Shown here: piece by piece, positions 1 through 64,000 of the stretch
Numbering within the stretch: position 1 is the first letter of the stretch
How the letters are laid out: the number at the start of each line of letters is the position of its first letter
DNA from: Luteibacter aegosomatissinici
GTDB taxonomy: Bacteria > Pseudomonadota > Gammaproteobacteria > Xanthomonadales > Rhodanobacteraceae
Reading direction: 5' to 3'
Assembly: GCF_023078495.1 (NCBI RefSeq)
Contig: NZ_CP095742.1
Span: forward strand, 1,798,001 to 1,862,000
DNA: 64,000 nucleotides
Notes under the pieces: model-generated
Databases searched by the model: none
The model's input: only the letters and a program-made list of their open reading frames with translations
What the model was told of the DNA's origin: nothing
Program-made: the position numbers and the translations under genes

Positions 1-294
1 CTTGGCCGGTTCCTCACGCCTGATGCCTACAGGGAACTGCTCACAGAGCGCCTGTGCGAGGACTATCCGGCCGACCATGAGGTGATCGTTTATCGCGCGC
101 CCACGCTTCCGATCGATGGGCCTTACATCCAGCGCATGGCCCTTCGCGACTTTCCGCGCGCGGAGTTCACTGGCCACGAAACGCTTGTGTTGCCCCCGCT
201 CCATGCGTTGAAGCCCAACGCAAGGATGCGTGCAAGGCTGGATGAGCTTGATGCGCTCTACGGTGAAGGCACCGAGGCGGCCGTGCTGGCATAA
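1..294 (+). CDS. C-terminal part of a tetrapyrrole-methylase-family SAM methyltransferase, borosin N-methyltransferase-like (5' end outside window)
   Basis: Only the last 97 codons are present; the frame is open from base 1 and stops with TAA at 292-294. The fragment reads DYPADHEVIVYRAPTLPI, then PYIQRMALRDFPRAEF and TLVLPP. From memory this closely parallels the C-terminal part of SonM, the split-borosin alpha-N-methyltransferase of Shewanella (YPLDHEVVIYEAPNLPI ... LPLANLPQAHL ... TLLIPP). Enzymes of this family use SAM and have the tetrapyrrole (TP) methylase fold; the borosin branch methylates backbone amides of a peptide substrate. The SAM-binding and catalytic residues lie upstream of the window and cannot be checked. 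The small precursor-like gene 79 bases downstream supports a peptide-modifying role. Another TP-methylase activity remains possible. Confidence 0.72.
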   Translation, partial: LGRFLTPDAYRELLTERLCEDYPADHEVIVYRAPTLPIDGPYIQRMALRDFPRAEFTGHETLVLPPLHALKPNARMRARLDELDALYGEGTEAAVLA

Positions 295-373
295 GCCGCT
301 AAAGATTGAGGTCTGCTTGCCGTTACAGCACGGTGCGGTAGCGCTTCCAAGTCATGAAAACCAGGGGAACAAC

Positions 374-694
374 ATGCGCGACACGGTAGAACTACTGGAG
401 GCCATCGGCCGCGACGCGACATTGCGGCACGCATCGCGAGAGGACTTGGCGAAGGTGCTGCAGGCGGAAAACGCATCGGAAGGGCTGCGCGAACTTGCCT
501 CCGGCGGCGATAGCGCCACGCTGACGAAAGAGCTCGGTCTCGAGCACATGCACGTCGAGCATACGAGCCAGACGGGTGGCCACGAAGGCGACGGCCATGA
601 CGATCACCACCACCATCACCCCGATCGCGATCACGATCGGGAAGACAAGCCTTCCCAGCACCCTGAAGATGGCGACAGCACGCCGCCAGCCTGA
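374..694 (+). CDS. Small precursor-like protein with borosin-binding-domain-like N terminus and His/Asp-rich tail (106 aa)
   Basis: The start is ATG 374, preceded by AGGGGA at 363-368. Residues 1-55 are predicted helical and include LLEAIGRDATLRHAS, a pattern like the leader of the split-borosin precursor SonA (FFTQLGQDAQLMEAY, recalled from memory) and reminiscent of Nif11-type leaders. From about residue 58 the protein becomes low-complexity and very hydrophilic: HMHVEH, GGHEGDGHDDHHHHH, then PDRDHDRED and a Pro/Ser/Asp end. Its position directly after a borosin-type methyltransferase suggests it is the peptide substrate. Known borosin cores are hydrophobic or small-residue stretches, so this metal-binding-like tail is unusual. 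No membrane segment or signal peptide is visible. The coding call is firm; the RiPP role is inferred. Confidence 0.7.
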   Translation: MRDTVELLEAIGRDATLRHASREDLAKVLQAENASEGLRELASGGDSATLTKELGLEHMHVEHTSQTGGHEGDGHDDHHHHHPDRDHDREDKPSQHPEDGDSTPPA

Positions 695-705
695 CCTTGC
701 CTGAT

Positions 706-2532
706 ATGGCCCGCGGCCGCCTTGGGCGCCTACGCTCGGGGGCACTCCTGATCGGAGTCGCCCTCGGAGCGCTGACGCCTCTTGGCCACGCATCCGAGCC
801 CCGGCGCGACATCACTACAACGGAGCGGCTCGAATGGACCGACGGCATGCGCACGTCGGATCACCCGCACTTCATTGACTCGCTAGCTCAACTTCATCGT
901 AGCGACGCTGGCATGACGCCTGCCGAGCGGCGATACCTCCGGTTTCTCGACGGCTGGGAGGCGAACTACGAGGGGAAGTATCCCGAGGCGGAGGCGGCTT
1001 TCAGGAAGGTCATTGCTGATGCGAGCGATGATGCCGTGGGCATCCGGGCAACGTCCTTGTTGATGAACAACTTGAGCGAGCAAGGAAAGTACGCCGAAGG
1101 CTACGCGGTGGCCACGCGGGCGGCAGATACGTTGCCCGAGATAACGGACCCGTACCCGCGCTATGTCTTGCTTGCCAATCTCTCGCAAATGCTGACCTTC
1201 GCCGGCCAGCCAGAGCAGGGGTTGAAGTACGCCGAGCAGATGCTGGAGGCCACGCCTGCAGGTCAATCGGCTTGCCAGGCGATGGTCCAGAAGGTCACGG
1301 CGCTCGAAGGAGCGCGGCAATTAACGTCCCGTAGCCCAGATCTGCTCAAGACGATCGAAACCTGCACCACCGACAACCAGCCGATCTTTGCTAACACGGC
1401 ATCGCTCATCCTCGTCGATCGCCTGCTGGATGAGCACAAGCTTGCGGATGCATTGGCCGCGAATCAACGCATCGTGCCCGGAATTCGGGCCAGTCAATAT
1501 TTTCGCCACCTTATCGATGCCATTTCGCAACGTGCACGGATCTACGAGCAGATGGGTAACACGGCCGAAGCCCGTCGCGCAGCGCTGGATGCCGTCAGCA
1601 TGGCCCACGCGGGCGACGTGAATGAGGCCATGCGTTTCGCGTACCGCATTCTGTATTCCACCGAGAAGGCGCAAGGAAATACTGCCAGTGCACTGGCGTA
1701 TTACGAGAACTATGTTATCCAGGATCAGGGATATCTGCGCGACGCTAACGTCAGGAATGCCGCCTACGAGGCGGCGCGCGAACATTTCCGCGCGGAGAAG
1801 CTCGAGACCGAAGGCTTGAGCAAGGAAAACCACATCCTGAAGTTGCAGCAGGCGCTCGATGCCAAGGCTGTAGAGGCCAGCAGACTGTATGTCGTGGTCT
1901 TGTCGCTGGTCCTGCTCTCGATCGTGTTCTGGATGGTGCGTATCAAGCGCTCGCAGTTGCGCTTCAAGTGGCTCTCATCGTGCGACGGATTGACCGGCAT
2001 ATTCCACCACCAGCATTTCATGAGTGAGTCCGAGCGCATGCTTGGCGTGCTGGCCAGGCGAAGAGGTGCGGGTTGCCTGGTCTTTCTTGATCTGGATTAC
2101 TTCAAGCAGGTAAACGATACGCATGGGCACGCAATAGGCGATCTGGTCCTCAAGCATGCGGTAGCGATCTGCAAGGCCCAACTACGCAAAGACGATCTTT
2201 TTGGTCGCCTGGGCGGCGAGGAGTTCGGCATGCTTTTAGTGGATGCGCCACGCATGCAGGGAAGCGTGGTTGCGGAGCGAATTCGCGCCGCGATGGCCGC
2301 CGCGCCGCTGGTCATCGATACCGCGGTCATAACTGTTGAAGCTAGCGTGGGTGTGGCTTGCACAGATATCGCCGGTTATGACCTGTCGCGCCTGTGCCGC
2401 GCCGCCGACGCGGCACTGTATCGGGCTAAGCACATGGGGAGAAATCGCGTCGTCGTCGATACGGATGGCGGCGCCGCTACCGAACTGTCGCCCCCGGCTC
2501 GAACTGTCCCCAAGGCCCCCCGGACGGCGTGA
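706..2532 (+). CDS. TPR-sensor diguanylate cyclase (GGDEF protein)
   Basis: Predicted inner-membrane enzyme making c-di-GMP from two GTP. ATG 706 gives 608 aa starting MARGRLGRLRSGALLIGVAL, a signal-peptide-like segment; an in-frame TTG at 697 is possible. Residues about 35-375 are Ala-rich helical repeats typical of periplasmic TPR sensor regions. One membrane helix lies near 392-412 (LYVVVLSLVLLSIVFWMV). A short linker leads to the GGDEF domain at about 420-590. The active-site motif is GGEEF at 503-507. The inhibitory-site motif RKDD is at 494-497, five residues ahead as in feedback-regulated cyclases, so both catalysis and product inhibition look intact. It starts 11 bases after the preceding small gene and may share its transcript. 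Confidence 0.9.
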   Translation: MARGRLGRLRSGALLIGVALGALTPLGHASEPRRDITTTERLEWTDGMRTSDHPHFIDSLAQLHRSDAGMTPAERRYLRFLDGWEANYEGKYPEAEAAFRKVIADASDDAVGIRATSLLMNNLSEQGKYAEGYAVATRAADTLPEITDPYPRYVLLANLSQMLTFAGQPEQGLKYAEQMLEATPAGQSACQAMVQKVTALEGARQLTSRSPDLLKTIETCTTDNQPIFANTASLILVDRLLDEHKLADALAANQRIVPGIRASQYFRHLIDAISQRARIYEQMGNTAEARRAALDAVSMAHAGDVNEAMRFAYRILYSTEKAQGNTASALAYYENYVIQDQGYLRDANVRNAAYEAAREHFRAEKLETEGLSKENHILKLQQALDAKAVEASRLYVVVLSLVLLSIVFWMVRIKRSQLRFKWLSSCDGLTGIFHHQHFMSESERMLGVLARRRGAGCLVFLDLDYFKQVNDTHGHAIGDLVLKHAVAICKAQLRKDDLFGRLGGEEFGMLLVDAPRMQGSVVAERIRAAMAAAPLVIDTAVITVEASVGVACTDIAGYDLSRLCRAADAALYRAKHMGRNRVVVDTDGGAATELSPPARTVPKAPRTA

Positions 2533-2544
2533 CTTGATCCTCTC

Positions 2545-2576
2545 TTGACTCTAGAGCTAACTCAAGGCTCTAGACT
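2545..2576 (+). promoter_or_regulatory. MerR-type promoter/operator of the metal-resistance operon
   Basis: TTGACT (2545-2550) and TAGACT (2571-2576) are separated by 20 bp, the stretched spacer typical of MerR-activated promoters. A perfect dyad CTAGAGC (2551-2557) / GCTCTAG (2567-2573) sits between them. The -10 ends only six bases before the ATG at 2583, so the predicted transcript start coincides with the start codon. Confidence 0.85.
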
Positions 2577-2582
2577 TAAGCC

Positions 2583-2999
2583 ATGACTACCCAACCCTCA
2601 CTCACCATCGGCCGCATCGCGCAGAGCGCGGGGGTGGCCATCGATACGATCCGGTTCTACGAGCGCGAAGGGCTGTTGCCCGAGCCCCGGCGCCGGCCCT
2701 CGGGTTACCGCGAATACGACGCCTCGGCCGTTTCCCGCCTGCGCTTCATCCGCCGGGCGAAGGACCTGGGTTTCACCCTCGATGAGATTCGCGAACTGCT
2801 GGCGCTGTCGGCCGATCGCCATGGCGGGGTGGAGGGGGTGCGCGAGCGCGCCGCCGCCCGGCTCAAGGCCATCGATGACCGCATCGCCGAACTGCAGCGT
2901 GTACGCGATGGCCTGGCCGAGCTCGTGGATGCCTGCCCGGGGCATGGCTCCCCCGAGGATTGTCCGATCCTGAAAGCCCTGGCGGAGCCCACGCCATGA
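2583..2999 (+). CDS. MerR-family metal-responsive transcriptional regulator (CueR/ZntR class)
   Basis: 138 aa. The N-terminal winged-HTH reads [21 protein letters not shown], followed by a dimerisation helix and a C-terminal metal loop with C118 and C127 ([10 protein letters not shown]). The protein should bind the 20-bp-spacer promoter just upstream and activate it when metal is bound. No Cys is seen at the position equivalent to C79 of ZntR/MerR, which favours a monovalent copper-type sensor. The C-x8-C loop spacing is closer to ZntR/CadR, so the metal is assigned mainly from the coupled Cu ATPase. The start codon has no room for a Shine-Dalgarno sequence if the predicted promoter is right (leaderless mRNA). 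The stop overlaps the next start as ATGA. Confidence 0.9.
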
Positions 3000-5320
3000 G
3001 CCATACATGCTGCTCGCACGGCACCGCCCCACAGGCGGCGCCGGTGATTGACCCTGTCTGCGGTATGACGGTGGACCCGGCGAAGACGCCGCACCACCAC
3101 ACCCACGAAGGCCACGACTACCACTTCTGCGGCGCAGGCTGCCGCACGAAGTTCATGGCCGATCCGGGAAAGTACCTTGGCCCGAAGGAGCCCGAGGTGC
3201 CGATGCCAGCGGGCACGATCTACACCTGCCCGATGCACCCGGAGATTCGCCAGGAAGGGCCAGGCTCATGTCCGAAGTGCGGCATGGCGCTGGAACCGGC
3301 GATGCCATCGCTGGATGACGACGACGGCGAAGTGCAGGCGATGGCACACCGCTTCGGCTTGCTGCTGGCGCTCACCGTGCCGGTCTTCGTCGTGGCCATG
3401 GGGCCGCACCTGTTCGGCTGGATGTGGCCTTCGCCATGGGATGCCGTGGCCCGCTGGGGCGAGGCGTTGCTTGCTACGGTGGTCGTGTTGTGGGGCGGGG
3501 CGCCGTTCTTTGCCCGTGGCTGGCGGTCGCTGAAGCCATGGTCGCCCAACATGTACACGTTGATCGCCCTGGGCACGGGTGTTGCCTGGGCGTACAGCGT
3601 GGTGGCGTTGCTGCTTCCCGGCGCATTCCCCGTGTCGATGCGCGACATGCACGGTCATGTGGATGTCTATTTCGAGTCAGCGGCCGTCATCGTCACGCTG
3701 GTCACGTTGGGTGATTTCCTTGAACTGCGTGCCCGTCGCCGCACGGGCGCTGCGCTTCGCGGCCTGCTGGGCCTGGTACCCAAGACCGCGCGCCGCATCG
3801 CTGCGAACGGAACGGAAGATGACGTGCCGCTGGATCACCTGCATGTCGGTGACCATTTGCGCGTACGTCCCGGCGAGAAGATTCCGGCGGACGGCACCGT
3901 CGTGGAAGGCGAAAGCCACGTCGACGAAGCCATGCTTACCGGCGAAGCGAACCCCGTGGTGAAGCGGGCGCACGACAAACTCACCGGCGGAACGCAAAAC
4001 CAGCACGGGGCCTTGACGATGCGCGTGGATCACGTCGGCGCGGATACCGTGCTCTCGCGAATCGTCATGATGGTGGCCGAGGCGCAGCGTTCACGCGCGC
4101 CTTCGCAGCGCATTGCCGACAAGGTGGCCGCGTGGTTTGTGCCCGCCGTGGTGCTGGTGGCGGTCCTGGCCTTCGCTGCCTGGTGGCTGTTGGGCCCGCA
4201 GCCGGTCCTTGCGCACGCGCTGGTCGCGGCGGTTTCCGTGCTCATCATCGCGTGCCCTTGTGCGCTGGGCTTGGCGACGCCCATGTCCATCATGGTAGCC
4301 AGCGGTCGCGGCGCCCAGGCGGGTGTGCTGTTTCGTGATGCGGCGGCGATCGAAACGCTGCGCGATATCGATACCCTGGTCTTCGACAAGACCGGCACGC
4401 TGACGGAAGGCAAGCCAGCGCTGGCCGATGTACGCACGTTCAATCGTGATCGTGCCGAAGTGCTCGCCTACGCCGCGGCGGTGGAACGGCCCAGCGAACA
4501 TCCCCTTGCCGCCGCGATCGTCGCGGCAGCGGAAGGCGAGGGCATCGCTATTCCGAAGGTCTCCGGTTTCCGTGTCATGGTCGGGCGTGGCGTGGCGGGT
4601 CGCGTGGATGGCCACGATGTAGCTGTCGGCAATGGGCGGTTGATGGACGATGAGCGCGTGGACGCCGCGGCAGGGCGGGACATCGCGGAGAAGTGGCGGG
4701 CAAAGGGCGCCACGGCGATGTACGTGGCGATCGATGGCCGGCTCGCTGCCGTGTTGTCACTCGCCGACAAGGTCAAGGCCTCAACCAGACCCGCGCTGGA
4801 AGCATTGCACGAAGCGGGTATCCACCTGGTCATGCTGACGGGCGACAACGCCGTGACCGCGAAGGCGGTGGCGTCCATGTTGCCGATCAATGATGTGCAC
4901 GCGGGCGCCTCGCCACAGGACAAGGCGAACCTCGTGGCGCAGCTGAAGGCAGAAGGGCGCAAGGTCGCCATGGCGGGCGATGGGGTGAATGATGCGCCCG
5001 CTCTTGCGAAAGCCGACATCGGCATCGGCATGGGTAACGGCAGCGACATCGCCATCGAAAGTGCATCGGTGACGCTGCTGAAAGGCGATCTTGCCGGTAT
5101 TGCACGAGCACGCGCGTTGTCGGCGGCAACGGTGAAGAACATTCGCCAGAACCTGTTCTTCGCGTTCATCTACAACGCCGTGGGCGTGCCGCTGGCGGCA
5201 GGGGCGTTGTATCCGTTGCTGGGCATCACGCTATCGCCGATGGTGGCCGCGCTGGCGATGAGCCTGAGCTCGGTATCGGTGGTAGGAAACGCCTTGCGCC
5301 TGCGCACCGAACGTATCTGA
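2996..5320 (+). CDS. copA: Copper-exporting P1B-type ATPase with YHS and heavy-metal-binding domains
   Basis: 774 aa from ATG 2996, overlapping the regulator stop by four bases; an in-frame ATG at 2960 would lie inside the regulator gene. N-terminal Cys-rich parts: a His/Cys start (SHTCCSH), a YHS/TRASH-like module (DPVCGMTVD ... HFCGAGC) and a zinc-ribbon-like module (YTCPMHPEI ... [10 protein letters not shown]). The core has the actuator TGEA at about 315, CPC at 420-422, the phosphorylated Asp 464 in DKTGTLT, SEHPLA, and GDGVND. The last helices carry FIYNAVGVP and [10 protein letters not shown], consistent with the Cu(I) sites of P1B-1 pumps. TGEA replaces the usual TGES. Role: ATP-driven export of Cu(I) from the cytoplasm. 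Confidence 0.93.
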
Positions 5321-5330
5321 TCCAATCGAT

Positions 5331-5392
5331 GTAGGAGCGCGCTTGTGATGGGATGTGTCGCAAGCACCCATCGCGCACAAGCGCGCTCCTAC
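5331..5392. repeat. REP-like palindrome, GTAGGAGCGCGC family
   Basis: Arms GTAGGAGCGCGCTTGTG (5331-5347) and CACAAGCGCGCTCCTAC (5376-5392) are perfect inverted copies around a 28-base loop. It lies between two convergent genes, where it may act as a bidirectional terminator or mRNA 3' stabiliser. Confidence 0.85.
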
Positions 5393-5402
5393 ACATGGCA
5401 GG

Positions 5403-7808
5403 CTATTTCTTGGTGTCGAACGACGGCGGGGCGTCCTTCGCCTTTGCCGCCCATGCCTTGTTCGGCTTGTCGCTCAGGTCGAATTCCAGCGTGCCGCCCT
5501 TCAAGGCGAACGACTCAGGCAACCATGAACGCTCGCTCGGCTTGCCGTCGACCTTCAGCGCGTTGACGTACGGCTTGCCCGCACCTGCCTTCGGCGCAAG
5601 GATCGTCACGTCGCCACCCTCACGGTGGATGGTGGCCTTGGTGAAGATCGGACTGCCCACGATGAACTCCGCGCGGCCCGGGATGTTCGGGTAAATGCCG
5701 AGCGCGGCGAACACGTACCACGAGGACATCTCGCCCAGGTCATCATTGCCGGGGATGCCGTTGGGCGCGTTCACCCAGATCGTATCGAGCACCCGGCGAA
5801 CCAGTTCCTGAGTCTTCCACGGCTGGCCCGCGTAGTTGTACAGCCACGGGCCGCCGATGGACGGTTCGTTATCCAGCTCCGCGTGCAGCGGGCCGGATTT
5901 GGTGACAGCAAACGCCCCATCGGGCTGGTAGAAATAGTTGTCCAGCCGCTTCGTTGCCTTATCCATGCCGCCCATGGCGTTGAACAGGCCGTGCACGTTG
6001 AACGGCACCATCCACACATACTGCGCGGCGCTGCCTTCGACAAAGCCATCGCCCGTGGACGGGACGAAGTCGTGGGCTTCCTTGTCGTCGTCGTCTTTTA
6101 CCTTGGCCCAGCTGCCATCGGCATTGCGGTTGCGGATGTAACCGCCTTCCGGGGTCGCCTTAGGATCGAACAGGTTGCGCCAGTACTGTGCGCGGTCGAG
6201 GAAGCGCTCCGACGTGGCCTTGTCGCCCAGGCGATCGGAAAGGGCGCTGAGCGCGAACTCCGCGGCAACCAGTTCCAGCGTATCGGCGGCCGGGCCCCAC
6301 GACGGCGCGCCCACGGGGATGTAGTGCAGCTTCAGCCACTGGTCCAGGCCGGGGCGCTGGCCGACGCATTCCACCGGGCAGCCGTCCATGGAGGTATCGA
6401 GTGCCGTGGGGTGATCTGCTGCGTGCACGAGCGAGGCGAAGGCGCCCTTCACATCGAAATCCGTGCCACCGAACGCGTAGATGCCCGCGATGGACGGGGC
6501 AGCCGGGTCACCGTTCATGACATGCGTGGCGCCGTTGTTGTGCGTCCAGCGATCCCACACGCCGTTGTTCTGCTGTGCCTGGTTGTACAGGCTCTGCGCA
6601 ATATCGCTGCCGGTCTTCGGATCGAGCCAGGTCACCATGGGCAGCTGCGAACGGTACACATCCCAGCCGGAGAAGTTCGCGTACTGCGCCTTCTGCGTGC
6701 CGGATACCTTATGCACCTTCTGGTCGAAGCCCATGTATTCGCCGTTCGTATCGCTGAATACGTTGGGCGTCATGGACGCGTGATACAGCGCGGTATAGAA
6801 CACAGTGCGCTGGTCGGGCGTGCCGCCTTCCACGTCGATCCGGGAAAGCTGTTTGTTCCAGGCCACCACCGCCTTGTCGCGCACGGTTTCGAATGGCGTG
6901 CCCTTGGGCACTTCGGCATCCAGGTTGGCCTGCGCGTTCGCGGCGCTGACGTACGAGATGCCGACACGGACGTTCACTTCCTTCGTGCCCGGCGCAAAGC
7001 CGACCCATGCGCCGGAGCCAAGGCCTTCCTTCGGGAAGCCCTTGTCGCCATAGCCAGAGCCACCCTCGCTCTTCGTGCCACCCTTGGTCACCGTGGTGTC
7101 CTTCCACGTGCCGGTGCTTGCAAACGGCTGGTCGAATTCGATCACGTAATGGACTGTGTAGTAACTGTGGCGGTCGGCCTTATCGATGTAGCCGCAGAAA
7201 TTGCCACTGGTCACCGAACCGCTGATGCGGTGGTTTGCCTTGTCGACCGACACGGTGGCGTTCTCGGAGCCCACTTCGGAATCCGACGCACGCACGAGCA
7301 CGTTCGCAGGTTTGCCCGCGGGGAAAGCAAAGCGCCCCGCGCCGCTGTGCAAGGCCGCGGTCAGGTCGGCGGTCACGCCGTTATCGAGCTTGACCTGGTA
7401 GTGGCCGGCCCTTGCGGTTTCGTTGGCGTGCGTGAACTTTGATGCATAAGCGTGACGGAAATCCGAACTCGGTGAGGTGGTGACCTCTTCGGTGATCGGC
7501 ATGACCGGCACATCGCCCGAACCGCCCGCGCAACCCCAGCCTTCGACGTTGGTGAAGGCGAAGCCGCGGATGGCGTCCGCCCGGTACTCGTAGCCGCCGG
7601 GCGCCGCGATCGGCGCCTTCTTGCCGGGCAACGGGGACGCCTCGGGCGTGAACTGGAACATGCCAAACGGCACCACGGCGCCGGGAAACACGTTGCCGCC
7701 ATTGGTGGTGCCAATCAGCGGATTGACGAGATCCGCCGGTGCGGAGGTGGCGCCGGCCAGGGCGGGGATGAGGGCGGCGGCAAGAGCGATCGGCTGGAAC
7801 GCGCGCAA
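5403..7808 (-). CDS. GH92-family glycoside hydrolase (alpha-mannosidase), exported
   Basis: About 801 aa. I chose the TTG at 7808: GGAGGT lies 7 bases upstream and the protein then opens with a clean signal peptide (MRAFQPIALAAALIPALAGATSA). The upstream ATG at 7877 would add 23 charged residues. GH92 signatures are present: VNPLIGTTNGGNVFPGAVVP near the mature N terminus, GWGCAGGSGDVP, FVEGSAAQYVW near 589 (general-acid Glu region) and GNDDLGEMSSWYVF near 686-696 (base Asp region). The family comprises Ca2+-dependent exo-alpha-mannosidases acting mostly on N-glycan-type linkages in the periplasm or outside the cell. It stands alone, so the substrate cannot be refined from neighbours. Confidence 0.92.
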   Translation of the reverse strand: MRAFQPIALAAALIPALAGATSAPADLVNPLIGTTNGGNVFPGAVVPFGMFQFTPEASPLPGKKAPIAAPGGYEYRADAIRGFAFTNVEGWGCAGGSGDVPVMPITEEVTTSPSSDFRHAYASKFTHANETARAGHYQVKLDNGVTADLTAALHSGAGRFAFPAGKPANVLVRASDSEVGSENATVSVDKANHRISGSVTSGNFCGYIDKADRHSYYTVHYVIEFDQPFASTGTWKDTTVTKGGTKSEGGSGYGDKGFPKEGLGSGAWVGFAPGTKEVNVRVGISYVSAANAQANLDAEVPKGTPFETVRDKAVVAWNKQLSRIDVEGGTPDQRTVFYTALYHASMTPNVFSDTNGEYMGFDQKVHKVSGTQKAQYANFSGWDVYRSQLPMVTWLDPKTGSDIAQSLYNQAQQNNGVWDRWTHNNGATHVMNGDPAAPSIAGIYAFGGTDFDVKGAFASLVHAADHPTALDTSMDGCPVECVGQRPGLDQWLKLHYIPVGAPSWGPAADTLELVAAEFALSALSDRLGDKATSERFLDRAQYWRNLFDPKATPEGGYIRNRNADGSWAKVKDDDDKEAHDFVPSTGDGFVEGSAAQYVWMVPFNVHGLFNAMGGMDKATKRLDNYFYQPDGAFAVTKSGPLHAELDNEPSIGGPWLYNYAGQPWKTQELVRRVLDTIWVNAPNGIPGNDDLGEMSSWYVFAALGIYPNIPGRAEFIVGSPIFTKATIHREGGDVTILAPKAGAGKPYVNALKVDGKPSERSWLPESFALKGGTLEFDLSDKPNKAWAAKAKDAPPSFDTKK

Positions 7809-7919
7809 GGGGAGACCTCCACGAAAACGGGATTTATCTCGATTGAAATGCGAATCGGGCGTGGTGTCCCGTGCCAAGGGTCATGCGTGCAGTGCAGCAT
7901 CGCCGTCGTTGTAGGAGGG

Positions 7920-8798
7920 CTACAGCAGAATGCCGTCTTCCGGCTGCACCGGCTTCAGCTCGTGCGGCTCACCCAGCATGTCCCGCAGATCGATCTCGAT
8001 AGCCCGGGTCAGCGTGCTCATCGGCACGTCGTCGTCCAGGTTCTCGAACGGGTTCTGCATGTCGTTACCGATCTGCAGGAGCGCCAGGAAGAGGAACCCT
8101 GCAACCGTCGAGCCGAGCGGCGTCCACAGGCCCAGCGTTTCGACGAGGCTCACAGGCAACAGCAGGCAGAAACCATGCGTGAAGATGGCGGGGTACGTGG
8201 CGTATTGCTGCGGCAGCGGTGTGTTCTTGATTCGCTCCATGCCGCCCTGGGCATTGGAGATATCCGCCAGGGTGCGCGAGAGCGCTGGCCAAAGCACCGG
8301 ATCGGGCCTGGCGGCGGCCATCAGCTCGGCTGTCCTGCTGTGGATCGCGTTGGGGACGTTGGCGACCTTTTTCAGGCGCTCGATTTCGTCAGCAGGGAGG
8401 CGGGCGGCCAGGTCATCCCATGGCACCTGCCTGCGCAGGTGCAGGCGCATGGCGTGCACGTAGGCAATTTGCCGGTGGACCACCGGGATGGCCTGCGCGC
8501 GTTCGGGCAGTAGCGTCAGCGCCTCGCGGGCCAGCGTACGCGACGCATTCACCATGGCTCCCCAAAGGGTGCGCGCTTCCCACCACCGCGCGTAGGCGGT
8601 GGTGTTACGGAAGCTCAGGTACACGGCGATGGCCGAGCCAAGCAGGGTGATGGGCAGCGCCGGAAACTCCGCTGTCCAGCGCGGGTGGGCCATGTACCAG
8701 AACGCGGTGACCGCCACATCCCACGCGAAAAGCAGGGCCAGCGGCCTGCCGACGTACCGCAGAATGTGGCCGACGTGCGCGCGCCCGGGGAGGATCAC
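7920..8798 (-). CDS. Bestrophin-family (UPF0187) anion channel protein
   Basis: 292 aa. The GTG start at 8798 overlaps the TGA of the carbonic anhydrase (GTGA), implying translational coupling. Membrane segments include LALLFAWDVAVTAFWYM and LPITLLGSAIAVYLSFRNTTAYARWWEAR, the conserved bestrophin N-terminal region, and another pair around FCLLLPVSLVETLGLWTPLGSTVAGFLFLAL. The DMQNPFENLDDDVPM segment near the C terminus is also typical of the family. Characterised relatives are pentameric chloride/anion or cation channels; some algal bestrophins move bicarbonate. Coupling to a carbonic anhydrase suggests HCO3- or Cl- as the ion here, which is inference. Confidence 0.9.
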   Translation of the reverse strand: MILPGRAHVGHILRYVGRPLALLFAWDVAVTAFWYMAHPRWTAEFPALPITLLGSAIAVYLSFRNTTAYARWWEARTLWGAMVNASRTLAREALTLLPERAQAIPVVHRQIAYVHAMRLHLRRQVPWDDLAARLPADEIERLKKVANVPNAIHSRTAELMAAARPDPVLWPALSRTLADISNAQGGMERIKNTPLPQQYATYPAIFTHGFCLLLPVSLVETLGLWTPLGSTVAGFLFLALLQIGNDMQNPFENLDDDVPMSTLTRAIEIDLRDMLGEPHELKPVQPEDGILL

Positions 8799-9460
8799 CC
8801 GCGGTGCTCGCGCTTGATCGCTTCAGCCAGGGGAATGAACTCGTCGTGGGCCTGGTCCAGCACGGAGACCGTGCCATCGCCAATGTCGTACACCCAGCCC
8901 TGCAGGGTGATGGCCTTGTTGGCCATGGCCGCGGTGACCGCCGGATGCGTGCGCAGGTGCGCCAGCTGCAGGCGGACGTTTTCCTGGGTCACGGCCTTGA
9001 GCAGCTCGGGACCTTCGACCTTGCGTGCGAACACCGCGCTCTTGGCCGCTGCCGCGTTGCGCAGCCAGGCCTCGACGGTCGGCAGGGTCTTGGTGGATTC
9101 CGGATTGAGCAGGCCTTTCATGGCACCGCAATCGCTATGGCCGCAGATCACCACGTGGCGCACGTGCAGTACGGCGACCGCGAATTCGACCACGGCGGAA
9201 ACGCCACCGAGCATCTCGCCGTAACCCGGCACGATATTGCCGATGTTGCGGCAGACGAACAGGTCGCCCGGCTGGGTCTGGGTGATCATTTCAGGCACCA
9301 CGCGCGAATCCGCGCAGGTGATGAAAAGGGTATGCGGGCTCTGGCCTTCGGCCAGTTCGCTAAACAGCTCCTGGGTCTCGGGGAAGACGTTGGCGCTGAA
9401 GTCTTCGACGCCCTTGAGCAAGCCAAGCAGGCTGTCGTCGCGTGGGATTTCCTGGGTCAT
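8795..9460 (-). CDS. Beta-class carbonic anhydrase
   Basis: 221 aa; interconverts CO2 and bicarbonate in the cytoplasm. Zinc ligands and the catalytic dyad are visible: C49-A-D51-S-R53 (FITCADSRVV) and H108-x2-C111 (CGHSDCGAM). GNIVPGYG and the C-terminal QGWVYDIGDGTV are also family signatures. It is the first gene of a two-gene unit with the bestrophin, which overlaps its stop codon. The window has a second, clearly related beta-carbonic anhydrase (43928-44617) paired with a different membrane transporter. Confidence 0.95.
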   Translation of the reverse strand: MTQEIPRDDSLLGLLKGVEDFSANVFPETQELFSELAEGQSPHTLFITCADSRVVPEMITQTQPGDLFVCRNIGNIVPGYGEMLGGVSAVVEFAVAVLHVRHVVICGHSDCGAMKGLLNPESTKTLPTVEAWLRNAAAAKSAVFARKVEGPELLKAVTQENVRLQLAHLRTHPAVTAAMANKAITLQGWVYDIGDGTVSVLDQAHDEFIPLAEAIKREHRG

Positions 9461-9590
9461 GTGCTCACCTTGGAAGTGTGCCGCCAGAGGGGCCGGGCGG
9501 GCTTAGGTGATGCAGTTTATGCCAAACCGGTGTGATGGAAATGCGCGGCGGTATGGACCCGTCGGGTTTTGCGATCAATGGCCCGCATTT

Positions 9591-9685
9591 GTAGGAGCCC
9601 ACCCTGTGGGCGACAGCCTTTCGCGATGTGGCCACGAGCATTGGCCGTCGGTGCGAAAGATGTCGCCCACAGGGTGGGCTCCTAC
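9591..9685. repeat. REP-like dyad, GTAGGAGCCCACCCTGTGGGCGAC family
   Basis: The left arm GTAGGAGCCCACCCTGTGGG (9591-9610) continues to CGACA and is mirrored by TGTCGCCCACAGGGTGGGCTCCTAC ending at 9685. The core CCCACCCTGTGGG is itself palindromic. The dyad lies between gcvP and the carbonic anhydrase, both on the minus strand. Confidence 0.85.
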
Positions 9686-9711
9686 AGGGGGCGCGAGAGC
9701 CCGGAGGTGGT

Positions 9712-12579
<2,868 letters not shown>

Positions 12580-12628
12580 GGCGTAGGGGCGTCCGTAAAT
12601 ACGTGCCGTGCCGGCACGTGGGGCGCCC

Positions 12629-12789
12629 CTCTGTCCTTTTGCCTGAGAGTTTGGGGGCGGTAACCCCTTGCACCTTCGGCGCCGGATCTAACCGGTCTCT
12701 CCAGAGTGTTTTTCCGCGCGGTGGTATGGAAGCCTGAGCGATTACGGGCGTTGCGCCTTCGGCAGCGGGTCCATCCGCTTCTCCCACCG
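12629..12789 (-). promoter_or_regulatory. Tandem glycine riboswitch controlling gcvP
   Basis: Two glycine aptamers on the minus strand. Aptamer 1 (12789-12719) is closed by CGGTGG/CCACCG and contains GGGAGAAG, GCTGCCGAAGGCGCAA and CTCAGG. Aptamer 2 (12706-12629) is closed by CTCTG/CAGAG and contains GGAGAGACCGG, GGCGCCGAAGGTGCAA and CTCTCAGGCAAAAGGAC. The linker is the short A-rich CGCGGAAAAACA. These are the diagnostic conserved blocks of the class. A palindrome at 12600-12621 (core CGTGCCGGCACG) follows and could be part of the expression platform. Confidence 0.95.
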
Positions 12790-12804
12790 TACGGTAAGGC
12801 GGGC

Positions 12805-12810
12805 ATTATA
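12805..12810 (-). promoter_or_regulatory. -10 element of the gcvP riboswitch transcript
   Basis: A perfect TATAAT on the minus strand lies 15 bases before the first aptamer. A GTTAAC/TTAACG sequence 15-16 bp further upstream is the only -35 candidate and is weak. Confidence 0.6.
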
Positions 12811-12882
12811 CAGCCTTCACGCGCGCGTTAACCCCCTCGCGGCCCACCCGATCGGATACCTGCAAAAGGCGCTTCGCCCCTT

Positions 12883-12904
12883 GTAGGAGCGCGCTTGCGC
12901 GCGA
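12883..12904. repeat. REP-like half-site GTAGGAGCGCGCTTGCGCGCGA
   Basis: A single unpaired copy of the GTAGGAGCGCGC repeat, self-complementary in its GCGCGCTTGCGCGC core. It lies between the SDR gene end and the gcvP promoter. The flanking bases hold nothing else recognisable. Confidence 0.75.
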
Positions 12905-12990
12905 TCAGGCGCCCGGCGGATCCGTTGCGCCCCAAGCCTCGCGCCGACCCACGGCACCACAAGGGTGCGCGCGGGCCGCCATAACCACCC

Positions 12991-13722
12991 TCACCAGGGC
13001 GCCGGACCTTCCCGCCCCGTAAACGACCCACTCGGCGCCGCATCGGCCTGCGTCGCCAGCCGGACAATTTCCTCGGCCCCTTCCTCGACCGTCTGCGGGC
13101 CGCTGTTCCCGTTCAGATCGGTGGCCGTATACCCCGGGCACACGACGTGGACCTTGATGCCGGTGTCCTTCAGCTCATCGGCCAGGATCACGCTGGACAT
13201 GTTCAATGCCGCCTTGGAGGCGTTGTAGCCGATCATCTTCACCCCGGCGTACTCCCAGCTGGGATCGGCGTTATAGGTGAGGGAGCCCAGGCGGCTGGAG
13301 ACGTTGAGGATGCGGCCTTCGCCGGATTTCTTCACCAGCGGCAACAGGGCCTGGGTCGCTGCGATGGTACCGAAGTAGTTGGTATCGAAGGTGCGGCGCA
13401 CGGCATCCAGGTTGGCCGTACTGACGTTGCCGTCACCTTCCAGGGCGACGCCTGCATTGTTGATGAGGACATCGATGTGGCCTTCGTTGGCCCCGATCTC
13501 CGCGGCGGCCTTCGCGAGGGAGGCTGTGTCGCCCAGGTCGAGCTGGACGAATCGCACGTCCAGGCCCTCGCCACGCAGGGTATCGGCCGCTGCCTGCCCG
13601 CGGCCGGCGTCGCGTGCGCCGAGGAGAACGCGGTGCCCGGCCTTGCCCAACTGGCGGGCGACTTCAAAGCCGATGCCCTTGTTGGCACCGGTGATAAGGG
13701 TGATGCGTTTGGCGTCGCTCAT
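12991..13722 (-). CDS. Short-chain dehydrogenase/reductase (carbonyl-reductase-like SDR)
   Basis: 243 aa from ATG 13722 with AAGGAAC upstream; the longer open frame to 14067 lies over the divergent TetR gene and is not credible. The N-terminal Rossmann motif is TGANKGIGFEVARQLG, then NNAG (INNAGVALEG), a Ser/Tyr/Lys site (NVSSRLG ... IGYNASKAALN) and the PGYTATD loop. This is a classical NAD(P)H-dependent oxidoreductase of the CBR1-like type. The substrate is unknown. The divergent TetR gene 80 bases away probably controls it. Confidence 0.92.
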   Translation of the reverse strand: MSDAKRITLITGANKGIGFEVARQLGKAGHRVLLGARDAGRGQAAADTLRGEGLDVRFVQLDLGDTASLAKAAAEIGANEGHIDVLINNAGVALEGDGNVSTANLDAVRRTFDTNYFGTIAATQALLPLVKKSGEGRILNVSSRLGSLTYNADPSWEYAGVKMIGYNASKAALNMSSVILADELKDTGIKVHVVCPGYTATDLNGNSGPQTVEEGAEEIVRLATQADAAPSGSFTGREGPAPW

Positions 13723-13746
13723 GCTCAGGTTCCTTGTTGAATACGT

Positions 13747-13762
13747 GATGGGTAGCCCCATC
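13747..13762. promoter_or_regulatory. Candidate TetR operator between divergent SDR and TetR genes
   Basis: Perfect inverted repeat GATGGG (13747-13752) / CCCATC (13757-13762) with a 4-base centre, in the 80-bp shared promoter region. It is assigned to the TetR protein only by position. Confidence 0.4.
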
Positions 13763-13802
13763 CCTTGAACTGGGAACCCTTGCCACGGATTTACATTCGC
13801 AT

Positions 13803-14438
13803 ATGCCCGTAGCCCCTTCCGATGCCCTGAAGCCCCGTAAAACCCCACGACAGGCACGATCAGCGGCCACCGTGGAGGCGATTTTCGAGGCAACGATTCA
13901 GGTTTTGCTTTCAGACGGCTATGCCGGCTTGACGACGACGCGGGTGGCTGCACGGGCAGGGGTCTCCGTAGGCACGATGTATCAGTACTTTCCGCACAAG
14001 CAGGCGCTGCTGTATGCGGTACTTGAGGACTACCTTGAGGATGTGGTGCTGGCGATGGACGACGCATCCCGGCGGTTCCACGGCGCGAAGCTGGCCGACA
14101 TGGCCGATGGCCTCAGCCGTGCGTACATCGAGGCCAAGATGCGGCGGATGCCCGGTTCGCGGGCGCTTTACGTGGTGGCGGCCGAGCTTGAAACCTCCCG
14201 CCTTATCGATGACATCGTCGAGCGCTGCGAAGCCATCATCGCTGGGCTGCTGGCCAGTGCGCACGATGCTGTTTTCGTGGATGTCGGCACAACGACGGTT
14301 GCGCTGCGTACCATGCTGACGGGAACCGTTCGTGCCGTCCTTGAGACCGATGCCTCGCCCGAGGCTATTGCCATGCTCCGCGCCGAGCTACCTGTGATGT
14401 GCCGGGCGTACCTGTTGGCAACGGCGCGCGCGGTTTGA
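13803..14438 (+). CDS. TetR-family transcriptional regulator
   Basis: 211 aa, normal for the family. After a basic N-terminal tail (LKPRKTPRQARSAATVEAIFEA) comes the TetR HTH TTTRVAARAGVSVGTMYQYFPHKQALL at about residues 40-66. The C-terminal ligand/dimer region is mostly helical with no diagnostic motif, so the inducer is unknown. Divergent orientation and the palindrome in the shared intergenic region suggest it represses the SDR gene and itself. Confidence 0.9.
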   Translation: MPVAPSDALKPRKTPRQARSAATVEAIFEATIQVLLSDGYAGLTTTRVAARAGVSVGTMYQYFPHKQALLYAVLEDYLEDVVLAMDDASRRFHGAKLADMADGLSRAYIEAKMRRMPGSRALYVVAAELETSRLIDDIVERCEAIIAGLLASAHDAVFVDVGTTTVALRTMLTGTVRAVLETDASPEAIAMLRAELPVMCRAYLLATARAV

Positions 14439-14483
14439 CCTTCGTGGGCGCACGTGGCCCCTAAGCGGCGTCGATGAATCCCG

Positions 14484-15011
14484 CTAGCCAAGATGTTGGC
14501 CGTGGTCAGGCCAGGGGTGGTGAATCTTTTCGTAGGCATACATGGCGAGAAGGATCCGGCTGAGCGCCGCATTTTCGGGGTGGAGATCGTTCGCTGCACC
14601 CCGACTGATAAGGCCGTCGATCAGATCCAGTGCAATGTCGTAGTCCGCTTCGTTGAAGATAGGTGGTACGACAACGGGGTGGGGATCGTGCCAGGCCGCA
14701 AGTGCAACTTCTTTTACCGCGTGAGGTTTCATCCAGCGTCTCCTGTCGTATTCCGCGTGGGTAAGAATGGATTGGACGTGGCAGGTCTGTGTCGCATGTA
14801 TGAGGCCTGCGATGAGGCGGTAGCGGTTGCCGCGGATATCGAAAATGATCCGCTCACCAACGATATCGGCACTGCCGAACGTATTCCGAAGTTCGGCGAA
14901 GTTTCGAAATTCATGGGCCTCGATGAGGCGAGCCCAGGCATCCAGTGCGCGGCGGGCATCAGGGTGCCGTTGCACGAATTGCCTGATGATTCGAGATCCC
15001 GTGAGCAACAT
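14484..15011 (-). CDS. One-piece HigB toxin / HigA-N-terminal fusion, copy 1
   Basis: 175 aa. Residues 1-95 match HigB-type mRNA-interferase toxins: RHPDARRALDAWARLI, FGSADIVGERIIFDIRGNRYRLI and THAEYDRRRWMKP. Residues 115-167 match the N-terminal part of the HigA antitoxin partner (PPIFNEADYDIALDLIDGLI ... LLAMYAYEKIHHP), which in ordinary higBA operons is a separate gene. The frame stops just where the HigA DNA-binding HTH would start, and only 45 bases separate it from the TetR stop, so no HTH follows. It may be a self-neutralised toxin or a protein with a new role. A paralogue with identical layout lies at 20337-20843. The ATG at 15011 has only a poor Shine-Dalgarno. Confidence 0.8.
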   Translation of the reverse strand: MLLTGSRIIRQFVQRHPDARRALDAWARLIEAHEFRNFAELRNTFGSADIVGERIIFDIRGNRYRLIAGLIHATQTCHVQSILTHAEYDRRRWMKPHAVKEVALAAWHDPHPVVVPPIFNEADYDIALDLIDGLISRGAANDLHPENAALSRILLAMYAYEKIHHPWPDHGQHLG

Positions 15012-15122
15012 CTCCGATTCCCATGAGTTCGGGATGCGTGATTTTCCGGGATGCCGATCAGGCGTGCCTTCGGTGAATGCCGCGTCGGTCCGTAGGCGTG
15101 GGCTGAAGCTTTGTAAGCGTCG

Positions 15123-15746
15123 TTAAAGGCGCGCCGACGCAAGGCGAATGCCAAGGCCGATGAACAGTGTTCCTACCGCGCGATTGATCCATCGCCCCAG
15201 CGCGGGCCGATGTTGTAGTGCCCGGATCAGGCAGGCGGCGAGAAAGACGTAGGACAGACTCATCGCGAGGCCTATTCCGCTGGCGATCATCCCGAGCAGA
15301 AAGAGATGTCGGACGGATTGTGGGTCAGTCGTGCTGATGAATTGTGGCAGCAGTGCGAGATAAAACAGGGCGACCTTGGGATTGAGCACATCATTGAGAA
15401 AGCCCTGCCATACGTGCTGGGCAGCGCTTGCCGCGGGACGGCCGGTGGAGATAGCTAACCCGCTCTTCGACCGCCATGCCTGCCAGCCGAGATAGAGCAG
15501 GTAGGTAGCCCCGGCGTACTTCACGGCCGCGAATGCCGTGGCCGAAGTGACGATGAGGGCCGAAAGGCCCGTGATGGCAGTGCAGAGGTGCACGTACGAG
15601 CCAAGGTTGATACCCACCGCGGCCCAAATGCCCGCGCGACGGCCGTAAGCGATGGTTCGGCCAAACAAGAACAGCATGTCAGGCCCAGGTACGAGGAAAA
15701 GCACCACGCTGGCGCCGGCAAACAGGAGGCAGGTGTGCAGGTCCAT
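15123..15746 (-). CDS. LysE/RhtB-family amino-acid exporter
   Basis: 207 aa from ATG 15746; the open frame extends upstream but that part overlaps the regulator gene. The protein is almost entirely hydrophobic, with LFAGASVVLFLVPGPDMLFLFGRTIAYGRRAG at the N terminus, the LysE/RhtB signature, and NPKVALFYLALLPQF in the second half. The family exports amino acids or homoserine-like compounds by proton exchange; the substrate cannot be read. It starts 16 bases after the LysR gene on the same strand, so the two probably form an operon. Confidence 0.9.
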   Translation of the reverse strand: MDLHTCLLFAGASVVLFLVPGPDMLFLFGRTIAYGRRAGIWAAVGINLGSYVHLCTAITGLSALIVTSATAFAAVKYAGATYLLYLGWQAWRSKSGLAISTGRPAASAAQHVWQGFLNDVLNPKVALFYLALLPQFISTTDPQSVRHLFLLGMIASGIGLAMSLSYVFLAACLIRALQHRPALGRWINRAVGTLFIGLGIRLASARL

Positions 15747-15762
15747 GTGTCTGGGCTGCGAC

Positions 15763-16620
15763 TCAGAGTGTGGGGAGGACGGCTCGTACGTGGGTATCGA
15801 ACAGATGGACCAGTCGCGATGGATTCCGTCGTGCTGTCTGCACTGAAATCCCGACCGAAGTAAGCATCGGCAGGCCACTCGCGGGCGGAAGCACCTGCAG
15901 ATCCGGCGGCACGCCTGTCAATGTCATGACCGTGATTGCCTGTCCTGAGCGAACCACGGCGGTTAGCCCCGCGACGCTTCCGCTCGCGTACGCGATTCGG
16001 AATCGGCGTCCGGCCTTCTCAAGCGTTGATGTCGCCGCAATATGGTCGAGGGCATCGGGATCGGACAGCGCCAGCTGCAACGGATCGCGTAGCCATGCTT
16101 CGCTGCCCCTGGCCGCTACCCATACGAACGGCTCGCATCGCAGGAACTGGTCGCGTTCGGGGCTATCGGGCAAGGACACGATGGCGATATCCAGCGCCTG
16201 TTCCTTCAGCTGTTCCAATAGCCGCGGTGTGGATGCGCAAACCACTTCGATGAAGACCTGTGGGTGCTGTCGCGCAAACGTCTCCAGCAACTCAGGCAGA
16301 AAGATGCGCGCGTAGTCATCGGGGCACCCAAAGCGAATTTGCCCCGAAAGACTGGCGCCGCTCAGTTCGGCGACTGCTTCATCGTGCGCACGGAGAATCT
16401 TGTGTGCGTGCGCGAGCAAGCGTTCGCCATGCACGGTAAGGGCAATGCCTCGGCCGGTGCGGTTCATCAACGGCTGGCCGATCGCCTCTTCCAGTTTCTT
16501 GATCTGCTGGCTGAGCGCCGCTTGCGTACGCCCGACCTGGTCAGCCGCACGAGACATGGCCGCCGCATCGGCAATGGCGACGAAGTTGCGGAGCAGGGCG
16601 ATGTCCAGGCGGAGCGTCAT
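15763..16620 (-). CDS. LysR-family transcriptional regulator
   Basis: 285 aa. The N-terminal winged HTH is ALLRNFVAIADAAAMSRAADQVGRTQAALSQQIKKLE, with the typical LysR substrate-binding domain from about residue 95 (GQIRFGCPDDYARIFLPELLETF). It precedes and probably co-transcribes the LysE-type exporter. The usual divergent LysR-target layout is absent on that side; on the other side it faces the CocE-type hydrolase gene across about 156 bases, which could be a second target. Confidence 0.93.
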   Translation of the reverse strand: MTLRLDIALLRNFVAIADAAAMSRAADQVGRTQAALSQQIKKLEEAIGQPLMNRTGRGIALTVHGERLLAHAHKILRAHDEAVAELSGASLSGQIRFGCPDDYARIFLPELLETFARQHPQVFIEVVCASTPRLLEQLKEQALDIAIVSLPDSPERDQFLRCEPFVWVAARGSEAWLRDPLQLALSDPDALDHIAATSTLEKAGRRFRIAYASGSVAGLTAVVRSGQAITVMTLTGVPPDLQVLPPASGLPMLTSVGISVQTARRNPSRLVHLFDTHVRAVLPTL

Positions 16621-16647
16621 GACGGCATGCTACGACAAGCGCCGCAG

Positions 16648-16664
16648 CATGCAATGCCTGCATG
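16648..16664. promoter_or_regulatory. Candidate LysR operator
   Basis: Interrupted palindrome CATGCA (16648-16653) ATGCC TGCATG (16659-16664), 28 bases upstream of the LysR start in a divergent promoter region. Assigned by position and symmetry only. Confidence 0.4.
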
Positions 16665-16776
16665 ATGATGTTAGAGAAGCTTATGGCACGCATTAGAACT
16701 ATTTGCTGCCAGTGGCCAACAAGCCGTGATTAAGATCGTTGCGACTCGGGGGATACTCATGATGAAAGGACAGACC

Positions 16777-18735
16777 ATGCCAAATTCGGCAAAGCGCAGC
16801 CTGCTCGCAGCTTCCCTTGGCCTGGCCATGCTGGCCGCCATACCGCTGGCCCATGCGCAAGACACGTCGCTATACAGCAAGAACGATATCCCGGAGAAAT
16901 TCGAGGACGTCATTCCGGGTGGGCAGGATTTCACACGTCGTGAAGCCATGATTCCCATGCGTGACGGGACGAAGCTGTATACGGTCATCATGATTCCGAA
17001 GGGCGCACACGATGCGCCCATTGTTCTTACCCGCACCCCCTACAACGCCGCCGAGCGCGCCGGGAATCCTAAGGCCACCACGCTGGCCACGGCGTTGCCG
17101 CCACCCGATGCCGCGTTTGTCGAGGCGAAATACATCCGCGTCTACCAGGATGTCCGCGGGAAATACGGCTCGGACGGCAAATACGTCATGATGTACCCGC
17201 CTCGCGGGCCGTTGAACCCTACCAAGACCGACGAGACGACCGATGGCTGGGACACGATCGACTGGCTCGTGAAGCACGTGCCCGAGTCGAACGGTCGCGT
17301 GGGCATGATCGGATCGTCGTATGAGGGTCTTACGGTCGTGATGGCGTTGCTCGATCCCCATCCCGCCCTGAAGGCCGCGGTGCCCGAGAGCCCGATGGTC
17401 GATACCTACATGGGCGACGACTGGTTTCACTACGGCGCCTTCCGCCAGATGATGCTTGGCTACGTGCACATGCAGACGGTGCAGAAGGGCGAGGGCGCGG
17501 TCACGCCGACGGATATCTACGACAAGTACGAGGAATACTTGAGCGCGGGCTCCGCCGGCGATTACATCCGCAGCCGTGGGCTGGACAAGCTCCCGTTCAT
17601 CGCCCGGGAAATGGCCCACCCGGCCTATGATGCGTTCTGGCAGGAGCAGGATCTGGCCCGGCGCCTGGCTGCAAAACCTTCAAGTGTGCCGACCATCTGG
17701 GAGCAGGGCCTGTTCGATCAAGAAGACATGTGGGGCGCGAACCACGCCTGGCTTGCACTGAAAGCAGCAGGCCATTCGGCAAACAACTGGTTGGTCATGG
17801 GGCCGTGGTCGCACAGCCAGGTCAACGGCAAGGGTTACGCGGTCGGCGCGTTCAAGTGGGAGGGCGATACCGCCCGCCAGTACAACCGGCAGATGGTCAT
17901 GCCGTTCTTCGAGCAGTACCTGCGTGACGGCAAGCCGGCCAAGCTGGCAAAGGTGAACATCTACAACACGGGCGACGACCACTGGGAGGCGTTCAACGAT
18001 TGGCCGACGGCGTGTGCGCAGGGCTGTGGTGTCGGGCTGAAGCCACTTTACCTGGCTACAGGGGCAAGCCTGTCCTTTACAAAGCCTGCGGATGGGCAGG
18101 GCGCCGACACGTACGTCAGCGATCCGGCAAAGCCCGTTCCTTTCCTGCCACGCCCCGTACTCGACCCCTTCTTCGGCTACGGCTCGACCTATGCCGGGTA
18201 TCTCCCATGGAGCACATGGCTGGTGCACGACCAGCGCTTTGTCGATGGCCGCAGCGATGTGCTGACCTATCAGACGCCCGTACTTACCGAGCCGGTACGT
18301 GTGCAGGGCATCCCCGTGGCCGACCTTAAGGCCATGACCACAGGCACGGATGGGGATTTCGTCATCAAGCTCATCGATGTTTACCCCTCATCGGTGCCGA
18401 GCGATCCAGCCATGGGCGGCTACCAGATGGCGATTGCCATGGACATCTTTCGCGGCCGCTACCGCGAGAGCTTCGAGCACCCGAGTGCGATCCCAGCCAA
18501 CACCCCGCAGACCTACAAGTTCGACCTGCCCAACGTGAACCACGTCTTCCAGCCCGGGCACCGGATCATGGTGCAGGTGCAATCCACGCTGTTCCCGCTG
18601 TACGACCGTAACCCGCAGACCTTCGTACCCAATATCTTCAATGCGAAGGCCACCGATTATCGGGCCGCAACCATCTCGGTGCTGCGGTCGGATAGTCAGC
18701 CGAGCGCGGTGTGGTTGCCGGTAATCAGTAACTGA
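16777..18735 (+). CDS. CocE/NonD-family serine hydrolase, alpha-amino-acid-ester-hydrolase-like, exported
   Basis: 652 aa from ATG 16777 (AAAGGA 6 bases upstream); a signal peptide with LLAASLGLAMLAAIPLAHAQ marks export. The alpha/beta-hydrolase S15 core carries the nucleophile S181 in GMIGSSYEGLTVVMAL, D314 in LFDQEDMWGANHAW and H346 in GPWSHSQVNG. Those spacings and motifs resemble the alpha-amino-acid ester hydrolases known from Xanthomonas, which act on alpha-amino esters and beta-lactam side chains. The C-terminal half is the X-Pro dipeptidyl-peptidase-like jelly roll. The natural substrate is unknown; a peptidase or other acylase remains possible. Confidence 0.9.
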   Translation: MPNSAKRSLLAASLGLAMLAAIPLAHAQDTSLYSKNDIPEKFEDVIPGGQDFTRREAMIPMRDGTKLYTVIMIPKGAHDAPIVLTRTPYNAAERAGNPKATTLATALPPPDAAFVEAKYIRVYQDVRGKYGSDGKYVMMYPPRGPLNPTKTDETTDGWDTIDWLVKHVPESNGRVGMIGSSYEGLTVVMALLDPHPALKAAVPESPMVDTYMGDDWFHYGAFRQMMLGYVHMQTVQKGEGAVTPTDIYDKYEEYLSAGSAGDYIRSRGLDKLPFIAREMAHPAYDAFWQEQDLARRLAAKPSSVPTIWEQGLFDQEDMWGANHAWLALKAAGHSANNWLVMGPWSHSQVNGKGYAVGAFKWEGDTARQYNRQMVMPFFEQYLRDGKPAKLAKVNIYNTGDDHWEAFNDWPTACAQGCGVGLKPLYLATGASLSFTKPADGQGADTYVSDPAKPVPFLPRPVLDPFFGYGSTYAGYLPWSTWLVHDQRFVDGRSDVLTYQTPVLTEPVRVQGIPVADLKAMTTGTDGDFVIKLIDVYPSSVPSDPAMGGYQMAIAMDIFRGRYRESFEHPSAIPANTPQTYKFDLPNVNHVFQPGHRIMVQVQSTLFPLYDRNPQTFVPNIFNAKATDYRAATISVLRSDSQPSAVWLPVISN

Positions 18736-18748
18736 ACCCTTGGTATCG

Positions 18749-18774
18749 GGGCTTCCCGTTTCGACGGGAGGCCC
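18749..18774 (+). other. UUCG-loop hairpin after the CocE-type gene
   Basis: GGGCTTCCCGT (18749-18759), loop TTCG, ACGGGAGGCCC (18764-18774): an 11-bp stem with one G-U pair, capped by the very stable UUCG tetraloop. No T-tract follows, so it is better read as a 3' mRNA stabiliser or weak terminator. Confidence 0.5.
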
Positions 18775-18831
18775 ATGGCATTGGGCGCGGTCTCGTGCCA
18801 TGGTTCGCCCCAGTCCACAGGGGATCAGGGA

Positions 18832-19605
18832 ATGAAACGTTGGATTATCCTCGCCGCTGCGCTCGCGGTCGGTATGGCTGGCTGCTCGAAAAAGACCACC
18901 GCCGGCCTTCCTGCCCCGATGCCGGGCCAGAAGTCGACGGCCGAGGCGATGCTCGCTTACTCGCACAGCATGAGCGTCGACCTCCCCATCGCCGACATTC
19001 CGACGCGCATTGATGCCATCCGAAAGGCCTGCACCAGCAGTTCCCATGGCGCGTGCAATCTGCTCAACGTGGATCAGTCGAGCACGGGTGGTTCGATCAC
19101 CGTGCGCATTGTGCCGGAAGGTGTTCAACCGCTGGCGGAGATGGCAGGGGCGGGCGGCAAGGTGGCGTCGCGCATGACGACGGCCGAGGACATTAGTGAT
19201 GCCGTTCATGAAACACAGCGTGACCGTGACCAACTTGACGCCTATGCGAAGCGGCTGGACGACATAGTGGCGCGCAAGGATCTCTCGGTCACGGACCTTA
19301 TCGCCGTCAGCAAAGAACAGGCCGCCGTGGCCGAGAAGCGCCGCGTTCTCGACAATGCCGCCACCGACCAGCACCACAGGCTGGACACCAACCTGCTGCG
19401 AATCTCATTTAACGATCCACATGCGCGCGCTAGTCGCCGGGAGTTTGGCGATATCGGGCCCGCGATGGTCGACAGCGCGCTCGACGGCACGGCCGATGCA
19501 CTGGCTGCGCTAGCCGAAGGCTTGCCCTACCTCATCCTCGCTTTCCCACTGGCATGGCTCTGGTGGTTAGCCTGGCGGAAGGTCACTCGCCGCTGGCGGA
19601 AGTGA
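18832..19605 (+). CDS. DUF4349-like lipoprotein with C-terminal membrane helix
   Basis: 257 aa from ATG 18832. Signal sequence MKRWIILAAALAVGMAGC with lipobox Cys 18. The middle is a soluble domain, then a coiled-coil stretch (TQRDRDQLDAYAKRLDDIVARKDL). Near the end comes a hydrophobic helix (LPYLILAFPLAWLWWLAWRKV) followed by basic residues. This order matches DUF4349 proteins, whose function is unknown. It is probably anchored in the inner membrane with the domain in the periplasm. An in-frame ATG at 18775 would place the signal sequence internally and was rejected. Confidence 0.82.
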   Translation: MKRWIILAAALAVGMAGCSKKTTAGLPAPMPGQKSTAEAMLAYSHSMSVDLPIADIPTRIDAIRKACTSSSHGACNLLNVDQSSTGGSITVRIVPEGVQPLAEMAGAGGKVASRMTTAEDISDAVHETQRDRDQLDAYAKRLDDIVARKDLSVTDLIAVSKEQAAVAEKRRVLDNAATDQHHRLDTNLLRISFNDPHARASRREFGDIGPAMVDSALDGTADALAALAEGLPYLILAFPLAWLWWLAWRKVTRRWRK

Positions 19606-19651
19606 CTAGACTCATCCAGACTTCAGGCTAATCCCGATGCGGGAGGTTCCC

Positions 19652-20323
19652 ATGGCGTTTCGCGTAGTGATCATTGGCGGCACAGGGCAGGTTGGCGCTG
19701 CGGTCGTGCGCGCCCTGGTAACGAATGCCGCTTGCGTTGAAGTCGTATTGATTAATCGACGGCAAGCCATGGCGTTCGCTGATCCCCGTGTCCGCGAGGT
19801 CGTCCTGGATACGGGTTCCTCTGACTTCGAGGCGGAGATCGGGCGAATTGCTCGAGAGCTGGTTGCGCAGGGGGAGCCCGTCTATGGAGCTTCATGTGTT
19901 GGCGTTGGCGCTGGCAGCATGAAATGGTCAGAAGATGAGCTCAAGGCCCTTGAAGTGGGCGTGGTGGGTGCTTTCGCACGTGGGTGTCACGCGGGCGGAA
20001 TAGAGCGCTTCGCGTTGCTCTCGGCCGTGGGGAGCACGGCCAAGAGTCGCTTTCGGTATGTGCGGGTGATGGGGTTGAAGGAGGCCACCGTCGAGGCCGT
20101 CGGCTTCAAGCGGCTGGCCATCTTCCAGCCGGGGATCATTGCGGGTAATGCCCATACGCCGGGCTATGTTGCGTGGCTCGGTCGCCTGGTGCCCGGGCGG
20201 TTTGGCGTGATCGAGCAGGACGATATTGGCCGCGCCTTTGTCGCAGAGTTTGCGAGTAGCGATGCTAGTCACGGCGTCGTCTATCTGGAAAATGGGGATA
20301 TGCGCCGAAGTTCGCGAAAATGA
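19652..20323 (+). CDS. NAD(P)-binding Rossmann-fold protein (HTATIP2/NmrA-like)
   Basis: 223 aa from ATG 19652, preceded by GGGAGG. N-terminal dinucleotide motif VVIIGGTGQVGAAVVRAL, then SAVGSTAKSRFRYVRVMGLKEATVEAVGF and FQPGIIAGN, as in atypical SDRs of the HTATIP2/oxidoreductase group. The substrate is unknown. It converges with the HigB-HigA fusion copy 2, whose stop lies 13 bases away. Confidence 0.82.
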   Translation: MAFRVVIIGGTGQVGAAVVRALVTNAACVEVVLINRRQAMAFADPRVREVVLDTGSSDFEAEIGRIARELVAQGEPVYGASCVGVGAGSMKWSEDELKALEVGVVGAFARGCHAGGIERFALLSAVGSTAKSRFRYVRVMGLKEATVEAVGFKRLAIFQPGIIAGNAHTPGYVAWLGRLVPGRFGVIEQDDIGRAFVAEFASSDASHGVVYLENGDMRRSSRK

Positions 20324-20336
20324 ACCCTTGGGCCGA

Positions 20337-20843
20337 CTAAGGGTAATGAACTTTCTCGTACGCATGGATCGCATCGAAGAGGCTCATGAAAAGGTCATTA
20401 TGCGGATGTTGATGGTTGATCGCGCCATCATTAACAAGTTTGTCGATCGCTAAAACTGCCACGTCATAGTCGTCGGGTGTGTTGAGCTCAAAAGCTGCGC
20501 GTGGATGGTGGGGTGTTGTCCAGAAAAAGCCGCCGTCTTCCTTCACTGTCTTTGCTTTCATCCACTTTCCTCTGTCGTATTGGTCATGCGTCAGAAAATC
20601 TTTGACGAAACAGACCTGACGGATGAGATCCATGTATGTGATAAGGCGATATCGGTTACCGCGGATATCGAAAATCATGCGATCTCCAACGAGATCGACG
20701 CTGCCAAATGCGGAGCGGAGATCGGCGAAGCTTAGGTAGTCTCGTGATTCCACCTGCCGTCTCCAGTGCTGGAGCGAATTGTCCGCATCGGGATAGCTTT
20801 GTCCGAATTGTCTGAGTACGCGGTTACAGATGACCCGCATCAT
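20337..20843 (-). CDS. One-piece HigB toxin / HigA-N-terminal fusion, copy 2
   Basis: 168 aa, same architecture as the 14484-15011 gene. The HigB part is residues 1-96 (RVICNRVLRQFGQSYPDA, FGSVDLVGDRMIFDIRGNRYRLI, THDQYDRGKWMK). The HigA-like N-terminal part is residues 118-168 (LNTPDDYDVAVLAIDKLV ... LFDAIHAYEKVHYP). The stop directly follows HYP, where a normal HigA continues into its HTH, and the next gene converges 13 bases later. The two copies have diverged clearly in sequence yet kept identical boundaries, which argues for a selected architecture rather than decay. Whether it still cuts mRNA is unknown. Confidence 0.8.
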   Translation of the reverse strand: MMRVICNRVLRQFGQSYPDADNSLQHWRRQVESRDYLSFADLRSAFGSVDLVGDRMIFDIRGNRYRLITYMDLIRQVCFVKDFLTHDQYDRGKWMKAKTVKEDGGFFWTTPHHPRAAFELNTPDDYDVAVLAIDKLVNDGAINHQHPHNDLFMSLFDAIHAYEKVHYP

Positions 20844-20845
20844 GC

Positions 20846-20871
20846 ATTCCGTAAATCGTTAGATACGGAAT
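20846..20871. promoter_or_regulatory. Inverted repeat overlapping the ribosome-binding site of HigB-HigA copy 2
   Basis: ATTCCGTA (20846-20853) / TACGGAAT (20864-20871), perfect 8-bp arms with a 10-base centre, two bases ahead of the start codon. In the mRNA the proximal arm contains the GGAA that would serve as Shine-Dalgarno. It could be an operator or a translation-blocking hairpin. Confidence 0.5.
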
Positions 20872-20964
20872 GGTCCCTTCGATGCGCTTAGCTTTGAAGC
20901 GGTCCATGCCGCGTATCCGAGTAGGCGCGCGCTGATACCTCGTAGGTGATCCGCGGACGGTACT

Positions 20965-21426
20965 CTACGTTTCGCTTGTGGCTTGCCAGAACGTCAACTG
21001 ATATGCGTTGAGATCGCTCTGGTCCTCAGGGATTAAGAGGCTGACGATGCATGGCCGATCAGGGAATTGCCACGCGAGCTTCGCTTCGTATATTTCCTTG
21101 AGTTTTGTGCCAAGGGCAAGCAGTTTGTCCGCAGATGCGTCTGGGCAGCCGAGGTGCTGGATGTCGGTCAGATGCAGATGGTTCAGCACGGTTTCCACGG
21201 ATTGCCGCGTACTGCCTTGGCGGAGCTGAAAGCCCCGCAACGAATCGAGGGTGGTTCGAGCTCGAACGATATGGTCATCAAGCAGGTCGAAATCAGGCCA
21301 GAAGACTGTCAGGTAACCTACTGCGAGCGAGAAGCGCCCTTCACATCCAATCCAGGCTGCGAGATCAATGCCTTCGCCCCCGTTCCAGGCCTGAAGTTCG
21401 GCGGCCATGCTGCTTGGAATATCCAT
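20965..21426 (-). CDS. Hypothetical protein (153 aa)
   Basis: Start ATG 21426 with AAGGAGC about 6 bases upstream. The protein is acidic and soluble, without signal peptide or membrane helix. It contains two Trp-rich patches (LQAWNGGEGIDLAAWIGCEG, VFWPDFDLLDD) and ends YQLTFWQATSET. I recognise no family. The composition resembles small cytoplasmic immunity-like or regulatory proteins, but that is not evidence of function. It lies 122 bases upstream of the HigB-HigA copy 2 gene on the same strand. Confidence 0.7.
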   Translation of the reverse strand: MDIPSSMAAELQAWNGGEGIDLAAWIGCEGRFSLAVGYLTVFWPDFDLLDDHIVRARTTLDSLRGFQLRQGSTRQSVETVLNHLHLTDIQHLGCPDASADKLLALGTKLKEIYEAKLAWQFPDRPCIVSLLIPEDQSDLNAYQLTFWQATSET

Positions 21427-21503
21427 GCGCTTGCTCCTTGAGGTTGTCGTGTCGCCCGTCCGGGTGGCATTAGGGCATGCTCGAGGCTCACCCGCAAAGC
21501 GCA

Positions 21504-21525
21504 TCGCGCGCAAGCGCGCTCCTAC
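21504..21525. repeat. REP-like half-site, GTAGGAGCGCGC family
   Basis: TCGCGCGCAAGCGCGCTCCTAC, a single copy in reverse orientation. Its end supplies the stop codon of the adjacent 114-aa hypothetical gene (TAG at 21524-21522). Confidence 0.75.
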
Positions 21526-21866
21526 CGGGGCTTTGCCAGCCAGGGCTGCATGAACGCGTCGAGAGTGGTGCGGGGTGGCACGGTCAGGCCGGCGGCGTGG
21601 ACGAAGGCCTGGGAGGCTTTCAGGAATGCCTGTTTCGCGCGCGCTGAATCGATGCGTGCGGTGGCCTGGCGTTGCCGGAGTTGCACGATGTGCGCTGAGG
21701 GCTGGCCGGGTTTGGAGAACTTGGCGTAGCGGCGGAGTTCATCGGCGGCCGTCGTGGTGTCGCGTGCGGCGCGGTCCATCGCGGCACGTGCTTCGACGGC
21801 CTGGGCGAGCAGGGCGGCGGCTTCCAACGAAAGGTCGGCGGAGGAGGGACTCGGATCGCTGGTCAT
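21522..21866 (-). CDS. Hypothetical helical protein (114 aa)
   Basis: ATG 21866 gives 114 aa, Ala-rich and probably coiled coil through residues 10-75 (LEAAALLAQAVEARAAMDRAARDTTTAADEL), with no membrane segment or known motif. An ATG at 21893 would start inside the tRNA terminator and is less likely. The stop codon lies within a REP-like element, so the natural C terminus may have been altered by its insertion. Function unknown. Confidence 0.55.
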   Translation of the reverse strand: MTSDPSPSSADLSLEAAALLAQAVEARAAMDRAARDTTTAADELRRYAKFSKPGQPSAHIVQLRQRQATARIDSARAKQAFLKASQAFVHAAGLTVPPRTTLDAFMQPWLAKPR

Positions 21867-21884
21867 ATCGCTATCGAACCCCGG

Positions 21885-21918
21885 AAAAAACAAAGCCCCG
21901 CATCGCTGCGAGGCTTTG
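21885..21918 (-). terminator. Rho-independent terminator of tRNA-Leu
   Basis: On the minus strand CAAAGCCTCGCA, loop GCGA, TGCGGGGCTTTG is followed by six T (21890-21885), nine bases after the tRNA 3' end. Confidence 0.85.
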
Positions 21919-21927
21919 TCTTATAAT

Positions 21928-22012
<85 letters not shown>

Positions 22013-22053
22013 AGGTGTCCCGGTAGCAGCAGTTGCTGCCCCGTGAGCCGCGT

Positions 22054-22082
22054 AGATTAGGCAGGTCGAGTACACTTGTCAA
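22054..22082 (-). promoter_or_regulatory. Promoter of tRNA-Leu
   Basis: A perfect TTGACA (-35, 22082-22077) lies 17 bp from TAATCT (-10, 22059-22054) on the minus strand, about 42 bases before the mature tRNA 5' end. The -10 is only a partial match. Confidence 0.65.
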
Positions 22083-22137
22083 CGATTTTTCAAAACGGAA
22101 GTTCGAATATTTCACTTCCCCCTTCCAAGGTCCCTAC

Positions 22138-25077
22138 GTGACGAAGAAAAACAAAGGTTCCGGTGCCCGCAAGGGGCCCCGTAAGCCGAAAGCCAGCCGC
22201 CCCGGCAAGGCGCTGGCCAAATACCGTGACCGCATCCCCGGGCCGGCGGTAGCCGACCCGCACGCCGCGCGCGAAGCGCAGCGCTACGAGAACCCCATCC
22301 CCAGCCGCGAAGCCATCCTGGCCATGATGGAGGAGCGGGGCGAGATCATGTCCGCCGAGGACATCGCCCGCGGCCTCCGCCTGTTCACCGATGACCAGAT
22401 CAACGCCCTGGACAAGCGCCTGGGCGCGATGGTCCGCGATGGCCAGCTGCTGCGTAACCGCCGCAACGCCTACGCACCGGCCCAGAAGCTCAGCCTGATC
22501 CCTGGCCGCGTCATTGCGAATGCCGAGGGCTACGGCTTCTTGCGCCCGGACGAGGGTGGCGATGACCTGTATCTCTCGCCGTCGCAGATGCGCAGCGTGC
22601 TGCATGGCGATCGCGTACTCGCCAGCGTGGTTGGCATCGACCGCCGAGGCCGCCGCCAGGGCGCCATCGTGGAAGTGCTCGAGCGCCGCTCGCCGCGCCT
22701 GGTTGGCCGGGTCGTGGTCGAAAACGGCGTGACCCTGGTCGAACCGGATGACCGCCGCCTGCACCAGAACATCATGATCCCGGCGGGCCGTGACGCCGGC
22801 GCCCGCTCGGGCGAGATCGTGGTCGTGGAGATCACCGAGCCGCCGACCCCGCATCGGGGCCCGCTGGGCACCATCCGTGCCGTGCTGGGCGAGCGCCTGC
22901 AGCCCTCGCTGGTGGTCGAGATGGCCATCGCCAGCCACGACCTCCCGCACGAGTGGCCGCCTCAGGTCGTCCGCCAGGCCGAAGAGGTGGAGCCGAAGGT
23001 CACTGCCGCCGAGCGCAAGGGCAAGGTCGATATCCGCCACCTTCCATTGGTGACCATCGACGGTGAGGACGCCCGCGACTTCGACGATGCGGTGTATGCC
23101 GAGCCGCTGAAGCACGGCGGTTTCCGCCTGATCGTGGCTATCGCCGATGTCTCCCACTATGTCCCCGTGGGCACCCCGCTGGATGCGGAAGCCTACGAGC
23201 GCAGCACCTCGACCTACTTCCCCGGCTTCGTCGTCCCGATGCTGCCGGAGACGCTCTCGAACGGCATCTGCTCGCTGAACCCGAAAGTGGATCGCCTGTG
23301 CATGGTCTGCGACATGGAGGTGGATGCGGAGGGCGAGGTCCAGCACGCGAAGTTCTATGAAGCCGTGATGTACTCGCACGCGCGCCTCACCTACACCAAG
23401 GTGTGGCAGGCCGTCGGCGAGCGCAATGCCGATGTTCGCGAGGAAATCGCCGACGTATTGCCGCAGGTGGAAAACCTGCACAAGCTGTACAAGGCCATGG
23501 CCAAGGCACGCAAGCGTCGCGGTGCCATCGATTTTGAGACGCCGGAAGTCAAATTCCGCCTCACGCCATCGGGCGATGTGATCGCGATGGGTGCCACCGA
23601 CCGCAACGATGCGCACAAGCTGATCGAAGAGTGCATGATCGCCGCGAACGTGCAGGCGGCGAAGTTCCTCTCTAAGCGCAAGATCCCGGCACTGTACCGC
23701 GTGCACGCGCCGCCGCCGGTCGAGAAGTACGAAGACCTGCTGCAGTTCCTGCGTGAGTTCAAGCTGCGCCTGCCGCCGAATGATGAAGTGACCCCGGCGG
23801 ATTTCTCCGCGCTGCTGAAGAAGGTCCATGACCGCCCCGAGGCCGAGCTGATCCAGTCGGTGCTGCTGCGCGCGCAGAGCATGGCGGTGTACCTGCCGAC
23901 CAATGATGGCCACTTCGGCTTGGCCCTGGACGCGTACGCCCACTTCACCTCGCCCATCCGTCGTTATCCGGATCTGCTGGTGCACCGTGCCATCCGCTAT
24001 GCCCTGACCAAGGGCAAGCCGGCGGATTACGAGTACACCGAAGGCCAGATGGAAAAGATGGCCGTGCATTGTTCGCAGCGCGAGCGCCGTGCGGAAGAGG
24101 CCGAGCGCGATGTGGATGAGCGCTTCAAATGCGCCTGGATGGAAAAGCACGTCGGCGAGGAGTTCGCGGGCACCATCACCGGCGTCACGTCGTTCGGCCT
24201 GTTCGTGGAACTTGCGGCATCGCGCGTCTCCGGCCTGGTGCACGTGTCGCAGCTGCCGAACGACTACTACAAGTTCGATCCGGTCCGTCACCTTCTGGCA
24301 GGTGAGCGTACGGGTGCCGCATACCGCCTGGGTGACTATGTGAGCGTGCAGGTGCTGCGCGCGAGCATGGAAGACCGCAAGATCGATTTCCGCCTGAAGG
24401 CGCGGCTTGAAAGCCTGCCCAAGGTCGCGCCGCCGCCCGCTATAGCGCCACCGCCGGTCATGCCGGTGGGTACCATGGCCGAGGTGGGCAAGGCACTGGG
24501 TCGCGTGGTCAAGAAGGTCGCCGAAAAGCTCGCGGGCAAGAAGCCTGCGCCGAAGGTTCCTGCTACCGAGGCGGTGCCGGTGAAGGCATCCGAGCCGACG
24601 AAGCTGAAGGTCGCCCGGTCGTTGCCCGTCGCCCCACCGCAGGCTACCAGGCCCGCTGCGGCCAAGCCGGCAGTGGCTAAGAAGGCGCCGGTCGCTACCG
24701 CGCAGCCCACCACGGCGAAGAAGCGGCCGATGGTTGCCAAGCCGCCAGTGGTCGCCGATCATCCGCTCCCCACGCTGCCGCCGCTTCCTGCGGCGAAACC
24801 GGCAGTGCCGGCGAAGCCTGCAGCGAAGAAGGCCGTGGCGAAGAAGGCAGCGGCAACGAAGCCTGCGGCTGCAAAGCCGGCTGTGGCGAAGAAAGCGGCC
24901 GGTAACCACCCGTCGGCCAAGAACGCACCGACGAAGACTGCTTCATCAAACAAGCCTGCGACAAAGAAGGTCGCCGCAAGCAAAGCGGCGGTGAAGAAGG
25001 TGGCCCCGAAAAAGGCCGCCGTAAAGAAGGTGGCGGCCAAGAAGGCCGCGCCGCGCACGAATAAAGGCAAGCCGTAA
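22138..25077 (+). CDS. rnr: Ribonuclease R with long Lys/Ala-rich C-terminal tail
   Basis: 979 aa from GTG 22138 (AAGG upstream). It is a processive 3'-5' exoribonuclease for structured RNA. Order: basic start (KKNKGSGARKGPRKPK), winged-helix region (IMSAEDIARGLRLF), cold-shock OB domains, RNB catalytic domain with the Asp cluster from D308 (DGEDARDFDDAV), and S1 domain from about 675 (GTITGVTSFGLFVEL). From about residue 765 a 210-residue tail of Lys, Ala and Pro repeats (KKAVAKKAAATKPAAAK) follows. E. coli RNase R is about 813 aa, so this tail is much longer than in the model enzyme. It is followed at once by rlmB. Confidence 0.95.
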   Translation: MTKKNKGSGARKGPRKPKASRPGKALAKYRDRIPGPAVADPHAAREAQRYENPIPSREAILAMMEERGEIMSAEDIARGLRLFTDDQINALDKRLGAMVRDGQLLRNRRNAYAPAQKLSLIPGRVIANAEGYGFLRPDEGGDDLYLSPSQMRSVLHGDRVLASVVGIDRRGRRQGAIVEVLERRSPRLVGRVVVENGVTLVEPDDRRLHQNIMIPAGRDAGARSGEIVVVEITEPPTPHRGPLGTIRAVLGERLQPSLVVEMAIASHDLPHEWPPQVVRQAEEVEPKVTAAERKGKVDIRHLPLVTIDGEDARDFDDAVYAEPLKHGGFRLIVAIADVSHYVPVGTPLDAEAYERSTSTYFPGFVVPMLPETLSNGICSLNPKVDRLCMVCDMEVDAEGEVQHAKFYEAVMYSHARLTYTKVWQAVGERNADVREEIADVLPQVENLHKLYKAMAKARKRRGAIDFETPEVKFRLTPSGDVIAMGATDRNDAHKLIEECMIAANVQAAKFLSKRKIPALYRVHAPPPVEKYEDLLQFLREFKLRLPPNDEVTPADFSALLKKVHDRPEAELIQSVLLRAQSMAVYLPTNDGHFGLALDAYAHFTSPIRRYPDLLVHRAIRYALTKGKPADYEYTEGQMEKMAVHCSQRERRAEEAERDVDERFKCAWMEKHVGEEFAGTITGVTSFGLFVELAASRVSGLVHVSQLPNDYYKFDPVRHLLAGERTGAAYRLGDYVSVQVLRASMEDRKIDFRLKARLESLPKVAPPPAIAPPPVMPVGTMAEVGKALGRVVKKVAEKLAGKKPAPKVPATEAVPVKASEPTKLKVARSLPVAPPQATRPAAAKPAVAKKAPVATAQPTTAKKRPMVAKPPVVADHPLPTLPPLPAAKPAVPAKPAAKKAVAKKAAATKPAAAKPAVAKKAAGNHPSAKNAPTKTASSNKPATKKVAASKAAVKKVAPKKAAVKKVAAKKAAPRTNKGKP

Positions 25078-25080
25078 GTC

Positions 25081-25827
25081 ATGGCGACAGAAACGTGGAT
25101 TGTTGGCATCAACCCGGTCGAAGGCGCGCTCGCCAACGATCCGGAGCGTGTCCGTGAGTTGCTGGTCGAGCAGAACTCGAAGAATGCGCGTATCAACGAG
25201 ATCCTGGCTATCGCGCGCAAGCGCGGTATCCAGGTACGCACCATGGGCAAGGATCAGCTCGAGAAGATGAGTGGCGAGGCCCGCCACCAGGGTGTCGTGG
25301 CGCGCTATGAAACGCCGCCGATGCTGGGCGAGAACGATCTGGAAAGCCTGGTGGAAAAGGCCGGCCCCGATTGCCTGGTACTGGTGCTCGATGGCGTGAC
25401 CGATCCGCACAACCTCGGTGCCTGCCTGCGCAGCGCGGCGGCTGCGAAGGTGACCGCGGTGGTCGTGCCTAAGGATCGCGCCGTGGGCCTTACGCCTACC
25501 GTGCGCCGCGCATCGGCAGGTGGTGCGGATCTGGTGCCGCTGGTGGCCGTGACCAACCTGGCACGTGCGCTGCGCGCGATGAAGGACGCCGGCGTGTGGA
25601 TTACCGGCCTGGCCGGCGAGACCGAGCAGTCGATCTACCAGGTCGACTTCAAGGGCCCGGTGGCCATCGTGCTGGGCAGCGAAGGTGATGGCATGCGCCA
25701 TCTCACGCGTGAAACCTGCGATTTCGTGGCAAGGATCCCGATGCCGGGCAACATGGAAAGCCTCAACGTCTCCGTCGCCACCGGCGTCGTGTTGTTCGAG
25801 GCCTTACGCCAGCGAGGTGTGAAATGA
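25081..25827 (+). CDS. rlmB: 23S rRNA (guanosine-2251-2'-O)-methyltransferase
   Basis: 248 aa SpoU/TrmH (SPOUT) enzyme; methylates the ribose of G2251 in the peptidyl-transferase P loop using SAM. An N-terminal substrate-binding domain (VGINPVEGAL) precedes the trefoil-knot motifs: LDGVTDPHNLGACLRSA, VLGSEGDGM and NMESLNVSVATGVVLFEA. Three bases after rnr, as in enterobacterial rnr-rlmB operons. Its stop overlaps the next start (ATGA). Confidence 0.96.
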   Translation: MATETWIVGINPVEGALANDPERVRELLVEQNSKNARINEILAIARKRGIQVRTMGKDQLEKMSGEARHQGVVARYETPPMLGENDLESLVEKAGPDCLVLVLDGVTDPHNLGACLRSAAAAKVTAVVVPKDRAVGLTPTVRRASAGGADLVPLVAVTNLARALRAMKDAGVWITGLAGETEQSIYQVDFKGPVAIVLGSEGDGMRHLTRETCDFVARIPMPGNMESLNVSVATGVVLFEALRQRGVK

Positions 25828-26096
25828 GTAGCTTGCTTTGGCATGACTGGTGCGGCCTGTTCGGCGTCGCGCTGGTGCTCATCGCGTTCTTCCTGCTCCA
25901 GGCACACAAGCTTTCAGGGCAGGGTTACCCGTACCAGGTGATGAACCTGGTCGGCGCGTTCGGCATCCTGCTGTCGCTGATCTTCGGCACCTTCAACCTC
26001 TCCGCGTTCCTGCAGGAGATGGCCTGGTTCCTCATCAGCGTTTACGGCATCGTGCGCGGCGTGCGCACGCGCAAGGCCGCGCAGATCCTCCCCTGA
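25824..26096 (+). CDS. Small membrane protein, CBU_0592-like
   Basis: 90 aa with three hydrophobic helices (WCGLFGVALVLIAFFLLQA, MNLVGAFGILLSLIFG, EMAWFLISVYGIVRG) and a basic C terminus (RTRKAAQ). This resembles the uncharacterised CBU_0592-type inner-membrane proteins. Its start overlaps the rlmB stop by four bases, so it is translated from the same mRNA. Function unknown. Confidence 0.8.
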   Translation: MSSLLWHDWCGLFGVALVLIAFFLLQAHKLSGQGYPYQVMNLVGAFGILLSLIFGTFNLSAFLQEMAWFLISVYGIVRGVRTRKAAQILP

Positions 26097-26113
26097 CGGC
26101 GCAACCGCCCTGT

Positions 26114-26209
26114 GTAGGAGCCCACCCTGTGGGCGACATCTTTCGCCAAATCGCCGCAGGATTCGTGGCGTGTTCGCGAAAATCTGTCGCCCACAGGGTG
26201 GGCTCCTAC
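26114..26209. repeat. REP-like dyad, GTAGGAGCCCACCCTGTGGG family
   Basis: GTAGGAGCCCACCCTGTGGG with CGACA at the left, mirrored by TGTCGCCCACAGGGTGGG and CTCCTAC ending at 26209. Same family as 9591-9685, 46179-46273 and 52736-52830. Confidence 0.85.
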
Positions 26210-26285
26210 CTGGCGGTGGGTTACGTGGCGGTCAGTCTGGTTCGCCTAGAATTGCTTCCGAACCTGCGCAATGCGGGTTCCCGCG

Positions 26286-26341
26286 CCGGGACGACCCGGT
26301 GGCGCACAAGACTCCGCGGGGACGACCCCGCCTGTGCGGAG
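26286..26341 (+). promoter_or_regulatory. Guanidine-II (mini-ykkC) riboswitch
   Basis: Two GC hairpins each capped by the diagnostic ACGA tetraloop: P1 CCGGG-ACGA-CCCGG (26286-26299) and P2 GCGGGG-ACGA-CCCCGC (26316-26331), with a 16-base linker. The anti-SD CTCCGC (26312-26317) overlaps the first two bases of P2 and is perfectly complementary to GCGGAG (26336-26341), the Shine-Dalgarno of the exporter gene at 26349. Guanidine binding should fold P2 and free the ribosome-binding site. Confidence 0.9.
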
Positions 26342-26348
26342 CCAGATC

Positions 26349-26663
26349 ATGTACTGGACGATGCTATTCCTGGCCGGTCTTTTCGAGATCGCGTGGGCCG
26401 TTGGCCTGAAATACACCGAGGGCTTCTCGAAGCTGGTGCCGAGCGTGCTCACCGTGGGCGCGATGACGGTGAGCATCGTGTTGCTCGCGTTCGCAGCGAA
26501 GAAGCTGCCGTTGGGCACGGCTTATGCGGTGTGGACAGGCATTGGCGCCGTGGGCGCCGTGACCCTGGGTATCGTGCTGTTTGGTGAATCGGCGCAGCCG
26601 CTGAGGCTGCTATGCGTGGGCCTGATCGTGGCCGGCATCCTGGGTTTGAAGCTCACCGCCTGA
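26349..26663 (+). CDS. sugE: SMR-family guanidinium exporter (SugE/Gdx)
   Basis: 104 aa, four membrane helices. Family landmarks are [26 protein letters not shown] with the membrane-embedded Glu in FEIAW, then [17 protein letters not shown] and [26 protein letters not shown]. The WAVGLK and AVWTGIG versions mark the Gdx/SugE branch (guanidinium/H+ antiport) rather than the EmrE multidrug branch. The guanidine-II riboswitch just upstream independently supports guanidinium as substrate. Confidence 0.94.
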
Positions 26664-26682
26664 TCACGCTCGGCACGCCCCT

Positions 26683-26820
26683 GTAGGAGCGCGCTTGCGC
26701 GCGAACTCCCGGAGTTACCTGAAAACGAAAGAGGCCATGCATCACATCGGGCTTGATGTTGTGCATGGCCTCGTTCGTATCGACTACCGCTGTGAGGTTC
26801 GCGCGCAAGCGCGCTCCCAC
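26683..26820. repeat. REP-like dyad with an embedded hairpin, GTAGGAGCGCGC family
   Basis: The outer arms GTAGGAGCGCGCTTGCGCGC (26683-26702) and GCGCGCAAGCGCGCTCCCAC (to 26820) enclose about 95 bases containing the separate phoU terminator hairpin. It lies between convergent sugE and phoU. Confidence 0.8.
26718..26772 (-). terminator. Terminator of the pst-phoU operon
   Basis: On the minus strand GAGGCCATGCACAACATC (26772-26755) and GATGTGATGCATGGCCTC (26748-26731) form an 18-bp stem with two non-canonical positions, followed by TTTCGTTTT. Confidence 0.7.
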
Positions 26821-26845
26821 AAGGGTGGTGACATCCGCTTTACGG

Positions 26846-27565
26846 TTACGGCTTGGCGGTGAAATCCGGGCTGGCGGTGTCGTCGCGCTTGGTGCGCGGG
26901 GCTACCAGCGGTTCGCCGTGGACCACGAACCATACGTTTTCCGCGATGTTGGTGGCATGGTCACCGATGCGCTCGATGTTCTTGGCCATGAACAGCAGGT
27001 GCGTGCACGGGGTGATGTTGCGCGGATCTTCCATCATGTACGTGAGGAGGGCGCGGAACACCACGGTGTAGGCCTCGTCGAGCTCGGCGTCGGATTTCCA
27101 GACCTCATAGGCGGCCTCGGCATCCTGGTCGTGGTACGCCTTGACCACGTTGCGCAGCTGCTCGGCGGCCAGTTCGGCCAGGTTGGCCAAGCCGCCCGCG
27201 GCAGTGATCGGCGCCACGCGGCTCAGCGGGATCGAGCGTTTGGCCACATTGGCAGCGTAGTCGCCAATGCGCTCGATATCGGCGGCGATCTTCAGCGCGG
27301 CAAACACATTGCGCAGGTCGCCCGCGATGGGCGCGCGCAGGGCGAGGAGGCGCACCACGTCCTGGCTGATATCGTGCTCGAGCGCGTCGATCGCGTCATC
27401 GTTATCGACCACGCGCTGGGCAGCGCGCTCGTCGCGGCGCTGTACCACGTCGATCGCGGCCTCCAGCTGTGCCACGGCCAGCTCGCCCATGCGAACGATC
27501 TCGCCGGTCAGGCGCTTCAGCTCGTCGTCGTAGCTCTTGATGATGTGCTGGTGCGGGGTATTCAT
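26846..27565 (-). CDS. phoU: Phosphate-transport regulator PhoU
   Basis: 239 aa from ATG 27565 with GAGG upstream; the longer open frame runs back into pstB. All-helical, two PhoU repeats: QDVVRLLALRAPIAGDLRNVFAALKIAADIERIGDYAANVAK and TYMMEDPRNITPCTHLLFMAKNIERIGDHATNIAE, each with the metal-binding E/DxxxD pattern. It links Pst transporter state to PhoR and limits phosphate uptake. Last gene of pstSCAB-phoU. Confidence 0.97.
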   Translation of the reverse strand: MNTPHQHIIKSYDDELKRLTGEIVRMGELAVAQLEAAIDVVQRRDERAAQRVVDNDDAIDALEHDISQDVVRLLALRAPIAGDLRNVFAALKIAADIERIGDYAANVAKRSIPLSRVAPITAAGGLANLAELAAEQLRNVVKAYHDQDAEAAYEVWKSDAELDEAYTVVFRALLTYMMEDPRNITPCTHLLFMAKNIERIGDHATNIAENVWFVVHGEPLVAPRTKRDDTASPDFTAKP

Positions 27566-27587
27566 CGCTTGCCTCGAAAGTGGGGGC

Positions 27588-28421
27588 TTAGCCGAAACGG
27601 CCGGTGATGTAGTCTTCGGTCTGCTTCTTGTCCGGCTTCGTGAAGATCTTTTCGGTCCGGTCGAATTCAATCAGCTCACCCATGTACATGAAGGCGGTCA
27701 TGTCCGAGCAACGCGCCGCCTGCTGCATGTTGTGGGTAACGATAACGATCGTAAAGTCCTTCTTGAGCTCTTCCACCAGCTGCTCAATACGGCTCGTGGC
27801 GATCGGGTCGAGCGCCGAGGTCGGCTCGTCCAGCAGCAGCACTTCGGGCTTCAGGGCGATACCGCGGGCAATGCACAGGCGCTGCTGCTGGCCGCCGGAG
27901 AGGCCCAGGGCGCTCTGCTTCAGCTTGTCCTTGACCTCATCCCACAGCGCGGCGCCACGCAGGGCCTGTTCCACGCGCTCTTCCATGGCCGAGCGGCCCA
28001 GCTTCTCGTGGTGGCGGATGCCGTAAGCCACGTTTTCGAAGATGGTCATCGGGAACGGGACCGGCTTCTGGAACACCATGCCCACCTTGCTGCGCAGGCG
28101 GTTCATGGAGTACTTCGGGTCGAGGATGTTCTCGCCATCCAGCACGATCTCGCCCTCGGCACGCATGCCGGGGTAAATCGCATAGATGCGGTTGAAGATG
28201 CGCAGCAGGGTGGACTTGCCGCAACCCGACGGGCCGATGATGGCGGTGACCTTCTTTTCCGGTACATCCAGCGCGATGTGCTTCAGCGCATGGAATTCGC
28301 CGTAGTAGAAGTTCAGGTCGCGCACGGTCATCTTCGCGGGCGCATCACCCACTTCCACGCCACCGTGGTGCGGCGACGTGCCGAAGCCCGGCTGGGAGGC
28401 GACTTGGTTCATGTTAGTCAT
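27588..28421 (-). CDS. pstB: Phosphate ABC transporter ATP-binding protein
   Basis: 277 aa. Walker [10 protein letters not shown] at 63-71, Q-loop [20 protein letters not shown], signature [13 protein letters not shown], Walker [13 protein letters not shown], His switch THNMQQAAR. The N terminus is about 25 residues longer than E. coli PstB ([17 protein letters not shown]); MNQ at 28412 is an alternative start. The start overlaps the end of pstA by 8 bases. It powers phosphate import through PstCA. Confidence 0.98.
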
Positions 28422-29280
28422 GGGACACCTTGGAGCGGAAGGCGAAGCGGGCGATGAGGCTGAGCGCCAGCACGAACATGGTCAGGACGAACGCACCAGC
28501 CCACGCAAGGACGTTGATGTCCGGGCTGGGATCCTTGGTGTACTCGTAAATGACCTGCGGCAGGCTCGGCATCTTGTCGAGCGGGTTGAACGTCATGAAG
28601 TTGTTGCCGAAGGCCGTGAACAGCAGCGGGGCGGTTTCGCCGCTGATGCGGGCCAGGGCCAGCAGGATGCCGGTGACGATACCCGAGCGCGCCGAACGCA
28701 CCAGGATCTGCATCGTCAGCTTCCACTGCGGCACACCGAGGGACAGGGCGGCTTCGCGCAGCGTGCCCGGCACGAGGCGCAGCATTTCATCCGTGGTGCG
28801 AACGATGACGGGCAGGGCGATCAGTGCCAGGGCAATACCGCCGGCGATACCCGAGAACGTGACTTCGCCATCGGTGAGGTACTTCGACGGAAGCACCACG
28901 ATCGTGTAGACGAACAGGCCCAGCACGATCGACGGCGCCGAAAGCAGGATGTCGTTGAGGAAGCGGATGGTCGGGCCAAGCTTCGAGCGCAGCGAATACT
29001 CAGCGAGCCATGTACCTGCGGCAACGCCGATCGGCGTAGCGATCAGGATGCCCAGCACATTGAGGATCAGGCTGCCGACCATGGCGTTGGCCAGGCCGCC
29101 TTCTTCGCGGTAGGCGGTGATCTTGGTGAACAGTTGCGGCTTCAGGCCGGCCAGGCCCTGGCTCAGGGTTTCCCACAGGATCCAGGCCAGGAACAACAGG
29201 CCAATGGCCGTGGCCAGCATGCTCAGCGTCATCGCCACGATGTTCTTGACGCGGCGCCGGGTGTAGAGGGATGTCGACAT
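28414..29280 (-). CDS. pstA: Phosphate ABC transporter permease PstA
   Basis: 288 aa, six membrane helices. The permease EAA loop is visible ([47 protein letters not shown]). The PstA-type N terminus is [22 protein letters not shown]. Its first base overlaps the last base of pstC. It forms the membrane channel with PstC. Confidence 0.97.
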
Positions 29281-30311
29281 TACTTGCCCTCCTTCGTCTT
29301 CAGGCGGCGCAGCATGAGGCGGGCGATCAGCAGCACGATGAAGGTCACCACGAAGAGCAGGAAGGCGATGGCCATGAGCGACGAGCGCTGCAGGCCCTGG
29401 GCCTCGCCGAACTGGTTGGCAATGGTCGAGGCGATGGAGCTTCCCGTTTCCAGGAACGACCAGGAGAACTTGAACGTGTTACCCAGCACGAAGGCCACGG
29501 CCATCGTCTCGCCGAGCGCACGACCCAGGCCGAGGAAGATGCCGCCGATCACGGCGGTGCGGGTATACGGCACCACGATGTCCCACACGACTTCCCAGGT
29601 GCTGGAGCCCAGCGCGTAAGCCGATTCCTTCAGCCGGGTGGGGACGGTCTGGAACACTTCGCGCATCACCGAGGAGATGAACGGGATGATCATCACGGCG
29701 AGCACGAGGCCGGCGGTGAAGACGCCGGCACCGAAGAAGGGGTATTCGCTGGAGAAGAACCTCGCGATCCACGGCACGTGCTGCACCAGCCACGAAACCT
29801 GGCCATCGGGCGGATCGGCGCTGAAGTTGTTCATCAGCCAGGGCTTGACGTGCTCGGCGACGAACGGGGCAAAGATAAAGAGGCCCCACATGCCGTAGAT
29901 GATCGACGGGATGCCTGCGAGCAGTTCGATGGCGGAGCTGACGGGGCCGCGCAGCCATTGCGGCGCGATCTCGGTAAGGAAGAGGGCGATGCCGAAGCTG
30001 ACCGGCACGGCGAACAGCAGCGCGATGAAGGCGGTGCCGACGGTACCCATGATCGGTACGAGCGCGCCGTACTGATCGTTGCTCGGATCCCACGTGGCGC
30101 TGGTGAGGAAGCCGAAGCCAAAGGTATGGAACGCATCCCAGCCCAGCCACAGGGTGGAGCCGGCGGCTCCCACCAGGGCGAGCAGGACAAGCAGGGCGCA
30201 GGCCTTGAGGACCCACCCGAAGATTCGATCGTCGCGCGTGTCCTTGGCGTTGCGTGCCGCTTCGGCGGTGCGCTCGGCGCTCGGAACGTCGTTGCTGACG
30301 GTGGCGTGCAT
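29280..30311 (-). CDS. pstC: Phosphate ABC transporter permease PstC
   Basis: 343 aa. After a charged cytoplasmic start (AERTAEAARNAKDTRDDRI) come six helices and the EAA loop (LKESAYALGSSTWEVVWDIVVPYTRTAVIGGIFLGLGRALGETMAV). The segment YGALVPIMGTVGTAFIALLFAVPVSFGIALFLTE is characteristic of PstC. It is separated from pstS by 119 bases holding a strong hairpin. Confidence 0.97.
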   Translation of the reverse strand: MHATVSNDVPSAERTAEAARNAKDTRDDRIFGWVLKACALLVLLALVGAAGSTLWLGWDAFHTFGFGFLTSATWDPSNDQYGALVPIMGTVGTAFIALLFAVPVSFGIALFLTEIAPQWLRGPVSSAIELLAGIPSIIYGMWGLFIFAPFVAEHVKPWLMNNFSADPPDGQVSWLVQHVPWIARFFSSEYPFFGAGVFTAGLVLAVMIIPFISSVMREVFQTVPTRLKESAYALGSSTWEVVWDIVVPYTRTAVIGGIFLGLGRALGETMAVAFVLGNTFKFSWSFLETGSSIASTIANQFGEAQGLQRSSLMAIAFLLFVVTFIVLLIARLMLRRLKTKEGK

Positions 30312-30350
30312 GCGAATGCGGTTTCCTGGGGCCTGTGCAAACTTGAGGGC

Positions 30351-30373
30351 CGCCGCCCCGTGCAGGGGCGGCG
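30351..30373 (-). other. pstS-pstC intercistronic hairpin
   Basis: CGCCGCCCC (30351-30359) / GGGGCGGCG (30365-30373) around GTGCA, a 9-bp GC stem without a T-tract. Such a structure behind a binding-protein gene usually protects the upstream mRNA and lowers read-through, giving more PstS than PstCAB. Confidence 0.65.
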
Positions 30374-30430
30374 ACCCCGGTGGGTCGTTACCGTGACCGG
30401 CTTACATGTCAGCCGGATGGCAGCGGCCTG

Positions 30431-31453
30431 TTACTTATTGCCGAAGTCCGAGGCCCAGTAGGCTTCGATCTTCTGCACCAGCGTGGCCGGCAGCGCGACA
30501 TAGTCGAGCGACGCAGCGGCCGACTGGCCCTTCTCCAGCGAGTACTTGAAGAAATCGAACGCGACCTTGGTGTGCGAGGCGTTCTTCGACTTCTTGTACA
30601 TGATGATCCAGGTCGTCGCGGTGATCGGCCACGCCTGGTCGCCCGGGGCATTGGTCATGATCACGTTGAAGTCCTTGGCCGAAGCCCAGTCAGCCGTGGC
30701 CGCGGCGGCGCCGAAGGTTTCGGCGTTCGGCTGGACCCACTTGCCCGAAGCGTTCTGCAGCTGCGCGTACGAGATGCTGTTCTTCTTGGCGTAAGCGTAT
30801 TCGACGTAGCCGATCGAGCCCGGGATCTGGCGCACGTACTGCGACACGCCTTCGTTACCCTTGCCACCCACACCAGCCGGCCACTCGACGGCCGTGCCGA
30901 ACTTCACCTTGGATGCCCACTCCGGGCTCACCTTCGACAGGTAATTGGTGAAGTTGAACGAGGTGCCCGAACCGTCCGAGCGGTGCACGACCGTGATCTT
31001 GTTGTCGGGGATCTTCAGGCCCGGGTTCAGGGCGGCGATCGCCGGATCGCTCCAGCGAGCGATCTTGCCCATGTAGATGTCGGCGAGGACGGCGCCGGTC
31101 AGCTTCAGCTGGCCAGCCTGGACGCCCTGCAGGTTCACGACCGGCACGATGCCGCCGACGACGCTGGGGAACTGGCCCAGGCCGAACTTGGCGAGATCTT
31201 CACCGCTCATCGGGGCGTCGGAGGCGCCGAAGTCGATGGTGCCTTCCTTGATCTGGGCGATACCCGCACCCGAACCGACGGACTGGTAGTTGATCTTGTT
31301 ACCGGTCGTTTCGCTGTAGCTCGCCGACCACTTGGAGAGGACGGGATAGACGAAGCTCGAGCCAGCGCCGGTGATGTCGGTCGCCTGGGCGGCGCCCATG
31401 CCGAACAGCGATACGGCCACCATGGCGGCGATGCGGAGTTTGCGTGTGAACAC
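30431..31453 (-). CDS. pstS: Periplasmic phosphate-binding protein PstS
   Basis: 340 aa with signal peptide MFTRKLRIAAMVAVSLFGMGAAQA. Phosphate-binding loops: TGAGSSFVYPVLSKW, FGASDAPMSGEDL and RSDGSGTSFNFTNYL. GNEGVSQYVRQIPGSIGYVEYAYA is also typical. It captures phosphate in the periplasm for PstCAB. Expression is probably induced by PhoB under phosphate limitation through the Pho-box dyad upstream. Confidence 0.98.
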   Translation of the reverse strand: MFTRKLRIAAMVAVSLFGMGAAQATDITGAGSSFVYPVLSKWSASYSETTGNKINYQSVGSGAGIAQIKEGTIDFGASDAPMSGEDLAKFGLGQFPSVVGGIVPVVNLQGVQAGQLKLTGAVLADIYMGKIARWSDPAIAALNPGLKIPDNKITVVHRSDGSGTSFNFTNYLSKVSPEWASKVKFGTAVEWPAGVGGKGNEGVSQYVRQIPGSIGYVEYAYAKKNSISYAQLQNASGKWVQPNAETFGAAAATADWASAKDFNVIMTNAPGDQAWPITATTWIIMYKKSKNASHTKVAFDFFKYSLEKGQSAAASLDYVALPATLVQKIEAYWASDFGNK

Positions 31454-31541
31454 GGAGGATTCCTCGGTTGAATGAGTGTCGGGCGAAGGCCCGCCCGGGC
31501 CGTATTCCAGCCCTGCCGTGTTGCAATGAAATGTGTTGAAT

Positions 31542-31578
31542 GTTTCAGATGTATGACAGCGGCCGATTTGCTGTCATA
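31542..31578 (-). promoter_or_regulatory. Pho box and overlapping inverted repeat upstream of pstS
   Basis: On the minus strand CTGTCAT (31559-31553), ACAT, CTGAAAC (31548-31542) match the PhoB direct-repeat consensus in 7/7 and 4/7 positions. CTGTCATA also occurs on the other strand, giving the perfect dyad TATGACAGC (31552-31560) / GCTGTCATA (31570-31578) with a 9-base centre. It lies about 90 bases before the pstS start. Confidence 0.75.
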
Positions 31579-31599
31579 TTCAAAAGCTTACGAAATGCC

Positions 31600-32259
31600 T
31601 CAAACTGCGACGGAGGTCACGCGATCGGCCTCGGCAAGCTCTAGCCGGCGCCAGCGGTTCACGATTTCGCAGAACAGCTCGGCCGTGCGTTCCGCGTCAT
31701 AAACGGCGGAATGGGCCTCGCGCGTATCGAAGGATAGGCCCGCGGCTATGACAGCTTTGCTAAGCACGGTCTGGCCGTAGGCGAGCCCGCCCAGGGTGGC
31801 GGTATCGAAGCAGCTGAACGGATGGAACGGGTTGCGCTTGTGGCCCACGCGGCGCACGGCCGCATTAAGGAAGGCCAGGTCGAACGCGGCGTTGTGGCCC
31901 ACCAGCACGGCCCGCTGGCATTCCGCGGCCTTGACCGCGTCGCGCACCGCATTGAATACGTGATCCAGGGCCTGCCGCTCGGGCAGGGCGCCGCGGAACG
32001 GGTGGTCTGGGTCGATCCCGGTCACCTCCAGGGAACGCGGATCGATATTGGCGCCCGGGAACGGCTCCACATTGGCTGAAACCGCCGGCTCCGGGACCAG
32101 GAACCCCGAGGGTTCCATGCGGATGGCGACCACGGCGATTTCCAGCAGGGCATCCCGTTCGGCATCGAAGCCGCCCGTTTCCACATCCACGATAACCGGC
32201 AGGAACCCCCGGAACCGTCCGGCCATGGCCAGGGCGGTGCTGTTACTCGTCGTATCCAT
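31600..32259 (-). CDS. rnt: Ribonuclease T
   Basis: 219 aa from ATG 32259, which places [22 protein letters not shown] near the N terminus as in known RNase T. DEDDh exonuclease motifs: [22 protein letters not shown] and the H-x4-D set in [16 protein letters not shown]. It trims 3' ends of tRNAs and other stable RNAs. It lies upstream of pstS on the same strand; the Pho box separates them, so it need not belong to the Pho regulon. Confidence 0.94.
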
Positions 32260-32471
32260 GCCGTGAAGGATACCAGCCCCCAGCCAACCCGGCACCAGAC
32301 GTTAAGCCGATGTGCTGATGTCGTCATCTTGTAACAAAAAAACCATCGAACCGTAAAAGCCGGGGCCCATCCTTCGCGCCGTTGGCCCTGATTGAGAAGT
32401 TTCGGACAGAAATTCCTCAGGCAGGGGCACAGGGGTCCACACACACATTCCATACCTAGCGGAGAAATCCC

Positions 32472-33854
32472 ATGCGTTCCAAGTTGCTCACGGTGGCCAT
32501 CGCTGCCGGTCTGGGCGTGACCAGCTTCTCGGCCATGGCTGCCACCAAGCAGCAGGCCCCGGCTCGTGTCACGGTCGATGCCGCCACCCTTCAGCAGCTC
32601 CAGGCTCAGCTGGCCGCACTGCAGGCGCAGGTCGCCGATCTGCAGGCCAAGCAGGAAGCCCAGGCTGACGCGCAGGTCGAGACCGCCAAGGCCGTCAACG
32701 ACGTGCAGGTCGCCTCCGCCAAGCCGGCCGACGAGCTCGCCAAGAAGCTCGATGCGCTGAACAAGCTGGTCGATAACACCCATATCGGCGGCACGATGTT
32801 CTTCGACGTGACCAACCAGGATCACACCGAGAAGGGCGTCACCGGTCCGAGCACGAAGAAGGACGGCCACGGTTCCACCAATGGCACCGGCTTCGACGTC
32901 AAGCGCTTCTACCTGACCGTCGACCACAAGTTCGACGACGTGTGGTCGGCCAACCTGACCACCGACTTCAGCTACCAGTCGTCGCTGTCGTCCACCAGCC
33001 TGTTCGTCAAGAAGGCCTACGTGCAGGGCAAGTTCGATCCGCTCTTCACGGTGCGTTTCGGTGCGGCCGACATGCCCTGGATTCCGTTCGTCGAGAAGTG
33101 GTACGGCTACCGCTACGTCGAGAACACCATCACCGACCGTTCGTTCGAAGGCGGCCGCTCGGGCGGCACCGCGACGGCTGGCGGCGTGGGCGCGTTCGGC
33201 AACTCGTCCGACTGGGGTATCCACGCCCTCGGCGCGACGGCGGGTGATAACTCCGTCAACTACCAGCTGTCGGTCGTCAACGGCCGCGGCTACCGCAACC
33301 TGAGCCGCTCGAAGTCGGTGGATACGGAAGGTCGCTTCGGCTACTCGCCGATCGAGCAGATGGTGATCGCCGTTGGTGGCTACACCGGCAAGCGCGGCAA
33401 CGACGTCGAGAACGGCGCCGACACCCGCACCGCAACGCGTGGCGACGCGCTCATCGCGTGGCGTGACAAGACCTGGGGCGCGGGCGTGGAATACTTCCAC
33501 ACCGAGAACTGGGACGACATCCTGAAGTACGTCGGCGGCACGACGGGCCCGGGTGCAGCGAACAACACCAAGAAGGACAAGGCCGACGGCTACTCGCTGT
33601 GGGCTGACTGGAAGTTCGTTGACCAGTGGGCGGTGTTCGCTCGTTACGACAATGTGGACTACAAGTACACGAACCTGTCGGACGTCCAGGAAAAGATCAA
33701 GGACAAGTACTACAACGCCGGTGTCTCTTACGACATCCTGAAGAACCTGAAGCTCGCGCTCGTCTACAAGCACAACAAGCTGGACGGCCCGACCATCGCC
33801 CCGTATGGCTACAAGACGAACGAAGTGGGCGTCTGGGGCATGCTGAGCTTCTAA
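32472..33854 (+). CDS. Phosphate-selective porin (OprO/OprP family)
   Basis: 460 aa, GGAG about 6 bases before ATG. Signal peptide MRSKLLTVAIAAGLGVTSFSAMAA, then a coiled coil (LQQLQAQLAALQAQVADLQAKQEAQ) at about 38-75, and a beta-barrel ending in Phe (EVGVWGMLSF). Strands such as FDVKRFYLTVDHKFDDVWSANLTTDFSY, FVKKAYVQGKF and EKWYGYRYVENTITDRSFE are typical of the OprP/OprO family. Outer-membrane anion uptake next to pst suggests phosphate. No convincing Pho box was found in its own upstream region. Confidence 0.9.
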   Translation: MRSKLLTVAIAAGLGVTSFSAMAATKQQAPARVTVDAATLQQLQAQLAALQAQVADLQAKQEAQADAQVETAKAVNDVQVASAKPADELAKKLDALNKLVDNTHIGGTMFFDVTNQDHTEKGVTGPSTKKDGHGSTNGTGFDVKRFYLTVDHKFDDVWSANLTTDFSYQSSLSSTSLFVKKAYVQGKFDPLFTVRFGAADMPWIPFVEKWYGYRYVENTITDRSFEGGRSGGTATAGGVGAFGNSSDWGIHALGATAGDNSVNYQLSVVNGRGYRNLSRSKSVDTEGRFGYSPIEQMVIAVGGYTGKRGNDVENGADTRTATRGDALIAWRDKTWGAGVEYFHTENWDDILKYVGGTTGPGAANNTKKDKADGYSLWADWKFVDQWAVFARYDNVDYKYTNLSDVQEKIKDKYYNAGVSYDILKNLKLALVYKHNKLDGPTIAPYGYKTNEVGVWGMLSF

Positions 33855-33891
33855 GCGGTATCGGAACGGAGTTCTGCTCAAGGACGAACCA

Positions 33892-33921
33892 AACGGCGGG
33901 CGCAGGCCCGCCGTTTTCTTT
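33892..33921 (+). terminator. Rho-independent terminator of the porin gene
   Basis: AACGGCGGGC (33892-33901), loop GCAG, GCCCGCCGTT (33906-33915), followed by TTCTTT. A 10-bp perfect stem. Confidence 0.9.
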
Positions 33922-34432
33922 ATGTGTGCAGCGGCTCGGGTTCCTGGGCCACGCTTTCCCAGATACCTTCGAGCAACAGGTGGCGTACGCGCGGGACATA
34001 CGCTGGCTTGGTGGCGAGGACCCGTGCACGGACATGCTCGTCGAACGAGACGACGGTCCGTTGGTGATCGCAGATCGCCGCCGTGACCCTGGTGTCATCC
34101 ACGCCCGTGCCACTGGCAGCCGCACTGCCTGTCGCGGAGCACAGGCTGGTCGCTGGCGTGGACAGCCCACCCACGTAGATATCCACGCGCTGGCCATCGG
34201 CCGCATCCGCGCTGCCCTGTGCGCCGGACCACGCGTGTCCGTGCACGTCGTAGACCTCCGTCGGGCCGCCGGCACGGTGGAAGACGAACGGCATGGTCTC
34301 CATGCGTGTCGCCCACGCATCGTAGGTATCCGATGGCTGCACGGTCCGGGTTTGCAGATGGGCGGCGCAGCCCGTGGCCAAGGCGGCCACGCCAACCAAC
34401 AGGCCAAGGCGGGTGATAGGGCGGTTCAGCAC
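33920..34432 (-). CDS. Lipoprotein of unknown function, paralogue of the 42574-43080 gene
   Basis: 170 aa from GTG 34432; AAGGAG lies 9 bases upstream and this start gives a clean lipoprotein signal (LNRPITRLGLLVGVAALATGC, lipobox Cys 22). The ATG at 34459 lies upstream of that Shine-Dalgarno. The mature part reads SDTYDAWATRMETMPFVFHRAGGPTEVYDVHGHAWSG, then RVDIYVGG, a Cys, and VTAAICDHQRTVVSFDEHVRARVLA. The same skeleton (TYDxW, MPF/IPF, DxxGHxxxG, RVxxYVG, AALCDHxRTVV) is found in the lipoprotein at the other end of this efflux cluster. Last gene of the efflux operon. No known family recognised. Confidence 0.82.
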   Translation of the reverse strand: MLNRPITRLGLLVGVAALATGCAAHLQTRTVQPSDTYDAWATRMETMPFVFHRAGGPTEVYDVHGHAWSGAQGSADAADGQRVDIYVGGLSTPATSLCSATGSAAASGTGVDDTRVTAAICDHQRTVVSFDEHVRARVLATKPAYVPRVRHLLLEGIWESVAQEPEPLHT

Positions 34433-34445
34433 GTAATGTTTCTCC

Positions 34446-35873
34446 TTAAGCTTTGTCATGGGGTGTGCGCCAGCCACCGCCGAGCGCGCGGATCAGATCG
34501 ACACTTGCCTGCAGCTGGCGCATGCGGACGCGCTCAGCCGTCCGTTCGGCCTTGAGCGCCGCCGTCTGCGCGGTGACAACTTCCAGATAACTCACGACGC
34601 CTTCGTTGTAGCGATGGGTGGCCAGTACCTGCGATTGCCTCGCCGCGCCGGCGGCGGCACTTTCCTCGTTCGCTTCGCGGCCTAGCTCCTGGAGCAGCGT
34701 GAGGTTGTCTTCCACCTGCGCGAACGCCTGCAACACCACATGGCGGTATTGCGCAGAGGCGGCGGCGAACTCGGCTCGTGCTTGTGCTTCGCGGCCCCGG
34801 CGCAGCCCTCCGTCGAACAGGTTCAACGAGGCGAGTGGGCCAAGCGTCCAGAACCGATTGCCCGCCTGGAGGAGGTCGCCGTGGCCTACATCCTGGAAGC
34901 CAAGCGCGGCGCTCAGGCTGATGTCCGGATAAAACGCGGCCCGCGCGACGCCGATACCCGCGTTGGCAGCGAATGCACGCCGCTCCGCTGCCGCGATATC
35001 GGGGCGGCGTTCAAGCAAGGTGGCCGGTACGCCGAGGGGAATGCCGGGTGGCGCAAGGGGCGCTGCCTGCACGGGTAGGGAAAACGACGAGGCCGGCTGC
35101 CCGAGGAGCGCGGCGATCGCGTGCTCGGTGAGCGCGCGCTGAGCGCGATTCTCCGTGGCCTGGGCCTGGGCGTCGGCGTACTGCGCATTGGCGCGCGCTA
35201 CGTCGAGGCCGGACGATACGCCACCGTCCATGCGGTTCTGGGTAATTTGCCGGCCCTCGCCGAAGGCCTTCAGCGAATCGGCGATGATTCGCCCTTCGAC
35301 ATCTTCATCGCGCAAGCGCAGGTAGAGGTCGGCCAGCCGTGCCTGCAGGCTTAGCCGGGCGGTGGCGACATCCGCTTCGGCGGCTTGCGCCTGGGCCTTG
35401 CCTTGCGCCACCTCATTGCGGATGCGTCCCCACAGGTCAAGCTCGTAGCCAATCGAGGTGCCGAGGGTGCGGGTATCGTATTCGTTCGGTTGGTTCGCGC
35501 CTCGCAGGGGGCGGCGGTCCGACTGCCGATCATTCGTTGGGCTGGCGTCGATGCCAGCGTTGGGCGCCTGTGCCGTGCCCAACTGCTGGAGCACGGCGCG
35601 CGTCGCATCCAGGCGCGCGAGCGATAGCGCGATATCGGGATTATCCTTGTTGAGCGTGTCTTCGAGAGAATCCAGTGTGGTGTCGCCATAGAGGCGCCAC
35701 CAGTCGCCTCGCGAGTTCGTATCCGCCGGCGACGCCAGCGACCAACCCTGCGGAGCCACGGCGCCCTTGAAGGCGTCGGGCAACGGAGCCAGCGCAGGGC
35801 GTGTGTAGGTTGGTGCGAGCGAGCACCCGCACAGGGCCAGCAGTGCAGCAGTGCACATCGTGCGAATAAGCAT
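34446..35873 (-). CDS. Outer-membrane efflux channel, NodT/OprM family lipoprotein
   Basis: 475 aa from ATG 35873; ATG 35882, overlapping the adaptor gene, is an alternative. Lipoprotein signal IRTMCTAALLALCGCSLAP, typical CSLAPxYxRP start, and two outer-membrane efflux repeats with long helices (SIGYELDLWGRIRNEVAQGKAQAQAAEADVATARLSLQARLADLYL and the C-terminal counterpart). TolC-like trimer forming the exit duct for the RND pump encoded upstream. It follows the adaptor gene by one base. Confidence 0.93.
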   Translation of the reverse strand: MLIRTMCTAALLALCGCSLAPTYTRPALAPLPDAFKGAVAPQGWSLASPADTNSRGDWWRLYGDTTLDSLEDTLNKDNPDIALSLARLDATRAVLQQLGTAQAPNAGIDASPTNDRQSDRRPLRGANQPNEYDTRTLGTSIGYELDLWGRIRNEVAQGKAQAQAAEADVATARLSLQARLADLYLRLRDEDVEGRIIADSLKAFGEGRQITQNRMDGGVSSGLDVARANAQYADAQAQATENRAQRALTEHAIAALLGQPASSFSLPVQAAPLAPPGIPLGVPATLLERRPDIAAAERRAFAANAGIGVARAAFYPDISLSAALGFQDVGHGDLLQAGNRFWTLGPLASLNLFDGGLRRGREAQARAEFAAASAQYRHVVLQAFAQVEDNLTLLQELGREANEESAAAGAARQSQVLATHRYNEGVVSYLEVVTAQTAALKAERTAERVRMRQLQASVDLIRALGGGWRTPHDKA

Positions 35874-35874
35874 C

Positions 35875-37059
35875 TCAGGCATGCTTCGCTTGACTCCCGT
35901 CACCCGCCAACGGCGTGGCCACTTGCACGAGGTCACCCTGCGCAAGCGAATCGGTCGGGTGATCGATGATCCGGTCGTTGGGGCGCAGGCCGTGGTCGAT
36001 GACCAGCTTGTCGCCCAGGTCCATGGCGATGTGTACATCGCGCAAAACGACATGGTTCCCGCTGCCCAGGACGGCGATTTGTGGGCCGGCCGCGCGGAAC
36101 AGCAACGTCGTGGCGGGTACCGTGACCGACTGGCCGGGTGCGTGGGTAGCGAGCTGTACTTCGGCAAAGTCACCGGGTAGCAGATCCTGTCGCGGGTTTT
36201 CCACGCGGAACTGGGCAAGCAAGGTGCCGGATGCCCGGTTGATCGCGTGGGATGTACCGATCAACGTGGCATCGACCGTCTCGCCCCCATGGCCAAGCAC
36301 GAGCAGCCGGACCTTCATGCCCGGCACGATCGACGATGCGTACCCCTGCGGCACCTGCGTATACAGCCGCATCTTGCTCGTGTCGGCGATAGAGAACAGG
36401 GGTGTGCCGCCATCGTTGTTGGCGGTGATCAGGTCGCCGATATCGGTATTGCGCGCGGTGACCGTGCCATCAAACGGCGCGACGATGCGCTTGAACGACT
36501 CCAGCGCCGCCAGGCGGTCGACATCGGCCTTTGCCGCCAGCTGGTTGGCGCGGGCGGTTTCAGCCTCGCTGGCCTTCTCGTCGGCTTCCTGCTTTGAAAC
36601 CGAATGCGATTGCAGCAGGTTCTGCCAGCGCCTGGCGGTGGTATCGGCCAGCCGTACATTGGCTTGCGTGCGCACCAGTTCGGCCCGGGCCTGCGCGAAT
36701 TGCTGGTCGAGCTCCGGCGTATCGATCTGCGCCAGTACCTGGCCGGCTTTCACTTTCTCACCTATATCGACGTTCCATTGCTTCAGGTAGCCGCCCACCC
36801 GGGCGTGGATCGGTGTCGCAATCCATGCATCGAGGTGGCCGGGGAGGGTGAGGCCCTGTGTGCTTCCCAGCGACGCCGCCGAAATGACCTGCACGCTCGG
36901 TGTCAGCTGGGCCTGGGTCCAGCGGCTAAGGTCGTGGGATTCGACGGTGCGCAGGGAAAGGCCTGTCACGACAGCCGCGACGGCAAGCGCCGCGCCGATG
37001 GCCAGGGCAAGGCGAATGCGCATCGGGCGTACCGGTGCGATAGGCGTATCAGGCGACAT
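35875..37059 (-). CDS. RND efflux periplasmic adaptor (membrane fusion protein)
   Basis: 394 aa from ATG 37059, overlapping the pump gene by 11 bases. An N-terminal membrane anchor (RLALAIGAALAVAAVVTGLSL) precedes a lipoyl half-motif (GHLDAWIATPIHARVGGYLKQWNVDIGEKVKAGQVLAQIDTPELD), a helical hairpin, the second lipoyl half (RIVAPFDGTVTARNTDIGDLI) and beta-barrel domains. It bridges the inner-membrane pump and the outer-membrane channel. Confidence 0.94.
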   Translation of the reverse strand: MSPDTPIAPVRPMRIRLALAIGAALAVAAVVTGLSLRTVESHDLSRWTQAQLTPSVQVISAASLGSTQGLTLPGHLDAWIATPIHARVGGYLKQWNVDIGEKVKAGQVLAQIDTPELDQQFAQARAELVRTQANVRLADTTARRWQNLLQSHSVSKQEADEKASEAETARANQLAAKADVDRLAALESFKRIVAPFDGTVTARNTDIGDLITANNDGGTPLFSIADTSKMRLYTQVPQGYASSIVPGMKVRLLVLGHGGETVDATLIGTSHAINRASGTLLAQFRVENPRQDLLPGDFAEVQLATHAPGQSVTVPATTLLFRAAGPQIAVLGSGNHVVLRDVHIAMDLGDKLVIDHGLRPNDRIIDHPTDSLAQGDLVQVATPLAGDGSQAKHA

Positions 37060-40000
37060 GGGGGTGGGTTCCGATGGTGCGGTGTCCGAGCGCGGCCGGT
37101 GCGGCGCGCCCGTGCACGATGGCAAAGACGACGGGGACGAACAGCAGGGTGGCCACGGTGGCAAAGATCAGGCCACCCACGACCGCACGGCCAAGGGGTG
37201 AGTTCTGTTCCTGTGTGAGGGCCATCGGCAGCATGCCGATCACCATGGCCAGTGCCGTCATGCACACCGGGCGGAAGCGGGTGAATCCGGCCTCGAGCGC
37301 CGCCTTCATGGCATCGCCGTGTTCGGCGAGCCGCTCGCGGCAGAAGCTCACCACCAGGATGGCGTTCGCCGTGGCGACGCCCATGCACATGATGGCGCCG
37401 GTCAGCGCAGGGACAGAAAGGCTCGTGTGGGTGAGGAAGAGCATCCACACGATGCCGGCAAGCGCTGCCGGGAGTGCCGTCACGATGACGAAGGGATCGA
37501 GCCAGGATTGGAAGTTCACCACGATCAGGAGGTAGATCAGCACCACGGCACCGGCCAGGCCGAACAGGAGGCCACTGAAGGCCGCGTTCATCGTGCCAAC
37601 CTGGCCATGCAGGTTGACCTGCGTGCCTGCGGGGCGCGTGCCGGCATATGTCGCCAGTACGGCCTGGACATCGGCAGCCACGCCGCCCAGGTCGCGACCC
37701 TGGATCGACGCATAGATGTCGTACGCCGGCATGATGTTGTAATGCGACACCACCGCATCGCTCGGGCCGCGCGTAAAGCTGGCAACGCCGCCCAGGATCT
37801 GCGTCGCACCGCCGCCGGATGCCGTGACCGGCAACGCCTTCAGGTCGGCCATGGAATCCATCAGGTATTGCGGCGTCGAGGCAACGATGGCGTACGACAC
37901 CCCGTTCTTCGGGTTCAGCCAGAAGGCTGGTGCCACCTGCGAGCTGCCAGCCAGCGACGCCACCATGCTGTTGGTCACGTCGCGCTCGGTGATGCCCAGG
38001 CCATCGGCGCGCACGCGGTCGACCTTCACGTTGAGCTGCGGATAGCTGGAACTCTGTTGAAGGCGGACGTCCACGATGCCGTCGATCTTTCGCATCGCCC
38101 TCATGATCGTCTCGGCATAGGCTTCGTTGGCTTTCCGGTCGCGCCCGGCGATCGATACATCCAGCGGCGCCGGCGCGCCGAAATTGAGGATCTGGCTGGT
38201 CATGTCCGATGGCAGGAACGCGAATTGCGTACCGGGATAGTCGCGGGGAAGCACCTCGCGCAGGCGCTTCATCAGCTCAGCAGCGGGACGGTGCCCTTCT
38301 TTCAGGGTGATCTGGATGTCACCATCCTGTGACCCGATCGTGCCGCTGCTGCTGTACACCAGGTTCACGCCACTCAGCGGCAGGCCGATGTTGTCGATGA
38401 TCGTGCCGAGTTCATCGGGCGGAATCACCGCGCGAATGGTGCGCTCGATGTGGTCGAACTCCGCCGCGGTTTCTTCGACGCGGGTGCCCATGGGGGCACG
38501 AACGTGGAGCGACAGGGAATCGGCATCAACGGTGGGGAAGAAATCCCTGCCCAGCGCGGGCAACAAGGCGAACGACACCAGGACGAAGGCAAGAAAGCCG
38601 AGGATGAACGGCTTGCGATGGGAAAGTGCCATGCCGAGGATGCCGTAGTACGTATCCCTTGCGCGCGTGAAGCCTCGCTCAAACGCCAGTTGGAATGTCA
38701 GGAGTGCACGCACGGGGGCGCTCCGGCGCGCGCGGGCGTGCTGGTCACCCTCGTGATGGTTCAGGTAGCCGTCTTCCGGGTGGTGTCCCGGCCCTTGTTC
38801 AAGGTGGTGCGGCTTCAGCAGGAACATCGCCAGTGTCGGCACCAGTGTGCGCGACAGGATGAAAGACGACGCCATGGCGAAGATGACGGCCAGCGCCATG
38901 GGCCGGAACAGGAAGCCGGCGATGCCATCCAGCATGAACATCGGCACGAACACGATGCAGATGCACAGAAGCGAGACGAAAGCGGGCGTCACGATTTGCT
39001 GGGCACCATCGAGGATCGCCGGGATGACCTCCTTGCCTTGCTCCAGGTGCCAGTTGATGTTCTCGATCGTGACCGTGGCATCGTCGACAAGAATGCCGAC
39101 CGCAAGTGCCAGGCCGCCCAGGGTCATCACGTTCAGTGTCTGGCCAAATACGGCGAGCAGGGCGATCGCCGAGAGGATCGCCAGGGGGATGGATAGCGCG
39201 ATGATGATGGTCGATCGCCAGCTGCCAAGGAACAGCAGGATCATCACCGACGTGAGCACGGCGGCGATCACACCTTCACGGGCAACCGATGCCACCGCCG
39301 ATTTCACGAAGATCGACTGGTCGCCAAGCAAATCCATCTTCAGTGACCTGGGCTGCGTCTCGGCGATAAGCGGAAGCAGTTTCTTGATGCCCGCCACCAC
39401 GTCCAGCGTGGAGGCGTTGCCGTTCTTAAGCGCCGGCATGAGTACCGCGCGCTTGCCGTCGACGCGCACGACATTGTTCTGTGGTGGCGCGCCGTCGCGC
39501 ACATGGGCAACATCACCGATCGTAATGGTCGCGCCATTCACCGTACGGATCGGCAGGTCGTTGAGCTCATCGATCGCGGTAGGGCTGTTGTTGAGTTGCA
39601 CGTGGTACTCGTACGTGCCGATCTTGGCCGTTCCGACCGGAATGATCTGGTTCTGCGCGGCAAGCGCATTGCCCACGTCCTGTGCGGAGAGGCCCTTGGC
39701 CGCGAGGGCGTGTGGGTCCAGGTCCAGCGTGACCTGCTTTTGCTTGCCGCCATACGGCGTGGGGATGGCGACGCCAGGCACCGAGATGAGCGTGGGCCGC
39801 ATGAAGTTCTGCGCGATGTCACGGATGGTCGCCTCGGACAGGGTCGGGCTGGAGAGCGCCATCTGCAGGACCGGTACGGTCGACGCGTTGTAGTTGAGGA
39901 TGAGCGGCGGCGTAATGCCTGGCGGCATCTGCTTCACCACGGTCTGCGAAATCGAGGTCACCTGCGCCGTGGCGGTGCGGATATCGACGCCTGGCTGGAA

Positions 40001-40288
40001 GAAGATCTTGACGATGCCGACGCCAGGAAGGGATTGCGATTCGATATGCTCGATATCGTTGACCGAGGTCGTGAGCTGGCGCTCGTAGTAATAGATGACG
40101 CGGCCCGACATCTGGTCGGGTGGCAAGCCATTGTACGTCCACACCACGCTGATGACCGGGATGCCGATGTTCGGGAAGATATCGGTCGGCGTCCGCAGGG
40201 CGGCCATCGGTCCCGCGATCAGGATCAACAGCGCAAGGACGATGAACGTGTAGGGGCGCGACAGCGCGATGCGGACAAGTCCTAGCAT
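37049..40288 (-). CDS. RND-family efflux pump permease (HAE1-like)
   Basis: 1079 aa, the normal size. N-terminal helix TFIVLALLILIAGPMAAL, porter domain, and the proton-relay pair in helix 4 (GILVDDATVTIENI, about residues 401-402). The second half repeats this topology (GRDFFPTVDADSLSLHVRAP). A His-rich cytoplasmic insertion (KPHHLEQGPGHHPEDGYLNHHEGDQHARAR) lies between the halves. The substrate is not predictable from sequence; hydrophobic drugs are usual. No Shine-Dalgarno precedes ATG 40288. A small overlapping reading frame (40282-40359) may couple its translation. Confidence 0.94.
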   Translation of the reverse strand: MLGLVRIALSRPYTFIVLALLILIAGPMAALRTPTDIFPNIGIPVISVVWTYNGLPPDQMSGRVIYYYERQLTTSVNDIEHIESQSLPGVGIVKIFFQPGVDIRTATAQVTSISQTVVKQMPPGITPPLILNYNASTVPVLQMALSSPTLSEATIRDIAQNFMRPTLISVPGVAIPTPYGGKQKQVTLDLDPHALAAKGLSAQDVGNALAAQNQIIPVGTAKIGTYEYHVQLNNSPTAIDELNDLPIRTVNGATITIGDVAHVRDGAPPQNNVVRVDGKRAVLMPALKNGNASTLDVVAGIKKLLPLIAETQPRSLKMDLLGDQSIFVKSAVASVAREGVIAAVLTSVMILLFLGSWRSTIIIALSIPLAILSAIALLAVFGQTLNVMTLGGLALAVGILVDDATVTIENINWHLEQGKEVIPAILDGAQQIVTPAFVSLLCICIVFVPMFMLDGIAGFLFRPMALAVIFAMASSFILSRTLVPTLAMFLLKPHHLEQGPGHHPEDGYLNHHEGDQHARARRSAPVRALLTFQLAFERGFTRARDTYYGILGMALSHRKPFILGFLAFVLVSFALLPALGRDFFPTVDADSLSLHVRAPMGTRVEETAAEFDHIERTIRAVIPPDELGTIIDNIGLPLSGVNLVYSSSGTIGSQDGDIQITLKEGHRPAAELMKRLREVLPRDYPGTQFAFLPSDMTSQILNFGAPAPLDVSIAGRDRKANEAYAETIMRAMRKIDGIVDVRLQQSSSYPQLNVKVDRVRADGLGITERDVTNSMVASLAGSSQVAPAFWLNPKNGVSYAIVASTPQYLMDSMADLKALPVTASGGGATQILGGVASFTRGPSDAVVSHYNIMPAYDIYASIQGRDLGGVAADVQAVLATYAGTRPAGTQVNLHGQVGTMNAAFSGLLFGLAGAVVLIYLLIVVNFQSWLDPFVIVTALPAALAGIVWMLFLTHTSLSVPALTGAIMCMGVATANAILVVSFCRERLAEHGDAMKAALEAGFTRFRPVCMTALAMVIGMLPMALTQEQNSPLGRAVVGGLIFATVATLLFVPVVFAIVHGRAAPAALGHRTIGTHPHVA

Positions 40289-40408
40289 GGGGCAGGCGAC
40301 GCGGGCGGTTTCATGGACGGATATCTCACGGCGGCTTGGGTCACATCACCCATTGCCATTGTTCCGTCTGTTCCTTGTGGAATTCTTTTGTGCTTTTTTC
40401 GGGTCGGC

Positions 40409-41803
40409 TTAGCTGGTGGCTTCCAGGCGTATGCGCACAAGCAGGCCACGGCCGGGCGGCCCGTCAAGCAACGCGATCTGGCCGTCGTGCAGTTCAATGG
40501 CGCGCTGTACGATGCTCAAGCCAAGGCCGTAACCCATGGCTTTGTCCTGGGCCCCGCGCTGGAAGCGGTGAAATACCAGGTCGCGCAGATCAGGCGAAAT
40601 GCCCGGGCCGTCATCACAAACGGTGATGACGATGGTCCGGTCATCACGATGTATATCGATGTCGACACCGCTCCGTTCCGGTGTGTGCCGCAGCGCATTC
40701 TCCAGCAGGTTGCGCAACATGGCGGTGAGCGCCACCTCGTGCCCGATAACGCGCAGCTCTGGCTCCTCGTGGGTAAGGCTCAGCGAAATATCCTTCTCGC
40801 CGATGAGCAGTGCGAATTCTTCGACCACCTCGGTGGCGAGGGATACAAGATCGAGGGACACGCGTTGGTCCGCGGCAGCGCCGGCCTCGAGACGCGCAAT
40901 GGCGAGAATCTGCTCGATGCGCCGGCCAAGCCGGCCCAGGCTGCGCCGGGCCTTGTTGAGTGTGAACCCGAGCTCGTCGGCATCGCTTGCGATGAGTGCG
41001 CTTTCAAGGTGGATCATGGTGGCTGCCAGCGGCGTACGCAGCTCGTGCGCCACGTCGCCTGCGAAGCGATGCTCGCGTTCGAGTGCATCTTCCAGCCGTT
41101 CCAGCTGCTGGTTCAGTGCGGCAACCAGCGGCTTGATTTCGTCGGGCGATCGTTCGAGCGCTATCGGTGTCCGGCTGCGCGGTGCCCGGGCTGCCAGTAG
41201 CCGGGTCAGCTTGTCCAATGGGCGCAGGCCTTGCCTGACGGCGAGGCTGGCGAGGATGGCCAGCAAGGGCAGGCCGATGACGAGCGGCAGCGAGTGCTCA
41301 AGGATCAGGCTGCGGGTAATTTCCGACCGGTTCTCCGCGCGCTCGCCGATACGAATAGTGAGGTCGAAGCGGTTGGTGAGGGTGAACAGCCGCCAGTTGG
41401 CCCCCTTGTGCTCGATATCGCTGAAGCCGCGCTCATCGGCGTGCGGCGTGGGAAGGTCGGCCAGGTTGGCCGTGGCGGCGATCAGGACGCCATGCGCGTC
41501 ATATGCCTGGAACCCCACTTCCGGCTCGTAGCTCTTGGGGTGCACGGCGACGACTACCGTGCCGCGCTGGGCATCGGTCGCCAACTGCAACGCGTGGTGG
41601 GCATCCTCGTCGGTGTAGCCTTTTTCGTTATAGGCGATGAGCGTGCCCAAAGTCCGCCCTGCCTGGGCGAGGCGGCCGTCGAGCAATCGGTTCATCTCGT
41701 GCTGCTCGCGCTGGTAGCTCAGGACGCCCAGCGGTATGAGCACGATGACCTGCACGAGGATGATCAGCCACGTTAGCCGGGCGCGCAGGCTGGGCGCGGT
41801 CAT
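40409..41803 (-). CDS. Two-component sensor histidine kinase (QseC/PmrB type)
   Basis: 464 aa from ATG 41803, overlapping the response-regulator stop (ATGA). Membrane helix WLIILVQVIVLIPLGVLSY, periplasmic sensor of about 130 residues, second helix near LPLVIGLPLLAILASLAV, HAMP, dimerisation box with phospho-His 253 (FAGDVAHELRTPLAAT), and ATPase motifs NLLENALRHTPE, DDGPGI and GYGLGLSIV. It probably controls the RND genes downstream on the same strand; the signal is unknown. Confidence 0.94.
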   Translation of the reverse strand: MTAPSLRARLTWLIILVQVIVLIPLGVLSYQREQHEMNRLLDGRLAQAGRTLGTLIAYNEKGYTDEDAHHALQLATDAQRGTVVVAVHPKSYEPEVGFQAYDAHGVLIAATANLADLPTPHADERGFSDIEHKGANWRLFTLTNRFDLTIRIGERAENRSEITRSLILEHSLPLVIGLPLLAILASLAVRQGLRPLDKLTRLLAARAPRSRTPIALERSPDEIKPLVAALNQQLERLEDALEREHRFAGDVAHELRTPLAATMIHLESALIASDADELGFTLNKARRSLGRLGRRIEQILAIARLEAGAAADQRVSLDLVSLATEVVEEFALLIGEKDISLSLTHEEPELRVIGHEVALTAMLRNLLENALRHTPERSGVDIDIHRDDRTIVITVCDDGPGISPDLRDLVFHRFQRGAQDKAMGYGLGLSIVQRAIELHDGQIALLDGPPGRGLLVRIRLEATS

Positions 41804-42465
41804 TTCGGCTCCCTTGGCATCATGTAGCCGATACCACGTACCGTGTGGATGACATCGGGGCTGAGCTTGCGGCGCAGCCAATGCACGTGGACTTCGATGG
41901 CGTTACGTTCCACGATCGTGTCGAAGCCGTAGATCGATCCTTCCAGGCTTTCGCGGCGCACGATGCGCCCCGCGCGCTCCATCAGTACACGAAGCAGCGC
42001 GAACTCCCGGCGCGTCAGGGTGATCTTCTGCCCGTGGTATTCGACATCGGTGGTGCCCAGGTCGAGCACGAGGTTGCCAACCGCCACGCGGTTATCCACC
42101 AGGCCCTGCGCGCGCCGGGTGAGCGACCGGATCCGCGCGGACAATTCACCCAGATGGAACGGCTTGACCAGGTAATCGTCGGCCCCGGTATCCAGGCCCT
42201 TGATGCGCGCTTCGGGTGTGTCCCTGGCGGTCATCACGAGTATCGGCGTCTTCACACCCGCCCGGCGGCCTTCCATCAGAAGCTCCAGGCCGTCCTTCCC
42301 GGGTAGGCCAAGATCCAGCAAAAGCAGGTCGAATGACGGATCCGACATGGCGCTGGCGGCCGTGCGGCCATCCGTCAGCCACGTCACGGCATACGACTGG
42401 TGCTCCAGCGCGTGCTTGATGGCCTCGCCGAGTTCAATGTCGTCTTCGATAAGAAGGATGTGCAT
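41800..42465 (-). CDS. OmpR-family response regulator
   Basis: 221 aa. Receiver domain with phospho-acceptor D51 (LLLLDLGLPGKDG), acidic pocket EDD and K in VKPF; C-terminal winged helix (TLTRREFALLRVLMERAGRIVRRESL ... VEVHVHWLRRKL-type). Closest in layout to QseB/PmrA/TctD regulators. First gene of the RR-HK-RND-adaptor-channel-lipoprotein run. Confidence 0.95.
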   Translation of the reverse strand: MHILLIEDDIELGEAIKHALEHQSYAVTWLTDGRTAASAMSDPSFDLLLLDLGLPGKDGLELLMEGRRAGVKTPILVMTARDTPEARIKGLDTGADDYLVKPFHLGELSARIRSLTRRAQGLVDNRVAVGNLVLDLGTTDVEYHGQKITLTRREFALLRVLMERAGRIVRRESLEGSIYGFDTIVERNAIEVHVHWLRRKLSPDVIHTVRGIGYMMPREPK

Positions 42466-42573
42466 GGCCGCGTGGCTGCGAAAAGGGCATAAAGACGACG
42501 AGGATGCCGGCGAAGTCTTTTCCCAACCTTTTGTGAACGATTTCGACAGTTTAGCGGCCCCAGCCTTTCCTGG

Positions 42574-43080
42574 TCATTCCATGTCCGGGTCCGGGGCCCC
42601 GGGGTCACCGCCGCCAAGGGCCTTTCGCACCAGCTTGTCCACTCTTACGACATAGCTCCCCGTGTCCGCCAGCGAGCCGCTACCAGCCTTGTCGCTGAAG
42701 TAGACCACGGTACGGGTGTGGTCGCAGAGCGCCGCCACGACATCAGGCGCCTTGGGGTGCAGGGCGCGTTGTTCGGCTGTGGGTGGCTCTTCGCATAGGG
42801 TTGCGTTGGGGCCGGGAAACGTGCCGACATACACCTCGACACGGTCTGGAGCCGTCGTTGCGGAAGGGCCTGCCAGGGGATGCCCGGAGCGGTCTGTTTC
42901 TACCAGTCGTCCGTCGGGGTAGTGCACCAGGAAGGGGATGTGGTCCATCTGCCCGTTCCAATGGTCGTAGGTATCGGTCGCCTGCGCTTCGGTCCTTATC
43001 ACCGCTGAGCATGCCGAGGCGAGCGAGGTGATGGCTAACGCCATGCAGGTATTTCTGATCGTAGCTTTGCCGGGTTTCAT
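42574..43080 (-). CDS. Lipoprotein of unknown function, paralogue of the 33920-34432 gene
   Basis: 168 aa from ATG 43080 (AAGGCGG upstream). Signal MKPGKATIRNTCMALAITSLASAC with lipobox Cys 24. Mature part: TDTYDHWNGQMDHIPFLVHYPDGRLVETDRSGHPLAG, DRVEVYVGTFPGPNATLC and DVVAALCDHTRTVVYFSDKAGSGSLADTGSYVVRV. It shares its motif order and two conserved Cys positions with the lipoprotein that ends the efflux operon. It is 108 bases upstream of the response regulator on the same strand. No family recognised; a small periplasmic sensor or envelope accessory is conceivable. Confidence 0.82.
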   Translation of the reverse strand: MKPGKATIRNTCMALAITSLASACSAVIRTEAQATDTYDHWNGQMDHIPFLVHYPDGRLVETDRSGHPLAGPSATTAPDRVEVYVGTFPGPNATLCEEPPTAEQRALHPKAPDVVAALCDHTRTVVYFSDKAGSGSLADTGSYVVRVDKLVRKALGGGDPGAPDPDME

Positions 43081-43356
43081 GGTGCCGCCTTGTGAAGATG
43101 GCTCTTCGGGTGGGCAGCATGTTCGGAGCGAAATCTTTTCTGTGGCTTTTGTGTTTCGCGACCCGGCTAAGAATCGTCTCACTCTGCGGTGCCGCGTAAA
43201 GACGTCCAAATGCTGAACGAAATGGCGGGAAACGGTATGTTCCGCTCGTCGTAAGTGTGCGCCACGTCTTGATTTAGGTCCTTTTATGCGGCTGATCCTG
43301 AATTTGGTGCGCCGCGCTACTTGCAACTGTCATGGCCGCTGGCTAGGTTCGCCCAC

Positions 43357-43698
43357 ATGGGCACTTTCCTCGCCAACCTCATGCGCCGCGCCGCTTGCAC
43401 GTCCTTCGTGCTGCTTGCCTTGTTCGTCGCGTGCGTGTCGGTGCAGGCAGCGCCTTGCGATACCCCGTTGGAGCACGTTGTCCACGCTGCCGTCGTCCTT
43501 GATGACACCGCCAGCGGCGACGATATCGATCCGACCCCGTCGCTCGAAGACAACACGGTCAGCCTCGACGACACCTTCGATGTGCCCCCCGAGCACGCGC
43601 TTCCCCTCGCGCGCTCCGCCGCCGCGCACCCACCAGCGGTGACGCCGGATCCCCACGCGCACCACCACAGCTTCGAGCTGCGCCCTCCCATCGCGTAA
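43357..43698 (+). CDS. Hypothetical small secreted protein (113 aa)
   Basis: ATG 43357 gives 113 aa; ATG 43381 (MRRAACTSFVLLALFVACVSVQAA) would give a tidier signal peptide. The mature part is short and acidic (VVLDDTASGDDIDPTPSLEDNTVSLDD) and ends Pro/His-rich (TPDPHAHHHSFELRPPIA), possibly binding metal. No homologue recognised. The 276 bases upstream hold no other recognisable feature. Confidence 0.6.
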   Translation: MGTFLANLMRRAACTSFVLLALFVACVSVQAAPCDTPLEHVVHAAVVLDDTASGDDIDPTPSLEDNTVSLDDTFDVPPEHALPLARSAAAHPPAVTPDPHAHHHSFELRPPIA

Positions 43699-43724
43699 GC
43701 CCCCGGTGCGCGCTGCGCACCCCA

Positions 43725-43820
43725 TGTAGGAGCGCGCCCTGCGCGCGACATCTTTTCGCGAGGCGTCGCTGGTCCCCAGGCTCTTCCGCCGCCGGTGATC
43801 GCGCGCAAGCGCGCTCCTAC
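43725..43820. repeat. REP-like dyad, GTAGGAGCGCGC family
   Basis: GTAGGAGCGCGCCCTGCGCG with CGACATCTTTTCGCG at the left and ATCGCGCGCAAGCGCGCTCC with TAC at the right end (43820). It lies between the hypothetical gene and the second carbonic anhydrase. Confidence 0.8.
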
Positions 43821-43927
43821 AGATGCTGTTTGCCCCCTAATCGAATGTATCGGCGCGCCGTTCGGCGGCACGCCAGCGGGCCCTTATGCCCGCAACCCCC
43901 ATCCCTCAGCAAAGAGAGAGAAACACC

Positions 43928-44617
43928 ATGGAACGTCTCATCCAGGGCTTCGACCAGTTCCGCCGTGACATGACCAGCGAGCAGCGCGAAACGTTCGCGC
44001 GCCTGGCTTCCGGGCAGACGCCGCACACGATGTTCATCACCTGTGCCGACTCGCGCATCATGCCGGAGCTGATGTTCAACGCGCAGCCGGGCGATCTGTT
44101 CGTCTACCGCAACGTGGGTAATATCGTGCCGCCGTACGCGCAGCATGTCAGTGGCGTTGTTGCAGCTATCGAATACGCCGTGACCGCGCTCAAGGTGCAG
44201 CACATCGTGATCTGCGGCCACTCCGATTGCGGCGCCATGAAGGCCCTGCAAAACCCGGCCGCCCTGAAGGGCAAACCCTCCGTGGAGCAGTGGCTGAAGC
44301 ACGCCGATGTGGCGCGTTACGTCGTTGCCGAGAACCGCCCGACGATCCAGGGCGAGGAAGGCCTGCGTTACCTCACCGAAGAAAACGTCGTAGGCCAGCT
44401 GGAGCACCTGCGCACGTTGCCCGCCGTGGCTGCAGCCATGGCGAATGGCAGCTTGCGTATCCACGGCTGGATCTATGACATCGCGAAGACGGAGATCACC
44501 GCCTTCGATCCGCTGGAAGGCCAGTTCCGTCCGCTCGCGACGGATCCGGCCGACGTTCGTGATGCTACGCCGCACGCACGGTTCTCCGTGCCGGTGGCGG
44601 TGGCGTCTGCCGCTTAA
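43928..44617 (+). CDS. can: Beta-class carbonic anhydrase, second copy
   Basis: 229 aa from ATG 43928. Zinc/catalytic residues C39-x-D41-x-R43 (FITCADSRIM) and H98-x2-C101 (CGHSDCGAM), with NVGNIVPPY and HGWIYDIAKTEI. It is similar to the 8795-9460 enzyme, but the C-terminal tail is longer. Only 12 bases separate it from the SulP transporter gene, so the pair probably acts together in bicarbonate supply. Confidence 0.95.
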   Translation: MERLIQGFDQFRRDMTSEQRETFARLASGQTPHTMFITCADSRIMPELMFNAQPGDLFVYRNVGNIVPPYAQHVSGVVAAIEYAVTALKVQHIVICGHSDCGAMKALQNPAALKGKPSVEQWLKHADVARYVVAENRPTIQGEEGLRYLTEENVVGQLEHLRTLPAVAAAMANGSLRIHGWIYDIAKTEITAFDPLEGQFRPLATDPADVRDATPHARFSVPVAVASAA

Positions 44618-44629
44618 AGGAAGCTCCCT

Positions 44630-46147
44630 ATGCGCACTTATTTCTCCCAGGGCCTGTTTGGCCGCGACCTCCTTGGTTCGGTGGTCGTTTTTCTTGTCGC
44701 ACTGCCGTTGTGCATGGGTATTGCCATCGCATCGGGCATGCCGCCCAGCGCCGGCCTCATCACGGGTATCGTGGGCGGTATCGTCGTAGGCGCCATTGCC
44801 GGTTCGCCGCTGCAGGTCAGCGGCCCGGCGGCGGGCCTCGCGGTCCTGGTGTTTGAACTGGTGCGCGAGCACGGCGTGGCCGCCCTTGGTCCCGTCGTGC
44901 TCCTTGCCGGCCTGATCCAGGTGGTGGCCGGATTGTGCAAGGTCGGTGTGTGGTTCCGCATGACCTCGCCGGCCGTGGTGGCCGGCATGCTGTCCGGCAT
45001 CGGTATCCTGATCGTGGCGTCGCAGTCGCACGTGCTGATGGATGCCATCCCCATGGCCCGTGGCCTGGAGAACTTCGCGGCGCTTCCGGGGGCGGCCTTC
45101 GAGGCCGTGACTGGTGCGGGTGAAGGGCAGGGCATGACCGCACTGTTGATTGGTCTTGGCACGATCGGCATCATGTTGGGCTGGGAGAAGCTGCGCCCGG
45201 CCAAGCTACGCTTTGTGCCAGGCGCATTGCTGGCGGTGATCGCCATGACGCTGACCGCCCAGCTGGGCGCGTTGGATGTGAAGCGCGTGGATGTGCCGGC
45301 CAACCTGTTCTCGGCGGTGAGCCTGCCGAGCATGGGTAGCCTGTTCGGTCTGTTCGATAGTGCCCTGCTGGTGGCGGCGGTGACGTTCGCATTCATCGCC
45401 AGTGCCGAGACGCTGCTTTCCGCCGCCGCGGTGGATCGCATGCACGATGGTGCACGCACGCAGTACGACCGTGAGCTGACGGCACAGGGCGTGGGCAACA
45501 TGATCTGCGGCTTCCTCGGCGCGCTGCCGATGACTGGCGTGATCGTGCGTAGTGCGGCCAATGTGCAGGCCGGCTCCGCCACGCGCATGGCTACCATCCT
45601 GCACGGTACCTGGCTGCTGGGCTTCGTCATGCTTCTGCCGTGGCTGATGCGCATGACCCCGGTATCGTGCCTGGCCGGCATCCTCGTGTTTACCGGCGTG
45701 AAGATGGTGAACCCGAAGCAGATCAAGGATCTTGCTGCCTACGGCAAGGGCACCGCCGCGGTCTATGTCGCGACCACGGTGGCCATTGTCGCTACCGATC
45801 TGCTTACCGGTGTCATCGTTGGCTTCGGTCTGTCGCTGTTCCGCCTGGCGCTGCTATCGTCCAAGCTGAAGATGGACGTGAAGCACCACGACGAGCCTGG
45901 CCATGCCACGCTGCACCTGGAAGGCTCTGCCACGTTCCTGAAGGTACCGACCATGGCTCGTACGCTGGAAGGCGTGCCGCCGAACACCCGCCTGCAGGTG
46001 TCGATGGACCAGCTTCTGCACGTGGACCAGGCGTCGCTGGAACTGCTGCGCGAGTGGGGCCGCAATGCTTCCAAGCGTGGCTGCGAGCTGATCGTGGATT
46101 GGCAGGAGTTGAACCGCCGCGTGGAAGGTAACCGCCAGGCGGCGTAA
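44630..46147 (+). CDS. SulP-family anion (bicarbonate/sulfate) transporter with STAS domain
   Basis: 505 aa. AAGGAAG precedes the ATG. About 11 membrane helices with SulP motifs: LFGRDLLGSVVVFLVALPLCMGIAIASGMPPSAGLITGIVGG, SPLQVSGPAAGLAVLVFEL, and ASAETLLSAAAVDRMHDGARTQYDRELTAQGVGN. A short cytoplasmic STAS-like domain starts at about residue 425 (ATLHLEGSATFLKVPTM). SulP-carbonic anhydrase pairs are widely taken as bicarbonate uptake systems; sulfate is the main alternative. Confidence 0.93.
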   Translation: MRTYFSQGLFGRDLLGSVVVFLVALPLCMGIAIASGMPPSAGLITGIVGGIVVGAIAGSPLQVSGPAAGLAVLVFELVREHGVAALGPVVLLAGLIQVVAGLCKVGVWFRMTSPAVVAGMLSGIGILIVASQSHVLMDAIPMARGLENFAALPGAAFEAVTGAGEGQGMTALLIGLGTIGIMLGWEKLRPAKLRFVPGALLAVIAMTLTAQLGALDVKRVDVPANLFSAVSLPSMGSLFGLFDSALLVAAVTFAFIASAETLLSAAAVDRMHDGARTQYDRELTAQGVGNMICGFLGALPMTGVIVRSAANVQAGSATRMATILHGTWLLGFVMLLPWLMRMTPVSCLAGILVFTGVKMVNPKQIKDLAAYGKGTAAVYVATTVAIVATDLLTGVIVGFGLSLFRLALLSSKLKMDVKHHDEPGHATLHLEGSATFLKVPTMARTLEGVPPNTRLQVSMDQLLHVDQASLELLREWGRNASKRGCELIVDWQELNRRVEGNRQAA

Positions 46148-46178
46148 CCAGGACCATATCGCGCACAGCGGTGCCCCT

Positions 46179-46273
46179 GTAGGAGCGCACCCTGTGCGCG
46201 ACATCTTTCGCGACCCCGTGTCAGGGCTATGTGGGGTGTCGCGAAAGATGTCGCCCACAGGGTGGGCTCCTGC
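46179..46273. repeat. REP-like dyad, mixed-type arms
   Basis: The left arm GTAGGAGCGCACCCTGTGCG with CGACATCTTTCGCGAC is mirrored by GTCGCGAAAGATGTCGCCCA and CAGGGTGGGCTCC. Left and right arms differ at the variable GC positions (GCGC versus GGGC). It lies between convergent sulP and nth. Confidence 0.8.
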
Positions 46274-46297
46274 AGCACGGGGTGATTCTGCCGCTTG

Positions 46298-46933
46298 TCA
46301 GGCTCTGGTTTTCTGCTTGTACGCGCAGAGATCCACGATGGCGCAGGTGGGGCATTCCGGTTTGCGCGCCTTGCATACGTAGCGCCCATGCAGGATCAGC
46401 CAGTGGTGGGCGTCCTGGATGAATTCCTTCGGGATCACCTTTTCCAGCTTGTCTTCCACCTTGCGCACATCCGGGCCAGGCGCCAGGCCGGTGCGGTTGG
46501 CGACGCGAAAGATGTGCGTATCCACCGCGATCGTGGGCTGGCCAAACGCCGTGTTGAGTACAACGTTCGCGGTCTTGCGGCCAACACCCGGCAGCGATTC
46601 CAGCGCCTCGCGTGATTCGGGCACCTCGCCGCCGTACTGGTCGACGAGGATCTGGCTCATGGCGATCAGGTTCTTCGCCTTGTTGTTGTACAGGCCGATC
46701 GTGCTGATATAGCTCTTCAGCTTTTCCAGGCCAAGCTTCAGGATCTTTTGTGGCGTGTTCGCCACGGGAAAGAGCTTGCGCGTGGCCTTGTTCACGCCCA
46801 CATCGGTGGCCTGCGCGGACAGCGCCACGGCGGACAGGAGCTCGAACGGCGTGGTGTATTCGAGTTCCGTTTTCGGATGCGGATTCAGCTCGCGCAGGCG
46901 GGTGAACATCTCGATGATGTCGGCCTTCTTCAC
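46298..46933 (-). CDS. nth: Endonuclease III (DNA glycosylase/AP lyase)
   Basis: 211 aa, the same length and numbering as E. coli Nth. Helix-hairpin-helix [13 protein letters not shown] with catalytic K120, D138 in [11 protein letters not shown], and 4Fe-4S cysteines C187, C194, C197, C203 ([17 protein letters not shown]). Removes oxidised pyrimidines in base-excision repair. It overlaps the upstream rnfB-like gene by four bases (ATGA). Confidence 0.97.
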
Positions 46934-47538
46934 GGCGAATCCTTCTTCTTGGCTTTGGCGCGGGCCAGGGCTTCGAGTACGGCGTTGCGGGCTGCAGGCG
47001 CGCCGACATCGCGCTTGCTTGCGGCCAGTTGTTCATCGCGCGCGGCACGCTCGCGCGCCAATCGAACCTCGCGGCGCTGGAAGTGCGCGCGGGCGGCATC
47101 GGCATGGGCGCGGTCATCAGCCTGCGCCAGCGGCATGGGATCGAGCGTGATGCAATCGACCGGGCAGGCGGGCACGCACAGCTCGCAGCCGGTGCACAGG
47201 TCGCTCATGACCACATGCATCACCTTGGCCGCGCCCAGGATGGCATCCACGGGGCAAGCCTGGATGCATTTGGTGCAACCGATGCAGTCAGCCTCGATCA
47301 CCCGCGCGAGCATGCGGGGCTTTTCCGCGCCGCGCGAGGTATCGAGCGGGATGACGGGCTGATCGAGCAGTGCCGCCAGCCGTGCGATCCCCAGTGCACC
47401 GCCTGGCGGGCACCGGTTGATCGGTGCCTCGCCCGTGGCGATAGCCTCGGCATACGGGCGGCAGCCATGGAACCCGCATTGCTCGCACTGGGTCTGCGGC
47501 AGCAGGTGGTCGATGCGATCGGCAAGCGTTGGCGTCAT
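46930..47538 (-). CDS. RnfB/RsxB-like iron-sulfur protein without membrane anchor
   Basis: 202 aa. The N-terminal 4Fe-4S (DUF4006/Fe-S) motif is [18 protein letters not shown] ... NRCPPGG. Two ferredoxin-type clusters follow: [16 protein letters not shown] and [16 protein letters not shown]. The C-terminal 80 residues are charged and helical. Real RnfB/RsxB begins with a membrane helix, which is absent here, and no other rnf gene is nearby; only the classical rnf-nth adjacency is kept. It probably serves as a soluble electron carrier, perhaps toward Fe-S maintenance; this is inference. Confidence 0.85.
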
Positions 47539-47561
47539 GGCTGGCGCAAAACCGAAGCGTT

Positions 47562-49670
47562 TTAGCGAACGGTGGCGCCCGGTGCCGCACCCTGGTCGGC
47601 ATCCAGCAGGAACAGATCCGCACCGCCGTCACCGGCGGAAAGGATCATGCCCTCGGACAGGCCGAAGCGCATCTTGCGCGGCGCGAGGTTGGCGATGAAG
47701 ACCACGTTGCGGCCCACGAGCGTTTCCGGCTCGCCATACGCGGCGCGAATGCCCGAGAAGATCTGGCGCTTGCCCAGCGGGCCTGCATCCAGCTCGAAGC
47801 GCAGCAGCTTGTCCGACCCCTCCACGAACTCGCAGGCGAGCACCTTGCCGATGCGCAGGTCGAGCTTGGCGAAATCGTCGATCGAGATGGTGGCGGTATC
47901 GGCGGGAGCGGCGGCGGTATCAGTCATGGCTTTCGGTGCTTCTTTGGGCTTGGTTTTCTTGGCGTCCGCCTTGGCGGCCTCTCGGGCCTGCTCGGCGGGG
48001 CTGAGCGATTCCTTCGATGCGTCGACCATCGCTTCGATCTTCTTGGGATCCAGGCGGCCGAACAGCGGCGAGAAGGCGTTGACGGTATGGCCGAACAGCT
48101 CGCGGCGTGCGTCGGCAAACGATTCGATGGGGCCGCCGAGGAAGGTCTCGGCCGCGGCGACGGTCACCGGGATGATCGGCTTGAGCAGGCCCGAAAGAAG
48201 GCGGAACGCATTCAGCGCGAACGTGCAGACCTGCTGCAGCTCATCGCGGCGTGCTTCGTCCCTGGCGATAACCCACGGAGCCTTCGCGGCGATGTAGCCG
48301 TTCACCGCATCGGACATGGCGACGAAGCGGCGGGTGACTTCCGCGTATTCATCCGCTTCGTACAGGGTCTCGACACCCTCGTACTGCGCGAGCAGTTCGC
48401 CCCACAGCGTGGTGGCCTCGTCGTCAAAACGATCGGCCAGCTTGCCGGCGAAGTGCGTGTTCACGAAGCCTGCGGTGCGGCTGGCGATGTTCGCCCACTT
48501 GCCGACCAGGTGCGAGTTCACCCGCTCCTCGAACGACTTCAGGTCCAGGTCCACATCGACCGGCTGCGGGCCGAGCATGGTGGCGAAGTAGTAGCGCAGC
48601 GCTTCCGGGTCGAGCCCCGAATCCAGGTAGGTACGCGCCTGGATGAAGGTGCCGCGCGATTTGGACATCTTCGCGCCGTTCACCGTCAGGTAGCCGTTGA
48701 CGTGCAGGGCGGTGGGCACGCGCAGATCCGCGCCGTGCAGCATCGCCGGCCAGAACAGGCCGTGGAAATTGATGATGTCCTTGCCGATGAAGTGGTGCAT
48801 CTCGGCGGTGCTGTCCTTGCCGAGGAAATCATCGAACGCCAGGCCCTTGCGCTCGCACAGTGCCTTGAACGAGGCGAGATAGCCGACCGGCGCGTCGAGC
48901 CAGACATAAAAGAACTTGCCCGGTGCGTCGGGGATCGGGAAGCCGAAGTAGGGCGCGTCGCGGGAGATATCCCAGTCGCGCAGGCCACCATCGATCCACT
49001 CGGCGAGCTTCGCGGCCACGCTGCTGTCGGCCACGCGCTTGCCACCGGTGAGCTTGCCGGCGAACCAGTCGCGCAGCAGCTGCTCGAACTTGCCCAGCTC
49101 GAAGAAGTAGTGTTCCGAATCGCGCAGGATGGGCGTGGCGCCGGACATCACCGAGTACGGGTTCAACAGCTCGGTAGGCGCGTAAGTCGCGCCGCAGTTC
49201 TCGCAGTTGTCGCCGTACTGGTCGGGCGTACCGCACACCGGGCAGGTGCCCTTGATGTAGCGATCGGGCAGGAACATGTCGCGGGTGGGGTCGTACAACT
49301 GCTGGATATCGCGGCGCGCGATGTAGCCGCCCTCGCGCAGTTTCAGGTAAATCGCCGTGGCGATCTCCTGGTTCTCCGGCGAGTGCGTGGTGTGGTACTG
49401 GTCGTAGCTGAAGTGGAAATCGGTGAAATCCGCTTCGTGGCTCGCGCGAATGCCCGCGATGTATTCCTCGGGCGTCTTACCGACCTTTTCGGCGGCCAGC
49501 ATGATCGGTGTGCCGTGGGCGTCTTCGCCGGCCACGTACCACACCTCGTTGCCCTGCATTCGCTGCGCCCGCGCCCAGACATCGGCTTCGATATAGCCAA
49601 GCATGTGGCCCAGGTGCAGCGGGCCATTGGCGTAGGGGAGGGCGTTGGTGACGAGGATGCGGCGGGCCAT
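47562..49670 (-). CDS. metG: Methionyl-tRNA synthetase with C-terminal tRNA-binding domain
   Basis: 702 aa from ATG 49670. Rossmann start [20 protein letters not shown] with the HLGH active-site motif, zinc-finger cysteines ([18 protein letters not shown]), and KMSKS ([12 protein letters not shown]). An Ala/Lys-rich linker leads to the dimerising OB-fold ([20 protein letters not shown] ... [19 protein letters not shown]). Charges tRNA(Met). It lies 24 bases upstream of the rnfB-like gene on the same strand. Confidence 0.98.
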
Positions 49671-49723
49671 GATTCGCACGGTCGGCTGTAGGACCGGGGA
49701 TTATGGCATGGCCCGCCGTGGCG

Positions 49724-50170
49724 TTACTCGGCGCGGACCCATTCCTGGCTGCGGCCGAGCAGCGAGAAACCGATATAGCCGTGGACGTCCAGCTTCTGGC
49801 CGCCATCGACCAGGGTGAGGGTGACCTTGTAGATCTTGCCCTTGGCCGGGTCCAGGATCTGGCCGCCGGACCATTCATCGCCGCTCTTCTTCAGGCCCCA
49901 CATGATGGTCATGCCTTCGATGGGCTTGCCCTTGCGGTCGCCATCGCACTCGTCGCAGACCGGGTGCGGGCCCTTGTCGGACTTGAGCACCTGCAGGACC
50001 TTGCCTTCCAGCAGGCCGTGGTTCTCGGTGATCTCGACGATGGACTTCACCTCGTGGGTCTTGTCGTCGATGGTCTTCCACTTGCCCACCGGGGAATCGG
50101 TGGCGGCAAGGGCGGGGAGGGCTGCGGTCGCGAAGGCGAGGGCGGCGGCGGTACGGATCAGGTGCTTCAT
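49724..50170 (-). CDS. DUF2147-family exported protein
   Basis: 148 aa from ATG 50170. Signal peptide MKHLIRTAAALAFATAALPALAA, then the DUF2147 pattern SPVGKWKTIDDKTHEVKSIVEI, CDECDGDRKGKPIEGMTIMWGL, GGQILDPAKGKIYKVTLTL and YIGFSLLGRSQEWVR. Periplasmic beta-rich protein of unknown role. The CxxC-like CDEC pair may form a disulfide. It precedes metG on the same strand by 53 bases. Confidence 0.88.
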   Translation of the reverse strand: MKHLIRTAAALAFATAALPALAATDSPVGKWKTIDDKTHEVKSIVEITENHGLLEGKVLQVLKSDKGPHPVCDECDGDRKGKPIEGMTIMWGLKKSGDEWSGGQILDPAKGKIYKVTLTLVDGGQKLDVHGYIGFSLLGRSQEWVRAE

Positions 50171-50267
50171 AGGCTCGTGGGCTCCCCATACGGTCAGGTA
50201 CGGCCGGAGCCTGACGAAGCCGCCCCAGCCCGTCAAGCTGCAACGCGCCACCCGGCAATATTCAGCG

Positions 50268-50293
50268 TCGGAGCCCACCCAGTGGGCGACATC
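50268..50293. repeat. Degenerate REP-like half-site
   Basis: TCGGAGCCCACCCAGTGGGC followed by GACATC: one arm of the GTAGGAGCCCACCC family with the GTA end lost and one central change. No second arm is seen in the 253-bp gap between divergent genes. Confidence 0.55.
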
Positions 50294-50423
50294 CTTTCGC
50301 GACGACGCCACAGGCCCCGCTGCTGTTCCACGGCCAGCATCGCCCGCAGCGTTCGGCCCCGGCGGGGCCGCCCCGCCACGGGCGTGCCATAATCGCGTCA
50401 TCTTAGGTTTTCCTCATTTCCCC

Positions 50424-51509
50424 ATGTCCCAGGCCAGCGAAACCCTTGTGCGCGGCGTGCTCGACCGCGTCATCGACCCTCATTCCGGACAGCCCCTGAG
50501 CACCTCCATTCGCGCCGTGGGCGTGGATGGCGACCGCGTGTCGGTCGATATCCAGCTCGGCTATCCGGCCGAGGGCTACGTGGCCCAGGCCGCCGCCGAC
50601 GCGAAGGCGGCCCTCGAGGCTGAGCCGGGGATCACGGCGGCCGCCGTCTCCGTGGGCTGGCGCGTCCATGCCCATAAGGTGCAGGGCCAGCTCGCCCCCA
50701 TGCCGGGTGTGAAGAACATCATCGCCGTGGCCTCGGGCAAGGGCGGTGTCGGCAAATCCACGGTATCCGTGAACCTGGCCCTGGCCCTGACGGCCGAAGG
50801 TGCCAGGGTCGGCCTGCTCGACGCCGATATCTACGGCCCGAGCCAGCAGCGGATGCTGGGCCTGTCCGGCAAGCCGGTGTCGCCCGACGGCAAGAGCATC
50901 GAGCCGATGAAGGCCCATGGCCTCCAGGCCATGTCTATCGGCGTGCTGATCGAGGAAGACACCCCGATGATCTGGCGCGGCCCGATGGTCACCCAGGCCC
51001 TCATGCAGCTCCTGAATGACACGCGCTGGGAAGAGCTCGATTACCTGATCATCGACCTGCCGCCGGGCACCGGCGATATCCAGCTGACCCTGTCGCAGAA
51101 GGTGCCTGTCTCCGGTGCGGTCATCGTCACCACGCCGCAGGACATCGCCCTGCTGGATGCCCGCAAGGCGCTGGGCATGTTCCGCAAGGTGGAAGTGCCG
51201 GTGCTGGGCGTCATCGAGAACATGGCCACCCACGTCTGCACGAACTGCGGACACGAGGAGCACATCTTCGGCCACGGCGGCGGCGCGCGCATGGCGGAAG
51301 AGGCCGGCATCGCTTTCCTGGGTGAGCTCCCGCTGGATATCCGCATCCGTCAGCAGGCTGACGATGGCAAGCCCACCGTGGTCGCCATGCCGGATTCTGA
51401 TCTCGCGGCGCGCTACCGGGCGATCGCCCGTGGGGCGGCGGCGAAGCTCTCGCTGCAGGCGAAGAACAAAGCGATCTCGTTCCCGAAGATCGTCATCCAG
51501 AACACCTGA
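50424..51509 (+). CDS. apbC: Iron-sulfur cluster carrier protein (Mrp/ApbC P-loop ATPase)
   Basis: 361 aa from ATG 50424; the longer frame upstream overlaps the divergent gene. An N-terminal MIP18-like domain (VLDRVIDPHSG) precedes the deviant Walker A GKGGVGKST, switch motifs DADIYGPSQQRM and DLPPGTGDIQLTL, and the cluster-binding CTNC (ATHVCTNCGHEEHIFG). Transfers Fe-S clusters to apoproteins. Confidence 0.96.
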   Translation: MSQASETLVRGVLDRVIDPHSGQPLSTSIRAVGVDGDRVSVDIQLGYPAEGYVAQAAADAKAALEAEPGITAAAVSVGWRVHAHKVQGQLAPMPGVKNIIAVASGKGGVGKSTVSVNLALALTAEGARVGLLDADIYGPSQQRMLGLSGKPVSPDGKSIEPMKAHGLQAMSIGVLIEEDTPMIWRGPMVTQALMQLLNDTRWEELDYLIIDLPPGTGDIQLTLSQKVPVSGAVIVTTPQDIALLDARKALGMFRKVEVPVLGVIENMATHVCTNCGHEEHIFGHGGGARMAEEAGIAFLGELPLDIRIRQQADDGKPTVVAMPDSDLAARYRAIARGAAAKLSLQAKNKAISFPKIVIQNT

Positions 51510-51543
51510 TATCCTTTCCGCTCCAGCGAGGGAGTAACTGTAA

Positions 51544-52110
51544 GTGAGCATCAAGTCCGACAAGTGGATCCGCCGCATGGCCGAGCAGCACGGCATGATC
51601 GAGCCGTACGCGCCTGGCCAGGTCAAGGAGCGCGACGGCCACCGCCTGGTGTCCTACGGCACGTCCAGCTACGGCTACGACGTCCGCTGCGCCGACGAGT
51701 TCAAGGTGTTCACCAACATCAACTCCACCATCGTCGACCCGAAGGCCTTTGATAAGGGCAGCTTCGTCGATGTGAAGTCCGATGTGTGCATCATTCCGCC
51801 GAATTCGTTTGCCCTTGCGCGCACGGTTGAGTACTTCCGCATCCCGCGCAACGTGCTCACCATCTGCCTGGGCAAGAGCACCTATGCCCGCTGCGGCATC
51901 ATCGTGAACGTGACCCCGCTCGAACCGGAGTGGGAAGGCCACGTGACGCTGGAGTTCTCGAACACCACGCCGCTGCCCGCAAAAATCTACGCCAACGAGG
52001 GTGTGGCGCAGATGCTCTTCCTCGAATCCGACGAGGTTTGCGAAGTGTCGTACGCCGACCGCGGCGGCAAGTACCAGGGCCAGCGCGGCGTGACCCTGCC
52101 AAGCACCTGA
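51544..52110 (+). CDS. dcd: dCTP deaminase
   Basis: 188 aa from GTG 51544 (GGGAG 9 bases upstream). Motifs [58 protein letters not shown] with the catalytic Glu, and [14 protein letters not shown]. Converts dCTP to dUTP for thymidylate synthesis. It follows apbC by 34 bases. Confidence 0.98.
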
Positions 52111-52196
52111 ACGCCTTCATGGTCGCACCCGCGCCCGACACCCGGGCGCGGTAGACTCGCCTTTTCCGCCCGTACCAACGATCCACGGAGACACGC

Positions 52197-52697
52197 ATGA
52201 CCCGAGTTCCCACCCTGATGGGCCGCATTGCCGCGGCGCTGTTCCTCGCCAGCATGCTGGTGCTCGCCGGCTGCCACCGTGGCGCGTCCAAGGGCGACGT
52301 GATCGCCACGAGCTCTGAGCAGGGCAAGTTCGATTACACGCTGAAGGCCTACAAGAGCGGCCAGTTCGAGACCCTCGACGGCGCCGTGCTTTCCGCGGCC
52401 GATGCCGGCAGCCACTTTGCCTACCTGAAGGACACCGGCAAGCTGCCGAAGACCGTGCTGCTGCTGCCCAGCGACGATTCGAAGATCCGTGACAACCACC
52501 TGGGCTTCATGGCCCGCATGGCGTTGGATTACGGTTTTGCCGTGTACTACGACAAGAAGGGGGAGCTGGTCCGCCTCAACGCGGTTGAGAGCGAAGCCCG
52601 CCAGCTGGAAGATACCCCGCACAAGGCCGACCTGCCCGATCGCATGAAGGGCAAGGAAGCATCCAGCGGCGCGTACGACCCGCAGACGCAGCAGTAA
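52197..52697 (+). CDS. Hypothetical lipoprotein (166 aa)
   Basis: Signal GRIAAALFLASMLVLAGC with a lipobox Cys at about 27; ATG 52218 is an alternative start. The mature part is a small mixed domain (YTLKAYKSGQFETLDGAVLSAADAGSHFAYLKDTGKLPKTVLLLPSDDSKIRDNHLGFMARMALDYGF...) with a hydrophilic end rich in Asp, Lys and Gln. It resembles an uncharacterised xanthomonad lipoprotein type; no function is known to me. A terminator follows directly. Confidence 0.8.
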   Translation: MTRVPTLMGRIAAALFLASMLVLAGCHRGASKGDVIATSSEQGKFDYTLKAYKSGQFETLDGAVLSAADAGSHFAYLKDTGKLPKTVLLLPSDDSKIRDNHLGFMARMALDYGFAVYYDKKGELVRLNAVESEARQLEDTPHKADLPDRMKGKEASSGAYDPQTQQ

Positions 52698-52703
52698 ACA
52701 TCG

Positions 52704-52731
52704 AAGGCCGGCGCAAGCCGGCCTTCTTCGT
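52704..52731 (+). terminator. Rho-independent terminator
   Basis: AAGGCCGGC (52704-52712), loop GCAA, GCCGGCCTT (52717-52725), then CTTCGTT. Ends the apbC-dcd-lipoprotein run. Confidence 0.8.
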
Positions 52732-52735
52732 TACG

Positions 52736-52830
52736 GCAGGAGCCCACCCTGTGGGCGACGCTGTTCGCGAGAGCGCCGCAGGGCCTGCTGCTCCGAGGCG
52801 GAAGATGTCGCCCACAGGGTGGGCTCCTAC
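52736..52830. repeat. REP-like dyad, GTAGGAGCCCACCCTGTGGG family
   Basis: GCAGGAGCCCACCCTGTGGG with CGAC on the left (T to C change in GTAGG), mirrored by GATGTCGCCCACAGGGTGGG and CTCCTAC to 52830. It lies between convergent genes. Confidence 0.85.
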
Positions 52831-52835
52831 ATCGA

Positions 52836-53246
52836 TCAGCCCAGCACCAGGGCGCGACGCATCCGTTCAGCCATCCCCTCGATATCCGCATAAGGCTCAG
52901 CCTTCCCGGACCCCCAAACCGGCCCCGGCCACGCGGCATCCCCCTCCACCCGCGCTACCACGTGCACGTGCAGCTGCCGCACGATGTTTCCCAGCGCTCC
53001 AATATTGAGCTTGTCGCACGGCGCCACGGTGCGGAGCGCCGCACCGGCCTGGTCCACCTCGCGCCACAGCGCGGCCCGGTCGGCTTCCGCCAGATCCGCC
53101 ACCTCGACCAGCCCAGCGTGCCGCGGCACCAGCACCAGCCACGCAAACCGCTGGTCTCGCATCAGCAGTACCCGGCACAGCGGCAGATCGCCGACGACGA
53201 CGGTATCGCCGGCGAGCCGCGCATCCAGTTCGAACGTCGCGCTCAT
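52836..53246 (-). CDS. HIT-family nucleotide-binding protein
   Basis: 136 aa from ATG 53246, overlapping the dienelactone-hydrolase-type gene by four bases. HIT signature in RQLHVHVVARVEGDAAWPGPVWG: the third His of the classical HxHxH triad is replaced by Val (HVHVV), as I recall in other members of this bacterial subgroup. Probably a nucleotide hydrolase or transferase of unknown substrate. Confidence 0.85.
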   Translation of the reverse strand: MSATFELDARLAGDTVVVGDLPLCRVLLMRDQRFAWLVLVPRHAGLVEVADLAEADRAALWREVDQAGAALRTVAPCDKLNIGALGNIVRQLHVHVVARVEGDAAWPGPVWGSGKAEPYADIEGMAERMRRALVLG

Positions 53247-53914
53247 GCCAGTTCGCGGCCGAAGAAGGCCAGGGTGCGCTCCCACGCGAGCGTGGCGCTC
53301 GGCTCGTCGTAGCTGGCCCGAACATCGCAGTTGAAGCCATGGTCAGCCGGGTACACCCAGGTATCCATCTCTGGCTTCAGTTCGCGGTGCTTCTCCACCA
53401 TCTCAGGCGGGATGGAGTGGTCACGCTCGCCAAAGTGGAAAATGACATTGGCCCTGGCCGGCTCGGTCAGAAACGGGACATCGCGCGAGCCGTAATAGCT
53501 GGAGGAGGGCAGGCCCAGGCGCAGGGCGGCCAGCATGGCCACGGTGCCACCCCAGCAGTAACCCACGGTGCCGACCTTTACCTTGTAGGTATCCGCCAGC
53601 CACGCCGCCGCGATGCCCACATCCTGCTGGGGCCGCAGCAGGCCCAGTTCGGCCACCATCTTCACGCCCTTGGTCATGCCTTCCTGGTCGTAGCCCGTTT
53701 CCACGCCTTTCTCGACGGGATCGAACAATGCGGGAGCGATGGCCACATAGCCGTCCGCCGCGAATCGATCGGCCACGCTGCGGATATGAGCGTTGACGCC
53801 GAAAATCTCCTGGATGACGACGATGCCACCTTTCGGCGTGCCCTCTGGCTCAGCGAGGTACGCATCCATGCTTTCGTGGGGGCGGGATGTGTCGAGGATC
53901 AGGGTACGACCCAT
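53243..53914 (-). CDS. Dienelactone-hydrolase-family protein
   Basis: 223 aa from ATG 53914. Alpha/beta hydrolase with the DLH-type Cys-Asp-His triad: C120 in VGYCWGGTVAML, D165 in FGERDHSIPP, H192 in YPADHGFNC. IVVIQEIFGVNAHIRSVADRFAADGY is characteristic. Relatives hydrolyse dienelactone in chlorocatechol breakdown, but chromosomal copies without catechol genes usually have unknown esterase roles, as here. Coupled to the HIT gene downstream. Confidence 0.92.
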   Translation of the reverse strand: MGRTLILDTSRPHESMDAYLAEPEGTPKGGIVVIQEIFGVNAHIRSVADRFAADGYVAIAPALFDPVEKGVETGYDQEGMTKGVKMVAELGLLRPQQDVGIAAAWLADTYKVKVGTVGYCWGGTVAMLAALRLGLPSSSYYGSRDVPFLTEPARANVIFHFGERDHSIPPEMVEKHRELKPEMDTWVYPADHGFNCDVRASYDEPSATLAWERTLAFFGRELA

Positions 53915-54019
53915 GGGGGAAATCTCCGGGTGGGGTGAGAACGCTGCGCGAAGATTAACCGGGCCGCCGTCCAGAAGTCGTGCGTGGTGGCACAGCCGGA
54001 CCGGGGCGCCGCAACCGGC

Positions 54020-54025
54020 TATAAT
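54020..54025 (+). promoter_or_regulatory. -10 element upstream of rimO
   Basis: Perfect TATAAT 33 bases before the rimO start. The hexamer 17 bp upstream (CGGACC) is a poor -35. Confidence 0.45.
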
Positions 54026-54057
54026 GCGCGGTTTCCCACCCCCGGTACCCACGGCAT

Positions 54058-55380
54058 ATGTCCCAGGCCGCCCAGTCCCAGAAGATCGGCTTCGTTTCGC
54101 TCGGCTGCCCCAAGGCCCTGGTCGATTCCGAACGCATCCTCACCCAGCTCAAGGTCGAGGGCTACGAGATCGTGCCCAGCTACGGCGAGGCCGATGCCGT
54201 GGTGGTGAACACCTGCGGCTTCATCGATTCGGCGGTGCAGGAATCGCTCGATGCTATCGGCGAAGCCCTGCATGAGAATGGCAAGGTGATCGTCACCGGT
54301 TGCCTGGGCAAGCGCTCGGAGCTGATCCGGGAAAGCTACCCCGATGTGCTCGCGATCAGCGGCCCGCAGGATTACGCCTCGGTGATGGGCGCGGTGCACG
54401 CCGCGCTGCCGCCCACGCGCAACAAGTTCCTCGATCTGGTGCCAGATACCGGCGTGAAGCTCACGCCCAAGCACTACGCGTACCTCAAGATTTCCGAAGG
54501 CTGCAACCACCGCTGCAGCTTCTGCATCATCCCGTCGATGCGCGGCGATCTCGTCAGCCGCCCGGTGGACCAGGTGCTGATGGAAGCGGAGAAGCTGGTG
54601 AAGGGCGGCGTGAAGGAGCTGCTGGTGATCTCGCAGGACACCAGCGCCTATGGTGTCGATACGCGCTACGCCGAGCGCGAGTGGCGCGGCAAGCCGTACC
54701 GCACGCGCATGACCGAGTTGTGCGAAGGCCTCTCGGAGCTGGGCGCGTGGACGCGCCTGCACTACGTGTACCCGTACCCGCACGTCGACGAGATCATGCC
54801 GCTCATGGCGGATGGCAAGATCCTCCCGTACCTGGATATCCCGTTCCAGCACGCCAGCCCGCGCATCCTCAAGCTGATGAAGCGCCCCGGCAATGTCGAC
54901 AAGACGCTGGAGCGTATCCAGAACTGGCGCCGCCAGGTGCCGGATCTCACCATCCGCAGCACCTTCATCGTCGGCTTCCCGGGCGAAACGGACCAGGAGT
55001 TCAGCGAGCTGCTCGATTTCCTGCGCGAAGCCGAGCTCGATCGCGTGGGCGCGTTCGCCTATTCGCCGGTCGATGGCGCCAAGGCCAACGACCTTCCGGG
55101 CCAGATCGATGAAGAACTGAAGGAAGACCGCCTGGAGCAGTTCATGGCGGTGCAGGCCGAGATCTCGGCCGCCAAGCTGCAGCGCAAGGTCGGCAAGACC
55201 ATCAAGGTGCTGGTCGATGAGATCGATGCCGAGGGTGCGTGGGGCCGTTCCAGCGCCGATGCGCCCGAGATCGATGGCGCCGTGCGTATCGATGACGGCC
55301 AGCTGCTGAAGCCGGGCCAGTTTGTCGATGTGCTGGTGGAAGAGGCCGACGCGCACGACCTTTACGGTCGCCTGGCGTAA
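54058..55380 (+). CDS. rimO: Ribosomal protein uS12 methylthiotransferase
   Basis: 440 aa. N-terminal UPF0004 domain with three cluster cysteines ([29 protein letters not shown]), radical-[11 protein letters not shown] motif ([19 protein letters not shown]), [13 protein letters not shown], and a C-terminal TRAM domain ([26 protein letters not shown]). Adds a methylthio group to Asp 89 of uS12 using SAM and two 4Fe-4S clusters. Confidence 0.97.
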
Positions 55381-55385
55381 CGCCC

Positions 55386-56180
55386 ATGCGTTACGTGGCA
55401 CCCACGCGCGAGCAGCTTGATCGCCGCGTATTGGCCGTGCCGCCGCTGGCGCACTGGAGTGAATTCTCTGCGCTCGTTGCGAGTGATGCCTGGCCGGAAA
55501 CGGCCGGGCTGAACGCCTTGTTGCCAGCCGATGCGGGGATTCGGTTCGTTGCCCAGGATCGTGCGTTGCTGGATGACGGCCTGCATTACGAAGAGCGCAT
55601 TGCACGCGGCGCCGTCGCCACGCGCGAGGCGAACTGGCACGATCTCTTCAACGCCTTCGTGTGGCTGCGCTACCCGGCGCTGAAGCGCGCGCTCAACGCA
55701 CGCCAGGTGGCCGAGATTGCCCGAATGGGCCCGCGTGAGCGCTCCCGCCCGCAGTGTGCGCTTACGCATTTCGATGAGGCGGGCATCATCGTGACCTTGC
55801 GTGATGCCACCATGCTGGCCGCGTGGGATCGGCACGACTGGCACACGTTGTTCTGGGTTCATCGCGATGCATGGCTGTGTGGCGACGCCCGCGCGGAGGT
55901 CTTCGGGCATGCGCTGCTTGAGCACGCATTGACCCCGGAAAAGCTGCTGGTCGGCAAGGCGCTCGTGGTGCTTGGCGACGGGGATGCCGCCGCCGTGTGC
56001 GCGCACGCCATTGCACGGGGCGACGTGCTCAACGATCCACAGGAGCTGCGGCCGTTGCCGGTTTCCGGCGTGCCGGGTTGGCTCGAGGACACGGGAAGCG
56101 AAGCGTTTTACACCACGGCCCCGTGTTTCCAGCCGATAAGGGCAGGGCGGATGTACCCGCCTGCCCTGAGGGGCGCTTAG
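55386..56180 (+). CDS. DUF3025-family protein
   Basis: 264 aa, starting 5 bases after rimO. The DUF3025 pattern is visible: HYEERIARGAVATREANWHDLFNAFVWLRYPALKRALN, HFDEAGIIV, WHTLFWVHRDAWLCGDARAEVFGHALLEHAL. Cytoplasmic, no membrane helix. Function unknown. Its last four bases overlap the stop of the convergent regulator gene. Confidence 0.9.
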   Translation: MRYVAPTREQLDRRVLAVPPLAHWSEFSALVASDAWPETAGLNALLPADAGIRFVAQDRALLDDGLHYEERIARGAVATREANWHDLFNAFVWLRYPALKRALNARQVAEIARMGPRERSRPQCALTHFDEAGIIVTLRDATMLAAWDRHDWHTLFWVHRDAWLCGDARAEVFGHALLEHALTPEKLLVGKALVVLGDGDAAAVCAHAIARGDVLNDPQELRPLPVSGVPGWLEDTGSEAFYTTAPCFQPIRAGRMYPPALRGA

Positions 56181-56812
56181 AGCAACCCGTGATCGCGGAC
56201 GTAATCGCCGAGCAGGCTGTCGTGGTCCACGCCGAGCTTGCGCATGGCATCGCGCTTCTGCCGGCTGATGGTTTTCACCGACTTGCCTTCGCGATCGGCG
56301 ATTTGCTGTAGCGACTGGCCGTTGACGAAGGCCTTGATGACTTCCTTCTCGCGCGGCGATAGCGGGGCGCCGGGCATGGCGACCGAGTTATCGTCGGCTT
56401 CGTTGAGGATGTCGAGCAGCGACTCGCTCAGGTAGGTCTCGCCGTCGTGCACGGCTTTCGCCGCGGTGGCCAGTTCGTCCATCGGCGCGCGCTTATCGAC
56501 GATGCCGCGCGCACCGCGCGACAGCATCGACTGCAGGGCGGCGGGCCGGTTGACCATGGTCAGGACGATCACCCCGAGGTTCGGGTATTTCTCAGCAATG
56601 GTATCGAGCAGGGCGAATCCGTCGTCCTGCTGATCGCTCGGCATGAGAAAATCCGTAATCACGACATCGCAGGGGCGGTCAGCCAGCATGTCGAGAAGCT
56701 CGCCTGCGGCCTTGGCCTTACCTACGACATCAATGTGCGCGTTTTCCAGCGCCAGAGCGCCGCCAACGAGTACGAGCGGGTGGTCGTCTGCCAGAATGAC
56801 TTTCAGTGGCAT
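56177..56812 (-). CDS. NarL/FixJ-family response regulator, RcsB/EvgA-like
   Basis: 211 aa. Receiver with D9-D10 acidic pair, phospho-acceptor D54 (VVITDFLMPSDQQDDGFALLDTI) and a LuxR-type HTH (LSPREKEVIKAFVNGQSLQQIADREGKSVKTISRQKRDAMRKLGV). The insertion after the MP motif (SDQQDDG) and KTISRQK in the recognition helix closely resemble RcsB. It is divergent from the two-SBP hybrid kinase with 84 bases between starts, so it is the likely phosphorelay output. Confidence 0.93.
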   Translation of the reverse strand: MPLKVILADDHPLVLVGGALALENAHIDVVGKAKAAGELLDMLADRPCDVVITDFLMPSDQQDDGFALLDTIAEKYPNLGVIVLTMVNRPAALQSMLSRGARGIVDKRAPMDELATAAKAVHDGETYLSESLLDILNEADDNSVAMPGAPLSPREKEVIKAFVNGQSLQQIADREGKSVKTISRQKRDAMRKLGVDHDSLLGDYVRDHGLL

Positions 56813-56896
56813 GCGTTTGTTTCTCCTTCTTTCCTAGCGACGCCATGTGGTTCGATCCGATTATGCCCACGATGGTTCCCCTGACGAAGCCCGCCC

Positions 56897-59800
56897 GTGA
56901 CCCGATATCTGCTTCCGTTAATGCTACTTGTGCTGTCAGGCTTGGCCTACGCGGGCCCGGACGTGCCCCTGAGCCCGGAGGATGCCGAGTGGATCCGCCA
57001 CCACCCGGTGCTCACCGTGGGGGCTTACCGCGAGGGCTATCCACCCTTCGAGGAGCTGCGTGACGGCCAGCTGGAGGGCCTGGGGCCGGATTACCTGCAC
57101 GAAGTGGCCACCGAGCTGGGGGTGACCCTCAAGACCCGGGTCTACGACACCTGGCCCCAGCTGCTGGCGGCCTTGTCGCGTGGCGAGATCGACGTGGCCA
57201 CCAGCGTGACCCCGCTGGAGCAGGGCATGCCGGGGATCCGGGTGGGGGCGACGTACTTTGAGTCCCTGCCGGCCCTGGTGCAGCGCGCGGACACCACCAT
57301 CATCCACCGCACCAGCGACCTGCGTGGCAAGCGCCTTGCCGTGCACGCGGGCTATTTCGATATGGCCGCCCTGCGTCGCGAGTTGCCTGACACCACCCTG
57401 GTTGAGGTGGGATCGACCGCCGAGGCCCTTCAGCGGGTCCGGATGGGTGAGGTGGCGGCCTACATCGACAACCCCTATTCAGCCCGCGCTTTCGTCACCC
57501 GCCTGGGCATGGAGCACGAGCTGCATGTGGGCGACCCGCTGGCGCTGCCGATCAGTGCCCTGGCGCTGGCCGTTCCCGCATCCGAGGCCCCGCTGGGCCG
57601 GGCGATCGACCACGCCCTTTCCGACCTCACGGCGGCGGACCACGGCCGCCTGCGCGCGCCGTGGGTGGGGCGGGACATCGCACCGCGCCCCCGGCAATTC
57701 GCCATCCCGCTGAGTGAACGAGAGAAGGCGTGGCTGCACGACCTGCCGCCCCTGCGCCTGGGCGTGGATCCCAGCTATGCGCCCTTTAGCCTGATTACGG
57801 GGCAGGGCCAGGCTGAGGGCCTATCGCTGGATTACGTTCGTGAGATCGCCGCCGAGCTTGGGCTGCGGCTTACCCAGGTTCCCAGCGAGAACTGGCTGGG
57901 CACCGTGGCGAGCGTGAAGCGGGGCGATGTCGACCTGGTGGCCGCCATCAATCCGCAGAGTGCCACGTGGCCGTACCTCGAGCCAAGCACGTCATACCTC
58001 GATTTCCCGATCATGATCGTGACCCGCGAAGGCGCTCCCGTCATTGCCGGGCGTGATGACCTGGCGGGAAAGCGGGTGCTTGGCAACACCGCGCGTGAGC
58101 CCATCCGGCGGCTGCTGGGGCGGATCCCGGGTGTCACCATCGTCCCGGTCGAGACAGAGGAGGAGGGACTCCGCCGGCTGGCCGCGGGCGATGGCGACGC
58201 CTTCGTCGGTAACCTCGCCTCGGTCGATTACCTGATTCGTGAGCATTTCCTTGGCCAGTTGAAAGTGGCCGCGCCGACCGGTGACAGCGAGGCGATCGCC
58301 ATCGGCGTGCGCCGTGAACTCGCGCCCTTGCTCCCGTTGATCAACCGCGTGCTGGTGAACCTGCCGACACACCGGCAGCAGGAGATCCGCAACACCTGGT
58401 TTGCCTCGCACTACGTGGTGGGCCCCACCTGGCGGGAAATCGCCAGCCGCGTGCTGCCCTTCGTCGCCGTCCTGCTCGCATCGTTGATCGCCATTAGCTA
58501 CGCGTACCTGAACCTGCGCCGCGAGACCCGCCGTCGCGAGCGCACCGAGCGCCGCCTGGCGGAAGTCACCGCCCATGTGCCCGCCGTCGTGTACGAAGCG
58601 GTGCGCGATACGGCAGGGCAGTACCGCATGGCCTACGTGGGCGGCGATCCGCAGACGCTGCTGGGCATGGAGCCCGGCCAGTTGCTGGAGGGTGCGGGCG
58701 ATAGCCTGCTGGCACCGGTAGCGCCGGAAGACCGCGATGCGCTGCGCGAAGCCTTCGAGCGCTCGGCACGAGAGACATCGCCGCTGCATGTCACCGTACG
58801 TGCGCAGGTTGGCGAGCGGGTGCGTTACCTCAGTTCGGATGCGGTTCCGCTAGCGGCTGCCGACGGTAGCGTGCGCTGGAATGGCTACTGGGTGGATGTG
58901 ACGGCGCAAGAGCTCGCGTCCCGCGGCATGGCGAAGGCGCGCGACGAAGCCGAGGCCGCGACGCGTGCGAAGAGCGATTTCCTCGCCACCATCAGCCACG
59001 AAATCCGCACGCCGATGAATGGCGTCATCGGGTTGCTTGATGTGCTGGAGCGCACGCCGCTCGATGGTGAGCAGCGACGCATGGTCACGACCATCGAGCA
59101 CTCGGCCGAAGCCTTGATGCACATCCTTGATGACGTGCTCGATTTCTCGAAGATCGAAGCCGGCCATCTCGCGCTGGATCCGCGGCCTTCCGATCCGCGG
59201 GCACTGGTTGAAGATGCGGTGGCGATCATGGCCGGCCAGGCGCAGGCCAAAGGGCTCGCCATCGAAGTACATATCGACGATGCGCTGGCGCCGGCCGTGC
59301 TGGTCGACGATGGCCGCCTGCGCCAGGTACTACTGAACCTGATCGGCAATGCGATCAAGTTCACGGTCGCGGGCCACGTCAGCGTCGCTATCCACGTGGA
59401 CCAGGAACACGGCGGCCGGCAGCGCATCCGGTTTGTCGTGAGCGATACGGGCATAGGGATCCACGCGGCGAAGCTGCGGCATGTGTTCGCCCCTTTCAGC
59501 CAGGCGGAATCATCCACGACGCGGCGGTTCGGTGGCACCGGGCTGGGCCTGAGCATCTCGCGGCGCCTTATCGAACGCATGGGCGGCCACATCGTGATCC
59601 AGAGCGAACCCGGCAAGGGTACGGCTGTGACGGCCACGGTGGAGTTGCCGATCGCGGACCCGCTTGCGGTCGCGAGACCCGTCGTCGTCGAGGAATCACG
59701 GGAGGTGTCTGCGCCGGCGCAGCCTGCGCGGATCCTGGTCGCCGAAGACCACCCGGTGAACCAGCAACTGGTGCGTGCACAGCTTGCCATGCATGGCCTG

Positions 59801-60475
59801 GGCTGCGAGATCGTGGACGACGGCGTGGCGGCCCTGGCCGCGATCGCGTCCGCCGATTACGACCTATTGTTGGTGGACTGCCACATGCCACGCATGGACG
59901 GCTATGAAGTGGCCCGCGAAGTGCGCCGTCGGGAGCAGGGCACCGGGCGCCACCTGCCGATCGTGGCCATGACCGCCGATGCACGGGCGGATCAGCGCGA
60001 ACGGTGCCTGGCGGCGGGTATGGATGACCTGTTGCGCAAACCCATCCGGCTGGAGGCGTTCCACGCGGCGGTATCGCGCTGGCTGGGCGCCGTGGCGGCC
60101 GAACCCGCCGTGGGTGAAGCGACGGTAACGCCCGCGGTCGCGATAGATTGGGAGCGCATGCGCCGCGCCTTTGGATCGGACGACAACGTCACGACCGTGA
60201 TCCGCGCCGGTGCCGCGGCAACGCGCGAGGCGTTGGCGCGTTTTGACGATGTCATCGCGGGCGGTGACGCGGAGCGCGTCGCCGGCTGGATCCATCACGT
60301 GCTGGGCGGCGTCAACGTGTTCGGCGATTCCGCGGTTGCGCGTGAAGGCGAAGCGCTTGAGCTTGCGCTACGAGAAGGCACGCCGCTCGATGTGGATGCC
60401 GTGTCGCGCTTCGCGGCCCACGTAGAGGCGTTCACCGAACAACTGGAGCAGGACGCTGCCGCGCCTTACAGATAG
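56897..60475 (+). CDS. EvgS/BvgS-type hybrid sensor histidine kinase
   Basis: 1192 aa from GTG 56897, with signal peptide [18 protein letters not shown]. Two tandem periplasmic solute-binding (SBP_bac_3) Venus-flytrap domains at about 28-250 and 275-500 (each with a LxVGAYRxx[16 protein letters not shown] start). One membrane helix follows at about 517-538, then PAS (about 555-670), HisKA with H701 ([10 protein letters not shown]), HATPase ([24 protein letters not shown]), receiver with D994 ([17 protein letters not shown]) and an Hpt domain with H1134 ([11 protein letters not shown]; the usual Lys after Leu is Gly). A full four-step phosphorelay sensing a small solute. Its 3' end overlaps convergent greB by 10 bases. 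Confidence 0.95.
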
Positions 60476-60966
60476 CTGACTGCGATGACGGCAAACCTGG
60501 TGGGGCCGCCCGGCAACACCGCTTCGAACTCGTCATCCACGCGCTTCTTGAGTACGGCGCGTGCCAGCGGTGAATCGATGCTGATCCAGCCTTGCTTCGC
60601 ATCGGTTTCGTCGGGCCCCACGATCCGGTAGCGCACCGTTTCACCCGTCTCCACGTTCTCCAGTTCGATGATGGCGCCGAAAAAGACCGCATCCGCCTGC
60701 GATGGCGTGGCTTCGACGACCTTCAGCACCGGAATACGCTTGCTCAGGTAGCGCGCCCGGCGGTCAATCTCGCCGAGCTGCTTCTTGCGGTAGGTGTACT
60801 CGGCGTTCTCCGAGCGGTCGCCCTCGGCGGCCGCGGCGGCAAGGGCCTTCACGACCTCGGGCCGCACGACGTGCCACAGGTGGTCCAGTTCGGCCTTCAG
60901 CCGCTCGAACCCGTCGCGCGTGATGATGGCCGTCGAGGACGGTGCGGGTGGACGCCAGCGGCTCAT
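60466..60966 (-). CDS. greB: Transcription elongation factor GreB
   Basis: 166 aa from ATG 60966, which overlaps the upstream stop (ATGA). N-terminal coiled coil with acidic tip residues ([34 protein letters not shown]) and the C-terminal FKBP-like domain ([47 protein letters not shown]). Inserts into the RNA polymerase secondary channel to cleave backtracked transcripts. Confidence 0.95.
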
Positions 60967-62225
60967 GGCGTCACCGGACGCGAAGGGTCGAGGGTATCGA
61001 GCATATCGGCCAGGTCCTGCGATACCGGATGGCCGGGGTACGCCTGCAGCAGCGACCGTGCGAGTGCGGCTGCCTGCGCCCGTTCTTCCAGCCGGAAGTG
61101 CATCTGCACGGCCAGCAGGCCGTAGTTTGGCGCGCCCATGTCGCCAGGCCACAGGCGCACATAACCGAGGGCCAGTTGCAGGGCGAGGCGCGGCATGCCG
61201 CCGTGGGCGGCGGTATCCGCCAGCGGGCCGCACGTGGTCGTCGCGTCGGGCACGAAGCCGGGGTCGATGCCGATGCAGTCCTGCACCACGCCCAGGGCGC
61301 GCCGCGTTTCGCCGCCGACCACCAGTGCCGCGATCCATATCTGTCCGTGCACGAGCAGCTCTGGCAAGCGCTCCTGGGCGCGCAGCAGCTGGCGGTAACG
61401 CTGGTGAAGCGGGGCAGGCGTGAGGCCTTCGCGGATGCGTTCGGTCAGGATATCCGTCGCGGACGGGATGTCGTCCCGGGCGATCTCATTCACGTGGGCA
61501 AGGAGCGCCATGTCATCGGCGGGGTTCGTCGCTTCGACGAGCGCATCGGCCTCCGGTCGGTAGCCCAGTCGTTCGTGATGGTGGTGGATCAGTGCACCCA
61601 TCAGGTGGAAGGTGTACAGCGCCAGGTAGTTGGCGATCAGGTAGTACACCAGCGTGCCGAGGAACATGGGCCCGCGTTGCTGCATGGCGTACTGCGCACC
61701 CGCTTGCAGGAGACCGGTGGCCAGCACCACGGCGAACAGCTTGAAATAATCCACGCCGATGCGGCTGATCGCAGCCACCCACGTCAGGGGGTTCAGCGCG
61801 GCGGCGACGCCATCGAACGTCAGCGACATGGTCATTACTGGCAGCACGAAGGCCACGACCAGCGATACGAGCAGGCCCGACACGCCGAACACGAGCGGCG
61901 AAAGAATGGCCAGCGCGTTGCCGGTGAGCTGGATGACGATGAGCGCCAGGGCTGCCTTGTCCTCCGAGTTCATCGCCATTTCCGGCGGATCCGCGAAGCC
62001 GTCGGCGGTATGCCGAAGGCACGCGAACGCGTACGTGTACAGGGCGATCCAGCCTAGCCCCACCACCAGCAGGCGCAACGGCATCATCGGGAAGTACGCG
62101 AGCAGGTCGAACACGGCGATGGCGCCGATCGTGACTGGCGCCGCACCGCGCAGCGGGTAGCGGAAGCCGGTGATGATCCGCTGGTGGAAGGGCACCGATG
62201 CGTCGGCGAGCGCTACCCTGGGCAC
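60963..62225 (-). CDS. Uncharacterised multi-spanning membrane protein with C-terminal helical repeats
   Basis: 420 aa from GTG 62225, two bases after the ATPase gene stop. Residues 1-215 hold about five or six membrane helices ([89 protein letters not shown]). Residues 240-420 are soluble and helical, Ala/Leu-rich with TPR-like spacing ([27 protein letters not shown]). I recognise no named family. Lies between a HerA-like ATPase gene and greB in one tightly packed run. Confidence 0.82.
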
Positions 62226-62227
62226 GG

Positions 62228-63727
62228 TTAGCGCTTTCCACCAAAGATGCTGCCCAGGATGCCGCGAACGATCTGCTGGCCCGCGCGCGACCCTGCGGTA
62301 CGCACCATCGATTTGGCCATCGTCTCCAGCATGCCCTGGCGGCGCTTGGTGCCGAAGACGGCATCGCGCACGGCGTCGCCCCAGCCATTGCCTTCGTCGT
62401 CACCCTTGTCGGCATGTTTCACGGGCGGTGCGGCATCATCGTTCTTCGCCGTGGCGCGGGCCGCGAGCATTTCTTCGGCGGATTCGCGATTCACGGCGGT
62501 GTCGTACTTTGCACCCACCGGTGAGCGTGAGCGCACCGTGGTCCGCTCCTCGGGCGTAATGGCGCCGATGCGGCAGGCAGGAGTCGCAACCAGCACCTTC
62601 TGCACCGGCGACGGCACGCCGCCCTCGCCGAGGGTGGATGCAAGCGCTTCGCCGGTGCCAAGCGTGCCGATGGTTTCGACCACATCCAGTTTCGGATTCT
62701 TTGCAAACGTCTCGGCGGCCGCCTTCACTGCCTTCTGGTCGCGCGGTGTATACGCCCGCAAGGCGTGCTGTACGCGGTTGCCCAATTGGCCCAGGATCTC
62801 CCCCGGCACGTCGTCGGGATTCTGTGAGCAGAAATACACGCCGACGCCCTTGGAGCGGATCAGGCGGACGACTTGCTCCACACGCTGGCGCAGCGCTGGC
62901 GGCGCATCGTCAAACAACAGGTGCGCCTCGTCGAAGAAGAACGCCATCTTCGGCACATCGAGATCGCCGACTTCCGGCAGCTGCTCAAACAGCTCGGAGA
63001 GCAACCACAGCAGGAACGTCGAATACAGGCGCGGCTTGAGGATCAGGGTATCGGCGGCCAGCACGTTGACCACGCCGCGCCCGTTCATGTCCTGGCGCAT
63101 CAGGTCGGCCAGCTCCAGCGCGGGCTCACCAAAAAAGTTGTCTGCGCCGTCCTGCTCGAGCTTCAGCAGCGCACGCTGGATAGCCGCGATGCTCTGCGCG
63201 CTGATCAAGCCGTAGCGGGTTGAAATATCCTTGGCGTGATCCGCGGCGAAGCCAAGCATCGCGCGCAGGTCGCCCAGGTCGAGCAGCAGCAGGCCTTCGT
63301 CATCGGCCACGCGGAACACCACCTCGAGCACGCCCTCCTGGGTGTCGTTAAGTTCGAGGATGCGCGAAAGCAGGGTGGGGCCCATTTCCGACACGGTCGC
63401 CCGCACGGGGTGGCCGAGCTTGCCGTAGATATCCCAGAACACCACCGGATTGGCCTGCGGGGCCCAACTGGTGAGCCCCAGCTTCGCCAGACGCTCCTTG
63501 AGCTTGTCCGAGGGGGCAGCGGCCGGTTGGGAAAGGCCGGCCAGGTCGCCCTTCGCATCGGCGAGGAAGCACGGCACCCCAAGGCGCGAAAAGCCCTCGG
63601 CCAGCAGCATGAGGGTGACCGATTTACCGGTGCCGGTGGCGCCCGCGATCATGCCGTGGCGGTTGCCGTAGCGGGAGTCCAGTTCGACGGCGGTGGTGTC
63701 GTTGCGGCCAACGAGGATGCCTGGCAT
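62228..63727 (-). CDS. HerA-like P-loop ATPase, DUF853 (YjgR) family
   Basis: 499 aa from ATG 63727 (AAGGAAC upstream). Walker A GATGTGKSVTLMLLAEGFSR, DAKGDLAGL, ISAQSIAAIQRALLKLE, Walker B FFFDEAHLLFDDAP, VYFCSQNPDDVPGEILGQLGNRVQHALRAYTPRD. The C-terminal end is Gly/Arg-rich (VRGILGSIFGGKR). Members are hexameric ATPases related to HerA/FtsK translocases; the cellular role of this family is not established. First gene of the ATPase-membrane protein-greB run. Confidence 0.92.
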   Translation of the reverse strand: MPGILVGRNDTTAVELDSRYGNRHGMIAGATGTGKSVTLMLLAEGFSRLGVPCFLADAKGDLAGLSQPAAAPSDKLKERLAKLGLTSWAPQANPVVFWDIYGKLGHPVRATVSEMGPTLLSRILELNDTQEGVLEVVFRVADDEGLLLLDLGDLRAMLGFAADHAKDISTRYGLISAQSIAAIQRALLKLEQDGADNFFGEPALELADLMRQDMNGRGVVNVLAADTLILKPRLYSTFLLWLLSELFEQLPEVGDLDVPKMAFFFDEAHLLFDDAPPALRQRVEQVVRLIRSKGVGVYFCSQNPDDVPGEILGQLGNRVQHALRAYTPRDQKAVKAAAETFAKNPKLDVVETIGTLGTGEALASTLGEGGVPSPVQKVLVATPACRIGAITPEERTTVRSRSPVGAKYDTAVNRESAEEMLAARATAKNDDAAPPVKHADKGDDEGNGWGDAVRDAVFGTKRRQGMLETMAKSMVRTAGSRAGQQIVRGILGSIFGGKR

Positions 63728-63860
63728 GGTCCGTTCCTTATGAATGTCCTGAACAAGTCTACGCAAGGATGCGCCGTTACGGAGAATTTTCCGCTTCGCC
63801 GCTTGAGTCACGTAGGGTTACGGCGTAACGTTGCCGGCATTGTCTGACCTGGTCCCACGC

Positions 63861-64000
63861 ATGGCGCTTCACGCTCGTTACGCCCTTCTCCTGCTGCCCC
63901 TGGCGGTCCTCGCGGGCTGTGCTTCGGGCGCCGCGCCCAAGGCCGGCAAGGCGACGCCGGAAGTGAATGCGTTGTACGACCGGATGAACCAGGCAAGCAA
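63861..64000 (+). CDS. N-terminal part of a lipoprotein (3' end outside window)
   Basis: ATG 63861 opens a frame that runs off the window after 46 codons. Signal MALHARYALLLLPLAVLAGC with lipobox Cys 20, then SGAAPKAGKATPEVNALYDRMN. Too little is present to name a family. Confidence 0.65.
   Translation, partial: MALHARYALLLLPLAVLAGCASGAAPKAGKATPEVNALYDRMNQAS

Follow-up and report, generated by a model that had tools for sequence, protein, structure and literature searches.

The window, a stretch of 64,000 bases (G000:C1:1798001-1862000) from the single-contig genome of Luteibacter aegosomatissinici (4,994,364 bases), carries at its left edge a gene pair which, on the homologies of both genes, is almost certainly a split borosin; a gene for a membrane diguanylate cyclase follows directly. 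Because the precursor gene is coupled to the c-di-GMP cyclase gene across many relatives, the modified peptide appears to be a signal, not a metal binder. With a probability of about 0.5, judged from the gene sequences, this peptide is read by its own TPR-GGDEF receptor and sets the activity of the cyclase. To our knowledge, little has been established about what split borosins do in bacteria; if correct, this reading would describe peptide signalling with c-di-GMP output and would give split borosins a physiological role.

Table 1. Features at the left edge of the window (positions in the window)
Feature	Position	Strand	Remarks
SonM-type backbone N-methylase, C-terminal 97 codons	1..294	+	open frame ending in TAA, cut by the window edge
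AGGGGA, likely ribosome binding site of the precursor gene	363..368	+	inferred from sequence
Precursor gene, 106 aa	ATG 374 to TGA 694	+	starts 79 bases after the methylase end
Borosin binding domain (BBD), precursor residues 1-55	374..538	+	
Presumed core LEHMHVEHTSQTGGHE, precursor residues 56-71	539..586	+	conserved in 90 homologues; array relatives end soon after
His/Asp/Glu tail, precursor residues 72-106, and stop codon	587..694	+	variable, always acidic
Membrane diguanylate cyclase	706..2532	+	signal-like N-terminus, TPR-type solenoid, membrane helix, GGDEF domain

The split borosin pair

The full methylase gene lies at L004:9449-10294 (L004 being the stretch around this locus, numbered 10000 ahead of the window); it encodes 281 aa and starts 552 bases before the window. 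Its top PDB match is SonM (7ltc_A; E 3.2e-68, 233 bits, residues 14-264), followed by the fungal OphMA group at E about 1e-46; PF00590 is matched at 3.4e-19. A preliminary description of this DNA had recognised the cut gene as the C-terminal segment of a SonM-like enzyme, and alignment with SonM agrees with that. The upstream extension which it proposed recovers a whole enzyme with the four key residues in place: Y70, R76, Y80 and Y102 are equivalent to Y58, R67, Y71 and Y93, the SonM residues whose mutation is described in PMC8429565. All four are kept in 36/36 methylases (34 further loci plus the two copies of this genome, in L004 and L002). A methylase 84% identical to that of the window, P0147, is filed under Xanthomonas sp. 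NCPPB 2632; this may be a misnamed Luteibacter-like strain.

Methylase and precursor are encoded by separate genes 79 bases apart and the methylase is homologous to SonM, which corresponds to a type IV split borosin. The small gene and its HDDHHHHHP-containing tail were correctly located and read in the preliminary description; a 154-aa frame with a GTG start (230-694) is the same gene from an earlier start. The short helical leader of split-borosin type is likewise confirmed: a profile of the precursor family ranks SonA first in the PDB (E 3e-7), and the AlphaFold2 model of the precursor has five helices, like the SonA BBD. Foldseek with this model gave no match at E 0.001; a second structural comparison took in 9 chains. 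The precursor has no detected signal peptide. Its homologues number 112 at E <= 0.001, and those with a genus name are Luteibacter or Pinirhizobacter. This number, together with the E values for SonM and OphMA, excludes a chance match. SonM homology, key residues and a SonA-type BBD all support the methylase-precursor pair originally proposed, which is likely to methylate a small peptide along its backbone.

Split borosins are an established class comprising types IV-X (PMC11395268, PMC11285071). The type IV system SonM/SonA of Shewanella oneidensis, as presented in PMC8429565, shares with the window locus the methylase family and the four key residues; it likewise has a separate precursor with an N-terminal five-helix BBD and the core directly behind. 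Unlike SonA, the window precursor has a less hydrophobic presumed core and a long acidic/His tail. The window locus also has a TPR-GGDEF gene directly behind the precursor; the comparison with SonM/SonA was made at the level of the proteins.

Core and tail of the precursor

Conservation was counted in the 90 longer homologues (P0001-P0090). The conserved stretch, MHVEHxSQTGGHE, lies just behind the BBD: E62 and H63 are kept in 90/90, Q66 and T67 in 89/90 and MHVEH in 74/90, while variability climbs from residue 72 onward. The stretch is rather polar. H63 and S65, the positions matching the methylated residues of SonA, are less hydrophobic than usual; a hydrophobic core is described in PMC11285071 as usual in borosins but not defining.

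Tail composition varies chiefly in histidine. At least nine Asp and Glu residues are present in 90/90 tails; HHHH is found in 29/90, at least five His in 57/90 and at most one His in 21/90. In other genera the precursor tails are likewise acidic yet contain no run of His. The His/Asp tail had been suggested to be a new, N-methylated metal-binding core; this is not supported, since the invariant residues precede the tail and its His count varies.

The acidic tail is instead tied to the cyclase gene. In 78 distinct precursors from the loci examined (fragments and duplicates dropped), it is present in 53/55 cyclase-adjacent precursors vs 0/23 others, where an acidic tail means at least 7 acidic residues from the fifteenth residue past the BBD, a threshold set after inspection of the data. 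The rule fails twice: L023 carries a Lys/Pro/Ala tail, and L038 has hardly any tail. By this rule, the His-rich tail of the window can be explained as a local form of the cyclase-marking acidic tail; what was supposed to be a metal product becomes the marker of a cyclase-paired precursor. Two BBD precursors, L023:1673-1987 and L025:1936-2202, have Lys/Pro/Ala-rich, histone-like tails which are not acidic.

The cyclase behind the precursor

The preliminary description was right about the methylase and the precursor at this locus but passed over the cyclase directly behind them. The GGDEF domain of this protein (PF00990, 3.4e-35) has GGEEF and RxxD motifs, so its catalytic motif is intact; GGEEF is present in all full-length cyclase homologues among those listed. 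TTG 697 is an alternative start. The TPR-type solenoid (domain at about residues 30-325) is predicted to be periplasmic from hydropathy, Lys/Arg residues behind the membrane helix and two invariant Cys. Matches in a fold search with the cyclase are mostly GGDEF domains, so a TPR receptor family cannot be named from it.

Linkage of methylase, precursor and cyclase

The 34 further methylase loci come from Rhodanobacteraceae, Rheinheimera, Alteromonas, Marinicella, an Alcanivoracaceae MAG and an alphaproteobacterial MAG. A cyclase homologue is present in 32/34 and absent from L009 and L013; at L038 only the GGDEF half is matched, at a site ahead of the methylase, and at L007 the gene order is BBD, cyclase, methylase. 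The BBD gene is found by profile in 30/34 loci (weakly in L033 and L035, E about 0.01-0.02), the second profile having been built from 39 of the hits it then served to extend. By eye, it is found in three more (L034, L036 and L037); neither profile nor eye reveals a BBD gene at L013. At L007, L009 and L079, a long protein with a signal-like start, a TonB-dependent receptor by appearance, is encoded downstream of the methylase; at L009 and L079 there is no cyclase near this gene.

The same association is seen at the level of genomes. Among 197 genomes of the family, the methylase is found in 128 (E <= 1e-40), the cyclase in 124 (E <= 1e-50) and the BBD in 132 (E <= 0.01); these counts rest partly on the best 6 and best 26 candidates per genome, and a gene may have been overlooked in some genomes scored as lacking it. 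Methylase and cyclase occur together in 123 genomes and neither occurs in 68; five genomes, all from one genus, have the methylase only and one has the cyclase only (Fisher's p 1e-45, for genomes that are not independent). The BBD is present in 128/128 methylase genomes and in 4 genomes without methylase. When genomes are drawn evenly from the whole class, 3/274 carry the methylase, the window's own included.

Gene order was analysed in 20 closed genomes, which are single-contig methylase carriers and therefore each have at least one methylase. A BBD gene is located directly before 39/55 cyclases, on the same strand and 9-197 bp upstream; 7/55 cyclases directly follow another TPR-GGDEF gene and 9/55 have neither BBD nor cyclase upstream. 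Random placement, with 4.5 Mb assumed for each genome, gives a mean of 0.011 of 55 such adjacencies, at most 1 in 1000 runs. Conversely, a cyclase lies at most 600 bp downstream of 41/57 BBD genes, and 15 of the other 16 are in G469.

Pairs of BBD and cyclase genes also occur on their own; 8 of the 39 have no methylase within 20 kb. Five of these orphan pairs form a clade of eight (support 100/100) with the methylase-bearing G416 and G469 loci and one BBD-less cyclase, and these five retain the core pattern, e.g. FIATQMPG vs YFSSLMP. Because of this clade and the retained pattern, the methylase was probably lost at these loci while BBD, core and cyclase were kept.

No GGDEF gene is encoded within 5 kb of six plasmid-borne SonM relatives from other lineages (6 of the 7 records retrieved). 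Crude clustering of open frames within 5 kb of the methylase loci revealed no shared exporter, peptidase or further enzyme; since only longest open frames were clustered, real genes may be missed. After methylase and cyclase, the two next clusters, covering 11 and 10 loci, are presumed to be open frames that overlap those genes in another reading frame; no remaining cluster covers more than 3 loci. No RNA element above Rfam thresholds was found in L004:9000-13500.

Covariation of core and sensor

The covariation tests were set up once the linkage had been noticed. In 62 precursor-cyclase pairs, core distance and TPR distance show a correlation of 0.78. Controlled for GGDEF and BBD distance, the partial correlation of core and TPR is 0.44 (p 0.001); that of core and GGDEF, given TPR and BBD, is 0.12 (p 0.003-0.006). 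The BBD prefers neither TPR nor GGDEF (0.227 vs 0.221).

The methylase can be taken into account in 55 pairs, with one methylase per locus. Core and TPR remain correlated given methylase and GGDEF (0.46, p 0.001), and core vs methylase given the others is -0.16. In these pairs the BBD tracks the TPR better than the methylase (0.39 vs 0.14), although the BBD should bind the methylase. Mean distances are 0.61, 0.41 and 0.30, the largest being that of the TPR. Since the BBD too follows the TPR and the TPR diverges most, part of the core-TPR signal may reflect that the TPR records descent best.

Proposed mechanism

The locus would be a three-gene split-borosin unit. The SonM-type enzyme would bind the precursor BBD and N-methylate the backbone just behind it, at about residues 59-67. 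The modified core would then be released or displayed and pass to the periplasm, where the TPR sensor from the next gene could take it as its cognate input. With the TPR domain on the periplasmic side controlling a cytoplasmic GGDEF domain, the peptide would set the c-di-GMP level. One methylase may serve several precursors, while precursor and cyclase stay paired. The charged tail (His/Asp here, Glu/Asp elsewhere) would not be the product; it is perhaps used for processing or docking.

More tentatively, the reading may be extended to a family of backbone-N-methylated ribosomal peptides, each the cognate ligand of a c-di-GMP-producing receptor with a periplasmic TPR domain. Peptide and receptor genes would be inherited in pairs, several pairs of a genome would have one or two methylases in common, and precursor arrays would provide a repertoire. 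Pairing and core-sensor covariation predict which peptide acts on which receptor, and c-di-GMP would be a simple read-out.

In the RRNPP receptors of Firmicutes, a TPR domain is the receptor of a small gene-encoded peptide. The proposed system would work alike but is not a member of this group: it has a membrane protein, a GGDEF output and a presumably backbone-methylated peptide. In Vibrio vulnificus, the TPR-GGDEF protein of the RcbA/RcbB pair is controlled by the product of a neighbouring operon gene, according to the account in PMC12282931. Control of such a protein from within its operon, as proposed here, thus has a precedent, but the partner described there is another TPR protein, whereas in the window it is a BBD precursor.

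Alternative explanations

The weakest point of a mechanism from peptide to receptor is that no shared exporter or peptidase was found. For the same reason, and because the precursor has no detected signal peptide, there is a modest chance that the precursor is not cut at all: BBD, methylated core and tail would together regulate the cyclase inside the cell, and methylation would only fix their shape. The tie between acidic tail and cyclase adjacency fits such a regulator, as does the RcbA/RcbB case, where the operon partner de-represses the TPR-GGDEF protein (PMC12282931). It would, however, act on a TPR domain that is predicted from hydropathy, Lys/Arg and Cys positions to lie across the membrane, and array members which stop shortly behind the core would be poorly explained. 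Somewhat less likely again, the peptide could be a natural product of the usual secreted kind, for example a growth inhibitor, and the cyclase would do no more than control its synthesis or be carried along with it. The array of 12 precursors and the precursor with a repeated core-like unit do resemble a product repertoire, and two methylase loci lack a cyclase; yet BBD-cyclase pairs persist far from any methylase, methylase and cyclase co-occur across the 197 genomes, and the core covaries with the sensor part.

A metal-binding role for an N-methylated His/Asp tail is improbable. The many Luteibacter-type homologues with five or more His and the metal-related genes behind the cyclase in the window would favour it. 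This candidate was rejected on tail variability: 21/90 tails with at most one His and HHHH in just 29/90 do not suit it, and neither do the merely acidic tails of other genera. In addition, the tail lies beyond the SonA core register and the metal genes were not found at the 34 other loci. It is least credible of all, to the point of being negligible, that the enzyme methylates tetrapyrroles and has nothing to do with peptides. PF00590 does also cover tetrapyrrole methylases, but CobJ, CobM, CysG and their kin were rejected since none of the listed NCBIfam cobalamin/siroheme models reaches its curated cut-off. All listed matches are far below (e.g. 15.7 of 246 bits), against 233 bits to SonM, and a BBD partner is present; the original placement with borosins, not with the cobalamin/siroheme group, is thus upheld. 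A peptide signal read by the paired TPR-GGDEF protein is the preferred reading.

Relation to published work

In the literature searched, no paper was found that joins borosins with Luteibacter or with a diguanylate cyclase, and PMC11395268 was the sole paper found joining borosins with GGDEF. Its Figure 1 legend names GGDEF among borosin architecture elements. Some GGDEF link is thus shared with the window locus, at the level of a legend which gives neither the type nor whether the domain is fused or neighbouring; because of this legend, the borosin-GGDEF link may be partly known already. Neither the two rules, for pairing and for the tail, nor the receptor hypothesis were encountered in the literature searched on borosins.

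Other clusters and neighbouring genes

Directly behind the cyclase in the window (2583-5320) come genes for a MerR-type regulator and for a P-type heavy-metal ATPase that carries YHS and HMBD domains. By blastp, no MerR or copper-ATPase-like genes were found at the other 34 loci within the stretches covered. As they are present only at the window genome's own locus, they were rejected as part of the unit.

The same genome has a second split-borosin cluster (L002:1405-3660 and L041; G000:C1 about 701.7-706.5 kb) with a methylase, a BBD precursor and two consecutive TPR-GGDEF genes. Its third BBD precursor (L042:3264-3572, minus strand, also in L086; BBD at G000:C1:3130764-3131036) lies directly before a TPR-GGDEF gene, and the nearest methylase is 1.3 Mb away; this is one of the eight orphan pairs. 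On a Bradyrhizobium plasmid, another borosin-like cluster, without GGDEF, has two SonM-like methylases, a TauD-type dioxygenase, a small protein and an adjoining prolyl oligopeptidase (L082:4986-9998).

G469 has an array of 12 tandem BBD precursors between a methylase and a TPR-GGDEF gene (L078:2190-5828, minus strand). Several of the cores are nearly identical and one member is atypical. Most members end about 12-20 residues past the BBD, several with the motif M-[YF]-x-P-Q-x-x-Q; a long acidic tail is found on the cyclase-adjacent member only. In another BBD precursor of G469 (L080:2590-3189, minus strand), a core-like unit of nine residues around F-Q-A-x-Q is present at the C-terminus in about four copies.
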